NCBI RefSeq assembly: GCF_014281965.1 | Contig: NZ_JACFTB010000003.1 | Span: 62,001 to 126,000 of the forward strand | Reading direction: 5' to 3' | Source: Rhodococcus sp. BP22 | GTDB lineage: Bacteria; Actinomycetota; Actinomycetes; Mycobacteriales; Mycobacteriaceae | DNA length: 64,000 nucleotides | Shown: positions 1-64,000 of the stretch, piece after piece | Numbering within the stretch: position 1 is the first letter of the stretch | How the letters are laid out: the number at the start of each line of letters is the position of its first letter | Translations under genes and position numbers: made by a program | Notes under the pieces: model-generated | The model's database searches: none | What the model saw: the letters and a program-made list of their open reading frames with translations, nothing else | What the model was told of the DNA's origin: nothing

Positions 1-1
1 C

Positions 2-148
2 GACTACTGCGTGCGAGCTTCGGCTCTCGACGCGATCGCTCTCGGGCTGAAGGTACGTATTCTCACCGATCTGATCGCCGGCGTTGCTCCCGAGTCTTCG
101 GAGAAGGCGCTGACCGAGCTCGTCGCCGCGGGTGCAGTGCTGGTCTGA
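2..148 (+). CDS. pncA: Nicotinamidase/pyrazinamidase, C-terminal end (partial)
   Basis: Only the last 48 codons are present; the gene enters from the left edge. The visible part begins with DYCVRASALDA and continues with a hydrophobic strand ending near LTDLIAGV. This matches the C-terminal part of the isochorismatase-fold nicotinamidases, where the Cys of D-x-C-V is the nucleophile that deamidates nicotinamide to nicotinate in NAD salvage. The TGA at 146-148 lies four bases from the stop of the convergent gene. The family call is firm; PncA rather than another isochorismatase-fold hydrolase is likely from the spacing after the Cys. Confidence 0.8.
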   Translation, partial: DYCVRASALDAIALGLKVRILTDLIAGVAPESSEKALTELVAAGAVLV

Positions 149-152
149 CGAG

Positions 153-773
153 TCAGTCGTCGATGGTGGTGGTTATGTAGGTGACGCTCGGGGCCTGGGG
201 TGTGGAACCGAATCCGAATCGGACCGGTGGCGTGACGCGGGTCAGTGAGCCGAGGGTCTTTCCGTCCCACGACGCCTCGACTGCGGTGACGCGGTATTGG
301 GTGTGAGCTCCGTAGTACTCGCGACGCCCACCGCCGGCACTGCCGCGGGTCCGTACGCCGCGGAGCGCCACTCGGGCGATGGGGTCGGTCAGTGTGCAGA
401 ACCACGGGGCGGTCGAGATGGCTGTGGGGACGAGCTTCAGCAGCACGCCGAGCGGTGTGATTCGGCCGGTGTGGATTTGCAGGTCCAATCGACCTGCCTG
501 CACTTTCCTCGATCCGTCCGGTAGGCGCTCGAAGGTCACCGACGTGAGAACTGTCTCGTCGAATGTGTATGTCGCCGAAACGAATTCACGTACTGCGTCA
601 TCAGGGGCCAAGAGTAGGCGGTGGCCGTTCTCGAACTCGACCATGACGTCGGTGAAGGTACCGAGCGGAGACCGCGTCCAGTTGCCGACGACGATGCGTG
701 TGCCCGAGGATGTGCCCATCCCGTAGATCTCGCCGTGGAATCTCGATCGTGTCACCAGATCGACTTTAACCAC
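153..773 (-). CDS. Conserved hypothetical protein, 206 aa
   Basis: I do not recognise the family. The protein is soluble-looking, rich in beta-strand-type sequence, with no signal peptide or membrane segment. An in-frame ATG exists at 824, but starting there would overlap the divergent zwf gene by about 30 bases. The GTG at 771-773 (protein then begins VVKVDLVTRSRFHGE) is the more economical start and leaves a 20-base gap to zwf. Notable local features are MVEFENGHRLLLAPDDAVREF-like strands in the middle and a Gly/Arg-rich stretch (GSAGGGRREYYGAH) near residue 165. It is convergent with pncA. No function is proposed. Confidence 0.6.
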   Translation of the reverse strand: MVKVDLVTRSRFHGEIYGMGTSSGTRIVVGNWTRSPLGTFTDVMVEFENGHRLLLAPDDAVREFVSATYTFDETVLTSVTFERLPDGSRKVQAGRLDLQIHTGRITPLGVLLKLVPTAISTAPWFCTLTDPIARVALRGVRTRGSAGGGRREYYGAHTQYRVTAVEASWDGKTLGSLTRVTPPVRFGFGSTPQAPSVTYITTTIDD

Positions 774-793
774 ACCGCACGATCGGTGCGGGC

Positions 794-2203
794 ATGATGG
801 AACCCATGGCGTCTCTGCAACCAACGATATTCGTCCTGTTCGGTGCGACCGGTGACCTCGCGAAGCGCATGGTCCTGCCCTCGTTCTATCAACTCCATGT
901 CGAGGGACTGCTGCCGGAGAAGTGGCTGCTCATCGGCAACGGTCGTCACGACACCTCCGACGACGAGTTCCGCGACCACGTCCACGGTGCGTTGAAGGAT
1001 TACGGCTCCGAACTCGGCAACAAGGACTGGGACGAGTTCGCGAAACGGATCCGATTCGCAGGTAACGGATTCACCGTCGAAGACCCGGGTGCGCTACCGG
1101 AGGTGGTGGCGTCGGCCAAAGACGAGGTGGGCGAGGACGCGCAGTTGGTGCACTACATCGCACTGCCGCCGAACACGTTTCAGGACTACACCAAGGCCCT
1201 CGGTGCGCACGATCTCGCCGCCGGTGCACGGGTGGTGTACGAGAAGCCGTTCGGCACGTCGCAGCAGGCTTTCGAGGAGCTCGACAAGGTCGTGCACGAG
1301 GTTCTCGACGAGAAGCAGGTCTACCGAATCGACCATTTCCTCGGCAAGGAGGCGACCCAGAACCTGCATGTCCTGCGGTTCGCGAACGGAATGATCGACG
1401 GCATCTGGAACGCCGAACACGTGGCTCAGGTGCAGATCGATGTCCCCGAGACTCTGAACATCGACGATCGAGCCGAGTTCTACGACAGCACCGGGGCCGT
1501 GCTCGACATGTTGGTGACTCACCTCTTTCAGGTCGCTGCCGAGATCGCGATGGAGCCTCCTGCGTCGTTGGCCGCCGACGATCTGCAATCCGCCCGAGAA
1601 ACGGTCATCGGCTGCTTCCGGCCGATCGACACGGCCGAGGTCGTACTCGGTCAGTACGACGGATATCGCGACGTCGAGGGTGTCGCGGACGACTCGACCG
1701 TGGATACGTTCGTCGCCGCCAAGCTGTGGGTCGACACCGATCGCTGGCGCGGCGTGCCGTTCTTGCTTCGAACCGGAAAGATGTTGGGGGTCAGTGCTCA
1801 GCGCGTGTCGCTGGTGTTCCGGAAGCCGGAGAACAGCCCGCTGACCGATCTCCCGGACGACGGGGCGGTGCTGTCCTTCGACTTGTCCGGCAGCGGTTCG
1901 ATCGATATGGCGATGACGGTGAAGGAGCCGGGACCGGAATTCGATCTGTCCGTCGGGCATCTGTCTCTGCCGTTGCCGTCCGTTCCCAACGCCGACCCAC
2001 TGTCGCCGTACTCACGCCTGATTCTCGACGTGCTCAACGGTGATCGTTCGTTGTTCACCCGGCCCGACGGGCTCGCACACGTCTGGGAAGTGGCGGCACC
2101 GCTGTTGAACGATCCACCCGAGGTGAAGCCGTACGCGGAGGGGTCGATGGGTCCGGAGGGATCTGCGGACCTCGCGGCGCCGTGCGGGTGGTTGGTGCAC
2201 TGA
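794..2203 (+). CDS. zwf: Glucose-6-phosphate 1-dehydrogenase
   Basis: Oxidises glucose 6-phosphate to 6-phosphogluconolactone with NAD(P)+ in the cytosolic pentose phosphate pathway. The N-terminal nucleotide-binding motif GATGDLAKR is at residues 17-25, EKPFG at 150-154, and the substrate/catalytic signature RIDHFLGKE at 178-186. The length of 469 aa is near the family norm. Three possible ATG starts exist (794, 797, 806); starting at 806 (MASLQPTIFVLFG) would also fit the family. The gene stands apart from tkt/tal/pgl, so it may be a second, stand-alone zwf paralogue; Actinobacteria often carry more than one. The stop is 68 bases before the next start. Confidence 0.92.
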   Translation: MMEPMASLQPTIFVLFGATGDLAKRMVLPSFYQLHVEGLLPEKWLLIGNGRHDTSDDEFRDHVHGALKDYGSELGNKDWDEFAKRIRFAGNGFTVEDPGALPEVVASAKDEVGEDAQLVHYIALPPNTFQDYTKALGAHDLAAGARVVYEKPFGTSQQAFEELDKVVHEVLDEKQVYRIDHFLGKEATQNLHVLRFANGMIDGIWNAEHVAQVQIDVPETLNIDDRAEFYDSTGAVLDMLVTHLFQVAAEIAMEPPASLAADDLQSARETVIGCFRPIDTAEVVLGQYDGYRDVEGVADDSTVDTFVAAKLWVDTDRWRGVPFLLRTGKMLGVSAQRVSLVFRKPENSPLTDLPDDGAVLSFDLSGSGSIDMAMTVKEPGPEFDLSVGHLSLPLPSVPNADPLSPYSRLILDVLNGDRSLFTRPDGLAHVWEVAAPLLNDPPEVKPYAEGSMGPEGSADLAAPCGWLVH

Positions 2204-2270
2204 CTCAGTGGTCGGCCGTGCCGGGTTCGACGGGGCGATGAGTTTTGCGCTTCGTCGAGGTCTCAGGCCC

Positions 2271-2555
2271 ATGATCATTGTTGCTGGTTATCTGACTGTG
2301 GACCCGAACGAGCGAGACTCGTATCTGCAAAGTTGTGTCGAGGTGGTTCGGCTCGCGCGAGAGTCCGAAGGATGCGAGGACTTCGCGATCGCTGCGGACC
2401 TGTTCGACGCGCGACGGATCAACGTGTACGAGCGTTGGGCCGACGAAGCGCAGCTGCACGCCTTTCGTGAATCCGGTCCCGATTCCGAACAGCAGGCCGC
2501 GATCCTCGACGCCGACGTCCGCGAATTCGACGCGTCCGAGCGGCCTCAGCGGTAG
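2271..2555 (+). CDS. Antibiotic biosynthesis monooxygenase (ABM) domain protein, 94 aa
   Basis: A short protein beginning MIIVAGYLTVDPNERDSYL, with the ABM ferredoxin-like fold pattern: beta strand, helix with an EGCEDFAIAADLFD turn, then YERWADEAQLHAF. This is typical of small quinol/antibiotic monooxygenase-like dimers such as YgiN. An upstream in-frame GTG at 2208 would add 21 residues of poor composition, so the ATG at 2271 is chosen; it also fits the usual family length of about 95 residues. It follows zwf in the same direction and may be co-transcribed. Substrate unknown. Confidence 0.75.
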   Translation: MIIVAGYLTVDPNERDSYLQSCVEVVRLARESEGCEDFAIAADLFDARRINVYERWADEAQLHAFRESGPDSEQQAAILDADVREFDASERPQR

Positions 2556-2770
2556 ATCCGGCGTGTCGCTTCGGTAAGGCGGGTGGCAAAACTGTGCTTC
2601 AGATATGAAGTCCCGCATAGTCGGTCGGCGTTGCGCACCGAATTCGGGTGTATCCGGCGTAGCGTGCACGGTGCAACGCCAGTGCAGTGACTGGCATGTC
2701 ATAGGTGAGGATTCCGAATGGCACAGCGAGCATCTCGTGGCGACATGGACCGGCGAATCGATAGCACGTC

Positions 2771-3829
2771 GTGACGGTGCGTAGTGGCGACGGGAAGACT
2801 GTCACCGCTGTTCGAGGCGCCGTCTCGACTCTCAACCCGGGTTACTTCGCGCTGGTCATGGCCACCGGGATCATCTCCGTCGCGATGAAGAACAACGACC
2901 AGCCGTTCATCTCTGCTGCACTGTTCGTGATCGGAGTTTTCGCCTGGGTCGTCCTGGTGGTGCTGACTTGCTGGCGGTTGCTGCGCTTCGGGTCACTGCT
3001 GCGCGCGGACTTCACCGACCCGCGACGCGGATTCGGATTCTTCACCTTCGTCGCCGCCACCGACGTCCTGGGCACCCGCTTCGCGGCCGGGGGAGCGCAC
3101 ACCGTGGCGCTGGGGTTCCTGGCACTCGGGGCGCTGAGTTGGTTCGTGCTCGGTTACGTGGTGCCCTCGACGGCGATACTGAATCCGTCGATTCGCCCAG
3201 CACTCACGGGCGCGAACGGTACCTGGTTCATCTGGGTGGTTGCCTGTCAATCCGTTGCCGTACTCGCTGCTGCCCTCGAACCTGTGGTCACAACCGGTAG
3301 GAACGAACTCGCACTGGTGGCCGTGTTCTCCTGGTCTGTCGGCGCCTTTCTCTATGCGGGCGTCGCGATTCTGGTCGCGGCGAGGCTGTTGCTGTATCCG
3401 CTGAACCCGGTCGACCTCACTCCGGTCTACTGGGTTGCGATGGGCGCGACCGCGATTACCGTCCTCGCAGGTGCCCGCATCGTGCAAATGGCCGATGCTC
3501 CGATGGTCGACGCCACCCGCGGCCTCATCAGTGGCACTGCGGTGATGTTCTGGGCCTTCGGTACTTGGCTCATTCCTGTACTGTTCGCCGCGGCGTGGTG
3601 GCGGCACGTCAGCAATCGAGTTCCGTTGGTCTACGACGCGACTCTGTGGAGCATCATCTTCCCGCTCGGGATGTACGGCGTCGCCTCGCACTACCTGGGT
3701 CAGGCGGATGACTTACCCATGATGGAAGTTGTCGGCGACGTGGTGTCCTGGGTTGCGTTGGGTGCGTGGTCGATCGTTTTCGTGGCGATGATCTGGCATC
3801 TCGTCGACCGATTGGTGGTTCACCCCTGA
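2771..3829 (+). CDS. TDT family (TehA/Mae1/SLAC1-type) membrane transporter
   Basis: A 352-aa polytopic membrane protein with about ten hydrophobic segments. The first carries LNPGYFALVMATGIISVA, which closely resembles the family signature P-x-W/Y-F-x-x-V-M-G/A-T-G-I. TDT proteins move tellurite, C4-dicarboxylates or sulfite, and the plant SLAC1/SLAH members conduct nitrate and chloride. The GTG at 2771 is the best start. It lies 49 bases upstream of narG in the same orientation, where a NarK antiporter is often found, so a role in nitrate/nitrite movement is a reasonable inference from position only. The 215-base gap upstream contains an imperfect inverted repeat (2627-2640 with 2669-2680) that could be regulatory. 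Confidence 0.8.
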   Translation: MTVRSGDGKTVTAVRGAVSTLNPGYFALVMATGIISVAMKNNDQPFISAALFVIGVFAWVVLVVLTCWRLLRFGSLLRADFTDPRRGFGFFTFVAATDVLGTRFAAGGAHTVALGFLALGALSWFVLGYVVPSTAILNPSIRPALTGANGTWFIWVVACQSVAVLAAALEPVVTTGRNELALVAVFSWSVGAFLYAGVAILVAARLLLYPLNPVDLTPVYWVAMGATAITVLAGARIVQMADAPMVDATRGLISGTAVMFWAFGTWLIPVLFAAAWWRHVSNRVPLVYDATLWSIIFPLGMYGVASHYLGQADDLPMMEVVGDVVSWVALGAWSIVFVAMIWHLVDRLVVHP

Positions 3830-3878
3830 CGATTTCGGCTCTACTTGCGTCGCTACTCCAATTCTCGGGAGGACTTTT

Positions 3879-6800
3879 ATGAGCGCCACCATGAACAGTG
3901 GATTGACAGATGCTTTGATCAAGACTCGTCGCTTCTTTCGGAGCAACCAGCCTGTGTCTGCCGATGGGCGGACGCTGCTCGCGATCGGCGGGCGTTCGGG
4001 CGATTCTTTCTACCGGGATCGTTGGAGTCACGACAAAGTGGTCCGGTCGACCCACGGGGTGAATTGCACCGGATCGTGCTCCTGGAACGTCTACGTCAAA
4101 GACGGCATCATCACGTGGGAGACCCAGGCCGTCGACTATCCGACTGCCGGGCCGGACAAGCCCGAGTACGAGCCGCGCGGGTGTCCTCGCGGTGCATCCT
4201 TCTCCTGGTACACCTACTCGCCGACGCGAACCCGGTATCCCTACATTCGTGGGGTACTGCTCGAGATGTACCGGGAAGCGAAGTCCCGGTTGGAGGATCC
4301 AGTACTTGCCTGGGCCGACGTGACCGAGGATCCTGAGCGCGCCGCGCGCTACAAGCGCGCGCGAGGCAAGGGCGGCTTGGTGCGTGCCACGTGGGACGAG
4401 GCCATCGAGATAGTGGCGGCAGCGCACGTGCACACGATCCGGAAATGGGGTCCCGACCGTGTCGCCGGGTTTTCTCCCATTCCCGCGATGTCGATGGTCT
4501 CGCACGCTTCCGGTGCCCGCTTCGTGAACCTCATCGGGGGATCGATGCTGAGCTTCTACGACTGGTACGCGGACATGCCGGTCGCTTCCCCGCAGATGTT
4601 CGGGGATCAAACGGACGTCCCCGAATCCGGGGACTGGTGGGATTCGAGCTACCTGATCATCTGGGGTACCAATGTGCCGGTCACTCGGACACCGGACGCG
4701 CACTGGATGATCGAAGCCCGCTACCGCGGACAGAAAGTCATCGTCGTCTCACCGGACTTCGCCGACAGCACCAAGTTCGCCGACGAGTGGCTCCCTGCCG
4801 AGCCTGGTACCGATGGCGCTCTGGCGATGGCCATGGGTCACGTGATCCTCAAAGAGTTCCACGTCGACCGGCAGACTCCCTACTTCACCGGTTACGTCAA
4901 GAAATTCACGGATCTGCCGTTTCTCGTCACTCTCGACGAAACACACGATCCGGACGGCGAGGTCACATATACCGCCGGAAAGTTCTTGACCGCATCGGAC
5001 CTCACCGACGAGATAGCGAGTGAGCAGGAGAACTCCGAGTTCAAGACGGTCATGGTCGACGCCAGAACCAACCAACTCGTCGTGCCCCCTGGCACGCTGG
5101 GCCATCGCTACGGTGAAACCGGTGAGGGCAAGTGGAACCTCGATCTCGGCGACATCGATCCGACACTGTCTCTGATCGACAGTGCGGATCAGTACGTCCC
5201 GATCGATATGCCGCGCTTCGATGCCGGCCAGGGCAATGTCGGCGTGATTCGACGCGGCGTACCAGTACGACGCGTCGCAGGGAGACTCGTCACCACGGTC
5301 TTCGACCTGATGCTCGCCCAGTACGGCGTCGGTAGACCCGGGCTACCCGGGAGCTGGCCCAGCGGTTACGACGACGCAGAATCCCCCTACACGCCCGCGT
5401 GGCAAGCCGCGATCACCGGAGTCTCGGCGGACGCTGCCGAACGTATCGGCCGTGAGTTCGCCCAGAACGCCGAGGACTCCAAGGGCCGGTCGATGATTCT
5501 GATGGGTGCGGGCACCAATCATTGGTTCCATTCCGACACCATCTATCGGACCTTTCTGACGATGACGACGATCACGGGATGCCAGGGCGTGAACGGTGGC
5601 GGTTGGGCGCATTACGTCGGCCAGGAAAAGGTCCGTCCGCTGACCGGGTACAACCAGTTGGCCAATGCCCTGGACTGGGTACGGCCGCCTCGAAACATGG
5701 TGCAGACCGCCTACTGGTACCTGCATACCGACCAGTTCCGCTACGACCAATTCGGTGCCGACACGCTGACAGCGCAGACCGGCAAAGGCCAACTGGCGGG
5801 CAAGACGACTGCCGACGTGATCGCACAGTCCGCGCGTCTGGGCTGGATGCCGTCCTATCCCACGTTCGATCGAAATCCTTTGGTGATCGGTGCTCAGGCC
5901 AAGCAGAAGGGGCAGTCGGCCAAGGACTATGTCGTCGAGGAGCTCAAGGCCGGGCGGCTGAATTTCGCGGCCGAGGATCCTGATGCACCGGAGAACTTTC
6001 CGCGGGTTCTATCGTTGTGGCGGTCGAATCTGTTCGGATCCTCGGCGAAGGGAAACGAGTACTTTCTCAATCACCTCCTCGGCACGTCACACACCGTCAG
6101 CGCCCAGGAGACTGCGCAGCGCTTCCGACCGCAGGACGTTCGCTGGCATGACGAGGCTCCCATCGGCAAGCTCGACCTTCTGACGACCCTCGATTTCCGG
6201 ATGACGAGTTCGACGCTTTTGTCGGACATCGTGCTGCCGGCTGCGACCTGGTACGAAAAACACGACCTGTCGACGACGGATATGCATCCGTTCGTCAACT
6301 CGTTCAATCCCGCGATCTCCCCGCCGTGGCAGTCGCGTACCGATTGGGATGCGTGGCAACAGATTTCCCAGGTATTCAGCAAGCTCGCGGTGCGTCACCT
6401 CGGTACGCAGACCGATGTGGTTGCCGCACCTCTGACCCACGACACCCCGGATGCGATGGCAGTACCGCATGGGAAGGTCCGGGACTGGAAGTACGGAGAA
6501 TGCGAACCGGAGCCCGGTGTCACGATGCCGAAAATTATCGAAGTCGAGCGGGACTACACGGCGATCGGTGACAAGATGCGCGCCGTCGGGCCGTTGCTGG
6601 ACACCTTGGGTGCGACCACCAAGGGAGTCACTTTCGATCTGAGCCGAGAGATCGCTGATCTCAAAGAGAAGAACGGTGTCGTGCGCGGTGGTCCGGCCGA
6701 TGGCCGTCCCGACATTCTTCGTGACATCCAGGCCTGCGAGATGATCCTGGCCCTGTCCGGCACCACCAATGGAAGGCTCGCCACTCAGGGCTTCAAGACA

Positions 6801-7583
6801 CTCGAAAAGCGCACCGGCAGAATGCTGCACGACCTGGCCTCCGAAAACGAGGGCAAGCGCATCACGTTCTCCGATACCCAGCACGGCCCGGTTCCGGTGA
6901 TCACCTCACCCGAATGGTCCGGATCCGAGACCGGTGGCCGTAGATACTCGCCGTTCACGATCAATGTCGAACGGGAAAAGCCGTGGCACACGCTGACCGG
7001 TCGTCAGCACTTCTACCTCGATCACGACTGGATGACCGAGCTGGGAGAAGGGCTGCCCACCTTCCGGCCACCGCTGAACATGACCGCACTCTTCGACGAG
7101 CCCGAGATCGGAGCGACGCCCGACCACGGGGTCTCGGTCCGATACTTGACGCCGCACAACAAGTGGTCGATTCATTCCGAGTATCAAGACAATTTGCTCA
7201 TGCTCTCGCTGTTTCGCGGCGGGCCAGGAATCTGGATGAGCCCGCAAGATGCGGAGAAGATCGGTGTGCGAGACAACGAGTGGATCGAAGCCGTCAACCG
7301 CAACGGTGTGGTCGACGCGCGTGCCATCATCTCGCATCGGATGCCCGAAGGCACTGTCTTCATGTATCACTCGCAGGACCGCCTCATCGACACACCGATT
7401 TCCGAGACGACCGGCCAGCGTGGCGGTAATCACAATTCGCTCACCAGGCTCATGATCAAACCCACGCACATGATCGGCGGATACGCCCAACAGACGTACG
7501 CCTTCAACTACATGGGACCTACCGGCAATCAACGCGACGAAGTCACCGTGATCCGCCGTCGTAATCAGGAGGTGGAGTACTGA
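3879..7583 (+). CDS. narG: Respiratory nitrate reductase, alpha subunit
   Basis: The catalytic molybdopterin subunit of the membrane-bound cytoplasm-facing nitrate reductase, reducing nitrate to nitrite with electrons from NarH. At 1234 aa it is full length. The FS0 iron-sulfur ligands are visible as H59-x3-C63-x3-C67 and C102, and the Mo-ligand Asp lies in SFYDWYADMP (D228). Near the N-terminus TRRFFRS is a vestigial twin-arginine-like sequence, as known for NarG. A good ribosome site (GGGAGGA, about 3867-3873) precedes the ATG. The narH start codon overlaps its stop (TGATG), so the operon is translationally coupled. Confidence 0.98.
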   Translation: MSATMNSGLTDALIKTRRFFRSNQPVSADGRTLLAIGGRSGDSFYRDRWSHDKVVRSTHGVNCTGSCSWNVYVKDGIITWETQAVDYPTAGPDKPEYEPRGCPRGASFSWYTYSPTRTRYPYIRGVLLEMYREAKSRLEDPVLAWADVTEDPERAARYKRARGKGGLVRATWDEAIEIVAAAHVHTIRKWGPDRVAGFSPIPAMSMVSHASGARFVNLIGGSMLSFYDWYADMPVASPQMFGDQTDVPESGDWWDSSYLIIWGTNVPVTRTPDAHWMIEARYRGQKVIVVSPDFADSTKFADEWLPAEPGTDGALAMAMGHVILKEFHVDRQTPYFTGYVKKFTDLPFLVTLDETHDPDGEVTYTAGKFLTASDLTDEIASEQENSEFKTVMVDARTNQLVVPPGTLGHRYGETGEGKWNLDLGDIDPTLSLIDSADQYVPIDMPRFDAGQGNVGVIRRGVPVRRVAGRLVTTVFDLMLAQYGVGRPGLPGSWPSGYDDAESPYTPAWQAAITGVSADAAERIGREFAQNAEDSKGRSMILMGAGTNHWFHSDTIYRTFLTMTTITGCQGVNGGGWAHYVGQEKVRPLTGYNQLANALDWVRPPRNMVQTAYWYLHTDQFRYDQFGADTLTAQTGKGQLAGKTTADVIAQSARLGWMPSYPTFDRNPLVIGAQAKQKGQSAKDYVVEELKAGRLNFAAEDPDAPENFPRVLSLWRSNLFGSSAKGNEYFLNHLLGTSHTVSAQETAQRFRPQDVRWHDEAPIGKLDLLTTLDFRMTSSTLLSDIVLPAATWYEKHDLSTTDMHPFVNSFNPAISPPWQSRTDWDAWQQISQVFSKLAVRHLGTQTDVVAAPLTHDTPDAMAVPHGKVRDWKYGECEPEPGVTMPKIIEVERDYTAIGDKMRAVGPLLDTLGATTKGVTFDLSREIADLKEKNGVVRGGPADGRPDILRDIQACEMILALSGTTNGRLATQGFKTLEKRTGRMLHDLASENEGKRITFSDTQHGPVPVITSPEWSGSETGGRRYSPFTINVEREKPWHTLTGRQHFYLDHDWMTELGEGLPTFRPPLNMTALFDEPEIGATPDHGVSVRYLTPHNKWSIHSEYQDNLLMLSLFRGGPGIWMSPQDAEKIGVRDNEWIEAVNRNGVVDARAIISHRMPEGTVFMYHSQDRLIDTPISETTGQRGGNHNSLTRLMIKPTHMIGGYAQQTYAFNYMGPTGNQRDEVTVIRRRNQEVEY

Positions 7584-9238
7584 TGCGAGTAATGGCTCAG
7601 ATGGCGATGGTAATGAATTTGGACAAGTGCATCGGGTGCCACACGTGCTCGGTCACGTGCAAGCAGGTGTGGACCAATCGCTCCGGCGCCGAACACGTCT
7701 GGTTCAACAATGTGGAGACGCGGCCCGGCCAAGGTTATCCGCGAACCTACGAAGATCAGGAGAAGTGGAAAGGTGGCTGGACACTCGACAAGCGCGGCCG
7801 GCTGAAGCTCAAGGCAGGCGGTCGACTGAAGAACCTGGCCACCATTTTCGCCAACCCCAACCTGCCCGGCATCAACGACTATTACGAGCCGTGGACCTAC
7901 GACTACGAGAACCTCACCACCGCCCCGGCTCAGGATCATATGCCGGTAGCACGGCCCAAATCCTTGCTGACCGGTGAGAATACGAAAGTCACCTGGTCCT
8001 CGAACTGGGACGACGACCTTGCCGGGTCGGTCGAGCACGGGCACAACGATCCGATACTCCAGCAGATCGGCAACAAGATCAAATTCGAATACGAGCAGGC
8101 ATTCATGTTCTACCTGCCACGTATTTGTGAACACTGCCTGAACCCGTCCTGTGTGGCGTCGTGTCCCACCGGGGCGATATACAAGCGAGTAGAGGACGGC
8201 ATCGTCCTCGTCGATCAGGATCGCTGCCGTGGCTGGCGGCAATGCGTCAGCGGCTGCCCGTACAAGAAGATGTACTTCAACCACAAGACCGGCAAAGTCG
8301 AGAAATGTACTTTCTGCTACCCGCGTATCGAGATCGGCCAGCCCACAATCTGTTCCGAAACTTGCGTGGGACGGCTGCGGTACCTCGGACTGATGTTGTA
8401 CGACGCAGACCGGGTGCTCGACGCGGCCTCGGTGACCGACGAACACGACCTGCTGCAAGCTCAACGCGACGTCTTTCTCGACCCGAACGATCCGGAAGTT
8501 GTTCGACAGGCGCAGCGTGCCGACATCCCCGACGACTGGATCGAAAGTGCACAACGCTCACCTATCTGGGCGTTGATCAACGAATACAAGGTCGCGCTTC
8601 CGTTGCATCCGGAATTCCGGACGATGCCGATGGTCTGGTACATACCGCCGCTGTCTCCGGTTGTGGACGCAGTCCGCGAAACCGGTGAGGACGCCGAACG
8701 CAAGGGAAACCTGTTCGCTGCCATCGACTCGCTGCGGATCCCCATCGAGTATCTCGCCGGGTTGTTCACGGCAGGGGATACCGCTCCGGTGGACAAGGTG
8801 CTTCGCAAGCTTGCCGCGATGCGTTCGTTCATGCGCGATATCAATATGGGTTGGGAGGTAGATGAATCCATCCCGGAGTCCGTCGGGATGACCGGGCAGG
8901 AAATGATGGACATGTACCGTCTGCTCGCCATCGCAAAGTACGACGAGCGCTACGTCGTACCGGCGGCCCACTACGAAGACGCCCACAAGCTCGAAAACAT
9001 CGCCACCGAGTGTTCCCTCGACGTCGAGGGTGGGCCCGGGATGGGCGGGATGGACGGCTCGTTCGGTGGCGACCCCGGTATGGGTGCCGATCCCGGTGTC
9101 GGTACACCGGCCGGGCCGGGACGCCCGGCGGGTGTGCGGATCAACCTGATGGACTGGAATGGGCAGGGCACCCCCGATGGGCTTTTCCCCGAGGCTGCCG
9201 GACCGTCCGAGTCTGCGGAGACGGAGCACCGGTCATGA
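7583..9238 (+). CDS. narH: Respiratory nitrate reductase, beta subunit
   Basis: The iron-sulfur electron-transfer subunit that links NarI haem to NarG. Four cysteine groups are visible: CIGCHTCSVTC, CEHCLNPSCVASC, CRGWRQCVSGC (with the Trp that replaces a Cys and makes the 3Fe-4S centre) and CTFCYPRIEIGQPTICSETC. The first and last supply the remaining ligands. The 551-aa protein is longer than the 512-aa E. coli subunit, mainly because of a Gly/Met/Pro-rich C-terminal tail starting near base 9028. It overlaps narG by one base and narJ by four bases. Confidence 0.97.
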   Translation: MRVMAQMAMVMNLDKCIGCHTCSVTCKQVWTNRSGAEHVWFNNVETRPGQGYPRTYEDQEKWKGGWTLDKRGRLKLKAGGRLKNLATIFANPNLPGINDYYEPWTYDYENLTTAPAQDHMPVARPKSLLTGENTKVTWSSNWDDDLAGSVEHGHNDPILQQIGNKIKFEYEQAFMFYLPRICEHCLNPSCVASCPTGAIYKRVEDGIVLVDQDRCRGWRQCVSGCPYKKMYFNHKTGKVEKCTFCYPRIEIGQPTICSETCVGRLRYLGLMLYDADRVLDAASVTDEHDLLQAQRDVFLDPNDPEVVRQAQRADIPDDWIESAQRSPIWALINEYKVALPLHPEFRTMPMVWYIPPLSPVVDAVRETGEDAERKGNLFAAIDSLRIPIEYLAGLFTAGDTAPVDKVLRKLAAMRSFMRDINMGWEVDESIPESVGMTGQEMMDMYRLLAIAKYDERYVVPAAHYEDAHKLENIATECSLDVEGGPGMGGMDGSFGGDPGMGADPGVGTPAGPGRPAGVRINLMDWNGQGTPDGLFPEAAGPSESAETEHRS

Positions 9239-9891
9239 CCCCACGCGTGCCCAAACTCAGATACTCGACCGACGAACTCACCCGCACGTGGCAGTCCGCC
9301 TCGATGCTGATGGACTACCCGGACGCGCACCTGATGTCTCATCTCGACCTTCTCGGCCGAGTCGCTGCCACCCTGCCAGCGAAACTCGGTACGGGACTGC
9401 AGGAAACGATCGATCACTTACGCACTCGGCCGCTACCGGAGTCCGAGACCGACTACGTCGACACCTTCGACACTCGCAGGCGCGGTTGCCTGTTCTTGAC
9501 CTACTTTTCGAACGGAGAGACTCGAAAACGGGGGCTCGCGCTGCTGCGTATCAAGCAGGTCTACACCAAGGCGGGGCTGATGCTTGCCGAGGATCAACTA
9601 CCCGATCATCTCTGTGTCGTATTGGAATTTGCCGCTACGACCGATCAGCGCGCCGGCCTGAAGATGATATTGGACAACCGAGCCGGCCTCGAGTTGCTCC
9701 GCCTGCATCTACGCGACATCGAATCGCCGTGGAGCGGGGCGATGGAGGCAGTGTGCGCCACCTTGCCCCCGCTCAAAGGCAAGGATCACGAAGCTGTCGA
9801 ACGATTGATCGCCGAGGGGCCGGAAGACGAGCAGGTGGGTCTCGATCCCTATGGTTCGCCCGATTTGTTACCGATGCCTGGAGGTGCATGA
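9235..9891 (+). CDS. narJ: Nitrate reductase assembly chaperone NarJ
   Basis: A 218-aa chaperone needed to insert the molybdenum cofactor and iron-sulfur centre into NarG before membrane attachment; it is not part of the final complex. The sequence has the TorD/NarJ helical pattern, including the YVDTFDTRRRGCLFLTYF region (residues about 76-93) and LPDHLCVVLEFA (about 123-134), both typical of NarJ. The ATG at 9235 overlaps the narH stop as ATGA, so this start is preferred over upstream alternatives. The stop overlaps the narI start region. Confidence 0.95.
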   Translation: MTPRVPKLRYSTDELTRTWQSASMLMDYPDAHLMSHLDLLGRVAATLPAKLGTGLQETIDHLRTRPLPESETDYVDTFDTRRRGCLFLTYFSNGETRKRGLALLRIKQVYTKAGLMLAEDQLPDHLCVVLEFAATTDQRAGLKMILDNRAGLELLRLHLRDIESPWSGAMEAVCATLPPLKGKDHEAVERLIAEGPEDEQVGLDPYGSPDLLPMPGGA

Positions 9892-10634
9892 TGGATAATG
9901 TCCGGGATGTGTTCCTGTGGTTGATCTTCCCTTACATATGCCTGACCATTTTTGTTCTCGGCCACATCTGGCGCTATCGCTACGACAAGTTCGGCTGGAC
10001 TTCCAGATCGAGTCAGATGTACGAAAGCCGCATTCTGCGCTGGGCGAATCCGATGTTCCACTTCGGCATTCTTGCCGTATTCCTCGGGCATGTAATGGGC
10101 CTGGGCATTCCCGAGAGCTGGACCGAGGCCGTCGGGATTTCGGAGAGCATCTACCACTTCATGGCGGTCACGGTGGGCATCGTGGCCGGTGTCTTCACCC
10201 TCGTCGGCTTGGCAGGTCTGCTTTATCGTCGGCGCTTCACCAAGGCTGTTCTGGGGGCGACGACCAGGATGGACAAGCTGATGTATCTCATGCTTACTCT
10301 CGTGATCCTGGGCGGTCTGGTCAACACCGGGTCCGGCGTCGTCGGAGAATACAACTACCGCGAAGGTGTGTCCGTCTGGTTCCGTGGCATCTTCTTCTTC
10401 GACCCGCAGCCCGAATTGATGGCGCATGCCCCGTTCAGTTTCCAATTCCATGCGCTGGCCGCCATCAGTCTTTTCGCGGTATGGCCTTTCACCCGGTTGG
10501 TGCACGTATTCACCGCCCCGTTGGGATATTTCTTTCGGCCGTACATCATCTACCGCAGCCGCGATGCGCACGAAGGGTCCCGTGAACGCCGTCGTGGCTG
10601 GGACAAGGTCGACACGATACCTCGGCGAAGGTGA
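9888..10634 (+). CDS. narI: Respiratory nitrate reductase, gamma subunit (cytochrome b)
   Basis: The 248-aa membrane anchor that oxidises quinol and passes electrons to NarH through two b-type haems. Five membrane segments are visible. Candidate haem-ligand histidines lie in FHFGILAVFLGHVMG (early) and in FSFQFHALAAISLFAVWP (late), as in NarI. The start is either of two adjacent ATG codons (9888 or 9891), the first overlapping the narJ stop. It closes the narGHJI operon; no narK, moa or nitrite reductase gene follows. Confidence 0.96.
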   Translation: MMDNVRDVFLWLIFPYICLTIFVLGHIWRYRYDKFGWTSRSSQMYESRILRWANPMFHFGILAVFLGHVMGLGIPESWTEAVGISESIYHFMAVTVGIVAGVFTLVGLAGLLYRRRFTKAVLGATTRMDKLMYLMLTLVILGGLVNTGSGVVGEYNYREGVSVWFRGIFFFDPQPELMAHAPFSFQFHALAAISLFAVWPFTRLVHVFTAPLGYFFRPYIIYRSRDAHEGSRERRRGWDKVDTIPRRR

Positions 10635-10649
10635 GCGTCGAATTACGCT

Positions 10650-10904
10650 GTGCCGCAGAAGTTGTGGTACCTAGGAGTAGGTGCGGGCGCTGAACCGCTC
10701 GGGGTCATCGGCGAAGAGACGTATTCGGTGATCGGGCTCGAAGGCGCCGACCCGATACACAATGAGGTCACCGTCCGGGTCGAGACCGACGGGAAGGTCC
10801 GTGAGCTGACGGCGACGGTGCGCATCGATACCCCCGCAGAAGCGGCGTACTTTCAGCACGGAGGGATCCTGCCGTACGTCCTGCGCCGTATGCTGGCTGA
10901 CTGA
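10650..10904 (+). pseudogene. Aconitase C-terminal fragment, 84 aa
   Basis: The translation from GTG 10650 contains GAGAEPLGVIGEETYSVIGL and, near the end, ATVRIDTPAEAAYFQHGGIL followed by PYVLRRMLAD. This matches the last roughly 70 residues of aconitase A (its swivel domain ends with a RIDTPGEADYYRNGGIL-type sequence). Nothing resembling the rest of aconitase (about 900 aa) lies upstream, where narI ends 15 bases before. It is therefore a stranded fragment of an acn gene. The frame is open throughout, and its stop overlaps the start of the PIG-L gene (TGATG), so it could still be translated and couple expression of the next gene. No catalytic iron-sulfur cysteines are present. Confidence 0.75.
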
Positions 10905-11665
10905 TGACAGCCGACTCAACGCCAGATCCCCACTCCTACAGTTCCGATGCTGTCTCCGACAGTGATGTCGAGCGTGTCCTAGTACTGGCCGCCCATCCCG
11001 ACGACGTCGACTTCGGTGCGGCCGGCACGGTCGCCCTCTGGACCGAGCGCGGAATCGTGGTCAGCTACTGCTTGGCCACCTCGGGCGACGCCGGCGGGTT
11101 CGAGGACATCCCGCGCGAGGCGATGGCGGCGATGCGTGAAGCCGAACAACAGGCTGCTGCGGCTGCGCTCGGTGTGCACGACGTGGAGTTCCTCCGGTTC
11201 GCCGACGGCGCGTTGTACCCGACGATGGAGCTGCGCAAAGGGTTCAGTCGGGCTATCAGGAGGGTCCGCCCACAGCGGGTGCTGATCCAATCGCCGGAGT
11301 TCGATTGGAGCCGGGTTGGTGCCTCGCACCCCGATCACCGGGCGGCGGGCGAGGCCGCCTTCGCCGCCGTGTACCCCGATGCCAGGAATCCGTATGCGCA
11401 TCCGGAGCTGCTCGAGGACGAAGGTCTGCAGGCATGGTCGGCGCACCAACTGTGGATCATGGGCGGACCTCACAACAATATGACCGTGGACATCACGGCA
11501 ACGTTCGATTCCAAGGTCGCGGCTTTGCGGGCTCATCGCAGTCAAACCGAGCATATCCACGAACTCGACGCACTGTTGCGTGGTTTCGCGGGTGCGGCCG
11601 CGTCGCAGGCAGGGCTGCCCGAGGGCCGACTTGCAGAGGCGTTTCAGGTGGTCGCAGTTACCTGA
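10904..11665 (+). CDS. PIG-L (LmbE-like) family deacetylase
   Basis: A 253-aa zinc-dependent N-deacetylase-fold enzyme. The metal site motif AHPDD is at residues 30-34, with a further HPDH motif (GASHPDHRAAG) near residue 145. Relatives act on GlcNAc-type substrates or mycothiol derivatives (MshB, Mca), but this protein is shorter and lacks enough recognisable features to say which. A Ser/Asp-rich N-terminal tail of about 20 residues precedes the fold. The start overlaps the stop of the aconitase fragment. Confidence 0.85.
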   Translation: MTADSTPDPHSYSSDAVSDSDVERVLVLAAHPDDVDFGAAGTVALWTERGIVVSYCLATSGDAGGFEDIPREAMAAMREAEQQAAAAALGVHDVEFLRFADGALYPTMELRKGFSRAIRRVRPQRVLIQSPEFDWSRVGASHPDHRAAGEAAFAAVYPDARNPYAHPELLEDEGLQAWSAHQLWIMGGPHNNMTVDITATFDSKVAALRAHRSQTEHIHELDALLRGFAGAAASQAGLPEGRLAEAFQVVAVT

Positions 11666-11685
11666 GCTGCCCGCAGGCAGTCAGG
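11661..11685. terminator. Hairpin between PIG-L and PspC genes
   Basis: Arms CCTGA-CTGCC and GGCAG-TCAGG pair around a CGCA loop with one bulged G. It spans the PIG-L stop and sits between two convergent genes, so it may end transcription from both sides. There is no U-run. Confidence 0.5.
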
Positions 11686-11690
11686 ACTGA

Positions 11691-11891
11691 TTATCTGCTC
11701 GGCATGAGCATCCACGCGGCAAAGTAGATCAGCGCGACGGTTCCGCCCGAGACGACGGTACCCAGCACCGTCAGGACTCGTACGAGGTTGGCGTCGACGC
11801 CGAAGTATTCTCCGATGCCGCCGCACACACCTGCGATCATCTTCTGCGAGTTGGAGCGGACAAATTCTTTGGGTGGGTTGGTGGAAGTCAT
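11691..11891 (-). CDS. PspC-domain membrane protein, 66 aa
   Basis: A small protein with one PspC domain: an N-terminal cytosolic stretch (SNSQKMIAGVCGGIGEYFG), then VDANLVRVLTVLG and a hydrophobic membrane segment ending LIYFAAWMLMPSR. PspC-type proteins are linked to the phage-shock envelope-stress response. The ATG at 11889-11891 gives the normal single-domain length; the frame stays open upstream but that region has no family similarity. It is a single-gene unit, convergent with the PIG-L gene. Confidence 0.88.
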   Translation of the reverse strand: MTSTNPPKEFVRSNSQKMIAGVCGGIGEYFGVDANLVRVLTVLGTVVSGGTVALIYFAAWMLMPSR

Positions 11892-12228
11892 GCCGACAAG
11901 TCTGCGATGTGGTGGTGCCGGCGCACATCGGGAAATCCACCCATCTTCACCCTGAAGTTGCCGACGTTGTGCGCGGCGCCCGGACCTTTCAGGCAAGACT
12001 GAAAACAGCTTCCAGATAACAAACCTTACGCCCGCATGGAAGCCGAAAGACTTTTCTTTCGTGTGGTTTTCGCTGTGTCTCCAGTGAAAAAAATGTTGTA
12101 CGGGTACCGATGAGGGCGTAGGAATTCGACACGACCGCTCAATGCTGCGCCGCGCTGCCAAGTGCGGTAGGAACGACATCAGGTCGTACTTTCTACGGCT
12201 GTTCCAAATGACTAGTACAGGAGTTTTC
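11892..12228. other. Intergenic stretch upstream of the small peptide gene
   Basis: This 337-base region separates the divergent pspC-like gene and the first small peptide gene and should hold both promoters. It contains an A/T-richer patch around 12000-12090 (including a run of seven A near 12085). No convincing promoter hexamer pair, operator or RNA structure could be assigned by eye. Confidence 0.4.
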
Positions 12229-12342
12229 ATGGGTTCAGCAGCAGGGTTCATCAGCGACATTTTCTCGGGCGTTCTCGACGGACTCGTCGAGTCGATCGTG
12301 GACCAGATCGTGGGCGTACTGACATCCGGTAGCGCTGCCTGA
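12229..12342 (+). CDS. Small amphipathic peptide, 37 aa
   Basis: The peptide starts MGSAAGFISDIFSGVLDGLV and ends with SGSAA. Hydrophobic residues (F, I, V, L) recur every three to four positions with D/E between them, giving an amphipathic acidic helix. There is no signal peptide. A ribosome site CAGGAG lies six bases before the ATG within the leader GGAGTTTTCATGGG, which is nearly the same as the leader of the next peptide gene. An upstream ATG at 12142 would add 29 residues of unrelated composition and lacks a ribosome site. It resembles in size and style the tiny PorA/PorH porins of corynebacteria, but I cannot show homology. Confidence 0.65.
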   Translation: MGSAAGFISDIFSGVLDGLVESIVDQIVGVLTSGSAA

Positions 12343-12505
12343 TTTTGTTCTCGGTGCACGCTGTAGTCGCAGTCGGGGGCGGTTACGGTGTCATCGAGAT
12401 CGTGGCCGATAAGTGATATTCAGCAATTCAATATGGATCGAATTTTAGATTTCGACGTACAAGATGTAATCCCGTGAGGTAGAAATACTGCTACAGAGAC
12501 CGTTT

Positions 12506-12521
12506 TGTGATAACCGTCACA
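12506..12521. promoter_or_regulatory. CRP/GlxR-type binding site
   Basis: TGTGATAACCGTCACA matches the cAMP-receptor protein consensus TGTGA-N6-TCACA exactly in both half-sites. It lies 39 bases before the start of the second small peptide gene, in an A/T-rich stretch. Confidence 0.65.
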
Positions 12522-12560
12522 GAATCTCTGAGCCATTTCCTCTCACGAAGGAGTTCTCAT

Positions 12561-12650
12561 ATGGGATCCGCCGAACTTGCTGGACTTTTCGGTCTGCTGG
12601 CCAAGCTTCTCGGAGCGGCATCGGGTAGCTCAGCAACCCCTCCCGCCTAA
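12561..12650 (+). CDS. Small amphipathic peptide, 29 aa
   Basis: The peptide begins MGSAELAGLFGLLAKLLG and ends with a small-residue, Ser/Pro-rich tail (SSATPPA). Positions 4-18 form a hydrophobic helix with a single E and K. The leader AAGGAGTTCTCATATGGG gives a strong ribosome site and closely repeats that of the peptide gene 220 bases upstream; both products start MGSA. A perfect hairpin follows directly and a CRP-type site precedes it, so this looks like a real monocistronic unit. Function is unknown; a pore-forming or membrane-active peptide is possible. Confidence 0.65.
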   Translation: MGSAELAGLFGLLAKLLGAASGSSATPPA

Positions 12651-12660
12651 ATCTCTTCGA

Positions 12661-12700
12661 CGATAGCCGGCATCCACCTAAGTCGAGATGCCGGCTATCG
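12661..12700 (+). terminator. Hairpin terminator after the small peptide gene
   Basis: A perfect 14-base stem (12661-12674 with 12687-12700; CGATAGCCGGCATC and its complement) encloses a 12-base loop, starting ten bases after the peptide stop codon. No U-run follows, as is common in Actinobacteria. Confidence 0.75.
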
Positions 12701-12734
12701 GTCTGTCCGGGGACGTACGCCCTAGTCTGGTTCG

Positions 12735-13568
12735 GTGCACACCGTTCCTATTCAAATGCCCGACGGTTCGACAGTGCCGGTATCGCTGTTTCCGGCCGAC
12801 GGACCGGACGACGCCCCGGTCGTGGTGATCCTGCCGGGTCTCGGAATTCCGGGCGGCTACTACCGCCTCTTCGCCGAAGCCCTCGTCGCCCGCGGTTTCC
12901 ATGCCGCTGTCGGTGATCTCCGCGGACAAGGCGACAGCGTCCCCAAACCCAGTTCCGCCAGCAAATACGGCTATCAGGAACTGGTATCGGTGGACTTTCC
13001 GGCCATCTTCGAGGTGGTGCGCGAGGAATTTCCGGCCGCCACTCCCTATCTTCTGGGCCACAGCATGGGTGGCCAACTCGGGTCGATGTATGCAGCTCGA
13101 ATCCGCGGTCGACTGGCCGGGCTGATCTTGGTGGCCTCGGGGTCGCCATACCACCGAGGCTTCGGAACCGTGCGCGGTGTTCCATTGCTGTTCGGCGCCG
13201 CAGCCATGGCATTGACGAGCAGCATTGCCGGCTTCTGGCCAGGGGATCGCGTCGGTGTCGGTGGTTTCGGGCGGCAGTCGCGTGTGCTGATCGACGACTG
13301 GTCCAGATTCGCTCGAACCGGACTGATCGAGCCGTCCGGCGCAGATATGGACTACGAGGAGCGGATGCGCCGACTGAAGCTACCTGTTCTGACGATCACG
13401 ATCGAAGGGGACGAGGTGGCACCGCCTGGGTCGATGAAGAACTTGGTCGACAAACTCGCCAACGCCGACGTCACCGCCGAACACGTCGCCGAGTCACTCG
13501 GCCACAACGGCTGGATTCGAAATCCAACGGCCGTCGCGGACCTCGTGAGCTCGTGGATACACCGCTGA
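12735..13568 (+). CDS. Alpha/beta hydrolase (serine hydrolase)
   Basis: A 277-aa alpha/beta-hydrolase. The oxyanion region is VVVILPGLGIPGGYYRLFA, the nucleophile elbow is GHSMGG (Ser near residue 99), the acid is in ITIEGDEVAP and the His in SLGHNGWIRNP near the end. Members of this group act on lipid or small ester substrates; none can be specified. GTG 12735 is taken as start because the mature fold begins almost at once. It is convergent with the downstream peptidase gene, 18 bases away. Confidence 0.82.
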   Translation: MHTVPIQMPDGSTVPVSLFPADGPDDAPVVVILPGLGIPGGYYRLFAEALVARGFHAAVGDLRGQGDSVPKPSSASKYGYQELVSVDFPAIFEVVREEFPAATPYLLGHSMGGQLGSMYAARIRGRLAGLILVASGSPYHRGFGTVRGVPLLFGAAAMALTSSIAGFWPGDRVGVGGFGRQSRVLIDDWSRFARTGLIEPSGADMDYEERMRRLKLPVLTITIEGDEVAPPGSMKNLVDKLANADVTAEHVAESLGHNGWIRNPTAVADLVSSWIHR

Positions 13569-13586
13569 AAGATCCCGTCGCCGACG

Positions 13587-15617
13587 CTATGGCCGTAGCG
13601 CGTTCCACAGGAATTGGAAGGACAGCGCCGTCTTGAAGGCCAGCTGAGCGTTGTCCGCTGCGCCGCCGTGCCCGCCTTCGATGTTCTCGAAGTAGGTGAC
13701 GGGTTGGCCCAGTTCTTCGAGCCGCGCGGCCATTTTGCGGGCATGACCAGGGTGCACCCGGTCGTCGCGTGTCGAGGTCGCAATGAGGATCGGCGGATAG
13801 CGTTTCTCGTCCGGGGCCACGATGTTCTGGTACGGCGAATAGTCGGAGATGAATGCCCACTCGTCGGGGTCGTCAGGGTCGCCGTATTCCGCCACCCACG
13901 ACGCCCCTGCCAGCAGCAGGTGGTATCGCTTCATATCCAGCAGTGGTACCTGGCAGACCAGCGCGCCGAACAGTTCGGGGTACTTGGTCAGCATGATTCC
14001 AATCAGGAGTCCGCCGTTGCTTCCGCCCTGAGCGCTGAGCTGGCTGGGTGTGGTGATCTCGCGCTCCACGAGATCCTTTGCGACCGCCGCAAAATCTTCG
14101 TGGACCTTGTGTCGGCCTGCGCGCAGCACCTGGGTATGCCATTCGGGGCCGTACTCGCCGCCGCCTCGAATGTTGGCCACTACGTACGTGCCGCCTTGCT
14201 CGAGCCAGGCCAGACCGGTTGCACCGCTGTACGACGGCGTCATCGAGATCTCGAATCCACCGTAGCCGTAGAGCATCGTCGGACCGGGGCCCATGCCTTC
14301 CTTGCGGACCACGAAGTAGGGCACGGAGGTGCCGTCGAGTGAAGTCGCAAAATACTGGGTGACGGCCATCGAATCGGTGTCGAAGAACGACGGCGCCTGT
14401 TTGAGGATTTCGAGGTCGCCGCCGACCGTGCCGAACAGCAGCGTGGCAGGCGTCAGATAACCACTCGACGACAGAAAGAACTCGTCACCGTTCTCCTCCG
14501 CATCGGTGCCGACTATCTCGGTGGAGGTCGAATCCGGTAGGCCGAGCAACGGCTGATCATCCCAGGCACCGGGCCCCGGAGTGAGCACTCGGAACTCGCT
14601 GCGCACGTCTACGAGCGTGACGACGAGCAAGTGGTTCTCGGTCCAGGCGAACTGATGCAGGGAGCGGTGCGCGTCGGGCGAGAACAGTACGGTCATCTCG
14701 CGGTCCCCGGCGAGGAAGCTCTCGAAGTTCGCGGCCAGTAGCGCGCCGGACGGATACGTCTTGTCGCCGATCGTCCACTCGGTCATCGTGCGGACCAGTA
14801 GCCACTGCTTGTGGACCGAAGTCGTCGCATCGGTCGGCGTATCGATCAGCGTCAGGTTCGTGCCGTCGAGCAGATACATTTCGGCGTTGAAGAAGTCCGT
14901 CGCGCGTTGCACGAAGTCACGTTCGAATCCGGGAGTTCGGTCGTGCCACGCCGAAATCGAGATGTCGTTCGGCGTTCCCTCGTACACGGTTTCGGCCTCG
15001 GCAAGCGGGGTACCGCGGGTCCACCGCTTGGCGATACGCGGATATCCCGAGTCGGTGAGCGAACCGGCGCCGAAGTCGGTCCCGACATAGACGGTGTCGG
15101 CGTCGATGTACCCGATGTCGGTCTTGGCCTCGGCAACGAAAAATCCGCCGTCCGACGGGTCGCGGAACGTGCGCGTCCGCAAGTCGAATTCACGGACGAT
15201 CGACGCATCGGCGCCGCCGCGGGACATCGTGACCAACGCAAGGTGCTGATCGGGGCGCAGCACTTGCGCACCGCTCCACACCCAGTTCTCGCCTTCGGCT
15301 TCGGCGACGGCGTCCAGATCGAGCAGGATGTCCCAATCTGGAGAGTCCTTGCGGTATTCCGTCATCGTGGTCCGACGCCACAGTCCTCGGATGTGCTCGG
15401 CGTCGCGCCAGAAGTTGTACAGGTACTCACCGCGCCGCCGCGCGTACGGAATTCGTGCGTCGGTGTCGAGGACCTCGCGGACGCGCGCTTCGATCGCGTC
15501 GAATTCTGGGCCGGCCAACGCGGCGGTGGTGGCGGCATTGCGGGTGCGTACCCAGTCCAATGCGCGCTCTTCGGTGACCTCTTCGAGCCACAGGTACGGA
15601 TCAGAGGTGTTGCTCAT
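13587..15617 (-). CDS. Prolyl oligopeptidase family (S9A) serine peptidase
   Basis: A 676-aa protein with an N-terminal DPYLWLEEV motif and beta-propeller region followed by the C-terminal peptidase domain. The catalytic residues are visible: Ser533 in GGSNGG, Asp618/619 in RDDRV and His650 in EGGHGG. Such enzymes cleave short peptides after proline in the cytosol. There is no signal peptide. The M. tuberculosis counterpart in a similar neighbourhood is Rv0457c. It is divergent from the M19-like gene, with 38 bases between the starts, so the promoters overlap. Confidence 0.93.
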   Translation of the reverse strand: MSNTSDPYLWLEEVTEERALDWVRTRNAATTAALAGPEFDAIEARVREVLDTDARIPYARRRGEYLYNFWRDAEHIRGLWRRTTMTEYRKDSPDWDILLDLDAVAEAEGENWVWSGAQVLRPDQHLALVTMSRGGADASIVREFDLRTRTFRDPSDGGFFVAEAKTDIGYIDADTVYVGTDFGAGSLTDSGYPRIAKRWTRGTPLAEAETVYEGTPNDISISAWHDRTPGFERDFVQRATDFFNAEMYLLDGTNLTLIDTPTDATTSVHKQWLLVRTMTEWTIGDKTYPSGALLAANFESFLAGDREMTVLFSPDAHRSLHQFAWTENHLLVVTLVDVRSEFRVLTPGPGAWDDQPLLGLPDSTSTEIVGTDAEENGDEFFLSSSGYLTPATLLFGTVGGDLEILKQAPSFFDTDSMAVTQYFATSLDGTSVPYFVVRKEGMGPGPTMLYGYGGFEISMTPSYSGATGLAWLEQGGTYVVANIRGGGEYGPEWHTQVLRAGRHKVHEDFAAVAKDLVEREITTPSQLSAQGGSNGGLLIGIMLTKYPELFGALVCQVPLLDMKRYHLLLAGASWVAEYGDPDDPDEWAFISDYSPYQNIVAPDEKRYPPILIATSTRDDRVHPGHARKMAARLEELGQPVTYFENIEGGHGGAADNAQLAFKTALSFQFLWNALRP

Positions 15618-15655
15618 GCCCTATTTGTACCCTCGTAGGTACTGTCCCTCCCAAG

Positions 15656-16684
15656 GTGACCGGCCCACGTGTCGGTGCTCACTCTCGTGTCGGAGTCGTG
15701 GTGTTCGAGGAAGGATTGCCCGAGATGAATCTGTGGGAACAGCACTGTTGTCTGCCATTGGTGCCGACTGCGGACATCACGGAGCTGGCTCGCTACCCGC
15801 TCGGGTCGTACGTATCCGTCAACGTCGGTTTTTCGCCGCATTCCAAAGCTGTCGTCACTGCGCTGTCGCAGGATTTCCGTCGTAAAGCCCTCGCCGACGG
15901 GCGTTTTCGCATGGTCGACGCGGTGGACGAGCTCGAAGCTGCCGAGCTGATCACCCTGGCGTTCGACCTGGAGGATTCCGGTCCACTCGAGGGCGACCTC
16001 GACAATGTTCGCTACTTCCACAGCCTCGGTGTGCGTTCCATGCTTCCGACCTACAACCACGCCAATGCGGCAGGCGGGGGATGCCTCGACGTCGAAGACA
16101 CGGGTCTGACGGCGTACGGGAGGGATGTGGTTCGCGAGATGAATCGTGTGGGGATGCTCGTCGACGGCTCGCACTGCTCGATCTCGACCGGGCTCGACGT
16201 GGCGCGCAGCACCGAGTGCCCAATGATCTACAGTCACTCCAATTTTGCCGCACTGTGGCAACATCCGCGGAACATCACCGATGAGCAGGCGCTCGAATGT
16301 GCGCGTACCGGAGGCGTCGTGGGGATCAACGGCGTCGGCATCTTCCTCGGCGTCAATGCGCCCGAGGACGATGACAAACGGGTGCAGGCGATGGCGGACC
16401 ACATCGAGTACGGCGTGGAGTTGCTCGGCATCGAGCACGTGGGTATCGGCTCGGATTATTCTTTCGACCACGAAGACTTCAATCACGAGCTGAGAATCCA
16501 CCCCGAGGCGTTCTCGGACATGTACACGCGTTGGGGACCGCTGCAGTGGGTTCCGCCGGAAGCAACGCTCACCCTGCCGGCGGTGCTGCGTAGTCGTGGT
16601 TTCGACGACAAGGCCGTCGAGGCCGTGTTCGGTGGGAACTTCCGGCGGGTCGCCCAGGCGACACACGCAGCTACCGGCAGGTAA
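15656..16684 (+). CDS. Membrane dipeptidase family (M19-like) hydrolase
   Basis: A 342-aa M19-type TIM-barrel enzyme. Conserved elements are FDLEDSG (bridging Glu), VDGSHCS and MIYSHSN (two metal His), GIGSDYSFD (substrate/metal Asp) and VFGGNFRRV near the C-terminus. The usual first metal motif H-x-D in DGHNDLP is replaced by H30-C31-C32 in EQHCCLP, so one expected metal-ligand Asp is Cys. The start could be GTG 15656 or ATG 15725; only the first leaves a normal N-terminal strand. Substrate is likely a dipeptide or related amide; with the altered site this is uncertain. Confidence 0.8.
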
Positions 16685-16733
16685 CCGGACCGTCTCGAGA
16701 CAGGGAATCCGTACGCGACTAAGCTGGGGAATC

Positions 16734-18149
16734 GTGACCTCACACTATGACGTCGTTGTCCTCGGAGCCGGTCCCGGTGGGTACGTCGCTGCTATCCGCG
16801 CGGCACAACTCGGACTGAGCACTGCCATCATCGAGAAGAAGTACTGGGGCGGTGTCTGCCTCAACGTGGGCTGCATCCCCTCGAAGGCGCTTCTCCGCAA
16901 TGCCGAACTTGCGCACCTCTTCACAAAAGAGGCCAAGTTGTTCGGCATCTCGGGCGAAGCGACCTTCGACTTCGGCGCAGCCTTCGACCGCAGCCGCAAG
17001 GTCGCGGAGGGGCGCGTCAAGGGAATTCACTTCTTGATGAAGAAGAACAAGATCCCCGAGTTCGACGGCCAGGGCACCTTCACCGACGCCAACACCATCG
17101 AGGTGGAGTTGACCAAGGGCGGCACCGAGACGATCACGTTCGACAACGCCATCATCTCCACCGGCAGCACCACCAAACTGCTGCCGGGAACGTCGCTGAG
17201 CGAGAACGTCGTCACGTACGAAGAGCAGATCATGACCCGTGAACTTCCGGGTTCGATGCTCATCGTCGGTGCAGGCGCCATCGGCATGGAGTTCGGCTAC
17301 ATCATGAAGAACTACGGTGTCGACGTCACCATCGTCGAATACCTCGATCGCGCGCTCCCCAACGAGGACGCCGACATTTCCAAGGAAATCGAGAAGCAGT
17401 ACAAGAAGCTCGGCGTCCGCATCGTCACCGGTGCCGCTGTACAGAGCATCGACGACGACGGCTCCAAGGTGACCGTCAAGTTCAAGAACAACAAGTCCGG
17501 CGACGTCGAAACCGTCACCGTCGACAAGGTGATGCAGTCCGTCGGCTTTGCCCCTCGCGTCGAAGGGTTCGGTCTCGAGAAGACCGGTGTCGAGCTCACC
17601 GATCGCGGTGCCATCGGCATCACCAGCACGATGAAGACCAACGTCCCGCACATCTACGCAATCGGTGACGTCACTGCCAAGCTTCAGCTCGCTCACGTGG
17701 CCGAGGCTCAGGCCGTCGTGGCGGCGGAGACCATCGCCGGCGCCGAGACGCTGCCGATCGAGGACTACCGCATGATGCCGCGTGCGACGTTCTGCCAGCC
17801 GCAGGTCGCCAGCTTCGGACTCACCGAAGAGCAGGCTCGTGAAGAAGCGCAGGCACGTGGCTCCGACATCAAGGTCGCGAACTTCCCGTTCGCAGCCAAC
17901 GGCAAAGCACACGGGCTGGGGGACGCTACCGGTTTCGTCAAGCTGATCGCGGACACCGAGCACGGCGAACTCCTCGGTGGTCATCTCATCGGCCCCGACG
18001 TTTCCGAGCTACTGCCGGAACTGACGTTGGCCCAGAAATGGGATCTGACCGTCAACGAGCTCGCTCGCAACGTCCATACACATCCGACGTTGTCCGAGGC
18101 ATTGCAGGAGGCCATTCACGGCCTCGCAGGACACATGATCAACTTCTGA
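16734..18149 (+). CDS. lpd: Dihydrolipoamide dehydrogenase
   Basis: The E3 flavoenzyme that re-oxidises dihydrolipoyl groups of 2-oxoacid dehydrogenase complexes with NAD+; in mycobacteria it also serves peroxynitrite defence. The FAD-binding [10 protein letters not shown] lies at residues 10-19, the redox disulfide is [15 protein letters not shown], the NAD-binding motif is [10 protein letters not shown], and the C-terminal catalytic His-Glu is in [12 protein letters not shown]. Length 471 aa is typical. GTG 16734 places the start nine residues before the FAD motif. It is monocistronic and ends in a strong terminator; it corresponds to M. tuberculosis lpdC (Rv0462). Confidence 0.97.
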
Positions 18150-18167
18150 CCCTCCATAGCAGTTCGA

Positions 18168-18210
18168 AGCTCGTTCGTCTTGTGTGCGCACAAGACGAAC
18201 GAGCTTTTTT
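18168..18210 (+). terminator. Rho-independent terminator of lpd
   Basis: A perfect 17-base stem (18168-18184 with 18189-18205, AGCTCGTTCGTCTTGTG and complement) closes a TGCG tetraloop and is followed by a run of T residues to 18210. This is the clearest terminator in the window. Confidence 0.95.
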
Positions 18211-18349
18211 CATGCCCTGTCCGGACTCGTCATCGCGTGGCAGGATGGGCTGCGGATCGGGCGATTCGCGCGGTTGCATGGGGGTTCCTGTTGCCGACCG
18301 GTGTTTCTCGCGGCCAGGACGATACGACCGAGGCGAAAGAAGTGCATCG

Positions 18350-19201
18350 ATGAGGAGTTTCGACAACAAGGTTGCCGTCGTCACCGGGGCCGGATCGGGG
18401 ATCGGCCGCGCGCTCGCCCTCGATCTCGCGCACCGCGGCGCCAGGCTGGCGCTCTCGGACATCGACGGCGAAGCGTTGACGGAGACGGTCGTGTTGTGCG
18501 AGAAGATCGGTGCACGAACAGTGTCCTACCAGTTGGATGTCTCCGACCGCGCGGCAATGTATTTTCATGCCGATGCGGTCGTCAGCGAATTCGGACGCGT
18601 CAACCTCGTGGTCAACAACGCAGGTGTCGCGCTCGGCGCGGATGTTCTGGATATGACCTGGGACGATTTCGAGTGGGTCATGAACATCGATTTCTGGGGA
18701 GTTGTCAACGGCTCCAAAGCATTTCTGCCGGCACTCATCGAGTCCGGCGATGGTCACCTGGTGAACGTGTCGAGCGTGTTCGGGTTGATGGGCATCCCCG
18801 GTCAGAGCGCATACAACTCGGCAAAGTTCGCGGTGCGCGGATTCACCGAGGCGCTGCGCCAGGAAATGAAGGTCGCTCGCCATCCCGTCGGAGTCAGCTG
18901 TGTTCATCCCGGCGGAATCAAGACGAACATCGTTGCCAACGCGCGAGGAATGGCAGATCTGGGAGATCACGACGCTGTAGTCCGACGCTTCGAGCAGATC
19001 GCCGTCACCTCGCCCACACGCGCGGCCAAGGTGATCCTCGGCGGCGTCGAGCGCAACAAGCCGCGTATCCTGATCGGCCCGGATGCGCGACTGTTCGATC
19101 TGATCCCGCGCGTAGTGGGGCCACGGTATCAAGATATCTTGGCGCCGCTCAACAGAATTGGGCGAGCCACCGGTGCCAAGTTCGGGTCGAACAAGAGTTA
19201 G
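18350..19201 (+). CDS. Short-chain dehydrogenase/reductase (SDR)
   Basis: A 283-aa classical SDR oxidoreductase. The cofactor motif is TGAGSGIG (residues about 13-20), followed by DID after beta-2 (NADP/NAD choice not certain), NNAG near 90, the catalytic Ser in VNVSSVFG and the YNSAK catalytic pair. The C-terminal part (RNKPRILIGPDARLFDLI) is typical of mycobacterial-type SDRs active on hydrophobic substrates. The ATG at 18350 gives the standard N-terminus MRSFDNKVAVVTG. It is convergent with the next gene. Confidence 0.9.
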   Translation: MRSFDNKVAVVTGAGSGIGRALALDLAHRGARLALSDIDGEALTETVVLCEKIGARTVSYQLDVSDRAAMYFHADAVVSEFGRVNLVVNNAGVALGADVLDMTWDDFEWVMNIDFWGVVNGSKAFLPALIESGDGHLVNVSSVFGLMGIPGQSAYNSAKFAVRGFTEALRQEMKVARHPVGVSCVHPGGIKTNIVANARGMADLGDHDAVVRRFEQIAVTSPTRAAKVILGGVERNKPRILIGPDARLFDLIPRVVGPRYQDILAPLNRIGRATGAKFGSNKS

Positions 19202-19218
19202 CCGCAGCGAATCTTTTG

Positions 19219-19752
19219 TCAGAAGTCGCGTTCTATTCGCAGAGTTTCGATAGTCGTCGCCAAGCTGTCGTACTGCCCGACCAGCAACAGGAATTCGATC
19301 AGCTGACGTTCGTCGAACTCGTGTGCCAAGGCTGCCCAGGTTTCGTCCGACAGATTCTTGGTGGCCAGTAGTTCGTCGGTCGCGGTGAGTATCGCTCGAT
19401 AGCGATCACCCAGACCGACCGCTGCCGGCCCTTCTTTCACTTGTGCAAGAAGGGCTTCGGTCACTCCGACGCGTCTGCCGATTCGGCGGTGATGGTCCAT
19501 CTCGTAACCGCAGTCACGTACGTGTGCGACGCGGTTGATCACCACTTCCGTTTCCTTGCGTGAGATCCGGCCGCCGGGCATCAGCTTCCCGCTGTAGAAC
19601 AACCAGCCTCGGAAGAGGCCGCGGGTGCGTCCCAAGGTGCTGAAAAGATGCGCGTTGGGTGCGCCTGCGGCTTTCGACAGGACGCGCCACAACACCCAGT
19701 TGACCGGGCCGAGATCCTTGAACGTTCCGGACGCAATACGCGGTGAGCTCAC
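19219..19752 (-). CDS. Carboxymuconolactone decarboxylase (CMD/AhpD-like) family protein
   Basis: A 177-aa all-helical protein with the CMD pattern: KLMPGGRISRKETEVVINRV followed by AHVRDCGYEMDHHRRIG. The AhpD active-site arrangement is E...C-x-x-C-x-x-x-H; here only a single Cys is present, so thiol-peroxidase activity is doubtful. A later helix with ILTATDELLATKNLSDETW is typical of the family. It resembles M. tuberculosis Rv0464c, which lies between lpdC and ramB there, and so belongs to the conserved backbone. It is 89 bases downstream of the hydrolase gene on the same strand. Confidence 0.85.
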   Translation of the reverse strand: MSSPRIASGTFKDLGPVNWVLWRVLSKAAGAPNAHLFSTLGRTRGLFRGWLFYSGKLMPGGRISRKETEVVINRVAHVRDCGYEMDHHRRIGRRVGVTEALLAQVKEGPAAVGLGDRYRAILTATDELLATKNLSDETWAALAHEFDERQLIEFLLLVGQYDSLATTIETLRIERDF

Positions 19753-19841
19753 GCCCCGACGCTACCTGCGGCTCCTGCCGTGTACCACCGAAAAGCGTAA
19801 TCGGTGCTCGTGGACAGTCGATGTGCGTAATTCACCGATCG

Positions 19842-20672
19842 TTACACCCGCGACAGCACTACCTTGGCCGCATCTGCTGGGTGGGTATACGGCCACCAAT
19901 GTTCGGCGTCGACTTTCATCACATGTAGGTCCGGTATCCAGCGCTCGAGTCCGTCGGCAAGGTCGGCGGAGAGAAACCGGTCATGGAGTGGAACGACGAC
20001 GGTGGTGGGCACCTCGCACTTCGGATCCTGTCCGAAGAGAAGACGGCGGAGAATGTTCGCGCGATACAGCGCAATTCCGCGTTGTTGGTTCCGGCGCTCC
20101 GGTTCCGGGGCATCCTCGCTGCCGATCGATGCCATCATCGATGGTACGAACCGGCGAAGAACAGGAACGTGGAAACTCCAGATGTACCAGGACCGCACGA
20201 GTTGCGTCGCCAGCGAAGCCCACTGTCGGGGCGAAACGGCGCGGGCGCGAGAGACCTCGCGCAGGTGGTCCAGGCTCGGTCCGGACACCGATACGAACGA
20301 TGCGAAAGTCGTTGCAGCACGGGGTGCGGCCATTGTTTCCCACATCTGGACCGAACCCCAGTCGTGTGCGAACACGTGCAAGGGCCCGGTTCGATCGGGG
20401 ATCGAATCGACCACGGCGAACGTATCCTCGGTCAAACGGGCCAGGGTGTAGTTTTCGACACTGTCCGGATCGTCGACAGTGGTGGCGCCGCCGCCGCGGG
20501 TGTCGTAGGCAACAATCCGCACGCGCTGTCCGAGCGCACGGATCATCGGCTCGAAGATGCGATGATCGTCGGGATAGCCGTGAACGAGAAGCACCGTCGA
20601 GGATGCCAGCGGATCTCCGTACTCGTACACCGCGATACGGGCTCCGTATGAATCGACGGTCCAGGTTCTCAC
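19842..20672 (-). CDS. Alpha/beta hydrolase, epoxide-hydrolase-like
   Basis: A 276-aa alpha/beta-hydrolase with LLVHGYPDDHRIF as the oxyanion HG-x-P element and the nucleophile in FAHDWGS, which makes the nucleophile Asp as in epoxide hydrolases and haloalkane dehalogenases. The acid may lie in VVVPLHDRFLS and the His is in DAEHWWPYTHP near the end. Its start overlaps the stop of the TetR gene (ATGA), so it is the last gene of an amidohydrolase-tetR-hydrolase operon. Substrate unknown, probably a small catabolic substrate. Confidence 0.83.
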   Translation of the reverse strand: MRTWTVDSYGARIAVYEYGDPLASSTVLLVHGYPDDHRIFEPMIRALGQRVRIVAYDTRGGGATTVDDPDSVENYTLARLTEDTFAVVDSIPDRTGPLHVFAHDWGSVQMWETMAAPRAATTFASFVSVSGPSLDHLREVSRARAVSPRQWASLATQLVRSWYIWSFHVPVLRRFVPSMMASIGSEDAPEPERRNQQRGIALYRANILRRLLFGQDPKCEVPTTVVVPLHDRFLSADLADGLERWIPDLHVMKVDAEHWWPYTHPADAAKVVLSRV

Positions 20673-21274
20673 ATCGCCTCGATCCGGTTGTAGATGGTTT
20701 CGCCCCGTAGTAGTCCGGCGATGAGATGGAATCGCAACTCCTCCTGCTCCGGCTGCGGATGCACGATTGCAGAGAGCGCTTCGCCGTCGAGCAGGTGCAC
20801 CACGGTGAAAATGACCGTGTCGAGTTGCGCGGGTGGGATGCTGCCTGCGATCGGAAGTGTGCGAGCCAGCGCCGAAATCTGCTCGTGGTAGCGAACAGTG
20901 AAGGGAATCAATCGTTCCCGCAGGTCGATATCACTGCGCGCCGCAATGAGAAGTTCGTACCAGGCACCGTTTATCGGGGCTCGGCATGCAGCCCGGAGTA
21001 GAAGCAGACAGTGCTCGACGGACGCCGTACCGAAGCCGGCGAGGCCGGTTCGAAACTCGTCGAACTGCCGTCGCCGCACCTCGTCCGCAGCAGCCACGAC
21101 GATGTCGAGGCGTGTGGGGAAATGTCGAAACAGCGCACCCGAGGATACCCCCGCACGGGAGACGATCTCGCTCACCGTCGTTGCAGCGTAGCCATTTTCG
21201 CACAGTGACACGATCGTTGCATCGAGCAGCTTCCCGATCGTCTCGGTACGTCGTTCCTGCTGGGTTCTGCTCAT
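20669..21274 (-). CDS. TetR family transcriptional regulator
   Basis: A 201-aa one-component regulator. The helix-turn-helix occupies about residues 30-52 (GYAATTVSEIVSRAGVSSGA followed by LFRHFPTR), preceded by the usual first helix with KLLDATIVSLCENG. The C-terminal ligand domain is alpha-helical. It lies inside an operon, overlapping the amidohydrolase gene upstream and the hydrolase gene downstream by four bases each, so it probably controls its own operon in response to the substrate. Confidence 0.92.
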   Translation of the reverse strand: MSRTQQERRTETIGKLLDATIVSLCENGYAATTVSEIVSRAGVSSGALFRHFPTRLDIVVAAADEVRRRQFDEFRTGLAGFGTASVEHCLLLLRAACRAPINGAWYELLIAARSDIDLRERLIPFTVRYHEQISALARTLPIAGSIPPAQLDTVIFTVVHLLDGEALSAIVHPQPEQEELRFHLIAGLLRGETIYNRIEAM

Positions 21275-23058
21275 ACTCGCTCTCGTGGATGCGGTGCCGT
21301 GGTGGTACCGGCGCGCAGGAAGCTACCAGCGCGTTCCGATACGCCGAACCATGGCGCGAATTCACCTTCACGGTAGACGATCCGCCCGGCGATCAGCGTC
21401 GCGGTGACGGCCTGATCGTTCCGGTTGACCATCCGGCTCAAGCCACCGAACTCGGGCATCGTCTCCTCGCGATACGCGAGGACCTCGTCGTCGAGGCCTG
21501 CCGGATCGATGACGACCACATCGGCGCGGTCGCCCACCCTCAGGTGTCCTGCGTCGACGCCGTAGAAGTCCGCGAGCTCGCCACTGAGCTTGTACACGGC
21601 ATTTTCCACGGACATGAACGGCCGTCGATCGTCGCGGGCGCCGTGCACACGATGCAGCAACCGGATCCCGAAGTTGTAGAAGGCCATGTTCCGTAGATGT
21701 GCCCCGGCGTCGGAGAACCCGACGGTGACCCCCGGCCTCGTGATGAGCTTGTCCATCTGCTTCCGTCGATGATTGGCGATAGTTGTGTGCCAGCGCAGTT
21801 TTCGGCCATGCTCGACGACCAGATCGAGGAATGCGTCGACCACGTGGATGCCCCGCTCGGCCGCAACCTCGGCGATGTTCTTACCGACTACCGAGGCATC
21901 CGGACATTCGGTGATCTGGGCATCGGCGAAGTCTCGGTGCCATACCCGTGAGCTGAACTTCTTCTCGAAGTCGGCGCGGAACCAGCGGCGGTAGGCCTCG
22001 TCGGACAGCAGGTCGTTGCGGCCCAATTCCTCTCGTAGATGCAGAGCTGCGCGGCCGGATCCGAACTCCTCGAAGACGACGAGGTCGATACCGTCGGAGT
22101 AGACGTCGAACGTGGTGGGCAGGTGTTGCCAGCGGAACTGTCCGCGCCCGGGCCCGTTCACCAGTTGTGCGAGCGGACCGAAGATGCGGTGAATCCAGGG
22201 GGATGCTTTGGCATCGGCGGCAGCAAGAAGCGAGATTTTGAGTGGGGTTCGGCCCAGTCCCGTTGCGCTGCCGAGGAAGAAGAGCATGTCGTATTTGGTG
22301 TTGAGGTTAGGGATGCTCTGAAGCAATCGGCCGCGTCGGCGCAGAATCTTGTGCAGTGCGCGGAATTCCTTCCAACGCGCATACGAAGACGGCAGTGACC
22401 GCGAACGGTACCTATCACCGTCAAGTTTGTCCCAGGGGTTGGTCATGGTGGACATGCCGAGAAGCCCGGCGTCCAGGGCAGTGGTCAGCGCATCGGCCAT
22501 CGCCGAGAATTCTTCACGTGTCGGTTTCTGGCTGCGGTCGGTTGCCCGATCCAACCCCATCACGTGGGCACGCAGGTCCGAATGCCCCACCAGCGAAGCG
22601 ATATTGGGCCCGAGTGGGAGTCGCTCGAGCGCGTCGATGTACTCGTTCGGGTTCGTCCACGTCTTGTGTGCATCGACGGCCTTCAGCACGTGCTCGCGCG
22701 GCAACGCCTCGACTCGGCTGAACAGGTCGGCGATGTCGACAGGAGTCGAGTACAACGTCGACAACGAGCAATTCCCCAGCAGGACCGTGGTGACCCCGTG
22801 TCGAACCGACTCGGTGAGTCCTGGTCCGACCAGGACCTCCGCGTCGTAGTGGGTGTGTACGTCGACGAATCCCGGCATAACCCACTGGCCGGTCGCGTCG
22901 ATGACCTCGGTACTCGGACCGACCGCGAGCGGTTCGGTCGTGATCGCGCGGACGACGCCGTCCGAGATGCCTACGTTGCGAACTACCCCCGGCCCGCCAC
23001 TGCCGTCGTAGACCGTCCCTCCGGTCAGCACTGTGTCGTACGGCAGGCTCTCGTTCAT
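21271..23058 (-). CDS. N-acyl-D-amino-acid deacylase-like amidohydrolase
   Basis: A 595-aa amidohydrolase-superfamily enzyme. It begins with the beta-sandwich part (YDTVLTGGTVYDGSGGPG), then the metal motif VHTHYDAEV (H-x-H), VGHSDLRAHVMG in the middle, and SDAGAHLRNMA with the late metal Asp. The C-terminal strand GDRADVVVIDPAGL is typical of the D-aminoacylase group. Relatives hydrolyse N-acyl-D-amino acids, dihydropyrimidine-like rings or other amides. It is the first gene of the operon with TetR and an epoxide-hydrolase-like enzyme. Exact substrate cannot be given. Confidence 0.85.
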   Translation of the reverse strand: MNESLPYDTVLTGGTVYDGSGGPGVVRNVGISDGVVRAITTEPLAVGPSTEVIDATGQWVMPGFVDVHTHYDAEVLVGPGLTESVRHGVTTVLLGNCSLSTLYSTPVDIADLFSRVEALPREHVLKAVDAHKTWTNPNEYIDALERLPLGPNIASLVGHSDLRAHVMGLDRATDRSQKPTREEFSAMADALTTALDAGLLGMSTMTNPWDKLDGDRYRSRSLPSSYARWKEFRALHKILRRRGRLLQSIPNLNTKYDMLFFLGSATGLGRTPLKISLLAAADAKASPWIHRIFGPLAQLVNGPGRGQFRWQHLPTTFDVYSDGIDLVVFEEFGSGRAALHLREELGRNDLLSDEAYRRWFRADFEKKFSSRVWHRDFADAQITECPDASVVGKNIAEVAAERGIHVVDAFLDLVVEHGRKLRWHTTIANHRRKQMDKLITRPGVTVGFSDAGAHLRNMAFYNFGIRLLHRVHGARDDRRPFMSVENAVYKLSGELADFYGVDAGHLRVGDRADVVVIDPAGLDDEVLAYREETMPEFGGLSRMVNRNDQAVTATLIAGRIVYREGEFAPWFGVSERAGSFLRAGTTTAPHPRERV

Positions 23059-23177
23059 GTGACCTCCATCACTACGTTTGCCGCAACCATAACTTAGAGA
23101 GTGAACGCTCGCAATCCTTCGCTAGTAAGAGATAGGCTACGTACATCCTCGATGTCCGCGCGGTTGTCATGGTCGGC

Positions 23178-23870
23178 TCAGATCGCCATGGCTGCGCGGA
23201 CATCGGCCTCGGACTCGCTACCGCCCGCACCGGTGGACGTGATTCGCCCGGCCTCGAGAATGTAGTAGTTCTGGGCAGATTCGAGCGCGAACCCGATGTG
23301 TTGTTCCACCAGCAACACTCCGAGTCCGCCGCGGCGGGTGAGATCGAGAATCGTTCGTTCGATCTCGGCGACGACGGATGGCTGAATGCCCTCGGTCGGC
23401 TCGTCGAGAATGAGCATCTTCGGCTCGGTGATGAGTGCACGGGCTATCGCCAACTGCTGACGTTGACCACCGGACAGAAGACCCGCACGCCTGGTGAGCA
23501 GTTCCTTCAACGCGGGGAACAGGTCGAGGGCCTCACCGATCAAAGCCTTACCCCGCTTGCGTCCGTCGGCGACGACCTGCAGGTTCTCGGCCGTGGTCAA
23601 CTGGCCGAATGATTGCTGGCCCTGCGGAACGTAAGCAAGACCGCGCGCGACGCGAGCGCTGGGTCGTAGCGAGCTGACGTCCTCACCATCGAAGAGGACC
23701 TTGCCCGAGTTGACCGCGAGCAGGCCGACGGCGGCACGGAGCAGAGTCGTCTTGCCGGCACCGTTGTGGCCCATGACCGCGGCGACGCCGTCGGCGGGGA
23801 CGGTGAGTGAGACTCCATGGACGACCTCGCTGCGGCCGTAGCCGGTGCGCACGTCGATGAGTTCAAGCAT
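23178..23870 (-). CDS. urtE: Urea ABC transporter, ATP-binding subunit UrtE
   Basis: A 230-aa ABC ATPase of the branched-chain-amino-acid/urea (HAAT) class. Walker A is GHNGAGKTT, the signature LSGGQRQQ, Walker B LILDEPTEGIQPS, and the switch His is in LLVEQHIGFAL. EGIQPS after Walker B is characteristic of UrtE as opposed to LivF. Its start overlaps urtD by eight bases, closing the urtABCDE operon. It energises urea import together with UrtD. Confidence 0.95.
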   Translation of the reverse strand: MLELIDVRTGYGRSEVVHGVSLTVPADGVAAVMGHNGAGKTTLLRAAVGLLAVNSGKVLFDGEDVSSLRPSARVARGLAYVPQGQQSFGQLTTAENLQVVADGRKRGKALIGEALDLFPALKELLTRRAGLLSGGQRQQLAIARALITEPKMLILDEPTEGIQPSVVAEIERTILDLTRRGGLGVLLVEQHIGFALESAQNYYILEAGRITSTGAGGSESEADVRAAMAI

Positions 23871-24711
23871 GCTTGTCTCCTAGTGTGGCTTCGGCGCTGT
23901 CCTGTGCAATCTGATCGAGTTCGCCGCCCGCGGCAGCGGTGCCGAGGTAGACCTCTTGAACCTTGGGGTCGGCCTGTACCTCGGCGACGGTGCCTTCGGA
24001 CAGGATTCGCCCAGCGGCAAGAACTGTCACCGACGTCGCGAATGCTCGCATGAAGTCCATGTCGTGCTCGACGACGACGACGGTCCGTTCGCCGCCGATC
24101 CGACGAAGCAATTCGCCGGTCTGCTCGCGTTCGTCATGGCTCATCCCAGCAACCGGTTCGTCCAGAAGCAGTACATCGGCGTTCTGCACCAACAGCATTC
24201 CGATCTCGAGCCACTGCTTCTGACCATGGGCAAGGATGCCCGCCGGCTTGTTCCTCTCTTCGGTCAGACCGATGGTCTCGAGCGCCTCCTCGATCTCGGG
24301 CGAGATCGCACTGCGGCGGCGCAACATGGTCATGATCGAACGTCCCGCCCCGGCTGCGATGTCGAGGTTCTGCAGGACGGTGAGCTGTTCGAAGATGCTG
24401 GCAGTCTGGAACGTTCGTCCGACGCCGAGTCTGGCGATCTGGTGCACCTTCTTGCCGAGCAGTTCGACGCCGGACTTGGTGATCGACCCGGTTGCGGGTA
24501 CCAGTCCGGTGATGGCGTCGATCAGGGTGGTCTTGCCGGCACCGTTGGGTCCGATGAGGAACCGCAGATCGCCCTGCATGAGCGTCAGGTCGACGTCGGT
24601 GTTGGCCTTGAATCCGTCGAAGCTCACGGTAAGCCCGCGTACTTCGAGGTACTGGCTCGACATACCGGCGTTGCCACCGAAAGTCGGCTGATGGTTGTCG
24701 AGGTGAATCAT
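23863..24711 (-). CDS. urtD: Urea ABC transporter, ATP-binding subunit UrtD
   Basis: A 282-aa ABC ATPase with Walker A GPNGAGKTT, the HAAT-family insertion GVGRTFQTASIFEQLTVLQN, the signature region LAHGQKQWLEIGMLL (typical of UrtD, in place of LSGGQ), and Walker B VLLLDEPVAGMSHDE. The ATG at 24709-24711 overlaps the urtC stop as ATGA; a second ATG at 24663 (MSSQYLEVRGL) is possible. The C-terminal tail of about 25 residues is acidic and variable. Confidence 0.95.
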   Translation of the reverse strand: MIHLDNHQPTFGGNAGMSSQYLEVRGLTVSFDGFKANTDVDLTLMQGDLRFLIGPNGAGKTTLIDAITGLVPATGSITKSGVELLGKKVHQIARLGVGRTFQTASIFEQLTVLQNLDIAAGAGRSIMTMLRRRSAISPEIEEALETIGLTEERNKPAGILAHGQKQWLEIGMLLVQNADVLLLDEPVAGMSHDEREQTGELLRRIGGERTVVVVEHDMDFMRAFATSVTVLAAGRILSEGTVAEVQADPKVQEVYLGTAAAGGELDQIAQDSAEATLGDKHA

Positions 24712-25799
24712 GTGACGAGTTCCTTCTCTTCGACATCGACGACGGCACCGGGTTCGTCTGCAGCTTTCTTGCGACGTCGGAGAGCGAACAGACCTGCGAC
24801 GCCTGCGGGGAAGAACCCGACCACGACGATGAACAGCAGTCCTTGGGCGTAGGTCCAACCCGAAGGAAATTGTTCGGACAGAGTTGTCTGCGCCCAGGCC
24901 ACACCGAGTGCGCCGAGGACCGGTCCCAGCAGCGTGCTACGTCCGCCGATCGCCACGCCGATGAGGAACGCGATAGAAGGAACGATGCCGACGTCGTTGG
25001 GGGAGACGATGCCGACGATCGGGACGAAGAGTGCCCCGGCGAGGCCGGCGAAGAATGCAGCAGTCACGTAGGCGACGATCTTCACATTGGCGGGGTCGTA
25101 CCCCAGGAAGCGCACTCGTTCTTCCTGATCGCGGACGGCGACGAGCAGTTCTCCATAGCGGGAATACATGAGCTGTCGGGTGATGGCGACGACCGCCAGC
25201 AGTACACCGGCCGCGATGAAGAACAGCATCTGCTTGTTGGCCGGATCCTTGAGATCGAACCCGAAGAACGTCCGGAATCTGTTGAGCCCGTTGGATCCGC
25301 CCGTGGTCTGCTGACCCACCAACAGAATTGCGAATGCAGCAGCGAGAGCCTGGCTCAGGATCGCGAAGTACGCGCCCTTGACACGTCGTTTGAAGACACC
25401 GAGGCCGAGAACGAGCGCGACGAGAGCCGGGATGAACAGAATTCCGAGAATCGTCACCAACGGCGAAGTGAACGGAACCCAATACGACGGCAGTTCGCGA
25501 ATCCCGGCGATGGACATGAAATCCGGCACCGCGTCGCCGCGGAGTTCGGCGTCGGAGATCTTCAGATGCATGGCCATGATGTAAGCGCCGAGCCCGAAGA
25601 ACACCCCCTGGCCGAGGGTGAGCATTCCGCCACGGCCCCAGGCCAATCCGATACCGACCGCAACGATGGCGTAGCAGATGAACTTGCCGAGAAGGTTGAG
25701 CCGGAACTCGCTGAGCACGGCCGGTGCGACCGCGAACAGGAGGACGGCGGCGAGGGCGAATCCCATCCACGCGCCGCGCTTCTGGACGAAGGTGCTCAT
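24708..25799 (-). CDS. urtC: Urea ABC transporter, permease UrtC
   Basis: A 363-aa inner-membrane permease. About ten hydrophobic segments are present, with the conserved WGRGGMLTLGQGVFFGLGAY motif early and the cytosolic EAA-like loop LVAVRDQEERVRFLGYDPAN. It pairs with UrtB to form the urea channel. The ATG at 25797-25799 overlaps the urtB stop. The C-terminal tail has an RRRKK stretch followed by acidic residues, consistent with a cytosolic end. Confidence 0.95.
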   Translation of the reverse strand: MSTFVQKRGAWMGFALAAVLLFAVAPAVLSEFRLNLLGKFICYAIVAVGIGLAWGRGGMLTLGQGVFFGLGAYIMAMHLKISDAELRGDAVPDFMSIAGIRELPSYWVPFTSPLVTILGILFIPALVALVLGLGVFKRRVKGAYFAILSQALAAAFAILLVGQQTTGGSNGLNRFRTFFGFDLKDPANKQMLFFIAAGVLLAVVAITRQLMYSRYGELLVAVRDQEERVRFLGYDPANVKIVAYVTAAFFAGLAGALFVPIVGIVSPNDVGIVPSIAFLIGVAIGGRSTLLGPVLGALGVAWAQTTLSEQFPSGWTYAQGLLFIVVVGFFPAGVAGLFALRRRKKAADEPGAVVDVEEKELVT

Positions 25800-26680
25800 A
25801 CCAAACTCCTTGTCTTGACCGCGAACAGACCCTGTGGGCGGGCTTGAAGGAAGAACACGATCAGCACGAACACGATGACCTTGGCGATCGAGGCAGTCGT
25901 GTTGTACTCGATGAACGAATTGAGGATGCCGAGCGCGAACGCCGCGATCACCGCTCCCTTGATCTGGCCGAGTCCGCCGACGACGACCACCAGGAAAGCA
26001 TCGATCAGGTAGCTCTGCCCGACGGTGGAGCTGGTCGAACCGATGAGCGTCAACGCGACACCGGCGACACCGGCGAGTCCGGACCCGATGAAGAACGTCG
26101 AAATGTCGGTTCGACGGCTCGAGATGCCCGATGTCTCGGCCAGGTCCCGGTTCTGCACGACCGCGCGGATGCGTCGACCCATCGGTGTCTTCGCGAGGGC
26201 GAAAGACAAAGCGAGGACGCAGATCACGGCAAGAACCAGAATGAAGATGCGAGTCTTGGGAACGACAGCGCCGAGGATGTCGATGCCACCGGACAACCAG
26301 CCTGGTGAGACTACGTTGACGGCGGGGGCGCCGAAGATATCGCGCGCACATTGCTGCAGGATGAGCCCGACACCGAATGTCACCAGCAGCGTGTCGAGCG
26401 GGCGGTGATACATGCGGCGGATCAGAGTCACCTCGAGCAGGACGCCCATGGCGCCGCCGACGAAGAACCCGACGATCAGCGAGATGAACAGCGATGCGCC
26501 GCCGGTGGAGACGAGCTGCTGTACGACGTACGCGGTGTACGAACCGGCCATGATGAACTCACCATGAGCCATGTTGATGACACCCATCTGGCCGAATGTC
26601 AGCGAGAGACCCAATGCGGCGAGTAGAAGAATCGAACCGATACTCAAGCCGGTGAAAAGCTGCCCGACTACGACATCCAT
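25796..26680 (-). CDS. urtB: Urea ABC transporter, permease UrtB
   Basis: A 294-aa permease beginning MDVVVGQLFTGLSIGSILLL with about eight membrane segments. GLSLTFGQMGVINMAHGEF is the LivH/UrtB signature, and the coupling loop is MGRRIRAVVQNRDLAETSGI. Unlike proteobacterial UrtB it has no long N-terminal periplasmic extension. It is separated from urtA by 91 bases that contain a hairpin, and overlaps urtC by four bases. Confidence 0.95.
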   Translation of the reverse strand: MDVVVGQLFTGLSIGSILLLAALGLSLTFGQMGVINMAHGEFIMAGSYTAYVVQQLVSTGGASLFISLIVGFFVGGAMGVLLEVTLIRRMYHRPLDTLLVTFGVGLILQQCARDIFGAPAVNVVSPGWLSGGIDILGAVVPKTRIFILVLAVICVLALSFALAKTPMGRRIRAVVQNRDLAETSGISSRRTDISTFFIGSGLAGVAGVALTLIGSTSSTVGQSYLIDAFLVVVVGGLGQIKGAVIAAFALGILNSFIEYNTTASIAKVIVFVLIVFFLQARPQGLFAVKTRSLV

Positions 26681-26709
26681 GAGCGCTCCTTTAACAGTGC
26701 GGCTTCGAA

Positions 26710-26754
26710 CAGACGAGTGGACATGCTTTCGCGATCTGCATGTCCACTCATCTG
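26710..26754 (-). terminator. Intercistronic hairpin between urtA and urtB
   Basis: A 17-base stem with one wobble pair (26710-26726 with 26738-26754) and an 11-base loop lies after the urtA stop within the urt operon. It may act as a partial terminator or as a 3' stabiliser so that the binding protein is made in excess over the membrane subunits. Confidence 0.7.
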
Positions 26755-26771
26755 CGCGAAGTGCCTGGGAA

Positions 26772-28046
26772 TTAGTTGAGGTCGGAAGCCCACTCGTAGG
26801 TCTCGAGGAACGGATCGGGTGCGATCGGTGCCGGGGATTCCCACACGGTGTAAATCAGGCCGTCGGGACGAACTTCACCGATACGTGCAGTCTTCGAGAT
26901 GTGGTGGTTCGCGCCGTCGATGACGACCTCACCTTCGGGGGCGGCGAAGCTGACACCGTCCGCTGCGGCCTGAATGTCACCGACTGCGAAGGAGTTTGCC
27001 TTCTCCACGGTGTTCTTCCACAGGTACACCGAGGTGTAGGCGGCTTCCATCGGGTCGGAGGTGGGCTTGTCGGCGCCGTATTTCGCTTTGTAGTCGGCGA
27101 CGAATTTCTTGTTCTCCGGGGTGTCGACAGTCTGGTAGTAGTTCCACGCCGTCAACTGGCCTTCGATGTTCTGCGCGCCGATTCCGGCAACTTCCTCCTC
27201 GGCGATGGATACCGAGAGGACCGGCATGTCAGCAGCTTTGAGGCCCGCGTTGGTGTACTCGCGGAAGAAGGCGACATTGGAATCGCCGTTGAGGGTGTTG
27301 AACACGGCGTCGGCGTCGGCGGAGCGGACCTTGTTCACGATCGTGGAGAAGTCCGTCGAACCGAGTGGGGTGTAGTCCTCACCCTTGATCTCGATGCCGT
27401 TTGCCGCCGCGTAGGCCTTGATCTCACGGTTGGCGGTCTGCGGGAATACATAGTCGCTACCGACCAGGTACAGCGACTTGACACCCTTTTCCTTCAGGTA
27501 GTCGAGTGCGGGGATGATCTGCTGATTCGTGGTTGCACCGGTGTAGAAGATGTTGTCCGAGGACTCGAGGCCCTCGTACTGGACGGGGTAGTAGAGCAGT
27601 GCGTCGTTGTCCTCGAATACCGGCAACATCGCCTTACGGCTCGATGACGTCCAACCGCCGAAAACAGCTGCGACACAGTCACTACTGATCAGCTTTTCGG
27701 CCTTCTCCGCGAAAACCGTGGGCTCGGACGCACCGTCCTCGGCGACGACCTCGATCTGCTTGCCGTTGACTCCGCCTGCTGCGTTGATCTCTTCGATGGC
27801 CAAGGCGATCGAATCACGCACCGTCACTTCACTGATCGCCATGGTTCCGGAGAGCGAGTTGAGTGAGCCGACCTTGATGGTGTCGCCGGATGTGTCCATG
27901 CAGGATTCGGCTGCTGCGGCGCCGTCCGCTGAGGCGGTATCACCGGCTTTGCTACCGCACGCGGTGAGCGCCAAACCGACCACGGCCAGAGCGACCGGAA
28001 CGACCAGTGCACGTGTGGCCATTTTGCTCGAGGAAACTGCAGGCAT
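26772..28046 (-). CDS. urtA: Urea ABC transporter, substrate-binding lipoprotein UrtA
   Basis: A 424-aa periplasm-side receptor anchored by a lipid. The signal peptide has a hydrophobic core and lipobox LTAC with Cys30. The mature part starts DTIKVGSLNSLSGTMAISE and contains VAAVFGGWTSSSRKAMLPVF and YYPVQYEGLESSDNIFYTGA, the hallmarks of the urea/amide-binding UrtA group. It is the first gene of urtABCDE. No urease or urea amidolyase gene lies within the window, so the imported urea must be used by enzymes encoded elsewhere. Confidence 0.96.
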   Translation of the reverse strand: MPAVSSSKMATRALVVPVALAVVGLALTACGSKAGDTASADGAAAAESCMDTSGDTIKVGSLNSLSGTMAISEVTVRDSIALAIEEINAAGGVNGKQIEVVAEDGASEPTVFAEKAEKLISSDCVAAVFGGWTSSSRKAMLPVFEDNDALLYYPVQYEGLESSDNIFYTGATTNQQIIPALDYLKEKGVKSLYLVGSDYVFPQTANREIKAYAAANGIEIKGEDYTPLGSTDFSTIVNKVRSADADAVFNTLNGDSNVAFFREYTNAGLKAADMPVLSVSIAEEEVAGIGAQNIEGQLTAWNYYQTVDTPENKKFVADYKAKYGADKPTSDPMEAAYTSVYLWKNTVEKANSFAVGDIQAAADGVSFAAPEGEVVIDGANHHISKTARIGEVRPDGLIYTVWESPAPIAPDPFLETYEWASDLN

Positions 28047-28254
28047 CTTCGACGCCCTTTCGCTTGTATACGGAGTTGTATTCGCGATTGCAGACAGTAA
28101 AGGGGAAGTATTGCGCGGATATGTTTCCCGGTGACGGCACTATTTCGTCGATTACGCCGCTGTTAACTTCTCGGCCCCGTGGCTGATCGGTCCGAGCGGA
28201 GGAGGTTCGGCGATGTCGAAAATTCACGCAAGAGAATCTTGCTTGCAGCAGGAA

Positions 28255-28296
28255 AATGACAAGCAGGGTTGACATCCAATGACAAGTCCGCTTGAC
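28255..28296 (+). promoter_or_regulatory. 19-base direct repeat upstream of the XRE gene (candidate operator)
   Basis: Two copies of AATGACAAG-N5-TTGAC begin at 28255 and 28278 (23 bases apart, about two helical turns). A TTGACA hexamer at 28269-28274 overlaps copy 1. The second copy ends eight bases before the ATG of a small helix-turn-helix gene, a typical place for autoregulation. Confidence 0.5.
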
Positions 28297-28303
28297 TTTC
28301 GTT

Positions 28304-28516
28304 ATGGCCGACGCACTCAGGACCAACACGGTGCGCGAACACCGAAAAGCGGCCCGGCTCACTCAGGCGGAGCTGGGTAAGGCATGCGGAGTCAGTAGAC
28401 AGAGCATCGTCTCCGTCGAAGGAGGCGACTATGCCCCGAGTGTCTATCTGGCTCTCGAACTGGCCGCAGCATTGAACACCACTGTAGAAACACTTTTTGC
28501 GACCGAGGAGCGATGA
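28304..28516 (+). CDS. Small XRE-family DNA-binding protein, 70 aa
   Basis: A single helix-turn-helix domain: NTVREHRKAARLTQAELGKA then CGVSRQSIVSVEGGDYAPSV and LALELAAALNTTVETLF. This is the compact YozG/PF01381 class. ATG 28304 (MADALRTN) is preferred over TTG 28292. Its stop overlaps the start of the adjacent membrane protein (ATGA). In other bacteria such small XRE regulators are commonly paired with a small membrane protein of the same operon. Confidence 0.9.
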   Translation: MADALRTNTVREHRKAARLTQAELGKACGVSRQSIVSVEGGDYAPSVYLALELAAALNTTVETLFATEER

Positions 28517-29028
28517 CCATGAGCACATCCATCACGGCAGGTCCGTTCATCAAAGCAATGCGGTTCGTCGGTGACCTGGACGATGAATTCTATGACGACG
28601 AACGCCAGCGCGATGTGTGGAACGAGGCCTCTGCCATCGGCTTTCAGCTCTTTGCGTGGGCATCGCTGATCAGCGCCGCGATACTGCCGTGGGTAGTCGG
28701 TCGAACCGGAGCCTGGATCGGTCTGGGCATCCTCGTCGTCTCGACACTGATCAACTTCGCGACCGCCGGTTACTCGGCGGCCCGCGGAGTCAACCTTTAC
28801 ACGGCATCGAAACTGGTTCGGGTTCGCGCGATCGTGGTGGGAGTGATCAGCGCAGTCGGGTTCGTCAGCGTCCTGGCCACCTTGCAGCCGAGCGTGTACT
28901 CACAGGCCAGTTCATGGGCGGGCGGAGTCTTCGGCGCGATAGTCGGCGGCGGCGCTGTGGGAACAGCGATCTGGTATATGCGCAAACGCAATGCCCGCTT
29001 CGAAAACGAAGAAATCGAGGACAATTGA
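28513..29028 (+). CDS. Four-helix membrane protein of unknown function, 171 aa
   Basis: The protein has an N-terminal cytosolic part with DDERQRDVWNEASAIGFQ, then four hydrophobic segments and an acidic, charged C-terminus (MRKRNARFENEEIEDN). The D-E-R-x-x-x-x-W/I pattern just before the first membrane helix recalls membrane proteins often encoded next to small XRE regulators (DUF2178-like), but I cannot confirm the family. Overlap with the upstream regulator gene implies a functional pair. Confidence 0.75.
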   Translation: MTMSTSITAGPFIKAMRFVGDLDDEFYDDERQRDVWNEASAIGFQLFAWASLISAAILPWVVGRTGAWIGLGILVVSTLINFATAGYSAARGVNLYTASKLVRVRAIVVGVISAVGFVSVLATLQPSVYSQASSWAGGVFGAIVGGGAVGTAIWYMRKRNARFENEEIEDN

Positions 29029-29080
29029 CCGGGGGCGGTAATGGGCATGGATGCCGAGCACACAGGTAGCGTGCTGACCC

Positions 29081-30076
29081 ATGAGCGCCGGTGAAGGACT
29101 GAAACAGATCGCCGACGGGGTGTGGGCGTTCCTGCGACCACCGGGGAGCTGGGGTCAGACGAATACTGGGCTGATCGTCGACCAAGGCGCAGCCTCGATG
29201 GTGGTCGACACTGTGTGGGACACCGGATGGGCGAAGCGTGTGGCATCGGCGACGGAACTGTTGGTGACCGATGCACCGATCACCGAGGTGCTCAACACAC
29301 ATTCGGACGGCGACCACTGGTGGGGAAACGACACGGTACCCGCCGCTGCTCGAATAACCACCAGCGTCGCGTCCTTCGAAGCAATGAAGGAGGAGTTGCC
29401 GCCCGCAGCCGTGTCGGCGTTCGCGACGCTCGGCAGGTTGGTCGGTCCGATCCCCGGCCCTATCGGCGATGTCGGAACCTACATGAACACAGTTCGTGGA
29501 GGGGCGAGGTTCCCACGAAAGCTGCCGAGGCTGCCGGATCACACGTTCGAAGTGACCGAGCGGATCGACGTCGGGGCACGTCAGGTCCAGTTGCGATATC
29601 TCGGTCCGGCACACACAGCGGGGGACCTGATCGCCCACGTTCCGGACGCAGGTGTGGTGTTCGCAGGCGATCTGCTGTTCATCGGTTCGACCCCGATCCT
29701 CTGGCACGGCCCACTCTCGAATTGGATGGATGCGCTCGACCATCTGATCGCGTTCGATGCGGCGGTCTACGTTCCGGGCCACGGTCCGATCTGCGGCCTC
29801 GACGAGGTGCGCAAGCTCCGCGCTTATTGGACGTGGGTGGACGCGGCCGGACGCCAACATTTCGATGCTGGAGTCGAATCGGTGCATGCCGCCCGCAACA
29901 TGATGGCATCCCCGGAATTCGTGCCATTCTCGAAGTGGGGCTCGCCGGAAAGGCTGGTCCTGAGCATGTCCACGCTGTACCGCCTGTGGGAGGGCAAACC
30001 GGCGGCGCCGCCGACACTGGTCCGCCGGGTCGCGGCCTTTGCTGCGGCGGGCGCGATGCTGCGCAAGGAGAAGTGA
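29081..30076 (+). CDS. Metallo-beta-lactamase-fold hydrolase
   Basis: A 331-aa protein whose metal motif is LNTHSDGDHWWGN (the H-x-x-G-D-H variant of HxHxDH), with further ligands in LGPAHTAGDL, VVFAGDLLF and YVPGHGPI. Residues QTNTGLIVDQG form the usual first strand. This group includes many small hydrolases of unknown substrate in Actinobacteria. It is convergent with ramB. Confidence 0.88.
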   Translation: MSAGEGLKQIADGVWAFLRPPGSWGQTNTGLIVDQGAASMVVDTVWDTGWAKRVASATELLVTDAPITEVLNTHSDGDHWWGNDTVPAAARITTSVASFEAMKEELPPAAVSAFATLGRLVGPIPGPIGDVGTYMNTVRGGARFPRKLPRLPDHTFEVTERIDVGARQVQLRYLGPAHTAGDLIAHVPDAGVVFAGDLLFIGSTPILWHGPLSNWMDALDHLIAFDAAVYVPGHGPICGLDEVRKLRAYWTWVDAAGRQHFDAGVESVHAARNMMASPEFVPFSKWGSPERLVLSMSTLYRLWEGKPAAPPTLVRRVAAFAAAGAMLRKEK

Positions 30077-30104
30077 GCAACGGGGATGCGCCGAATCGGT
30101 GACA

Positions 30105-31517
30105 TCACCGAACGCGATACGGCGAGACCGAGCTCCGATGCTCATCGATATCGAGGTCTTTACCGAGCGGGGGGAACGCACGTTGCGGGCAGTTCGACCG
30201 CTCGCACACTCGGCAACCCGCACCGATCGGGGTGGCCACAGCCGAACCATGTAGATCGAGCCCATCGGCGTAGACCAACCGAGTTGCATGCCGGAGCTCG
30301 CACCCCAAGCCGATGGCGAACGTCTTGGTCGGCTGACCGTAACGCGCGGCCCGTCGCTCCACCGTGCGGGCAATCCACAGGTAGCTACGCCCGTCCGGCA
30401 TCTCGGCGATCTGCGTCATGATCTTGCCCGGGTAGGCGAAGGTTTCGTACACATTCCACAGTGGGCACGTACCGCCGCTGGAAGAAAAGTGAAAGCCGGT
30501 CGCCGACTGTCTCTTGGACATGTTTCCGGCACGGTCGACACGGACGAAAGAGAATGGAACTCCACGAAGCTTGGGCCGTTGAAGCGTCGAAAGGCGGTGG
30601 CAGACAGTCTCGTAGCTGACCGAGAAGAAGGCAGACAATCGCTCGATGTCGTAGCGAAATTCCTCTGCCACATCATGGAACTGGCGATACGGAAGAACGG
30701 TGGCAGCAGCGAAATAGTTGGCGAAGCCCAAGATCGCGAGCTTCTTCGATTGTTCGCTCGTGAAACCGCCCTCCTCCACCATTTTGTCCAAGAGATCGGC
30801 GCATTCGAGGTAAGCCAACTCTGCTGCGTACTTGAAAACCTTCTGCCCGCCCGAGAGGTGCGTGGAAATTTCCAGGACCCGGGTACGCGGATCGAATCGG
30901 TGCAGAACATTCTCACCGAGGTCGATTCGATTGACGATCTGCACCTCGTGGACCGTTTCGAGTCGGCGGGCGATCTCACCGCCGACGTCGGCGCGATGGA
31001 ATCGGATACGAGAGGTCAACTCCTCTGCAGCGGTATCCAATTCGTGTAAATAGTTCTGCCGCTGGTAGAAGTAGTCGCGTACTTCCTCGTGCGGTTTGCT
31101 GATGGAGCCGCTGCCACTGCCGTCGCTGAATCGCTCGTCGGTAGCGGCCGCGAGCTGAGCCGTCGTATTGCGGTACCGGCGGTGCATGTTCACCATTGCC
31201 CGAGCCAACTGCGGATGAGAAGAGACCATCTGTGCGATCTCGTGAGCGTCGGCAGCGATGCCCATGTCCTGATCCAGGGCGACCTCTCGAAGCTCGGCGA
31301 CGAGTCTGGTGTCGTCCTCCGAGGAGAAGAACGAGGTATCGACACCGAAAACCTCGGAAATACGAAGCAGCACGGGCACCGTCAGTGGGCGGACGTCGTG
31401 TTCGATCTGGTTGAGATAGCTCGCCGAGATCTCGAGCTGACCAGCCAGTGCAACCTGGCTCATCTTGCGCTCGGACCGAAGCTGCCGCAGCCGCACGCCG
31501 ACGAACGTTTTGGACAT
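30105..31517 (-). CDS. ramB: RamB-type short-chain fatty-acid/acetate regulator
   Basis: A 470-aa XRE-family regulator. The N-terminal helix-turn-helix (VRLRQLRSERKMSQVALAGQ, then LEISASYLNQIEHDVRPLT) spans about residues 8-50. An IrrE/ImmA-like central part and the C-terminal domain with two Cys pairs (CRVCERSNCPQRAFPPLG) follow, which is the ScfR/RamB architecture. In Corynebacterium and Mycobacterium, RamB controls isocitrate lyase and acetate genes. Here it lies about 1 kb from aceA, as Rv0465c lies near icl1 in M. tuberculosis. Confidence 0.92.
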   Translation of the reverse strand: MSKTFVGVRLRQLRSERKMSQVALAGQLEISASYLNQIEHDVRPLTVPVLLRISEVFGVDTSFFSSEDDTRLVAELREVALDQDMGIAADAHEIAQMVSSHPQLARAMVNMHRRYRNTTAQLAAATDERFSDGSGSGSISKPHEEVRDYFYQRQNYLHELDTAAEELTSRIRFHRADVGGEIARRLETVHEVQIVNRIDLGENVLHRFDPRTRVLEISTHLSGGQKVFKYAAELAYLECADLLDKMVEEGGFTSEQSKKLAILGFANYFAAATVLPYRQFHDVAEEFRYDIERLSAFFSVSYETVCHRLSTLQRPKLRGVPFSFVRVDRAGNMSKRQSATGFHFSSSGGTCPLWNVYETFAYPGKIMTQIAEMPDGRSYLWIARTVERRAARYGQPTKTFAIGLGCELRHATRLVYADGLDLHGSAVATPIGAGCRVCERSNCPQRAFPPLGKDLDIDEHRSSVSPYRVR

Positions 31518-31689
31518 GCGCCCAGGCTACGCCTGTGAAGAGAGCCCTTAACAACGTTCGCCTCGGTCGCTCGGGGTCACGATTCGGTGATGTAACGACC
31601 CCGAAGTCGCATGTCGGCGTATACCGGAAAGGGAGTTGATTCCAGCCTTCGAACCGAAGATTCAGCCGCGAACAAGAGGGAGTCTGAAG

Positions 31690-32103
31690 ATGTCGGACCA
31701 CACGAACGAAGTTGTACGCGACACCATCGTCCTGATCACCGGAGTGGTCCTCGTGACGTCGACCATTTGGCTTCCCGTCGACGGAGACACCGGGGTGTCC
31801 GGCGCCATCCTCATCCTCGGCATGCTGTCGGCAGGCACGGCTCTCTGGGCGATCTCCAGTGCGTCGAGATCGAGCCACTGGGCGCACGTGGTCCTCGGGG
31901 TGACGCTGGCGCTCTCGCCGCTGATTCTCGCGTTCCCCGCTGATCTGTTGGTGACCGATATGTTCGCCATCGTCGGCGGCGTCCTCATTGCGTCCCTTGG
32001 TGTACTCGGCGTGGTCTCCAGTACGCGTCGAGCCCCGGAAGCGAGTCGGTTGGTTGCGTCTTCCATCTCGCGGCAGGCGGATCGGGATCACGTGTGGAGT
32101 TGA
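31690..32103 (+). CDS. Small four-helix membrane protein, 137 aa
   Basis: Starts MSDHTNEVVRDTIVLITGVV. Four hydrophobic segments are spaced at about residues 12-30, 38-58, 64-84 and 88-110, followed by a polar tail ending RQADRDHVWS. I do not recognise the family. The ATG at 31690 is chosen over an upstream GTG or ATG because the earlier residues are basic and unlike a signal. It lies between ramB (divergent) and aceA, so a link with acetate metabolism is possible but only by position. Confidence 0.7.
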   Translation: MSDHTNEVVRDTIVLITGVVLVTSTIWLPVDGDTGVSGAILILGMLSAGTALWAISSASRSSHWAHVVLGVTLALSPLILAFPADLLVTDMFAIVGGVLIASLGVLGVVSSTRRAPEASRLVASSISRQADRDHVWS

Positions 32104-32131
32104 TTCGGGGCCGGCACACCAGTGAGCGAAC

Positions 32132-32147
32132 TGTGATTACGCTCACA
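32132..32147. promoter_or_regulatory. CRP/GlxR-type binding site upstream of aceA
   Basis: TGTGATTACGCTCACA fits TGTGA-N6-TCACA exactly. In Corynebacterium, GlxR represses aceA and acetate genes through such sites; a similar role here is inferred. Confidence 0.7.
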
Positions 32148-32320
32148 CTCCTAACAAATCGACTTCGTCACTGTTTCGATTCAGACGCCTCCAATCAAAC
32201 AGTACGAACGTCCGGTAAGGCGCCTGGCGATAGTTTCTTAAATTGCGTTCGTAGCCTGCGGTTTCGGCCTACTGGCCGGTAACCAACCTGTCCGTTCGGT
32301 GAGGGTTCGTGTTGGCTGGA

Positions 32321-32338
32321 ACTTCGCAAACTTAGCAA
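32321..32338 (+). promoter_or_regulatory. Tandem RamB-like boxes upstream of aceA
   Basis: ACTTCGCAA and ACTTAGCAA stand head-to-tail. They resemble the core ACTTTGCAA of the Corynebacterium RamB consensus. The pair lies 157-174 bases before the aceA start, and ramB is encoded nearby. Confidence 0.6.
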
Positions 32339-32494
32339 CGGGTGTTGAAAAGCTAGCCAAGATTGGCACTAGCAACAGGTGGACGGGCATTTTTGGGTGT
32401 GCCATTGTTTTGGAGTACACCCGAAGGGCCTGGCAACGATGTGAAGAATTCCTTTCGACGCAGGCCGAGAAGATGAGAAGAGACTGGAGCTCCG

Positions 32495-33784
32495 ATGTCG
32501 ACCACCGGCACCCCGAAGACCACCGCCGAGATCCAGCAGGATTGGGACACCAACCCTCGCTGGAAGGGCGTGACGCGTAATTTCACCGCAGAACAGGTTT
32601 CCAAGCTGCAGGGCACCGTGGTAGAGGAAGCAACACTTGCCCGCCGCGGCTCCGAGATCCTGTGGGACCTCGTCACCAACGAGGACTACATCAACTCGCT
32701 CGGTGCACTCACCGGCAACCAGGCCGTGCAGCAGGTTCGCGCCGGCCTGAAAGCCATCTACCTCTCCGGCTGGCAGGTTGCCGGCGACGCCAACCTCTCG
32801 GGCCACACGTACCCGGACCAGAGCCTCTACCCGGCCAACTCGGTGCCGACCGTCGTTCGCCGCATCAACAACGCACTGCTGCGCGCCGACGAGATCGCCA
32901 AGGTCGAGGGTGACACCTCGGTCAGCAACTGGCTCGCACCAGTGGTCGCCGACGCCGAAGCAGGATTCGGTGGCGCGCTGAACGCTTACGAGCTGCAGAA
33001 GGCCATGATCGCTGCCGGTGCCGCAGGTGTGCACTGGGAGGATCAGCTCGCTTCGGAGAAGAAGTGCGGCCACCTCGGTGGCAAGGTGCTCATCCCGACC
33101 CAGCAGCACATCCGCACCCTGACCTCGGCTCGCCTCGCGTCCGACGTCGCCGATGTCCCCTCGGTCATCATCGCCCGCACCGACGCCGAGGCTGCAACCC
33201 TCATCACGTCCGATGTGGACGAGCGCGACGTGGAGTTCCTCGACGGAACCCGCACCGCAGAAGGCTTCTACGGCGTCAAGAACGGCATCGAGCCGTGCAT
33301 CGCTCGTGCGAAGGCTTACGCACCGTACGCCGACCTCATCTGGATGGAGACCGGCGTTCCGGACCTCGAAGTTGCCAAGCGCTTCTCCGAGTCGGTTCGC
33401 AGCGAATTCCCGGACCAGATGCTCGCCTACAACTGCTCGCCTTCGTTCAACTGGAAGGCGCACCTGGACGACGCGACCATCGCCAAGTTCCAGAAGGAGC
33501 TCGGCGCGATGGGCTTCAAGTTCCAGTTCATCACCCTCGCCGGATTCCACTCGCTCAACTACGGCATGTTCGACCTGGCGCACGGTTACGCCCGCGAAGG
33601 CATGACGGCGTTCGTCGACCTGCAGGAGCGCGAGTTCAAGGCTGCCGAAGAGCGCGGCTTCACCGCCGTCAAGCACCAGCGTGAGGTCGGCGCCGGCTAC
33701 TTCGACACCATCGCCACCACGGTCGACCCGAACACCTCGACCGCAGCGCTGAAGGGCTCCACCGAAGAGGGCCAGTTCCACTGA
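32495..33784 (+). CDS. aceA: Isocitrate lyase
   Basis: Cleaves isocitrate to glyoxylate and succinate, the first step of the glyoxylate bypass needed on acetate and fatty acids. The active-site motif KKCGHLGGK places the catalytic Cys at residue 191. Further family elements are [20 protein letters not shown] and [13 protein letters not shown]. At 429 aa it belongs to the short ICL1 type of Actinobacteria. It is followed after 44 bases by fadB2, the same order as icl1-fadB2 in M. tuberculosis (Rv0467-Rv0468). Malate synthase is not in view. Confidence 0.98.
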
Positions 33785-33828
33785 TCGCCACGTCCGACTC
33801 GAACGACCAGTGAGGCCAAGGAGCTGAC

Positions 33829-34713
33829 GTGACCAGCGAGAAAATTCAGCGAGTCGGCGTTATCGGCATCGGGCAGATGGGCGCCGGAATTGCCGAGGTG
33901 TGCGCACGCGCACACGTCGATGTGCTGGTCTACGAACAGACACGTGAGCTGACGGCTGCAGGACGCGCACGCATCCTGCGGTCGTTGGACCGCGGTGTCA
34001 GCAGCGGCAAGATCACCGAGCGTGAACGTGAGCAGGCAGCCTGGCGGTTGCGGTTCACCTCCGACCTCAGTGACTTTGCCGACCGTCAGCTCGTTGTCGA
34101 GGCCGTTCTCGAGGACGAGAAGATCAAGGCCGACATTTTTGCCGAGCTCGATTCGGTGGTGACGGACCCGAATGCAGTACTCGCGTCCAACACGTCGTCG
34201 ATCCCCATCATGAAGCTGGGAATTGCGACCAAGTCACCGGATCGTGTCGTCGGTATGCATTTCTTCAACCCGGTGCCCGTGCTCCCGCTCGTCGAGCTCG
34301 TCACCACTCTCAAGACAAGTCAGGCTGTCGCCGAGCGTGCGGAGAAATTCGCCAGTGAAGTACTCGGCAAGCAGGTCGTCCGGTCTGCAGACCGTTCTGG
34401 TTTCGTCGTCAACGCTCTGCTGGTGCCGTACCTGCTCTCGGCCATTCGCATGGTCGAGTCCGGGTTCGCCACCAAGGAAGACGTGGACAAAGCGACAGTG
34501 CTCGGCCTCGCACATCCTATGGGGCCCTTGGCATTGGCCGACCTCGTCGGACTCGACACCGTCAAGTCGATTGCCGACTCGATGTACGAAGAGTTCAAGG
34601 AACCGTTGTTCTCCGCCCCGCCGCTTCTGCTACGTATGGTCGAGGCAGGGCTGGTCGGCAAGAAGACCGGATCAGGTTTCTACCAGTACGAGAACGGTCG
34701 CGTCGCAAAATAG
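33829..34713 (+). CDS. fadB2: 3-hydroxybutyryl-CoA dehydrogenase
   Basis: A 294-aa NAD-dependent 3-hydroxyacyl-CoA dehydrogenase. The Rossmann motif is GVIGIGQMGAGIAEV (residues about 9-23), the catalytic region is SNTSSIPIMKLG and GMHFFNPVPVLPLVELV (His of the His-Glu pair), and the C-terminal domain has ALVGKKTGSGFYQYE-type sequence. It acts in short-chain beta-oxidation or polyhydroxybutyrate-related metabolism. GTG 33829 is preceded by the ribosome site AAGGAG. It is probably co-transcribed with aceA. Confidence 0.96.
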   Translation: MTSEKIQRVGVIGIGQMGAGIAEVCARAHVDVLVYEQTRELTAAGRARILRSLDRGVSSGKITEREREQAAWRLRFTSDLSDFADRQLVVEAVLEDEKIKADIFAELDSVVTDPNAVLASNTSSIPIMKLGIATKSPDRVVGMHFFNPVPVLPLVELVTTLKTSQAVAERAEKFASEVLGKQVVRSADRSGFVVNALLVPYLLSAIRMVESGFATKEDVDKATVLGLAHPMGPLALADLVGLDTVKSIADSMYEEFKEPLFSAPPLLLRMVEAGLVGKKTGSGFYQYENGRVAK

Positions 34714-34730
34714 GTAGGCGCTTCGCGCAG

Positions 34731-34770
34731 GTGAGTGGGAATACGTTGTCGGCAACGTATTCCCACTCAC
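34731..34770. terminator. Perfect hairpin between fadB2 and metE-like gene
   Basis: An 18-base perfect stem (34731-34748 with 34753-34770) closes a TCGG tetraloop. It follows the fadB2 stop by 17 bases and ends 36 bases before the metE-like start. It most likely terminates aceA-fadB2, but its closeness to the next start also allows a regulatory role. There is no U-run. Confidence 0.8.
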
Positions 34771-34806
34771 ATCTGCCGTTGCACCCTCACTGGAAGGAAC
34801 CCTTTC

Positions 34807-37107
34807 GTGGCGAGTAGCGCAGCCGAATTCGGTTCGAGCATCCTGGGATACCCGAGAATCGGCCCGCGGCGAGAATTGAAGCGCGCACTCGAGACCTACT
34901 GGAACGGTAAGTCGACGCCTGCCGCCCGCGCGGCACTCCAGTCCGTCGGTCGTTCCCTTCAGGAAGATACCTGGGACGAACTCCATGCAACCGGGTTGAC
35001 ACAAGTCCCCGGAAACACCTTCTCCTTCTACGATCATGTCCTCGACGACGCATTGCTTTTCGGGGCAGTTCCGACGCGCTTCGCCCCGCTCGAAGGGGGG
35101 ATGCATCCGCTCGATTTCTACTTCACCGTTGCTCGCGGCAAGCCGGATCTCCCGCCGCTGGAGCTGGTGCGGTACTTCGACTCCAATTACTTCTACCGCC
35201 AACCCGAGATCGACGAGTCGACGCCGTTCTCACTGCACGCGGAGAGCCTGCTGGATGAGTTCGATCGGGCGAAGGCCCGCGGTATCGAACTGCGCCCCGT
35301 TGTGCTCGGCCCGGTATCGCTGCTGTTGTTGTCCAAGGCTGGATCTTCAGCAGCGCAAGGATTCTCCCCGCTCGATCGGCTGGGGGACCTGCTTGCGCAG
35401 TACAGTGCCCTCTTCGAGTTGCTTGCACTGCGAGGTGCCACCTGCATCCAGCTCGACGAGCCCGCATTCACTGCTGAACGAACAGCTGAGGAACTGGCAG
35501 CGCTCGACCGCGCGTACACCTCCCTGTCGACGACGGCGTTGCGTCCCCGACTTCTCGTGACAGGTCAATACGGGTCTCTCGGATCTGCGCTGCCGATTCT
35601 CGCAGCCACCAAGGTCGAGGCAATCGGGCTTGACCTCGTCGCAGGCAGACTCGAGCCGGAAGAGCTCGCCGCCATTGCTGGAATGAAACGCAAACGCCTC
35701 TACGCGGGAGTCATCGACGGCCGCACGGTGTGGCGTGCCGACCGCGTCGTCGTGCTCGACTACCTCGAGCGACTGAAAGAGGTGTGTGAAGACCTCGTCG
35801 TCTCGACGTCGTCGACTCTTCTGCACGTTCCGTACGACGTGCTGAGCGAGTACGACATCGACGGCAACGTCGCCGACCGTCTTGCGTTCGCGAAGCAAAA
35901 AGTCGGCGAGGTCGTTGCCCTGGCAAAGGCGCTCACCGACGGGCCGTCGGACAAGTGGCGCAAGAAGCCGACCGAGGTGCACTTCAAGCAGAAGCACGCG
36001 GTGCGGCACCGGGTCTACAACGTAACGCCCGACATGCGGGTTCGACAGCCGTACTCCGAGCGGAAGATCGCGCAGCGCAAGAAGCTGAATCTTCCGCTCG
36101 TGCCCGCCACCACCCTCGGTTCGTTCCCGCAAACTTCGGCAATGAGGCAGGCGAGATACGAACTGGGACAAGGCCGTATCGAAACCGCTGACTATCGCGC
36201 ACTCGTCGAGGACGAGATCGAGCAGGTCATTCGGCTGCAGGAGGACATCGGGCTCGACGTTCTGGTGAACGGCGAGGTGGAACGCAACGACATGATTCAG
36301 TTCTTCGCCGAAGCGCTCGAAGGGTTCGCCACGACGACCAACGGGTGGGTCCAGACGTACGGATCACGATGCGTGCGTCCGCCCATCCTGTATGGAGACG
36401 TGGCAAGGCCGAAACCGATGAGTGTCGAGTGGACAGCGTTCGCGCAGTCGTTGACGGATAAGCCGGTCAAAGCAATCCTGACCGGACCCGTGACGATGCT
36501 CGCCCGTTCGTACGTGCGGAAGGACCTCCCACTGCACGAGGTGGCCGACCAGGTTGCCCTGACCATTCGCGACGAGATCGCCGATCTCGAGAAAGCCGGT
36601 ATCGGGATCATTCAGGTCGACGAGCCGGCGTTGCGTGAACTGCTGCCCTCGCGTGAGAAGGGCCGCAAAGAATACCTCCGTTGGTCGGTCGAGGCGTTTC
36701 GGCTGGCGACGTCGGGTGCAAAGGCCGAGACCCAGATTCATACGCATTTGGGGTACTCCACTCGTGCGTCGGTGGTCGACGCGATCGAGAACCTCGATGC
36801 CGATGTCACGGCGATCGTGGCAACACGATCCATCGACTGGGTTCTCGGTGCTTTGCAGGAGAACGTCCTCAGCCATGGAGTCGGTCCTGGCGTGTACGAG
36901 AGTCGTTCGGCGCGTATCCCCGACATCGACGAACTCGACGAGCTACTGACACAGGCAGCCGCGACGATCGACATCGACCGGTTGTGGGCCAATCCCGACG
37001 GCGGCCTCAAAACGCGTAAGTATTGGCAACTGGAACCTTCGTTGCGTAACTTGGTGGCAGCGGCGCGACGGGTGCGCCGACGCGCAGAACAGGGGACAGC
37101 AGAGTGA
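34807..37107 (+). CDS. MetE-family protein lacking most zinc ligands
   Basis: At 766 aa it aligns along its full length with cobalamin-independent methionine synthase: LGYPRIGPRRELKRALE at the N-terminus, VDEPALREL and NGEVERNDM in the catalytic domain. In E. coli MetE zinc is held by H641, C643, E665 and C726. Here H647 is kept (HTHLGYS), but the matching positions are Gly649, Val671 and Gly732 (NPDGGLKTR instead of NPDCGLKTR). Without zinc, homocysteine activation by the normal mechanism is unlikely. GTG 34807 is preceded by AAGGAA; no cobalamin riboswitch is seen upstream. It may be a paralogue with another role; a canonical metE or metH is expected elsewhere. The gene is intact. Confidence 0.9.
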   Translation: MASSAAEFGSSILGYPRIGPRRELKRALETYWNGKSTPAARAALQSVGRSLQEDTWDELHATGLTQVPGNTFSFYDHVLDDALLFGAVPTRFAPLEGGMHPLDFYFTVARGKPDLPPLELVRYFDSNYFYRQPEIDESTPFSLHAESLLDEFDRAKARGIELRPVVLGPVSLLLLSKAGSSAAQGFSPLDRLGDLLAQYSALFELLALRGATCIQLDEPAFTAERTAEELAALDRAYTSLSTTALRPRLLVTGQYGSLGSALPILAATKVEAIGLDLVAGRLEPEELAAIAGMKRKRLYAGVIDGRTVWRADRVVVLDYLERLKEVCEDLVVSTSSTLLHVPYDVLSEYDIDGNVADRLAFAKQKVGEVVALAKALTDGPSDKWRKKPTEVHFKQKHAVRHRVYNVTPDMRVRQPYSERKIAQRKKLNLPLVPATTLGSFPQTSAMRQARYELGQGRIETADYRALVEDEIEQVIRLQEDIGLDVLVNGEVERNDMIQFFAEALEGFATTTNGWVQTYGSRCVRPPILYGDVARPKPMSVEWTAFAQSLTDKPVKAILTGPVTMLARSYVRKDLPLHEVADQVALTIRDEIADLEKAGIGIIQVDEPALRELLPSREKGRKEYLRWSVEAFRLATSGAKAETQIHTHLGYSTRASVVDAIENLDADVTAIVATRSIDWVLGALQENVLSHGVGPGVYESRSARIPDIDELDELLTQAAATIDIDRLWANPDGGLKTRKYWQLEPSLRNLVAAARRVRRRAEQGTAE

Positions 37108-37379
37108 GCAAGTCGAAGAAGTCCGGGGGACTCGTTCCGAAGGTGTTCGGAATTGTATTGGCGGCGACGGGTGCCGCGCATTTCGTCGTTCCAGAGGCGT
37201 TCGAAGGAATCACCAAGCGTCCTTTCCCTCGCGACACCAGGACCTGGATCAGCCGCAACGGAGCTACCGAACTAGCTGTCGGTGCTGCAATTGCGTACCC
37301 CAAGACTCGTAAGATCGGCCTCATCGGGCTCGGCACGTATGTCGGCTGGCTGGGTCTCAATATCGCCCGCAACGGGTAG
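37104..37379 (+). CDS. Small DoxX-like membrane protein, 91 aa
   Basis: The start GTG overlaps the stop of the metE-like gene (GTGA), so both are co-translated. The sequence begins SKSKKSGGLVPKVFGIVLAA, with a hydrophobic segment, then ATGAAHFVVPEAFEGITKRPF and two more short hydrophobic stretches near residues 52-66 and 72-86. The A-A-H-F-V-x-P-E-x-F pattern resembles small DoxX-type membrane proteins. Function unknown; coupling to the zinc-less MetE homologue is noteworthy. Confidence 0.7.
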   Translation: MSKSKKSGGLVPKVFGIVLAATGAAHFVVPEAFEGITKRPFPRDTRTWISRNGATELAVGAAIAYPKTRKIGLIGLGTYVGWLGLNIARNG

Positions 37380-37404
37380 AGCGCCGGTCCGGATTGTTGT
37401 GAAT

Positions 37405-37442
37405 CACTCCCGCCTGCTGGGAATACCCTGCTGGCGGGAGTG
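37405..37442 (+). terminator. Terminator after the metE-like operon
   Basis: Arms CACTCCCGCC (37405-37414) and GGCGGGAGTG (37433-37442) pair perfectly around an 18-base loop that can itself partly pair. Confidence 0.7.
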
Positions 37443-37484
37443 TCCGCTTTGCATGGCTACCGATGCGTAGGTAGCAATGTAGCT

Positions 37485-38525
37485 ATGACTTCAGCTACTG
37501 CATATACCGCGACAGCCCCTGATGCTCCGCTCGAGAAGGTCACCATCGAGCGTCGTGAGCTCGGACCCACCGATGTCCTCATCGAGGTCAAGTTCGCCGG
37601 TATCTGCCATTCCGATATCCACACCGCCCGGAACGAGTGGGGCGGTACCACCTACCCCGTCGTTCCGGGACACGAAATCGCGGGCATCGTCTCCGAGGTC
37701 GGTTCCGATGTAAGTAAGCACAAGGTCGGCGACCGCGTCGGCGTCGGGTGCTTCGTGGATTCCTGCGGCGAGTGCGAGGCCTGCCTTGCCGACGAAGAGC
37801 AGTACTGCAGCAAGGGCGTGACGGCGACCTACAACTCCAAGCAGGCCGACGGCACCATCACCCAGGGTGGTTACTCCACGCACATCGTCGTCACCGAAGG
37901 CTTCGTTCTTTCCATTCCGGAGGGAATCGAGCTCGACGTCGCGGCGCCTCTCCTGTGCGCAGGCATCACGCTGTACTCCCCGCTCAAGCACTGGGGAGCC
38001 GGGCCCGGCACGAAGGTCGCGATCATCGGTATGGGCGGACTGGGACATGTCGGCGTCAAGATCGCCAATGCACTCGGCGCCGAGGTGACCGTGCTCAGTC
38101 AGTCGCTCAGCAAGGAAGAGGACGGCAAGCGACTCGGTGCGCACCACTACTACGCCACTTCGGACGCCGCGACGTTCAAGAAGCTTCGTGGTGAATTCGA
38201 CCTGATCATCAATACCGTGTCGGCAGAGATCGACATGGACAAGCACATGTCATTGCTTGCGATGAACGGCTCGCTCGTCATTCTGGGGCTTCCGTCCGAG
38301 CCCATCAAGGTGCGCGGATTCACCCTCGCGGCCAACCGTCGTAGCCTCGCGGGTTCGATGGTCGGTGGCATTGCGCAGACGCAGGAAATGTTGAACTTCT
38401 GCGCTGAACACCACATCGGTGCCGAAATCGAGACCATTGCCGCCGACAAGATCAACGAGGCGTACGAGCGCGTGTTGAAGAGCGACGTCCGCTACCGGTT
38501 CGTGATCGACGCCAAGACATTCTGA
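37485..38525 (+). CDS. adhC: NADP-dependent zinc alcohol dehydrogenase (cinnamyl/AdhC type)
   Basis: A 346-aa medium-chain dehydrogenase. The catalytic zinc motif is [15 protein letters not shown] and GHEIAG, the structural zinc cysteines are [15 protein letters not shown], and the Rossmann motif is [11 protein letters not shown]. The sequence order and length match the YahK/CAD group and M. tuberculosis AdhC (Rv3045). It reduces aldehydes with NADPH. ATG 37485 ([17 protein letters not shown]) is chosen; an ATG at 37440 would start inside the preceding terminator hairpin. Confidence 0.93.
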
Positions 38526-38531
38526 GTTCTC

Positions 38532-38571
38532 GTACGCCTTTCGTATCCGAAAATGTATGCGAAAGGCGTAC
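38532..38571 (+). terminator. Terminator of adhC
   Basis: A 12-base perfect stem (GTACGCCTTTCG at 38532-38543 with 38560-38571) with a 16-base loop starts seven bases after the adhC stop. Confidence 0.75.
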
Positions 38572-38630
38572 TACGCGGGCGTAACGTCGAAGTCGGGTCA
38601 GCACAGTTCTCTTCGGCGAAGGGACCCGAG

Positions 38631-38852
38631 ATGAAACTCAATACGTTCGCAGGCTGGGTTGGTTACGGATTGGCATTGTTTGCCGTCACTATGATGGGCT
38701 TGTTCCTGGTCGCAGTGGGTTCAGGGTACGACGCTCTAGCAGTGTTGGCAGGCAGTGTCTGCGTGGTGGCAATTGCGGGGGCCATGGGCCTGGTGGGCGG
38801 AGTGGTCAAGCACGATCACCGACTCCACCGCACTACCCCAAGACTGCTCTGA
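38631..38852 (+). CDS. Small two-helix membrane protein, 73 aa
   Basis: Begins MKLNTFAGWVGYGLALFAV and has two hydrophobic segments (about residues 10-30 and 36-58) followed by a basic, His-rich tail (VVKHDHRLHRTTPRLL). The upstream ATG at 38553 would place its start inside the adhC terminator, so 38631 is preferred. The family is not recognised. It is convergent with the PPK2 gene, ten bases apart. Confidence 0.6.
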   Translation: MKLNTFAGWVGYGLALFAVTMMGLFLVAVGSGYDALAVLAGSVCVVAIAGAMGLVGGVVKHDHRLHRTTPRLL

Positions 38853-38862
38853 CGGTTCGGGA

Positions 38863-39768
38863 CTAGCTTTCAGCCAGCCGCCTTTTCTCCAGCTCGACGT
38901 CGAAATCGGCAGCGGGCCAGTCGAGTTCGAGCTGTTCCAGTGCATCGATCAGCAACTCTGTAACTGCAAGACGGCTGTACCACTTGTGGTCTGCCGGGAT
39001 GACGAACCACGGCGCGTATTCAGTATTCGTCCGATCGATGGCGCGTTGGTACGCGGTGCGGTACTGCGGTAGGAATCCGCGCTCGGTGACGTCCCCCGGG
39101 TTGTACTTCCAGTGCTTGTCGGGACGATCCAGCCTCTCTTGCAGCCGCGCTCGCTGCTCTTCGGGCGAGACGAACAGGGCGACCTTGATGATGAGCGTGC
39201 CCTCTTCGGTGAGGTCCTTTTCGAATGCATTGATCTCGTCGAATCGTGGTTCCCACACCTGGCGCGGAACCAGGTCGTGGACCGCAACGACCAACACGTC
39301 TTCGTAATGCGAGCGATCGAAGACCCCGATCTTTCCGCCGCCGGGTAGGGCCTTACGAATACGCCACAAGTAATGGTGCTGCTTCTCTTCCTTGGTGGGA
39401 ACGCCGAACGAGGCAAGGTCGATGCCCTGCGGATCGACCATTCCGATGACGTTGCGGACCATTCCGCCCTTGCCCGCAGTGTCCATTCCCTGCAGCACCA
39501 GAAGAATCGAGCGCAGATCTCCGGCACGGCCGTTGGCGTACAACTTCTCCTGAAGGGCGGAAAGGACTTTGCCGCGCTCGAGGAGGAGGGCCTGACCTTC
39601 GGCTTTCGTGCCCTCGAATCCAGGCGTCTCATCGAAATCGATGTCCTCGATACGCGTCGAATCGGTTGCGCGAAGAATCTTGGCGGCCGGGGTAGACCAC
39701 AACGAAGGCGCCTCGCCGTTCGATTCCGCGTTTTTCGGTAACTCCGACTTCTCGGATGACTTGGCCAT
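38863..39768 (-). CDS. ppk2: Polyphosphate kinase 2 (polyP:nucleotide phosphotransferase)
   Basis: A 301-aa P-loop kinase of the PPK2 family, which uses inorganic polyphosphate to phosphorylate nucleotides. Walker A is GMDTAGKGG at residues 94-102, Walker B/catalytic FDRSHYEDVL with D151, and VSPEEQRARLQERLDRPDKH is the lid region. The N-terminal 50 residues are polar and variable. A single PPK2 domain places it in class I or III; class III would favour NDP/NMP substrates. It is divergent from the PPOX gene. Confidence 0.93.
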   Translation of the reverse strand: MAKSSEKSELPKNAESNGEAPSLWSTPAAKILRATDSTRIEDIDFDETPGFEGTKAEGQALLLERGKVLSALQEKLYANGRAGDLRSILLVLQGMDTAGKGGMVRNVIGMVDPQGIDLASFGVPTKEEKQHHYLWRIRKALPGGGKIGVFDRSHYEDVLVVAVHDLVPRQVWEPRFDEINAFEKDLTEEGTLIIKVALFVSPEEQRARLQERLDRPDKHWKYNPGDVTERGFLPQYRTAYQRAIDRTNTEYAPWFVIPADHKWYSRLAVTELLIDALEQLELDWPAADFDVELEKRRLAES

Positions 39769-39810
39769 TTACCGACCTTAGTCGGCGGCGGAGAATCTAC
39801 CCTGGAAATC

Positions 39811-40272
39811 ATGGCACCGAAACTTGCGTCAGCGCAGTCCGTCGACCGCTCCGAAATTCTCGACTTCGTTGCTCCTCGACACCACCTGACCCTCATCACC
39901 GGTAAACGGGACGGCGGAGTGCAGGTCTCGCCGGTGACGGCCGGGCTCGATTCGGAAGGCCGCATCGTGATTGCGACGTACCCGGAGCGCGCGAAGGTCC
40001 ACAACATTCGACGCAACCCGTCGGTGACCGCGCTGATTCACTCGGACGAGTGGAACGATGCGTACGTCCAAATCGACGGCACGGCCGAGATCATCGACCT
40101 CCCGGATTCGGTGGAACCGCTCGTCGAGTACTTCCGTAGCGTCGCCGGTGAGCATTCCGACTGGGACGAGTATCGAGAGGCGATGCGGAAGCAGGGAAAA
40201 TCGTTGATACGCATCACCATCGAGAGCTGGGGCCCGATCGCCGAAGGTGGCTTCCCCCCGGGGAGGGTGTGA
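39811..40272 (+). CDS. PPOX-class (probable F420-dependent) oxidoreductase
   Basis: A 153-aa split-barrel flavin/F420-binding protein. Typical elements are LTLITGKRDGGVQVSPVTAG, IVIATYPERAKVHNIRRNPS and VQIDGTAEIIDLPDS, which define the actinobacterial PPOX/FDOR-B group that often binds cofactor F420. Substrate unknown. Its stop codon lies within the first copy of a 24-base tandem duplication shared with the convergent gene. Confidence 0.85.
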   Translation: MAPKLASAQSVDRSEILDFVAPRHHLTLITGKRDGGVQVSPVTAGLDSEGRIVIATYPERAKVHNIRRNPSVTALIHSDEWNDAYVQIDGTAEIIDLPDSVEPLVEYFRSVAGEHSDWDEYREAMRKQGKSLIRITIESWGPIAEGGFPPGRV

Positions 40273-40300
40273 TCAGCCCCCCCGGGGAGGGTGTGATCAG
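40254..40300. repeat. 24-base tandem duplication at a convergent stop-codon junction
   Basis: Two identical 23-base copies (40254-40276 and 40278-40300) are separated by one C and contain GGGGAGGGTGTGATCAG. The TGATCA palindrome gives a stop on both strands: copy 1 ends the PPOX gene and copy 2 ends the siderophore-binding gene. Confidence 0.95.
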
Positions 40301-41265
40301 CCTTTTTCGAAGAGCGGTACCGCGTTGTCGAGGGCGTACTGGGTGCCTGCCGCTGATGCGGAAGAGAAGGCGTTGTTCAGGTCCTGGTCTCCGAGGACGA
40401 CGAGTCGGCCGTCGCGAGCTGAGGGGAGTGCTTGGATGGCAGCGTCGTTGGTGATCGACTCGGCGCTGCTTCCGATCGGAAACATGACGGTCAGGTCGGC
40501 GTCGAGGGCAGCTGTGTTCTCGGCAGAGAGTGTGATTGCGTACTTGTTCGGCTCGGCGAGGGTCTGAATTTCGGGCTTGTTGACGAAACCGAGCCTCTTC
40601 ATGAAGTCCACGCGGACGTCCCCGTCGACGTAGGCGCCGAGTTGGCCGCTGTAGAGCGTGCCGACGGCAACGGTCTTGTCGGCGAACTGCGGGTTCGCCG
40701 CGACGGCCTCGTCGAACTTTTTGTTGGTCTCGTCGATGATCTGGCGACCGTCCTCGGATTTACCGAGCGCGTCGGCGATCAGTTGGGTCTGCCCGTCCCA
40801 TGTTGTTCCGTAGGCGATGTCGGTGCCGACGGGCGCGCCGACGGTCGGGGCGACGTCGGAAAGGTCCTCGTAGAGTGCCTGGTCGTTCGTGCTGCGAGTC
40901 CACAGGATCAGGTCGGGCTCGAGTGCGGCCACCGATTCGACGTCGATCTCGTAGGTACCGAGGATCGTCGGGCTGGTGTCGTAGCTTTCCTCGACCCATG
41001 GTCCGAGTCCGTCACCGCCGACGGCGAGCCAGTCGCTTGCGGCGACCGGCTGTATTCCGAGTGCGAGCGCCGTCTCGGCGTCCGACCATCCGAGTGCGAC
41101 GACGCGTTGTGGAGCGGCCGGTACGGTGACCTCGCCGAACATCGTGTCGACGGTGGGGCCGTCGGCCGCGGGTTCGCTGCCTGAGTCGGTGCCACAGGCT
41201 GTCATGGTCACGACTGCGAGTGCAGCGATCACCGGGGCGAATGTCGAGAGTCTCCGAAAGTGCAT
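40297..41265 (-). CDS. Iron-siderophore ABC transporter substrate-binding lipoprotein
   Basis: A 322-aa FecB/FepB-type lipoprotein. The signal peptide ends with lipobox MTAC (Cys24), and the mature part has VPAAPQRVVALGWSDAETAL, LEPDLILWTRSTN and the two-lobe pattern of class III binding proteins. The ATG at 41263-41265 is chosen because an IdeR/DtxR-type iron box overlaps it; a longer start at 41310 would run through that box. No permease or ATPase genes are adjacent, so it may serve a transporter encoded elsewhere. Expected to be induced under iron limitation. Confidence 0.9.
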   Translation of the reverse strand: MHFRRLSTFAPVIAALAVVTMTACGTDSGSEPAADGPTVDTMFGEVTVPAAPQRVVALGWSDAETALALGIQPVAASDWLAVGGDGLGPWVEESYDTSPTILGTYEIDVESVAALEPDLILWTRSTNDQALYEDLSDVAPTVGAPVGTDIAYGTTWDGQTQLIADALGKSEDGRQIIDETNKKFDEAVAANPQFADKTVAVGTLYSGQLGAYVDGDVRVDFMKRLGFVNKPEIQTLAEPNKYAITLSAENTAALDADLTVMFPIGSSAESITNDAAIQALPSARDGRLVVLGDQDLNNAFSSASAAGTQYALDNAVPLFEKG

Positions 41266-41282
41266 AGGTAACGCTAACCTAT
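41264..41282 (-). promoter_or_regulatory. IdeR/DtxR-type iron box
   Basis: ATAGGTTAGCGTTACCTAT (read on the minus strand) matches 15 of 19 positions of the consensus TTAGGTTAGSCTAACCTAA and is itself a near-perfect palindrome. It overlaps the start codon region of the siderophore-binding lipoprotein gene, so the transcript may be leaderless. Confidence 0.8.
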
Positions 41283-41319
41283 GTTTCTCGTTTCGGGTAC
41301 TTGCCCCCACGCGTCCTGC

Positions 41320-42105
41320 TCAGGGGCGGTCCTCGTCGACGAGCGGGTGCGGCTGCGATTTGAACTTGGCCGGCGATCCGTCGGCCTGCGCGACGCCGTG
41401 GATTCCACCCCACATCAACATGCAGAGATAGTCGATGAGGTCCTCGGCCGACATCGACTTGTTCGAGATCCACCAGTGCGTAGCCAGCTGAACGGCTCCG
41501 ACGATCGCAAACGCCCAGGGCACCGACCCGCCGGAGTCCATTTCGCGAGCACGCAGTCGTTCGCCGAGGACGGTGGCGAGCAACTCGGCGATCATGCGCT
41601 CCGACTCGGCGACAACGTCACGATTGGTGCCGGCATTGTTGGCCATCACATAGAGGTAGACCTCGGGGTCGGTGGCGACCGTCTCCACATAGGCCGCGAT
41701 GACAGCCCGGGTGAGTTGATATTCATCGAGTTCTTCCGAGATGGCCGTGTAGATCCGCGGGGCGAGGGTCGTCTCGACATAACGAGTCATCGTCGCGTTG
41801 GTCAGATCGTTCTTGTCGGTGAAGTAGCGATAGAGAACCGTCTTCGAGATCCCGATCTCCGACGCGATCTCGTCCATGCCGATCTCGCGGCCCCGCAAGC
41901 GAATTGCGGCCAACGTACCGTCGACGAGTTCTTCACGCCGGGCGATTTTGTGATCGCGCCACCGCCGTTTTCTACCGTCCGGCTTCGCTGGCTTCGTTGC
42001 CGCCTCGGTATCTGCTTTCTTGGTGTCGACTTCTGCTTCGAGTGTGCCGTCTTCCGTCGCTATCGGACTGCTCACTTTTGCCGCTGTCGTCGCATTTCTC
42101 GCCAC
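41320..42105 (-). CDS. TetR family transcriptional regulator with long N-terminal tail
   Basis: A 261-aa regulator. The first roughly 50 residues are Ala/Lys/Thr-rich and unstructured, then a basic patch (RKRRWRDHKIARREELVDG) leads into the helix-turn-helix (MDEIASEIGISKTVLYRYF, residues about 76-94). The C-terminal ligand domain includes MANNAGTNRDVVAESERM. Mycobacterial homologues with this layout regulate lipid genes, but none is identified here. It lies between the iron-regulated binding protein and the divergent DUF445 gene. Confidence 0.9.
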   Translation of the reverse strand: MARNATTAAKVSSPIATEDGTLEAEVDTKKADTEAATKPAKPDGRKRRWRDHKIARREELVDGTLAAIRLRGREIGMDEIASEIGISKTVLYRYFTDKNDLTNATMTRYVETTLAPRIYTAISEELDEYQLTRAVIAAYVETVATDPEVYLYVMANNAGTNRDVVAESERMIAELLATVLGERLRAREMDSGGSVPWAFAIVGAVQLATHWWISNKSMSAEDLIDYLCMLMWGGIHGVAQADGSPAKFKSQPHPLVDEDRP

Positions 42106-42255
42106 GTGTATCCGCCGTATCCCGTCGTTTTCTTTCCCGCCTCAGCTTAGGCGTCCTCCTGCATCGATTTCTGCCGCACCGAGTTGCGTGTGCGGATCGG
42201 TGCATCCGGGACAACCGCTCTCGCCGAACACAGGCACAATGGCGAGGTGCAGCTG

Positions 42256-43506
42256 ATGAACTTCGACGATGCGACCAAGCGTCGCGACCTTCGCAAGATG
42301 AAGGGCCTCGCCACGGGGTTCCTGGTATTCGCCACCGTGGTCTACATGTTCTGCAGATGGCAGGAGTCGCGAGGAGCAGGCGAGTGGGTCGGCTACGTCC
42401 GGGCCATGGCCGAGGCGGGAATGGTCGGCGCGCTGGCGGACTGGTTCGCGGTGACCGCACTCTTCAAGCACCCGTTGGGTATTCCGATCCCACACACGGC
42501 CATCATCAAGAAAAAGAAAGATCAGCTCGGTGCCAGCCTCGGCTCGTTCGTAGGAAGTAATTTCCTGGCGCCCGATGTGGTGTCGGAGAAAATCGCCTCG
42601 GCCCATATTCCGCTCCGTCTGGGGACGTGGTTGGCGCAGCCGAAGAACGCGGACAGGGTCGCGGCCGAATCGGCGACGGTGCTGCGCGGGGTCGTCGAAG
42701 TGCTGAACGACGACGACATCACACAGGTGATCGACAACACCATCGTGCGTAGGCTCGCCGACCCCGAATGGGGTCCGCCGATCGGTCGGGTGTTGGGCGA
42801 ACTCATCAAGGAGAATCGCCAGTTGCCGTTGATCGACATGCTCGCCGAGCGTGCTCACCAGTGGGCGCTGGGCAGTCAGGAGATGATCGAACGCGTCGTC
42901 AGTCGTGATTCTCCGACCTGGTCACCGAAGTTCGTCGACACCCTGCTCGGGGAGAAGATCTACAAGGAACTCGTCGAGTTCACCTGGAAGGTCAGGTCGA
43001 CGCCGGAGCACGAACTGAGGCTGGCTGCCAACAAGTTCCTCGTCGACTATGCGCACGATCTCCAGCATGATCCGGCGACGATCAAGAAGGCCGAATCGCT
43101 GAAGTCGCAGATCATGGGTCGCGCCGAGGTCACGGGGCTTGCATCCGCCACCTGGAAGGTCGCCAAGCGGTTGATCATGGAGTCGGTGGACGACCCGTCG
43201 AGCACATTGCGACGCAAGATCAGCGAGAACGCGGCCGGCTGGGGTGTTCGGCTACGCGACGACGACGAACTCCGAGGCAAGGTCGATGGCTGGCTGCTCG
43301 GCGGAGCACGCTACATCGCCGCGAACTATGCAGACGAGATCACCACGATCATTACCGACACGGTCGCGCGCTGGGATGCGGAAGAAGCGAGTTCGAAGAT
43401 CGAGTTGCAGGTGGGTCGCGATCTCCAGTTCATCCGTATCAACGGCACCGTTGTCGGGGCGTTGGCAGGTTTGGCCATCTACTCGGTGTCGAATCTAATT
43501 TTTTGA
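42256..43506 (+). CDS. DUF445 (YjiN-like) membrane protein
   Basis: A 416-aa protein with an N-terminal membrane segment (GLATGFLVFATVVYMFCRW), a second stretch with AEAGMVGALADWFAVTALFK characteristic of DUF445, a long charged helical domain, and a C-terminal membrane segment (TVVGALAGLAIYSVSNLIF). ATG 42256 follows a GTG at 42247 that could also serve; both give the same N-terminal domain. Function of the family is unknown. The 150-base gap upstream holds the divergent promoters with tetR. Confidence 0.88.
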   Translation: MNFDDATKRRDLRKMKGLATGFLVFATVVYMFCRWQESRGAGEWVGYVRAMAEAGMVGALADWFAVTALFKHPLGIPIPHTAIIKKKKDQLGASLGSFVGSNFLAPDVVSEKIASAHIPLRLGTWLAQPKNADRVAAESATVLRGVVEVLNDDDITQVIDNTIVRRLADPEWGPPIGRVLGELIKENRQLPLIDMLAERAHQWALGSQEMIERVVSRDSPTWSPKFVDTLLGEKIYKELVEFTWKVRSTPEHELRLAANKFLVDYAHDLQHDPATIKKAESLKSQIMGRAEVTGLASATWKVAKRLIMESVDDPSSTLRRKISENAAGWGVRLRDDDELRGKVDGWLLGGARYIAANYADEITTIITDTVARWDAEEASSKIELQVGRDLQFIRINGTVVGALAGLAIYSVSNLIF

Positions 43507-43548
43507 TGCGTCAACCTGCCGATTGTGCCCCTGGGCAGGAGTGCTAGC

Positions 43549-43574
43549 AGAGTGCTTGCAATAGCAAGCACTCT
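43549..43574. promoter_or_regulatory. Perfect palindrome upstream of the XRE-hbhA operon
   Basis: Arms AGAGTGCTTGC and GCAAGCACTCT (11 bases each, perfect) flank AATA. It lies 42 bases after DUF445 and 60 bases before the XRE gene. It could be an operator for that regulator or a terminator of DUF445; absence of a U-run and its position favour an operator. Confidence 0.55.
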
Positions 43575-43634
43575 TGGGTAAGGTCGGACCTGACGCCGAG
43601 ACCACAAGTTTCGATGCAGGAACGAGTAGCGAAC

Positions 43635-44180
43635 ATGACCCCCAGCAATGATGATCAGACCGACAATCAGGGGATAGTCGCCAAGGTCTCCGAAGCTACG
43701 GAGGTCGTGGCGGAGGCGAGTGATCTTGTCGCCAGTGTCGTGACCACAGCAGCATCGGACATAGGCAGTTACATCCGTTCGCAACGCGAGGCCGCGCAGG
43801 TGTCCATGCGGCAACTCGCGTCGAGGGCGGGGGTGAGCAATCCGTATTTGAGTCAGATCGAACGCGGGCTTCGTAAACCCTCCGCCGACGTGCTCGCGCA
43901 GATCGCCAAGGGTCTGCGCGTGTCCTCGGAAGCTCTATACGTACGGGCCGGGTTCTTGGAAGAGCGTCCACACGGTCCGGTTCGAGACACGCTGCTCGGC
44001 GACACCGAGATCACCGAACGGCAAAAGCACGTGCTGATCGAAATCTACGACTCGTTTCGTCGTGAGAACGAACAAGCGCGTAAGGCGAGCGACGCAACGT
44101 CGATCGAACCGTCGTCGCCGCCCGAACCAGATGTGTCAACAGACCCAGAATCACCCACACAGGAGTCTTCTCATGACTGA
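43635..44180 (+). CDS. XRE-family regulator (Rv0474-like)
   Basis: A 181-aa regulator with an acidic N-terminal segment, a helix-turn-helix (IGSYIRSQREAAQVSMRQL then ASRAGVSNPYLSQIERGLRK, about residues 49-87), PSADVLAQIAKGLRVSSEAL and an acidic Ser/Pro-rich tail. This is the Rv0474 family, always next to hbhA in mycobacteria. ATG 43635 is preferred; ATG 43614 adds seven residues and is also possible. Its last eight bases overlap the start of the hbhA-like gene. Confidence 0.88.
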   Translation: MTPSNDDQTDNQGIVAKVSEATEVVAEASDLVASVVTTAASDIGSYIRSQREAAQVSMRQLASRAGVSNPYLSQIERGLRKPSADVLAQIAKGLRVSSEALYVRAGFLEERPHGPVRDTLLGDTEITERQKHVLIEIYDSFRRENEQARKASDATSIEPSSPPEPDVSTDPESPTQESSHD

Positions 44181-44970
44181 TCCCAAAAACTTCGATATCC
44201 AGACCCCGCTTTACGCCGCAGTCGGCGCAGGCGACGCAGTTGTCCAGGCCGTCGCCGACGTCGTAGCGCAGGTTCGTTCACGCGCCGAGTCCCGCAGTAC
44301 CGAGGTCACCGAGCGTGTCGATACCGCCCGGGCCCGGATTGCCGACCTGTCCGAAGATGTGACCGAGGGCGTAGAGGGTCTTCGTGAGCGCCTCGCCAAG
44401 TTGCCCGCCGAACTCCCTGACGAAATCGCCGACCTGCGTGAGCGTTTCACCCAGGACGAGCTGCGCAAGGTGGCCGAGGCATACCTGAAGGTCGCATCGG
44501 ATCTTTACACCTCTCTCGCCGAGCGCGGCGAAGAGGCCGTCGAGCGCATCCGTCGCACACCGGCTGTCGAAGAAGGCCTCGATCGTGCGAACGCCGCAGC
44601 CAACGACGTCGTCGATCTCACCGAGCAAGCTCTGGGAACCGTTGCTTCGCAGACGCGCGCTGTCGGCGAACGCGCAGCTGCACTCGCAGGCATTGCGTCG
44701 GACAAGGTCCGCGAAACCGCGGACGAACTGGCCGACGAGATCGACGAGGCCGGTGACAACGCCAAGGAAGCTGCCACCGATGCCTCGCAGAAGGTCAGCG
44801 GAACCGCTGGCAAGGTCGAGTCCAAGACTCGCGGCAACGTGGATGCTCCATTGAAGAAGGCGGCTCCGGCGAAGAAGGCAGAGTCTGCCTCGACTCCCAC
44901 GCCTGCTACCGCAGCCAAGCAGACCGCAGCGCCCGCCAAGAAGGCGCCTGCAAAGAAGTCCACTAGCTGA
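44173..44970 (+). CDS. hbhA: Heparin-binding haemagglutinin-like protein
   Basis: A 265-aa protein homologous to mycobacterial HbhA (Rv0475). It begins MTDPKNFDIQTPLYAAVGAG, continues with a long alpha-helical, coiled-coil-like charged region (RSRAESRSTEVTERVDTARA...), and ends in a Lys/Ala/Pro-rich tail (KKAAPAKKAESAS, PAKKAPAKKSTS) like the heparin-binding repeats. There is no signal peptide. In mycobacteria HbhA is a surface adhesin and also linked to lipid inclusions. A strong ribosome site AGGAG precedes ATG 44173. A CCCCC/GGGGG hairpin with short T-run just after the stop may attenuate reading into the next gene. Confidence 0.92.
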   Translation: MTDPKNFDIQTPLYAAVGAGDAVVQAVADVVAQVRSRAESRSTEVTERVDTARARIADLSEDVTEGVEGLRERLAKLPAELPDEIADLRERFTQDELRKVAEAYLKVASDLYTSLAERGEEAVERIRRTPAVEEGLDRANAAANDVVDLTEQALGTVASQTRAVGERAAALAGIASDKVRETADELADEIDEAGDNAKEAATDASQKVSGTAGKVESKTRGNVDAPLKKAAPAKKAESASTPTPATAAKQTAAPAKKAPAKKSTS

Positions 44971-45025
44971 CTTTCAACGCTGAACTCCCCCTGCATCGAG
45001 CGGTGTGGGGGGCGTTTTGCGTAGT

Positions 45026-45328
45026 ATGGGTCTCGTGTTAGCCGTCGACAGTCTCACTTCGTGGATCCTTCTCATCCTTCGCTTCATCGCGCTGGGCGGT
45101 GCTGCCTACGCGGTATTCCACGCTGTCAGGCAGCGGCCCGACGCCTTCACTGCGGTGGACAAGCTGACCAAGCCTGTGTGGCTCGCCATCCTGATCGTGG
45201 CGTTGCTGGTCATCTTCGTTTTCGGAGCCATCAACTTCATCGGCCTGATCGGTGTGGTCGCGGTGTGCGTCTACCTGATCGACGTGCGGCCGAAGGTGGA
45301 CAGCATTCAGCGCGGACCGCGCTGGTAG
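45026..45328 (+). CDS. DUF2516 membrane protein (Rv0476-like)
   Basis: A 100-aa protein with two hydrophobic segments (SLTSWILLILRFIALGGAAY and VWLAILIVALLVIFVFGAIN) joined by the conserved cytosolic motif RQRPDAFTAVDKLTKPVW, and a C-terminal YLIDVRPKVDSIQ. This is the DUF2516/Rv0476 family found directly after hbhA. ATG 45026 is preferred over GTG 45005, which lies in the hairpin after hbhA. Confidence 0.9.
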   Translation: MGLVLAVDSLTSWILLILRFIALGGAAYAVFHAVRQRPDAFTAVDKLTKPVWLAILIVALLVIFVFGAINFIGLIGVVAVCVYLIDVRPKVDSIQRGPRW

Positions 45329-45462
45329 CTGCACCACGGCGTTGCTGCAGCGGCCGGGCCGTTGGCGCACGCGTGTGACCCGTACAGATCCGTTACGACG
45401 CTCGAGCTCTCGGCTGCGTCGTACCGGTCAGTCCTGTCACCAATATCGAAGGAGTTCGGTTC

Positions 45463-46488
45463 GTGGTTTCACGTAGAGCTGTAGAAGGTTCCATCCTCGG
45501 CATCGGAGGATTGGCTGCCGCGGCAGGAATCGGTGTCTACCTCGTGCGGCGACGGGCTCGCACTTCGATCACAAGGACCACCGATACTGCCCCGGACGCG
45601 TTACTGCGGACGCCGACATTCGTCCCCCGCATCGTCCCTGTCGTCACCGATGACGGCGCAGAACTTCACGTGCGCGTGTACGGCGACCCGGATGGTCCAC
45701 CGATCGTGTTCAGTCACGGGTGGACATGTTCGGCGGACTACTGGATCCCGCAGATCAACGCGTTCGCGGAGAACTACTCGGTCATCGTTTACGACCAACG
45801 CGGCCACGGTCGCAGCGACGTCGGCACCAGGTTGCTCGGACCAGACGTCCTGGCCGACGACCTCGCGGACGTCCTGGCCGCCACCGTCACCGAGGACAAC
45901 AAAGCCGTTCTGGTCGGGCACAGTATGGGCGGGATGTCGGTTATGGCGTGGGCCGGCCGCTACCCGAAACAGGTCGACCGACTTGTCAGCGCGGTACTGC
46001 TCGCAAGCACGGCCACCGACAGCCTCGTTCGCGAGACGACGGTCATTCCACTTCCGGAGCGTTTTCGTCGAATCCCGTTGCCACTTTCGCGCGTCGTACT
46101 CGGGTCGGCGGTGCCACTTAGGCCGTCACTGGTGATGCGACAGGCCATCAAGTACGTCTCGATGGCCCCCGGGGCGACACCTGCCGAGGTCGCGTTCTGC
46201 GAAAAGATCGTGCTCGAGTGCCAACCTCGGACGCGCGGCATCTGGGGAGCTGCGCTGACCGAACTCGATATTCACGAGGCTTTGGCCAACATGAGCGTGC
46301 CGACGAGTGTGCTGGTCGGTAGCGCGGATCGGCTGACTCCACCGGTGCAAGCGCGCAAGCTTGCGCAGGCGTTGGAGAGCCACGATCACCTCAGCAGGCT
46401 GATCGAGATACCGCGGATCGGGCATATGAGCTCCGTCGAGGCGATCGACGAGTTCAACGAAGAGGTATTGCGCCTGCGGCTTCTCTGA
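45463..46488 (+). CDS. Membrane-anchored alpha/beta hydrolase
   Basis: A 341-aa alpha/beta-hydrolase with an N-terminal membrane or signal-anchor segment (SILGIGGLAAAAGIGVYLV) followed by RRRA. The fold shows VFSHGWTCSADYW (oxyanion), GHSMGGM (Ser), VGSADRLTPP (Asp) and RIGHMSSVEA (His). A ribosome site AAGGAG at about 45450 supports GTG 45463. A lipase or esterase of the cell envelope is plausible; substrate unknown. It is convergent with purU. Confidence 0.87.
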   Translation: MVSRRAVEGSILGIGGLAAAAGIGVYLVRRRARTSITRTTDTAPDALLRTPTFVPRIVPVVTDDGAELHVRVYGDPDGPPIVFSHGWTCSADYWIPQINAFAENYSVIVYDQRGHGRSDVGTRLLGPDVLADDLADVLAATVTEDNKAVLVGHSMGGMSVMAWAGRYPKQVDRLVSAVLLASTATDSLVRETTVIPLPERFRRIPLPLSRVVLGSAVPLRPSLVMRQAIKYVSMAPGATPAEVAFCEKIVLECQPRTRGIWGAALTELDIHEALANMSVPTSVLVGSADRLTPPVQARKLAQALESHDHLSRLIEIPRIGHMSSVEAIDEFNEEVLRLRLL

Positions 46489-46500
46489 TGACTCTGGGCC

Positions 46501-47388
46501 TCAGCTGAAGACGACGGTCTTCTTGCCGTGAACGAGGACTCGGTCCTCGAGGTGCCAGCGCAGTCCGCGGGACAGAACCAGTTTTTCGATGTCGCGGCCT
46601 TGCCGGACCATGTCCGCGACTTCGTCGGAGTGGTCGACGCGGATGACGTCCTGCTCCAGGATCGGGCCCGCGTCGAGTTCGGCGGTCACGTAGTGGCAGG
46701 TTGCCCCGATCAGCTTCACTCCGCGGGCGAATGCCTGGTGATACGGACGCGCACCGACGAACGACGGCAGGAAGCTGTGATGGATGTTGAGGGCACGGCC
46801 CGACCAATGAGCGCACAGTTCCTCGGGTAGTACCTGCATGAACCGGGCGAGTACGACGGCATGTGGATCGTACGAGTCGACGAGGTCACGGACTTCGTCG
46901 AAAGCAGGGCCGCGCTCAGCGGGGTCCTTGGCGAATTCGACGTGGTGAAACCGAACGCCGTGCGCGGTCGCAACCGACTCGAGAGACTTGTGATTGCCGA
47001 TCACTGCGGAGATCTCGGCGGGCAGCTCGCCGCCGGCGGCGCGCCCCAGCAGGTCGTGCAGGCAGTGCGCTTCCTTGCTGACCAGAATGACCACACGCTT
47101 GCGTTCGCCCGAATCGTGAAGTGTCCATTCGGTTTCCGGGCCGATCTCGGCCGCGACGGCTTCGAAGCGAGCCCGTAATTCGTCGATGCTCATATCGACC
47201 GAAGACGCACGGACTGCTTGCCGAGTGAAGAACCAGTCGGTGTCGGGATCAGCGTGGTACGCGGCCTCGACGATCCAGCCACCGACGTCGGCGAGGAATG
47301 TCGAGATCTTGGCGACGATGCCCGTGCGGTCGGGGCATCCGAGTGACAGGACGTAGCGACGATCGTCGGCGACAGCAGCGGAGCTCAT
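46501..47388 (-). CDS. purU: Formyltetrahydrofolate deformylase
   Basis: Hydrolyses 10-formyl-tetrahydrofolate to formate and tetrahydrofolate, supplying formate for PurT and balancing one-carbon pools. The 295-aa protein has an N-terminal ACT domain ([20 protein letters not shown]) and a C-terminal formyl-hydrolase domain with [20 protein letters not shown] and [15 protein letters not shown], which carry the catalytic Asn-His-Asp. ATG 47386-47388 gives the standard length. It is divergent from deoC. Confidence 0.97.
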
Positions 47389-47547
47389 TTCTCGATTGTC
47401 TCAGGTGGTCCGGACAGTAGTGTCCACCAGTGTGCGCGCAGCGCACGAGTCGATGCCGAGGCTGGTCAGTACCTTCCAAAAGCCGCTGGGGAGCGTTCGT
47501 CCCAAGCGAGTCCTCCTCGGCCGTCGGGCTGTGGTTGGCTTGCCTCC

Positions 47548-48198
47548 ATGTCTCTCACCCGCGCCGAACTGGCCCGCATGGTCGACCACACGCTGCTCAA
47601 ACCGGAAGCCACCCGCGCAGACGTGGAGGCGCTGATCGTCGAGGGCCGCGCTCTCGGAGTGCTCGCGGTCTGCGTCTCACCGTCGATGCTGCCCATCCAC
47701 GCTGAGGGACTGGTGACCGCCGTCGTGGCCGGATTTCCGTCCGGCAAGCATCATTCCCTCGTCAAGGGGGCGGAAGCGCGACTGGCAGTCGATCAGGGTG
47801 CCCGCGAAATCGACATGGTGATCGACATAGGTGCAGCGGTCGAGGGGGATTACAACGCGGTGCTCGCCGACATCCTGACGGTTCGTGAAGCCATCGGCCC
47901 GTCGGCGATCCTGAAGGTCATCATCGAATCGGCCGCACTGTCCGAGGAAGCGATCGTCGAAACCTGTGTGGCGGCGGAGAGGGCGGGCGCCAATTTCGTC
48001 AAGACGTCCACCGGCTTCCATCCCGCCGGAGGCGCGAGTGTCGAGGCAGTGAAGTTGATGGCAGCCACCGTCGGGGGCAGGCTCGGGGTGAAAGCCAGCG
48101 GCGGTATCCGGACGACCGAGGCGGCGCTGGCCATGGTCGAAGCAGGTGCAACGCGATTGGGTCTGTCCGGGACGCGAGCAGTACTGGACGGTCTCTGA
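47548..48198 (+). CDS. deoC: Deoxyribose-phosphate aldolase
   Basis: Cleaves 2-deoxyribose 5-phosphate to glyceraldehyde 3-phosphate and acetaldehyde in deoxynucleoside breakdown. The 216-aa TIM barrel has the Schiff-base lysine K152 in FVKTSTGFH and the second lysine in [20 protein letters not shown] at the N-terminus is the family signature. It belongs to the hbhA-deoC backbone (Rv0478). A hairpin follows. Confidence 0.97.
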
Positions 48199-48208
48199 GT
48201 CTGCCCCA

Positions 48209-48242
48209 CGCCTTGTGCGTACCCTCCGGCACGCACAAGGCG
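48209..48242. terminator. Hairpin between deoC and DUF2993 gene
   Basis: A perfect 12-base stem (CGCCTTGTGCGT, 48209-48220, with 48231-48242) with a 10-base loop sits between two convergent genes and can serve both directions. Confidence 0.8.
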
Positions 48243-48249
48243 CGCCAGG

Positions 48250-48984
48250 TCAGGCGATCAGGGAGCAGCCCTCGGGCGTCTGCTGGGTCTGGTCCGCCGA
48301 AACCGGAGGGAGGGTGTACTGATCTCCCTGCAAGGTGAGTTCGATGCCTGAGTCGGTGACGGTCAGTGAGGTCGGTGCCATGTCGAGCGGGTACTGCTGC
48401 AAGCTGTCCGACAGAACCCCGACGATGCTGTCCACCAGATCGGTTGGGATTCCAAGTCCCAGAATCGACGCGCCGACGGTCTGGACATCCACGCTGCCGC
48501 CTGCGACGACCGGCTTGACGGTCAGCTCTGCGAGTCCGCCGACTGCGAAGGACAACGTGCCCGCACTTGCGTCGCTCGTCACGCCGGTGACTAGTGCGCC
48601 GATGCCTTGCGACTGCAGCGTCGACGCGATGCCTGCCGTGGACCAGTCGATGTCCGCGCTCGACGAGCCGATCGTGCCGTTGCTGTCCGCGCTCTGCTGA
48701 AAGTTCACGTCGTTGACCTCGGCGTGCACTGTCATGCCTTCGGCGGGCCCGAACCGTGCGTCGTTGCTGTCCAGGGTCACCGAGGAGACCTGCTTGTCGA
48801 TCAGCGAGATCAGTATCGGCTTCCAACCGAGGCCGACGTCGACCTGACTGCCGATTTCACTTTCGAGCTGGCCTGCCAGGCAAGACTTGATCTGCTGACG
48901 GAAGAACAGTTCTCCGCCGAGCAGCGCCGCGACCACCAGGACGGCAACGAGCACCAAGATCAAGGGAGTTTTGCTTCGTGTCAT
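48250..48984 (-). CDS. DUF2993 (LmeA-type) envelope protein
   Basis: A 244-aa protein with a single N-terminal membrane segment (TPLILVLVAVLVVAALLGGE) and a long extracytoplasmic domain with the DUF2993 pattern, including FRQQIKSCLAGQLESEIGSQ and VDVQTVGASILGLGIPT. Members such as mycobacterial LmeA influence lipoglycan assembly; this one matches Rv0479c by position. ATG 48982-48984 is chosen because the preceding in-frame residues are polar and unrelated. Confidence 0.85.
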   Translation of the reverse strand: MTRSKTPLILVLVAVLVVAALLGGELFFRQQIKSCLAGQLESEIGSQVDVGLGWKPILISLIDKQVSSVTLDSNDARFGPAEGMTVHAEVNDVNFQQSADSNGTIGSSSADIDWSTAGIASTLQSQGIGALVTGVTSDASAGTLSFAVGGLAELTVKPVVAGGSVDVQTVGASILGLGIPTDLVDSIVGVLSDSLQQYPLDMAPTSLTVTDSGIELTLQGDQYTLPPVSADQTQQTPEGCSLIA

Positions 48985-49127
48985 TCGGAGCAGTCTTCCC
49001 GAAGAATCTGAAAGAGCTCTGTGAATCTGGCCGATGCGGCGAGTCGGAGGGTATGGAAGTGAAACGTCGACGCAATCCGCGCCGCGTTTTTGTGACCTGC
49101 AACACACCTTCACGTACTGTCTAATGC

Positions 49128-49715
49128 ATGAGCACGATAGAAGGAAGCGACGCCGAACTCCGTCGTCTCGCGGCGAGTCAGGACGGATATTTCACCACCG
49201 AACAGGCAGAAGGTCTCGGGTTCGGTCGCTCGGCGCTCCACGCCAATTTCGTCGCCGGTGATTGGATGCGAGTCGAGCGCAACCTCTGTCGACTCAGCGA
49301 TTGGCCGCGCAGCGACCTCGAACAGTTCGCAATGTGGTGCGCGTGGTTCGGCGGCGACGCCGTCATCTCGCATCAGAGCGCGGCGGAACTACACGGATTC
49401 GGTCACCTGCATCCGCAGTTCGTACACGTATCCGCGTTCACCGATCTTCGTCTCACCGACACCCGCCTCGCCGTTCATCGGCTCCAGCTCGCACCGCACG
49501 ACTTCGAGTCGACGGGCACCTTTCGGCTCACGACGCCGATCCGCACGGTCCTCGACCTCGCGGGAGGCGGAATCTCCCAGATAACCCTCGACGAGGTCGT
49601 CGGTGACGCTGTTGCCATCGGTCGCGTCGACGCAGGAGCGTTGTATCAGGAAGCTACTGCTGGATCCGACCGCGTCTCCGAGCGCATCGAATTGGCTCTC
49701 TCCGCCTGTATCTAG
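49128..49715 (+). CDS. AbiEi-like winged-helix protein (no partner toxin seen)
   Basis: A 195-aa protein with an N-terminal region RRLAASQDGYFTTEQAEGLG and DWMRVERNLCRLSDWP, typical of the AbiEi antitoxin/transcriptional-regulator fold, followed by the AVISHQSAAELHGF motif. AbiEi normally precedes the AbiEii nucleotidyltransferase toxin, but no such gene follows here. Many actinobacterial orphans of this kind exist, so a toxin-antitoxin role is not implied. Its stop lies in a 14-base tandem duplication. Confidence 0.8.
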   Translation: MSTIEGSDAELRRLAASQDGYFTTEQAEGLGFGRSALHANFVAGDWMRVERNLCRLSDWPRSDLEQFAMWCAWFGGDAVISHQSAAELHGFGHLHPQFVHVSAFTDLRLTDTRLAVHRLQLAPHDFESTGTFRLTTPIRTVLDLAGGGISQITLDEVVGDAVAIGRVDAGALYQEATAGSDRVSERIELALSACI

Positions 49716-49730
49716 GCGCCTGTATCTAGG
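49703..49730. repeat. 14-base tandem duplication at a convergent stop-codon junction
   Basis: CGCCTGTATCTAGG occurs twice in direct succession (49703-49716 and 49717-49730). The CTAG palindrome gives stops on both strands: copy 1 ends the AbiEi-like gene and copy 2 ends the methyltransferase-like gene. Confidence 0.95.
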
Positions 49731-50634
49731 CGTTGGGCCGCACGAGGTCCCATGGCACAGTCAGAACGTTGTCCCGCATCCGTCGACGAGGAAGCACCGT
49801 CGGCACTCCGTTGCCTGCCAACTGTCTCAGCGCGGCGTGCCACCGCACCCGAGGGCCGAACGGTGCCAACGGCGCTGCCGTCGACCAGGCGCGGTCTGCG
49901 GCCTGTAATAGTCGGTGAATGGGTTCGCCTGGGATATTGCGGTGAATGAGCACTTTGGGTAACCGTTCGGCGATATCCGAGGGCATGGCCACGGTGAACG
50001 GATCCCATGCCAGGGTCAGCGAGATCGGTCCGTGAGCGTCTAGCAGGACCCATGCACAGCGTCGACCCAGCTCGTCGCAGGTGCCGTCGACGAGCAGTCC
50101 TCCGGGCGCGAGTCCGGACAGAATGCGCGACCAGGCTTCGGGCACAGCTTCTTCGGGATACTGCCGAAGCACGTTGAATGCACGAACGAGGTTCGGGCGG
50201 AGTCCTGCCATTTCGAAGCCGCCGCGGGCGAAATTCACACCCTCGACCGAGTCCACCACGCGTGCGGGGTCGATTTCGAGTCCGGTGACGCGCAGGTCGG
50301 GCCGGATCGTGCGTAGCCGACGGGCCATCTCCAGAGTGGTGTCCGGTCGCGCTCCGTAGCCGAGATCGACGACGAGCGGATCGGGTGCCTCGATGAGCGT
50401 GTGTCGCACGGCCACACTGTGGGTGAGCCACCGATCGCTGCGACGAAGTCGGTTGATTCCGGTAGTGCCTCTGGTTATGACGCCTTCAGGAGTGGAGCCT
50501 GCGGAACGACCATGAAAAGCAGGAGTGGAGCTTGCGGAACGACCAGAGTGGGCAGGAGTGGAGCCTGCGGAACGACCAGGAAAAGCAGGAGTGGAGCCTG
50601 CGGAGCGGCTGGGGTGGTCAGGAGTTCTGCGCAA
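49726..50634 (-). CDS. SAM-dependent methyltransferase-like protein with repetitive N-terminus
   Basis: The core has the class I methyltransferase motifs VVDLGYGARPD (motif I) and TGLEIDPARV (motif II). The preceding conserved part is RGTTGINRLRRSDRW. From TTG 50632-50634 the frame first reads through four 11-residue repeats of the type RSAGSTPAFPG, encoded by a 33-base DNA repeat. At the position where homologues would be expected to start (before TRGTTG) the codon is ATA (50476-50478), so the true start is uncertain: TTG with the repeats, or a non-standard codon. The TTG overlaps the DUF2505 gene by 17 bases. Confidence 0.7.
   Translation of the reverse strand: MRRTPDHPSRSAGSTPAFPGRSAGSTPAHSGRSASSTPAFHGRSAGSTPEGVITRGTTGINRLRRSDRWLTHSVAVRHTLIEAPDPLVVDLGYGARPDTTLEMARRLRTIRPDLRVTGLEIDPARVVDSVEGVNFARGGFEMAGLRPNLVRAFNVLRQYPEEAVPEAWSRILSGLAPGGLLVDGTCDELGRRCAWVLLDAHGPISLTLAWDPFTVAMPSDIAERLPKVLIHRNIPGEPIHRLLQAADRAWSTAAPLAPFGPRVRWHAALRQLAGNGVPTVLPRRRMRDNVLTVPWDLVRPNA
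50487..50629. repeat. 33-base tandem repeat array
   Basis: Four units beginning at 50487, 50520, 50553 and 50586 each start CAGGAGTGGAGC; a fifth partial unit begins at 50619 within the 3' end of the DUF2505 gene (its stop overlaps the unit). Units 1-3 share nearly the full sequence; unit 4 diverges in its second half. In the minus-strand frame each unit codes for an 11-residue repeat. Confidence 0.9.
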
Positions 50635-51121
50635 GCCAGTCGGCTGTCACTTCGCCTTCACCGCGCCACAGGTCGATGAGGTTGACCAGCATGAGCTGCT
50701 CGAGTTTGCTACCGATGAACGGCAGGAAGACTTTGGCTTCCGAGGAGGTTCGAAGGGTCGATCCGGCTTCGGTCGCGAACAGTGAGGTGGAACCTTTCAG
50801 GCTGCCGGGGCCGGCCGGGATGGAGGCATCGTATTTGCCCGAAGTCGTTTCGCCGAATGGGTCGAAGTGCACGTTCCGGGTGATGATCATGTCCTTTTTG
50901 AGGACCGTCTGCGCGATGTCCGGCAGTTCGGTCCGCGGAATGATGTGGTGCATCACGATGTCGATTCCGTCGTCTCCGACCTCGAAACTTTTCAGCTCGT
51001 TGTGGGAGTACTTCTTCATCTCCTCGATACGGGCGTCCCAGTGATCGCGGCTGGACAACGCGGCGTACACCTGCTCGGTGGAGTGGGTGAACCGGGCTGA
51101 GTAGTTCATGCGGCGAGCCAT
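50618..51121 (-). CDS. DUF2505 protein, paralogue 2
   Basis: A 167-aa member of the DUF2505 (START-like) family: NYSARFTHSTEQVYAALSS, IIPRTELPDIAQTVL, VHFDPFGE and a C-terminal MLVNLIDLWRGEGEVTADWL. It is closest to the Rv0481c position in the mycobacterial backbone. A second copy lies 65 bases upstream. The stop is embedded in the partial fifth unit of the 33-base repeat. ATG 51119-51121 or the Met five residues in are both possible starts. Confidence 0.85.
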   Translation of the reverse strand: MARRMNYSARFTHSTEQVYAALSSRDHWDARIEEMKKYSHNELKSFEVGDDGIDIVMHHIIPRTELPDIAQTVLKKDMIITRNVHFDPFGETTSGKYDASIPAGPGSLKGSTSLFATEAGSTLRTSSEAKVFLPFIGSKLEQLMLVNLIDLWRGEGEVTADWLAQNS

Positions 51122-51186
51122 AGTGCAACAGGGTACCGGCTTCGTCGGCGGGCCTGGCCAGGGTGCCTACCCGCCGGTATAACCGG

Positions 51187-51693
51187 TCAGCTCAGATTTT
51201 TCGCGATCCATTCCGCTGTGAATCCGTGCTCGTCGTCGATGAGCGAGAGGACCTGCTCGCTGATCATGGCTTCGATCTTGCCGCCGAAGATCGGCACCTT
51301 TACTTCCGTGGTGCCGGACAACGACATGGTCGACGCTTCGGCGTTTCCTTCGAGCAGCGTGGTTCCGGAGACCGCGGCGGGAGCTCCCTCGACTGTGGCA
51401 CCGAACTTGCCCTCGGCGCGGTTTCCACCGATCGGGCCCCAGGACTCGGTGCGCTCGATGACGAGCGGGCCCTTCTTGAATGCGGTGACGGCAGCGGGCA
51501 GTTCTTCTTCCGGGATGGATTGGGACATGACGACGCTGATCGTCCCGTTAATTGCATGCACGCTGACCAGGCGTGCGCTGGGACCGCCGATCTCCTCGAT
51601 GCGGTCCTTCCAGTACTGCTCGGACACGAGCGCGGCGTGCACCTTGTCGACGGGTGCGGGAACGGACGCGCTGTGCGCGATGGGGCGAGGCAT
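51187..51693 (-). CDS. DUF2505 protein, paralogue 1
   Basis: A 168-aa DUF2505 protein: IAHSASVPAPVDKVHAALVS, SQSIPEEELPAAVTAF, SWGPIGGNRAEGKF and a C-terminal ISEQVLSLIDDEHGFTAEWI. It shares architecture with the following paralogue, suggesting an old tandem duplication. The start is divergent from murB with 57 bases between them. Function of the family is unknown; a hydrophobic-ligand-binding START-like fold is generally predicted. Confidence 0.85.
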   Translation of the reverse strand: MPRPIAHSASVPAPVDKVHAALVSEQYWKDRIEEIGGPSARLVSVHAINGTISVVMSQSIPEEELPAAVTAFKKGPLVIERTESWGPIGGNRAEGKFGATVEGAPAAVSGTTLLEGNAEASTMSLSGTTEVKVPIFGGKIEAMISEQVLSLIDDEHGFTAEWIAKNLS

Positions 51694-51750
51694 ACGCGGA
51701 GGTTACCGGGTGGCTCGGAGGACTATGTGAGACCGGTACCCTGGGTTCCC

Positions 51751-52767
51751 GTGCCTACCGCAATTTCCGAGCTCACCACGATGCGTGTCGGCGGCCCGGC
51801 TCGCGAGTTCGCCGTCGCCGCCAGTAGTGACGAGCTTGTAGCCCTGGTCCAGGATGCTGATGCGTCGGGGACGCCCGTGCTACTCGTCGGCGGGGGATCG
51901 AACCTCGTTGTCGGCGACGACGGCTTCGACGGCCTGGTCGTCAAGGTCGAGACGTCGGGGATGCGGATCGACGGTGAGTCGCTCTGGGTCGCTGCGGGGA
52001 CGCCGTGGGATTCGGTGGTGGCCGCCTCGCTGGACGAGGGATTGGCCGGACTCGAAGCGCTCTCGGGTATTCCCGGGCTCTCCGGTGCGACGCCCGTTCA
52101 GAACGTCGGCGCGTACGGCACGGTGACGTCGGACGTGTTGGCGAGCTTGAGCGTGTACGACCGTGAGACCGGGGAGAGAGCAACCTGGACGCCGGATCGG
52201 TGTGGGTTCGGATTACATCGCCAGTCGGTGTTCAAGCACTCGAGCCGGTACGTCATTCTCGATACCACTATGAAGCTTCGTCGGTCCGAATCCTCGGATC
52301 CGGTCCGGTATGCGGGCCTTGCCGACCGACTCGGGGTGAGCATCGGCGACACGGTCGCAGCCAAGGAAGTTCGTGAAGCAGTGCTGGATCTGCGCGGGCA
52401 GAAGGGCATGGTTCTCGACGCCGAGGACCATGACACCTGGAGTGTCGGATCATTTTTTCTCAATCCGGTGATGACCACGGTTCCGGCCAAGGCAGCGCGC
52501 GCCCCGCAGTACCCTGACCCGTCGGGTATCAAGGTGCACGCTGCATGGCTCATCCAGAACGCGGGCTTCGCGCACGGGTACGGCCGTGAGTTCGGTGCAG
52601 GGACCGTCTCGCTGTCGACCAAGCACGTGCTGGCCGTCACCAACCGGGGCGGTGCACGCACAGCGGATGTCATGGCCTTCGCTTCACACATTCGCGACGG
52701 AGTCGAAGCAGAGTTCGGCATCACACTCGTCCCCGAATGCGATTTGGTCGGTTGCTCGCTGAACTGA
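51751..52767 (+). CDS. murB: UDP-N-acetylenolpyruvoylglucosamine reductase
   Basis: Completes UDP-N-acetylmuramic acid synthesis in the cytosol using FAD and NADPH. The 338-aa protein shows ELTTMRVGGPAREFAVA, the FAD motif LLVGGGSNLVVGDDGFDG, SGIPGLSGATPVQNVGAYG, and SVGSFFLNPV with the catalytic Ser; the last His-Gly-Tyr element is AGFAHGYGREFGAGT. This longer architecture is type I MurB. GTG 51751 is taken as start; an upstream GTG (51727) is possible. It matches Rv0482. Confidence 0.97.
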   Translation: MPTAISELTTMRVGGPAREFAVAASSDELVALVQDADASGTPVLLVGGGSNLVVGDDGFDGLVVKVETSGMRIDGESLWVAAGTPWDSVVAASLDEGLAGLEALSGIPGLSGATPVQNVGAYGTVTSDVLASLSVYDRETGERATWTPDRCGFGLHRQSVFKHSSRYVILDTTMKLRRSESSDPVRYAGLADRLGVSIGDTVAAKEVREAVLDLRGQKGMVLDAEDHDTWSVGSFFLNPVMTTVPAKAARAPQYPDPSGIKVHAAWLIQNAGFAHGYGREFGAGTVSLSTKHVLAVTNRGGARTADVMAFASHIRDGVEAEFGITLVPECDLVGCSLN

Positions 52768-52874
52768 CCTGTTCACTCGGCATACCATCGAATAGCAGTT
52801 ACATGGGAGTTCTGATCCGCAGCAGCTGCGGGAGTGCAGGCTATGGGTACCACTCATGAAAGAGGAGTAATTCT

Positions 52875-54428
52875 TTGCAGGTCACAAGCGTCGGACATGC
52901 CGGATTTCATATTCAGACCGATGCCGGCAGCATTCTGTGCGATCCGTGGGTGAACCCCGCCTACTTCACCTCGTGGTTCCCTTTCCCCGACAACTCGCAG
53001 CTGGACTGGGACGTTCTCGGCGATTGTGACTACCTCTACGTCTCGCACCTGCACAAGGATCACTTCGACCCGAAGAATCTGGCCGAGCACGTCAACAAGG
53101 ACACGACCGTGCTGTTGCCGGACTACCCGGTCCCGGACCTTCGGCACGAGCTCGAGAAGCTCGGCTTCCACAAATTCTTCGAGACCACGACGTCGGTGAA
53201 GCACACGGTGTCCGGCCCCAAGGGCGACCTGGACATCATGATCATCGCGCTCCGCGCACCCGCGGACGGCCCCATCGGTGACTCGGGGCTCGTAGTGTCC
53301 GACGGCAAGACCGTCGCGTTCAACATGAACGACGCGCGGCCGGTCGACCTCGATGTCCTCACCGAGCAGTTCGGGCACGTGGACGTGCACATGCTGCAGT
53401 ACTCCGGCGCAATCTGGTACCCGATGGTCTACGACATGGTCGAGCGCGCGAAGCGAACGTTCGGTGAACAGAAGCGTCAGCGTCAGATGGACCGTGCGCG
53501 TCAGTACATCGAGCAGATCGACGCCACCTGGGTCATCCCGTCGGCTGGGCCGCCGTGCTTCCTCGACGACGAGTTGCGGTTCCTCAACGACGTCTACGAA
53601 GATCCGTCGAACATCTTCCCGGACCAGATGGTCTTCCTCGACCAGATGCGTCGCAACGGCCATGACAAGGGTCTGTTGATGATGCCGGGAACCACCTCGA
53701 CGTTCGAGGGCAGTGAGCTGCTCGCGCACGAGCATCCGATTCCGGTCGAGGAGGTCGAGGCGATCTTCACCACCGGAAAGGCCGACTACATCGAGGCGTA
53801 TGCCCAGCGTCAAGCCGGGGTCATCGCCGCGGAGAAAGCTGCGTGGGCTCCGGCCGAGGGTGAGCTTTTGCTCGAGCCGCTTCGCGCCTTGTTCGAACCG
53901 ATCATGATTCAGTCCGATCAGATCTGCGACGGCATCGGCTACCCGGTTGCGATGATGCTCGGCGAGGAAACCGTCGTACTCGATTTTCCGAAACGGATCG
54001 TGCGTGAGCCGATCGCGAAGGAACGGTTCCGCTACAGCTTCACGATCGCGCCCGAACTGGTTCGCACGGCCGTGCGTGACGAGGAGCCCGATTGGGTCAA
54101 CTCGATCTTCCTGTCCACACGCTTCCGGGCTCGCCGAGTCGGCGGATACAACGAGTTCCTGTACACATTTTTCAAATGCTTGACGGACGAGCGCATTGCG
54201 TACGCGGACGGTTGGTTCGCCGAAGCACACGACGACACCGCGACCATCGTCAAGGACGGCTACGAGATCCAGCGTCGTTGCCCGCACTTGAAGGCCGATC
54301 TGTCGAAGTTCGGAATCGTCGAGGGCAACAAGCTGACCTGCAATTTGCATGGGTGGGACTGGAACCTCGACACCGGGCGTTGCCTGACATCGAATGGGCA
54401 CGAGTTGCGGACGAGAAAGCTCGACTGA
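52875..54428 (+). CDS. Metallo-beta-lactamase-fold protein with C-terminal Rieske domain
   Basis: A 517-aa two-domain protein. The N-terminal MBL fold (UlaG/CMP-Neu5Ac-hydroxylase-like) starts with [12 protein letters not shown] and has the metal motif SHLHKDHFD (H58, H60, D62, H63). The last 50 residues form a Rieske [2Fe-2S] site, C469-P-H471 and C489-N-L-H492. The Rieske and MBL pairing resembles CMP-N-acetylneuraminate hydroxylase, but the order is reversed (Rieske last). A TTG start is supported by the ribosome site AGAGGAG. Presumably a redox enzyme on a sugar- or lipid-type substrate; this is inference. Confidence 0.85.
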
Positions 54429-54519
54429 CGGCTCGGGCCGAAGTGAATTCGATGTGAATCTGCCCGCACCGGCGGCTCGGATAGGCCGGACTGCGATCTC
54501 CGCAGGTACGTTGGAAAGC

Positions 54520-55758
54520 GTGCATACGCAGGTAGAACGGACAAATCGAACGCGATTGCTGTGGTTGATCACGGTTTTCGCAGCATTGGCGGCATTGGTT
54601 TCGGGCTGCACCATCGGCGGTAACGACGCGGGCTCCTCCGGCAGTGGAGCGTCCGCGGCCGAGGCCGCTCCCGTCGCCGAGGTGTCCTCGACTCCCGCCG
54701 ACGGCGCCGAGGACGTCAGTCCTATCGCGCCGATTTCGGTGTCGGTGAAGAACGGGACGCTGGGCGAGGTCACGCTCACCAACGAAGACGGCAAAGTAGT
54801 TCAGGGTGCCCTCGCGCCGGACAAGACGTCGTATGCCGTCACCGAGCCGCTCGGGTACGGCATCACGTACAGCTGGGCGGGCACTGCAGTCGGCACCGAC
54901 GGTAAGTCCGTCGCAGTCGAGGCAAGCTTCACCACGGTCGAGCCGGACAGCCGTACCTCGGTCAGCACCAACATCGGTGACGGCCAAGAGGTGGGCATCG
55001 CGGCGCCGATCATTCTGCAGTTCGATTCGGCGATCGAGAACAAGGCCGCGGTCGAGAAGGCATTGACGGTCACCACCAACCCTCCGACGCCCGGTGCCTG
55101 GGCCTGGTTCCCCGATGACAACGGCTCACGCGTGCACTGGCGCCCGACGAACTACTGGGCGCCCGGCACGGCCGTATCGGTCGAGGCCAAACTGTACGGC
55201 TTGGATTATGGCAACGGCGCGTACGGCGCTGACGATGTGTCCATCGACTTCACTGTCGGGCGCAGTCAGGTGGTGAAAGCTGATGCCACCAGTCACCGCA
55301 TGCAGGTCGTCCGTGACGGCCAGACCATCATGGACATCCCTGTCAGCTACGGCGAGGGCGACGAGGAACGCAATGTGACGCGCAGCGGTATCCATGTGGT
55401 GACCGAGAAGCACGAGGACTTCCTCATGTCGAACCCGCCGTTCTACGAGAATGTGCGCGAACGCTGGGCAGTGCGGATTTCCAACAACGGCGAGTTCATT
55501 CACGCCAACCCGCTGACCACGGGTGTTCAGGGCGCATCCAACGTCACCAACGGCTGCATCAACCTCTCGGACGCCGATGCTCAGCAGTACTTCGCTACGG
55601 CGATGTACGGCGACCCGGTGGAGGTCACGGGTACGCGCATCGACCTCTCCGCTGCGGATGGCGACCTGTACGACTGGGCGATCGACTGGCCGACGTGGCA
55701 GTCGATGTCCGAGCTGCCCGTTGGAGCAGCGACTCCGGCGCCGGTCCCGGCAAACTAG
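54520..55758 (+). CDS. L,D-transpeptidase lipoprotein (LprQ-like)
   Basis: A 412-aa lipoprotein: signal peptide with lipobox VSGC (Cys30), a Gly/Ser/Ala linker, two Ig-like domains ([18 protein letters not shown], ...) and a C-terminal YkuD domain with H328 in EFIHANP and the catalytic C346 in VTNGCINLS. YkuD motifs are normally SHGC; here the residue before G is Asn. It forms 3-3 cross-links in peptidoglycan. GTG 54520 places the signal peptide at the N-terminus. Homologue and position: lprQ (Rv0483). Confidence 0.92.
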
Positions 55759-55782
55759 TTACCGGACCCGGCTACGGAAGGG

Positions 55783-56538
55783 CTACGTGCGCGAAAAGCG
55801 CCCTGGACCCGCTTGATCACGCGGCTTGATGATGATCTGGTCCAGATTCACATGCGACGGACGCGACGCCACGAAGCCGATCACCTCGGCGATGTCCTGC
55901 GCAACGAGCGGGGTGATTCCCTGGTACACCGCGTCGGCCTTGGCCTCGTCGCCATCGAATCGCACCAGCGAAAACTCGGTCTCGACGGCACCCGGCGCGA
56001 CCTCGGTGAGGCGGACGGGCCGGCCCAACAATTCGCCGCGCAGCGTGCGATGCAGCACCGCCTGTGCGTGCTTGGCCGAGGTGTATCCCGACCCGTTGTC
56101 GTACGCCTCGAAGGCTGCAACCGAGGTGATGGTCACCACGAGCCCGTCGCCGGATTCGATCAACTTGGGCAGTAGTGCCTTGGTGATACGAAGGGTCCCC
56201 AGGACATTGGTCTCCCACATCCAGCGCCAGTCCTCGAGGTCGGCGTCGATGACAGGTGCCAGTCCTTTGGCGCCGCCGGCATTGTTGATCAGCACGTGAA
56301 CCCTGGGGATGACTGCGGTGAATGCGGCCACCGAATCCTCGTCTGTCACATCGAGTTCCAGTGCGGTGCCGCCGATTTCGTCGGCAATTGCTTCGAGTCG
56401 ATCGAGTCGACGTGCCCCGATGACGACGTGGTATCCCTGGGCGGCGAGCTGGCGAGCAGTGGCTTCGCCGATTCCTGAGCTTGCGCCGGTGACGACGGCA
56501 ATGCGAGCGTCGGGCGAAATGTTTTCGGACAATGTCAT
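55783..56538 (-). CDS. Short-chain dehydrogenase/reductase (Rv0484c-like)
   Basis: A 251-aa SDR with TGASSGIG, GARRLDRLEAI (NADP preference), NNAGGAKGLAP, TITSVAAFEAYD and the catalytic YTSAK. It is close to the YdfG/serine-dehydrogenase group acting on small hydroxy acids or similar compounds. It is convergent with the L,D-transpeptidase gene and divergent from the ROK gene; in M. tuberculosis Rv0484c occupies the same place. Confidence 0.92.
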   Translation of the reverse strand: MTLSENISPDARIAVVTGASSGIGEATARQLAAQGYHVVIGARRLDRLEAIADEIGGTALELDVTDEDSVAAFTAVIPRVHVLINNAGGAKGLAPVIDADLEDWRWMWETNVLGTLRITKALLPKLIESGDGLVVTITSVAAFEAYDNGSGYTSAKHAQAVLHRTLRGELLGRPVRLTEVAPGAVETEFSLVRFDGDEAKADAVYQGITPLVAQDIAEVIGFVASRPSHVNLDQIIIKPRDQAGPGRFSRT

Positions 56539-56840
56539 GCATCGATCCTAGACGCCGATTTCGCCTGCATACCGGACCCGGGATTGGTGAAATGGCCGTC
56601 CAGTGCTAATTTTGCCCCCATGTCCGCAAGCCTCACCCTCACGTTGCGGGTCACCTATGTGACCGTCGCCCTGGGGTCTCGGCTGCCACTTCCCAGGGAA
56701 CTGTGTTGTCCCGGTCTCGGAACCTGCCGCTAGTTTCCGCACTCGCCTGGCTGAATCGCGTCATATTGCGCGTCTTCTGCCTCGAGTTTCATGCACCACC
56801 TGTCTCGCGAAGACGGGTTCATTGCTGAGGACCGAACACT
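56539..56840. other. Divergent intergenic region with palindromes
   Basis: This 302-base region between the SDR and the ROK gene holds the palindrome GGTCAC-CTAT-GTGACC (56649-56664) and a looser inverted repeat CCCTGGG/CCCAGGG (56669-56675 with 56692-56698). The palindrome is the best candidate operator, possibly for the ROK regulator itself. No gene is apparent. Confidence 0.45.
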
Positions 56841-58136
56841 GTGTCTATCGCCATTTTGCCTACTACGACGCCGATTCCATTGCGGCGCAACGCTCGATCC
56901 ACTCCCACGCTCGCGGCATCGTCCGCACCGCCGAGGGCAGGTGTGCAGGTGGTCGCTCCGGATCTTCGGATCGCGGACAACCCTGCTGCATCGGTCCTTC
57001 GTGTCGCTTCCACGGAAGGCCCGATTTCACGTGATAGTGCTGCTCGTGCAACAGGCTTGAGCATCGCAACCGTCAACCGTCAAGTATCCGCACTGCTCGG
57101 TGTCGGACTTCTTCGTGAGCGAGCAGACCTCACCGCCTCCGGTGCCGTCGGACGTCCGCGGATACCGTTCGAGATCAACCACGAGTCCTACGCCACCATC
57201 GGAATTCACATCGGTGCCGTGGCCACCAAAGTCGTCATCAGCGACTTGCGTGGTCGTATTCTCGGCGCTGTCGAGATTTCGACGCCTCCAGCGTCGGCGC
57301 CGACTGCACTTGCCTCCATCACCCGGAGCGCAGGTGCCTTCGCCGCGCGGTGGCATCGCCGCACCCCACTTTGGGTGGGAGTTGCAGTGGGTGGTCGCGT
57401 CGATACGGCAACCGGCTCGGTCGATCATCCACGACTGGGTTGGGAAGGCGCTCAGGTCGGGACGATCATCGGTGGGGGACTGGGGCTTCCGGTGTCCGTG
57501 TCAGGGCACGTCGAAGCCATGGCCGCGTCGGAGCTGTTGCTGGCGCCGGTACGGACCGACGAGGTCACGACCGGAACGAGCCTGTACTTCTACGCCCGGG
57601 AAACCGCCGGAATCGCGCTGACCATCGACGGACGCGTCCACACTCCGTCGACCGGCCCGGGATCGATCGCGCATGTGCCGACCGGATCGGATGCACAGTG
57701 CTTCTGCGGCAGTCGCGGATGCCTCGAAGCCACCGTCAGCGATCGAGCCGTCGTAGCGGCGGCCGTCGAGCGAGGTGTGTTGACGGCGGACGATCCGCGC
57801 CGGTCGGTCGCGGCGTTGCATCAACTCGCACAGAATGGATCACTCGGAGCTCAGGAGGTGCTGACCGAGCGAGCGCAGGCACTCGGGAAGACCGTCGGGT
57901 TGTTGCGTGATCTCTTCAACCCGGATCGGGTCATGCTCGGTGGCCAGGCCTTCACCGAGTATCCCGCCGGAATCCCACACGTCGCAGCGGCGTTCTCGCG
58001 ATCATCGACGTTGCCGCGCAGGGATATTCGCATCACCGGCTTCGGCGGCAAGGTTCAAGAGTTCGCGGCAGCAGTGGTCTCGCTCAGTTCGGTGTACTCC
58101 GATCCGCTCGCCTCCATGCGTCGGGCCGCAGCCTGA
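56841..58136 (+). CDS. ROK-family transcriptional regulator (Rv0485-like)
   Basis: A 431-aa ROK protein with an N-terminal winged helix (EGPISRDSAARATGLSIATV, then NRQVSALLGVGLL, about residues 58-92), a sugar-kinase-like fold (GIHIGAVATKVVISDLRG) and the zinc motif CFCGSRGCLE. There is no sugar-kinase catalytic DxGxT requirement met with confidence, so a regulator is more likely than a kinase. A GTG start precedes a basic 35-residue leader. In M. tuberculosis Rv0485 acts on the pe13-ppe18 genes; a target here is unknown. Confidence 0.9.
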   Translation: MSIAILPTTTPIPLRRNARSTPTLAASSAPPRAGVQVVAPDLRIADNPAASVLRVASTEGPISRDSAARATGLSIATVNRQVSALLGVGLLRERADLTASGAVGRPRIPFEINHESYATIGIHIGAVATKVVISDLRGRILGAVEISTPPASAPTALASITRSAGAFAARWHRRTPLWVGVAVGGRVDTATGSVDHPRLGWEGAQVGTIIGGGLGLPVSVSGHVEAMAASELLLAPVRTDEVTTGTSLYFYARETAGIALTIDGRVHTPSTGPGSIAHVPTGSDAQCFCGSRGCLEATVSDRAVVAAAVERGVLTADDPRRSVAALHQLAQNGSLGAQEVLTERAQALGKTVGLLRDLFNPDRVMLGGQAFTEYPAGIPHVAAAFSRSSTLPRRDIRITGFGGKVQEFAAAVVSLSSVYSDPLASMRRAAA

Positions 58137-58181
58137 GCGGGCGTTGGGCCGCTGCCGAGTCGAGGCCGACTCTCGGCGACA

Positions 58182-59024
58182 ATGGGCGCCATGGCAAAGA
58201 GCGAGGTTCGGCAGGCATCCAGCATCGACGGCACCAACATCGTCTATCGAGTTTCGGGTGATCCTGCCGCTCGACCGTTGGTATTGCTGCACGGTTGGGC
58301 GCAGTCCTCGGTGTGCTGGGGCGAGGGCGTGCTGAACGGGTTGGCCGACTCCTACCGGTTGATTGCCGTGGATCTGCGTGGACACGGATACTCGGACGCG
58401 CCTGCCGACGGGTACGCGGACCCCCTCAATTGGGCGGGCGACGTCCACGCAGTCCTCACCGCGGAGGCAATAGACGCGAATGCAGTTCTACTCGGCTGGT
58501 CCTACGGTGGTCTGGTGATCTGCGACTACCTCGCCGAGCACGGGAGCGCGGCGGCAGCGGGCGTCGTGCTCGTGGGCGCGATCACCGGTATCGGCCGCGG
58601 GGAAGCCGGCGGAAAGGTCGGGAGTTCGATGCGCGCGGCGATCCCCGATGCCATGTCGGAGGTGCCGAGCGTCGCCATTCGTGCACTCGGCAGCTTCGGT
58701 AATGCACTCACTGGTCCGGTCGAGGGGAAGGGCGCGCAGGCGCAGCAACTATTCGGGCTCACTCTCGCGACACCGCCTCGCGTCCGGGCTGCGTTGTTCG
58801 ACCGGACGGCCTCACATGATGCTCTCCTGAGCAGCCTCGAGGTGCCGGCCCTCGTCCTGCACGGAACCGCCGATACGGTCGTCGACGTCTCGTCCGGACG
58901 GCACGCAGCGTCGTTGATCCCGCAGGTCACCGAGTCGTACTGGGAGGGTGTCGACCACGGTCCGTTCGTCACCGACCCCGCTCGTTTCGTGGCGGAGGTC
59001 GGGGCGTTCATCGAGGGTCTGTGA
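58182..59024 (+). CDS. Alpha/beta hydrolase (peroxidase/esterase-like)
   Basis: A 280-aa alpha/beta-hydrolase with [24 protein letters not shown], nucleophile GWSYGG (Ser near residue 107), [12 protein letters not shown] (Asp) and [12 protein letters not shown] (His). Nucleophile elbow GWSYGG with Trp is typical of haloperoxidase-like hydrolases. ATG 58182 or 58191. It ends 19 bases before mshA and is likely in the same operon, but a direct link to mycothiol is not evident. Confidence 0.87.
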
Positions 59025-59043
59025 ACGTCCGTACTGTGGGGGA

Positions 59044-60387
59044 GTGCAAACTGGAACGGTGAGTGGTCGCCAGTTGAACCGGGTTGCGGTGCTGTCTCTG
59101 CATACCTCTCCACTGGCACAGCCCGGCATGGGTGATGCCGGTGGCATGAATGTCTATGTGCTTCAGAGCGCTAAAGAGCTGGCCAAACGCGGCGTCGAGG
59201 TGGAGATATTCACCCGGGCGACGTCCTCGGCCGACGAACCGGTCACCGAGGCAGCACCAGGTGTTCTGGTGCGCAACATCGTGGCCGGACCGTTCGAGGG
59301 CCTGGACAAGCAGGATCTGCCGACGCAGTTGTGCGCATTCGCGGCCGGTGTACTTCGCGAAGAAGCGCGTCACGACGTCGGATACTACGACCTCGTTCAC
59401 TCCCACTATTGGCTATCCGGACAAGTTGGTTGGCTTGCGCGCGATCGATGGGGTGTGCCATTGGTGCACACCGCTCATACGCTCGCCGCCGTGAAGAACG
59501 CATCGATGGCCGCGGGTGACTCACCGGAACCAGCAGCCCGGCAGATCGGTGAACAACAGGTCGTGGCCGAGGCAGATCGGTTGATCGCCAACACCTCGGG
59601 AGAGGCCCAGCAGCTCGTCGATATCTACGGGGCATCACCGGATTCGATCGACGTCGTTGCGCCCGGCGCCGATCTGACCAGGTATCGACCGGGTGAGATG
59701 AAAGCGGCTCGCGCGGAGTTCGGAATCGACCCGAGTGAGACGGTCGTCGCGTTCGTCGGCAGGATCCAACCGCTCAAAGCTCCCGACGTACTGCTCCGGG
59801 CCGCCGCGGAGCTTCTCGCACGTGACCCGAGTGTGCCGCTTCGGATTCTCGTGGTCGGCGGGCCGTCGGGCAGCGGTATGGACCGGCCCGACAGTCTCAT
59901 CGAACTTGCTGCTGCACTGGGCATTTCGGCACGTGTGACATTTCTGCCGCCACAGCGTTCGGAGAAGCTCGCGCAGATCTACCGCGCCGCTGACGTGGTA
60001 GCCGTTCCGAGTTACAACGAGTCGTTCGGATTGGTTGCCATCGAAGCACAAGCATGCGGAACCCCCGTGATTGCTGCCGATGTAGGCGGTCTCGGTGTCG
60101 CGGTCCGATCGGGCGAGACCGGAGTGTTGGTGCAGGGGCACCGCACCGAGGACTGGGCCACTGCGTTGGGAAACATGCTGCGCGACCGTACTGCGCTCGC
60201 GCACATGGCATCTGCCGCGCCGATTCACGCCGCGGACTTCTCGTGGGAGCACACCGCCGAAGGTCTGATGGAGAGCTACCGGGCAGCCAAGTTCCACTTC
60301 GATCGCCACGAAGCGCCGAGTGAATTCTCGCCACGTCGAGCACGGGGACTGTGGAAACTACGAAGAGCAGGAGCCGTCACGGCATGA
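59044..60387 (+). CDS. mshA: D-inositol-3-phosphate glycosyltransferase (mycothiol)
   Basis: Transfers GlcNAc from UDP-GlcNAc to inositol 1-phosphate, the first step of mycothiol synthesis in the cytosol. The 447-aa GT4 protein has [20 protein letters not shown] at the N-terminus, [34 protein letters not shown] (phosphate-binding) and [19 protein letters not shown] (the E-x7-E signature), all as in M. tuberculosis MshA (Rv0486). GTG 59044 is taken; GTG 59059 is also possible. The stop overlaps the YbjN gene. Confidence 0.97.
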
Positions 60388-60866
60388 GCGACACGATCAC
60401 CGTCATCGACGAGGTGTTGACCGAGCGCGGGCTCGAATATCAACGGAAGAACGACAATTCCTTCATCGTCGAGTTGCCGGGTGAGCGGAAGCTCAAGACC
60501 ACGGCCATGCTCACAGTCGGTCGTCACGGCGTTCGCATCGAGGCATTCGTGTGCCGCAAGCCCGACGAGAACTTCGAAGGCGTCTACAAGTACCTGCTTC
60601 GTCGCAACCGCAGACTGTACGGAGTTCACTACACGATCGACAAAGTGGGCGATATCTACCTCGTCGGTGGGATGTCGCTGCATGCGGTGACCGGGGACGA
60701 GATCGACCGAGTGCTGGGGCAGGTTCTCGAGGCTGCCGACGGCGACTTCAATGTTCTACTGGAACTCGGTTTCGCCGAATCCATCAAACGTGAATGGGCA
60801 TGGCGTGTTTCGCGGGGAGAACCGTTGACCAATCTCGCGGCCTTCGAGCATCTGATCGAGGACTGA
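60384..60866 (+). CDS. YbjN-domain protein (Rv0487-like)
   Basis: A 160-aa protein of the YbjN/sensory-transduction-regulator fold: [59 protein letters not shown] and an acidic end. It starts on an ATG that overlaps the mshA stop (ATGA), so it is translated with mshA, as Rv0487 is in M. tuberculosis. Function unclear; a chaperone-like or regulatory role is possible. Confidence 0.9.
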
Positions 60867-60969
60867 TCGGTGCGGCCGACGGCCGGTTGCGAACAGGCCT
60901 GTCGCCCGTTGTGACGGGGTTCACTGTAGGATTTCGAGCATCTGCCGTAAGCGTGTTCGAAGGAGAGCC

Positions 60970-62559
60970 ATGAGCTTCAACAGCCCCTTTCCCGATGTCG
61001 AGATCCCGAACCTCAGTGTCTACGACTTTCTGTTCGGGTCCATCGCAGAGGCTGATCTGGACAAGCCTGCGCTCGTCGACGGCAGCTCCGGAGCAGTCAC
61101 TACCTACAAGGCTCTCATCGGGCAGATCGACGGCGTAGCCGGAGCCCTCGCGGCCCGTGGCCTCGAGGTCGGCGACGTCGTGGCACTGCACTCGCCGAAC
61201 ATCCCCGCCTTCGCCTCGGTGCTGCACGGCATTCTGCGCGCCGGTGGTACCGCAACGACGATCAACGCGCTGTACACGGCCGAGGACATCGCCAAGCAGC
61301 TCACCGGGTCCGGCGCGAAGTTCCTGTTCACCGTCTCACCGCTGTACCCGCAGGCCAAGGCCGCGGCCGATAAGGTCGGTATGGCGGACGATCACATCAT
61401 CGTTCTCGACGGCGCAGAGGGCCACCCCAGTCTGCGGGACCTACTGACCGAGGGCGCGCCGGCCCCGGACGTGTCGTTCGATCCGTCGACTCATATCGCC
61501 GTGCTGCCATACTCCTCGGGCACGACAGGCGTCCCCAAGGGCGTGATTCTGACGCACCGCAACCTCGTGGCGAACGTTGCCCAGATGGAACCTCGCGTCG
61601 GCATCGACACCGACGACGCGATCCTCGCGCTCTTGCCGTTCTTCCATATCTATGGGCTGACGGTTCTGCTCAACATCGCGCTGAAGCTGCGTGCGCGTCT
61701 GGTCACGATGCCGAAATTCGACCTTGTCGAGTTCTTGCGCATCATCCAAGACCACAAGCTCACCTACCTCTTCATCGCACCTCCCGTTGCCGTGGCGTTG
61801 GCCAAGCATCCGATGGTGGACCAGTACGACCTCTCCAGCGTGCACACCATCTTCTCCGGTGCTGCCCCGCTCGACGAGGAGCTCGGTAAGGCCGTCGCGA
61901 AGCGTCTGAACACGCGGGTTCGCCAGGGCTACGGGATGAGTGAACTCAGCCCCGTCAGCCATGCCATTCCATTCGACCGCGACGACATGCCGCTGAGTTC
62001 GGTCGGGCTGCCGCTGGCGAACACCGTCAACAAGATCGTCGACCCGGGGACACTCGAAGAGATCGCTCTTCCGACCGAGGGGCTTTCGGAGCCCGGCGAG
62101 CTGTGGGTCAAGGGCCCGAACGTCATGGTCGGTTACCTCAACAACCCCGAGGCGACAGCTGAAACACTCGACGCCGACGGCTATCTGCACACCGGCGACA
62201 TCGCCGTCGTCGATGCCGAGGGCGTCGTGTACATCGTCGATCGCCTGAAGGAACTGATCAAGTACAAGGGCTACCAGGTGCCGCCCGCAGAACTGGAAGC
62301 GTTACTGCTGACGCACCCGGATATCGCCGATGCGGCCGTCATCGGAGTCATCGACGAAGCAGGCGAAGAGGTTCCGAAGGCATTCATCGTGCTGCAGGCC
62401 GATGCAAAGATCGACGCGGACGGCGTGATGGCCTTCGTCGCCGAGCGTGTCTCGCCGCACAAGAAGGTGCGCAAGGTCGAATTCATCGATATCGTGCCGA
62501 AGTCCGCGGCAGGCAAAATTCTGCGCAAAGACCTTCGCGCCGCGGAATCGGGCAAGTAG
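60970..62559 (+). CDS. AMP-dependent acyl/aryl-CoA synthetase (4CL-like)
   Basis: A 529-aa adenylate-forming ligase. The P-loop is YSSGTTGVPKGVILTHRN, then QGYGMSELSPVSHAIPF, the hinge YLHTGD and IVDRLKELIKYKGYQVPP, and the catalytic Lys in PKSAAGKILRKDL. Activation of a carboxylic acid with ATP and CoA is certain by family; the sequence layout is like 4-coumarate:CoA ligase, although actinobacterial members often use medium-chain or aromatic acids. It is followed by a strong hairpin. Confidence 0.93.
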   Translation: MSFNSPFPDVEIPNLSVYDFLFGSIAEADLDKPALVDGSSGAVTTYKALIGQIDGVAGALAARGLEVGDVVALHSPNIPAFASVLHGILRAGGTATTINALYTAEDIAKQLTGSGAKFLFTVSPLYPQAKAAADKVGMADDHIIVLDGAEGHPSLRDLLTEGAPAPDVSFDPSTHIAVLPYSSGTTGVPKGVILTHRNLVANVAQMEPRVGIDTDDAILALLPFFHIYGLTVLLNIALKLRARLVTMPKFDLVEFLRIIQDHKLTYLFIAPPVAVALAKHPMVDQYDLSSVHTIFSGAAPLDEELGKAVAKRLNTRVRQGYGMSELSPVSHAIPFDRDDMPLSSVGLPLANTVNKIVDPGTLEEIALPTEGLSEPGELWVKGPNVMVGYLNNPEATAETLDADGYLHTGDIAVVDAEGVVYIVDRLKELIKYKGYQVPPAELEALLLTHPDIADAAVIGVIDEAGEEVPKAFIVLQADAKIDADGVMAFVAERVSPHKKVRKVEFIDIVPKSAAGKILRKDLRAAESGK

Positions 62560-62577
62560 CAACAGCAGGTAAGGACA

Positions 62578-62611
62578 AGCGCACCCCGTTCCGCGAGGAG
62601 CGGGGTGCGCT
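62578..62611 (+). terminator. Terminator of the acyl-CoA synthetase gene
   Basis: An 11-base perfect stem AGCGCACCCCG/CGGGGTGCGCT extended by four more pairs (one wobble) encloses a GCGA loop. No U-run follows. Confidence 0.8.
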
Positions 62612-62645
62612 GTGTGTTGGTGGGGGACTTCTAGGGGGCGTCGTC

Positions 62646-63860
62646 ATGGTGGGGACAAGTAATCCGTACACCCCTGGCGCGGGGGAACGACCGCAGGCGT
62701 TGATCGGGCGAACCGATCAACAGGGCTTGTTCGACGCGCTGCTTATCGGGTTGGAGCGGCAACGATCCATGCGTTCGATGCTCGTGGTCGGGCTACGCGG
62801 GGTCGGTAAGACAGCACTGTTGCGCGATTGCGTGGAGAAGGCACGTGCGCGGAACTGGGTGATCATCGATATCGAGGTGAGCAAACGCGAAGACGACTCG
62901 TTTCGCCGTCAACTCACGTTCGAATTGCGGGGAGCCCTGCTCGGACTGTCACCCCGCTCACGGTGGGGCGAGGCTGCCACTCGCGCAGCCGCAGTGCTGC
63001 AGTCTTTCGGGCTCGGTGCAGACGGCTCGATGATGGCCAAGTGGGAGGTCGCAGCCGCTGATGGAGTAGCGGACAGTGGTGATCTGGCCGCCGACCTGAC
63101 TCAGGTCATCTTGGCAATGGGCGACGCTGCACTCGAGAACTCGCGGGGCGTGGTGATAGCAGTCGACGAAATCCAGCTCTTGTCGCAGACTCAGTACGCT
63201 GCACTGGTCTCGGCATTTCACCGACCGTTCCTGCGTGAGTTGCCGATTACGTTGGTGGGGGCAGGTTTACCGCGCGCGGGCCTGACTCCCGAGATCGAGC
63301 GTTACGCCAAGCGGATCTTCGAGTTCCCTGTCCTGGGTGCCTTGACGGACTCAGACGCCCGGCGTGTCCTGAGTGAACCGGCGGCTGCACTCGGAGTGGA
63401 GTTCGAGAAGGCCGCGTTGGATGCTGCAGTCGAACTCACCGGCCGGTACCCCTACTTCCTGCAGGAACTCGGCAGTGCTGTCTGGTCCACGAAGGTTGGC
63501 AGCACCATCAGCGCGCAGGATGTTACTGCTTCGTCGGCGCAGTATTACAAGGCGCTCGATGCCACGTTCTTCGCCAGAAAGTTCGGTCCGACAACTGATC
63601 TGGATCGTTCGTATCTGCGGGCGATGGCAGAGGCCGGTCCCGATCCGCAGCACGAGAGCGATATCGCCCGGATGCTCGACCGCACGGTTACACAGTGTTC
63701 ACAGACCCGCCGATCATTGTTGGACCGAGGTCTGTTGCACGAATTCGACAGTGGCGGTGTGGCATTCACTGCTCCCCACTTCGACCGGTTCATCAAGAGG
63801 ATCATGCCTTCTCTCACCGTTCCCGCTCGGGCCGCGCGTCGGCGTCGGTTCGATCCGTAG
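62646..63860 (+). CDS. AAA-type ATPase (P-loop ATP-binding protein)
   Basis: A 404-aa protein with the N-terminal NPYTPGAGERPQALIGRTDQ element (an actinobacterial hallmark of this ATPase type), Walker A GLRGVGKTA (K55), Walker B VVIAVDEIQLL, and a later sensor-like region ITLVGAGLPRAGL. The C-terminal part has a winged-helix-like stretch (ARMLDRTVTQCSQTRRSLLD). It belongs to the archaeal-type AAA/ORC1-like ATP-binding group of unknown role; a DNA-binding or signalling function is conceivable. Its stop lies within a 16-base tandem duplication. Confidence 0.85.
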   Translation: MVGTSNPYTPGAGERPQALIGRTDQQGLFDALLIGLERQRSMRSMLVVGLRGVGKTALLRDCVEKARARNWVIIDIEVSKREDDSFRRQLTFELRGALLGLSPRSRWGEAATRAAAVLQSFGLGADGSMMAKWEVAAADGVADSGDLAADLTQVILAMGDAALENSRGVVIAVDEIQLLSQTQYAALVSAFHRPFLRELPITLVGAGLPRAGLTPEIERYAKRIFEFPVLGALTDSDARRVLSEPAAALGVEFEKAALDAAVELTGRYPYFLQELGSAVWSTKVGSTISAQDVTASSAQYYKALDATFFARKFGPTTDLDRSYLRAMAEAGPDPQHESDIARMLDRTVTQCSQTRRSLLDRGLLHEFDSGGVAFTAPHFDRFIKRIMPSLTVPARAARRRRFDP

Positions 63861-63880
63861 CCGTTGCGATCCGTAGCCGT
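63851..63880. repeat. 16-base tandem duplication at a convergent stop-codon junction
   Basis: CGATCCGTAGCCGT occurs at 63851-63864 and 63867-63880, separated by TG (unit 16). The first copy holds the TAG stop (63858-63860) of the ATPase; the stop of the convergent gene follows two bases after the second copy. Confidence 0.9.
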
Positions 63881-63881
63881 C

Positions 63882-64000
63882 CTATTCTGAACTCGCCCTC
63901 GTCGGGGCGGCGCGGACGTGCGCGCGTTCACCCTGCTTGCCGACGAGACTGAGAAACTCCACCGGGCCCGAGCTGGTCGCGCCGAACCAGTGTGGGGTCC
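63882..64000 (-). CDS. Probable cupin-domain protein, C-terminal end (partial)
   Basis: Only the last 39 codons are inside the window; the gene continues beyond the right edge. Read on the minus strand it encodes TPHWFGATSSGPVEFLSLVG followed by KQGERAHVRAAPTRASSE. The W-F-G-A-T...V-E-F-L strand pattern suggests the end of a cupin barrel. The family call is tentative because so little is visible. Confidence 0.45.
   Translation of the reverse strand, partial: TPHWFGATSSGPVEFLSLVGKQGERAHVRAAPTRASSE

Follow-up and report, generated by a model that had tools for sequence, protein, structure and literature searches.

A MetE-like protein family of Rhodococcus and its relatives that lacks the zinc site of methionine synthase and probably does another job

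The locus and its product

The window analyzed here is a 64,000-nucleotide stretch of Rhodococcus sp. BP22 (contig NZ_JACFTB010000003.1, positions 62,001 to 126,000). In it, the genes for isocitrate lyase (aceA) and 3-hydroxybutyryl-CoA dehydrogenase (fadB2) are followed by a perfect hairpin and then by a paralogue of cobalamin-independent methionine synthase, referred to here as MetE2, whose stop codon is overlapped by a small DoxX-like open reading frame (ORF). The gene for the acetate-metabolism regulator RamB is divergent from aceA (Table 1).

Table 1. Features of the metE2 locus and codons of the MetE2 active site (window coordinates)
Feature	Position	Strand	Basis or remark
ramB, acetate-metabolism regulator, divergent from aceA	30105..31517	-	NF038139, 862.7 bits (cut-off 700)
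aceA, isocitrate lyase, conserved upstream neighbor	32495..33784	+	profile match, locus comparison
fadB2, 3-hydroxybutyryl-CoA dehydrogenase, immediate upstream neighbor	33829..34713	+	profile match, locus comparison
Perfect hairpin, 18-bp arms (34731-34748/34753-34770), no T-run	34731..34770	+	between fadB2 and metE2; lineage-variable
metE2, MetE paralogue without zinc site, 766 aa, GTG start	34807..37107	+	frame, Pfam/NCBIfam, alignment
Ser439 codon, retained homocysteine-site residue	36121..36123	+	alignment
Glu490 codon, homocysteine site	at 36274	+	alignment
Arg567 codon (pterin-stacking Trp; T. maritima Trp539 position)	36505..36507	+	alignment; role of Trp539 from PMC539065
Asp605 codon, homocysteine site	at 36619	+	alignment
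His647 (kept zinc ligand) and Gly649 (Cys643 position) codons	36745..36753	+	CAT at 36745, GGG at 36751
Val671 codon (Glu665 position)	36817..36819	+	GTG
Arg700 codon (catalytic His694 position)	36904..36906	+	alignment
Gly732 codon (Cys726 position)	37000..37002	+	GGC
Small DoxX-like ORF (earlier reader's name), overlaps metE2 stop	37104..37379	+	ORF list, locus comparison

The original prediction described a full-length MetE match in an intact frame, and both points hold. The 766-codon frame is uninterrupted, both MetE barrels (Pfam Meth_synt_1, PF08267, and Meth_synt_2, PF01717) are matched over their full length, Arabidopsis 1u1h aligns with residues 10–759, and Pfam finds no domain beyond these two barrels. 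It shares 51% identity with the canonical MetE encoded in the same genome. Judged by fold and descent, MetE2 is a MetE. It passes the MetE equivalog model NF003556 (927.8 bits against a cut-off of 541) but falls short of that of TIGR01371 (863.5 against 929.95), which may explain why databases name it MetE. As a side observation, disagreement between these two models could perhaps serve as a simple flag for misnamed proteins.

Replacement of the zinc site and retention of the amino acid pocket

The active site was compared in a residue table of 212 non-identical paralogues, 29 canonical MetE proteins, and E. coli MetE (NC_000913); the paralogue rows are weighted towards Rhodococcus, Nocardia, and Dietzia, and some of them are partial, with at most three gap rows per position. 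Alignment to the E. coli protein places His641, Cys643, Glu665, and Cys726 opposite His647, Gly649, Val671, and Gly732 of MetE2, as had been predicted from the DNA alone, so that the histidine is the one zinc ligand kept. The Cys/Glu/Cys set is found in 0/212 paralogues, whereas all 29 canonical proteins have it along with the other standard residues. Cysteine at 649 or 732 and glutamate at 671 are absent from all 212 paralogue rows, each position having a single gap row. A sequencing error at the three ligand codons, which would have undone the original prediction, can be excluded on this ground, and the same table together with the purifying selection described below rules out error or a pseudogene more generally. 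The original prediction had asked whether the Gly/Val/Gly set is conserved in a clade. Two of the three positions are nearly fixed, valine or isoleucine occupying position 671 in 211/212 paralogues and glycine position 732 in 210/212. Position 649 is not fixed, and there glycine is found in only 90 of the 212 (T 64, S 27, A 11, N 9, P 9, E 1, gap 1).

Two further replacements had been overlooked in the original prediction, which was to that extent incomplete. In Thermotoga maritima MetE, His672, the equivalent of E. coli His694, has been described as the candidate general acid, and Trp539 stacks on the pterin (PMC539065). The histidine, part of the DIHSP motif and present in 29/29 canonical proteins, is Arg700 in 210/212 paralogues, while the tryptophan is Arg567 in 203/212 (G 4, L 3, and F 2 in the rest). 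A new set of near-invariant residues, consisting of Arg567, Ser699, Arg700, Val671, Gly732, and Trp678, characterizes the paralogues. Position 649 drifts while 671, 700, and 732 are nearly fixed, a pattern that fits a newly formed site better than a dead one.

The amino acid pocket presents a different picture. The residues equivalent to Ser439, Glu490, and Asp605 bind the carboxyl and amino groups of homocysteine in the T. maritima structure (PMC539065), and among the paralogues Ser439 and Glu490 are kept in 212/212 and Asp605 in 211/212, the remaining row being a gap; Asp495 and Met496 are also unchanged. Basic residues in the groove for the folate tail are similarly kept (Arg22 and Lys25 in 209/212, with three gaps; Arg521 and Arg524 in 212/212). 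Glu611, equivalent to the pterin-binding Glu583, persists in 204/212 paralogues, whereas the equivalents of Lys104 (R 160, K 27, A 17, and others) and His111 (H 161, Y 29, F 13, L 7, and others) vary, which suggests that folate binding has been only partly dismantled.

Because three of the four zinc ligands, a defining feature of methionine synthases, are replaced, MetE2 would fall outside that class by function. Canonical MetE shares its two-barrel fold and differs in three of the four zinc ligands, the catalytic histidine, and the pterin tryptophan. The core methionine synthases MesA–D are single catalytic barrels without the N-terminal domain, unlike MetE2, which has both barrels. Uroporphyrinogen decarboxylase belongs to the same barrel superfamily by structure, but its identity to MetE2 is 11–15% over about 295 residues and it has no second barrel; the likeness is one of analogy. 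In the literature that was read, the only zinc-less MetE relatives reported are MesB-like proteins of Chloroflexales, which have lost their zinc ligands (FSHG, YCDQ, YREQ) and for which another function has been proposed (PMC7857596). Loss of zinc ligands is common to these proteins and MetE2, but the former are of the core type without an N-terminal barrel and occur in another phylum, whereas MetE2 is a full-length, two-barrel protein. A search of titles and abstracts in the open-licence part of PubMed Central returned no zinc-less full-length MetE from actinobacteria.

Distribution and selection

Paralogues that could be separated from canonical MetE by a score threshold were found in 183/401 sampled genomes of the family and in 24 of 31 genera. 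A class-wide draw of 394 genomes yielded four, all within the family; three further matches outside the family, over the threshold but close to it, were considered as possible members and rejected as canonical proteins (WHCEHC). In a signature survey of 83 loci (80 named, among the matches listed, plus three more; 45 canonical and 38 paralogue), the six diagnostic positions read W-H-C-E-H-C in all 45 canonical loci and R-H-x-V/I-R-G in 36 of the paralogues. The only other form, F-H-G-V-H-G, occurs in two Hoyosella loci (L140 and L142) with Phe567 and His700. These are nested within the paralogue clade, so that their histidine is probably a reversion.

A tree of 53 chosen sequences (22 paralogues, 31 canonical) recovered the paralogues as one group with support of 100/100 on a stem of 0.78. 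The group lies nearer to Pseudonocardiaceae-type MetE than to the canonical MetE of its own genera, a placement with moderate support (94/92) that points to either an old duplication or acquisition of the gene from outside. Values of dN/dS (NG86) between the window's metE2 and its relatives were 0.08–0.10 within the genus (five comparisons) and 0.15–0.18 across genera (three comparisons, dS exceeding 1 in the wider pairs); canonical metE gave 0.08–0.11 within the genus (six comparisons). By this measure, the paralogue is under purifying selection like a normal MetE. Eighteen genomes possess the two genes together; in the 122 of their 153 pairs where paralogue identity is below 80%, mean identity was 69.0% for the paralogue versus 71.0% for canonical MetE, with the paralogue being the better conserved protein in 34/122. 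The catalytic barrel is looser in the paralogue (73.0 versus 81.5) and the linker is tighter (64.1 versus 52.5).

These data are hard to reconcile with a slowly decaying or passively retained duplicate that has no selected function, a most improbable reading that the selection and identity comparisons have already largely refuted and that the wide distribution and newly fixed residues also oppose, even though ligand loss and clean absences from close relatives would fit it.

Genomic neighborhood

Of 62 loci compared, some of them representing a species twice, two at contig ends or on short contigs were left out, and the order and strand aceA-fadB2-metE2 were found in 60/60 of the complete remainder, with a gap of 14–565 nt (median 118) between fadB2 and metE2. 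The genes downstream vary. For canonical metE, fadB2 was found nearby in 0/52 loci (7 + 45) within the stretch covered. The original prediction had correctly placed the gene after aceA-fadB2 and a perfect hairpin, the 18-bp arms of which were confirmed; the linkage across genera had gone unseen. Part of that linkage would be inherited position, and the whole of it could be, since aceA and fadB2 are also adjacent in four genomes of other genera without a paralogue match (L237, L239–L241). Within the window's own genus, eight genomes without the paralogue all retain aceA-fadB2. Such clean absence from close relatives argues that metE2 is dispensable and accessory.

The predicted coupling of metE2 to the DoxX-like gene did not survive the comparison. 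Among the loci compared, that gene is limited to the window's genus, and six of the eight genomes without metE2 show aceA-fadB2-DoxX-ADH, where fadB2 and DoxX are direct neighbors; its persistence there shows it to be independent of metE2. These six loci (L230–L235) have the small gene lying between fadB2 and an alcohol dehydrogenase. No DoxX gene was found within 1.5 kb downstream in the other two (G002 and G005), and the ORF in the window has no Pfam or NCBIfam match.

Many of 23 folded loci have hairpins in the gap from fadB2 to metE2, some of them resembling terminators, which argues against simple co-transcription. Their sequence differs among close relatives, and in one locus (L068) the hairpin is absent. 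Near-identical Rhodococcus genomes (L218 and L219 are among the loci compared) have one of two quite different stems at this place, as though one stem had been swapped whole for the other. Comparison by eye of 17 upstream regions, with some genomes represented twice, revealed little shared sequence beyond the fadB2 coding and ribosome-binding stretches, and no common rhodococcal operator stood out.

Methionine synthases of the same genomes

The source genome was found to possess both of the genes whose presence the original prediction had proposed to check, namely a canonical MetE with the HCEC ligands (L002), under a cobalamin riboswitch, and a full MetH. Among 48 chosen genomes in which the paralogue is the sole MetE match, a subset of such genomes, MetH is present in 48/48. 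In 47 of these it exceeds the cut-off, and in the last, a Dietzia-like genome, metH is split into two adjacent pieces (G039:C1:1747257-1750774). Forty-eight control genomes comprised 25 with canonical-scoring MetE only, 15 with both kinds, and 8 with neither. MetH was found in 32 of the 40 with canonical-scoring MetE and in all 8 with neither. The eight controls lacking MetH all have a MetE match; seven are from one genus (g3) and canonical-scoring, and the eighth (G111) combines the paralogue with another MetE match, one assigned to the canonical kind by its score. The difference in MetH absence (0/48 versus 8/40) gives a Fisher p of 0.0012, weakened by the clustering in one genus. Judged by this gene content, MetE2 is probably not the genome's methionine synthase. 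The idea, put forward in the original prediction, of a retained and repurposed MetE gains support from the presence of canonical MetE and MetH alongside it, from its single clade, from dN/dS of 0.08–0.18, and from the new near-invariant residues. The two roles it had suggested, altered methyl-acceptor use or regulation, are both conceivable.

Riboswitch control of the paralogue was also considered and rejected, with no match at the gathering threshold in the window or in five other loci (L036, L042, L053, L218, and L219). Two cobalamin riboswitch matches were seen around a single canonical metE in two instances (L028:1128-1344 and 4672-4889; L204:1171-1339 and 868-995).

A published MetE that is probably the paralogue

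Proteomics work of 2021 on Rhodococcus qingshengii IGTS8 reported that a MetE, IGTS8_peg5907, was 190- to 273-fold more abundant with dibenzothiophene than with sulfate and, when induced, ranked in the top ten of the sulfur proteome (PMC8557817). It was published as an ordinary methionine synthase with two cysteines and seven methionines (PMC8557817). The same counts are found in paralogue P0019, which has two cysteines and seven methionines besides the initiator, and the cysteine count is unlike that of 120 canonical relatives of a Rhodococcus MetE among the matches listed, none of which (0/120) has two or fewer. Exactly two cysteines were found in 13/170 paralogues among the matches listed. 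P0019 is carried by five genomes at 99.5–100% and a sixth at 96%; in one (L219) the frame runs on upstream (1030 aa, 6 Cys), with two cysteines within the protein itself. The canonical MetE of six large Rhodococcus genomes with a two-cysteine paralogue has four cysteines and seven methionines, so the methionine count does not discriminate. These six genomes, which we take to represent the R. erythropolis/qingshengii group, all carry a cobalamin riboswitch upstream of canonical metE (6/6). The IGTS8 medium contained 0.2 mg/l cyanocobalamin (PMC8557817), and the canonical copy should therefore have been repressed. On the cysteine count and this cobalamin argument, as distinct from its own sequence, IGTS8_peg5907 is probably the zinc-less paralogue.

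The cause of the induction may also differ from that supposed. Dibenzothiophene was supplied to 0.5 mM from a 100 mM stock in ethanol, while the methods mention no ethanol for the sulfate cultures, and the main text of the report names neither isocitrate lyase nor AceA (PMC8557817). The part of a further paper that was consulted gives no MetE levels (PMC9426449). From the dilution of the stock, ethanol in the dibenzothiophene cultures is calculated at 0.5%. Cells metabolize ethanol via acetate and the glyoxylate shunt. The protein may consequently have been induced as the product of the third gene behind aceA and fadB2, an explanation no less likely than a sulfur response, and the published increase may be a response to the solvent.

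Possible functions of MetE2

We think it rather probable that MetE2 has been neofunctionalized into a metal-free protein that binds an amino acid and probably serves as an enzyme in C2/one-carbon metabolism. According to this proposal, the protein would have left zinc-dependent methionine synthesis and now form a distinct MetE subfamily. Conservation suggests that an α-amino acid would still be bound in the old homocysteine pocket by Ser439, Glu490, and Asp605, with Met496. Its side chain, or a second ligand, could be held as an anion by Arg567 and Arg700 together with His647, in place of the zinc-held thiolate, and the old folate-tail groove (Arg22, Lys25, Arg521, and Arg524) may accommodate a polyanion such as a folate polyglutamate or possibly CoA. 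MetE2 would act as a metal-free enzyme of C2/one-carbon metabolism, and ethanol or acetate would induce it jointly with aceA-fadB2. A more specific version is conceivable, if tentative, in which the MetE fold transfers a one-carbon (methyl) group to or from an amino acid without metal in cells growing on ethanol, acetate, or fatty acids. The protein would then be a zinc-independent methionine synthase or would catalyze a novel folate-linked reaction connected with the glyoxylate shunt. The sulfur-starved condition and the high abundance reported for IGTS8 would also fit a methionine-related role (PMC8557817).

Another, fairly unlikely, possibility is that MetE2 is a non-catalytic sensor or pseudoenzyme whose ligand would be methionine, homocysteine, or folate polyglutamate and whose role would be to regulate or buffer C1/C2 metabolism. 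An invariant amino acid site beside lost zinc ligands, general acid, and pterin tryptophan is what such a protein might look like, and both the drift at position 649 and the accessory nature of the gene are consistent with it. Most of the other replacements are nevertheless fixed (Arg700, Gly732, and Val/Ile671), no additional Pfam domain is present, and a place in the top ten of the induced sulfur proteome, as reported for the presumed orthologue (PMC8557817), would be unusual for a sensor.

Invariance of the homocysteine-site residues could also mean that MetE2 still transfers a methyl group to homocysteine or a similar thiol, whose thiolate Arg700/His647 would hold in place of zinc, and contributes to methionine synthesis under some condition. 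Among the matches listed, only paralogues show the cysteine count of the hugely induced MetE, and its rise while methionine was being made from the sulfur of dibenzothiophene (PMC8557817) would agree with this. Such a zinc-free synthase is nonetheless distinctly unlikely, given that MetH is kept in every genome checked that lacks canonical MetE (48/48 with the paralogue, 8/8 without), that all eight MetH-less controls have a MetE match, the paralogue-bearing G111 having a second one, and that the pterin tryptophan and catalytic histidine are replaced. The cyanocobalamin in the IGTS8 culture would, moreover, have allowed MetH to work (PMC8557817). To our knowledge, every known methionine synthase uses zinc, a rule that a zinc-independent one would break. 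A zinc-sparing paralogue made under zinc shortage, which loss of the ligands fits in outline, is very improbable, as the general acid and pterin tryptophan are also gone, beyond the needs of a metal swap, the neighbors are aceA-fadB2, and the medium that induced the probable MetE2-type protein had added zinc (PMC8557817).

Returning to the preferred reading of a repurposed, metal-free protein, MetE2 represents a widespread, well-conserved family that lacks the metal site needed for methionine synthesis and probably serves a different purpose, and in one published experiment it may have been mistaken for the genuine enzyme. Of the sampled family genomes, nearly half carry a database-named methionine synthase of this kind, so that pathway models, essentiality predictions, and possibly one interpretation of proteomics data may be built on the wrong enzyme. 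Should the ethanol explanation hold, the biodesulfurization result that methionine synthesis switches to MetE would be a solvent effect. The family also offers an intriguing natural experiment, in which a zinc-thiolate site was rebuilt and the chemistry presumably changed while the amino acid pocket stayed frozen.

Finally, one of the 120 canonical relatives mentioned above (L208, in genome G255) is a canonical-type MetE with arginine at the Cys643 position, which could reflect decay, error, or a second independent loss.
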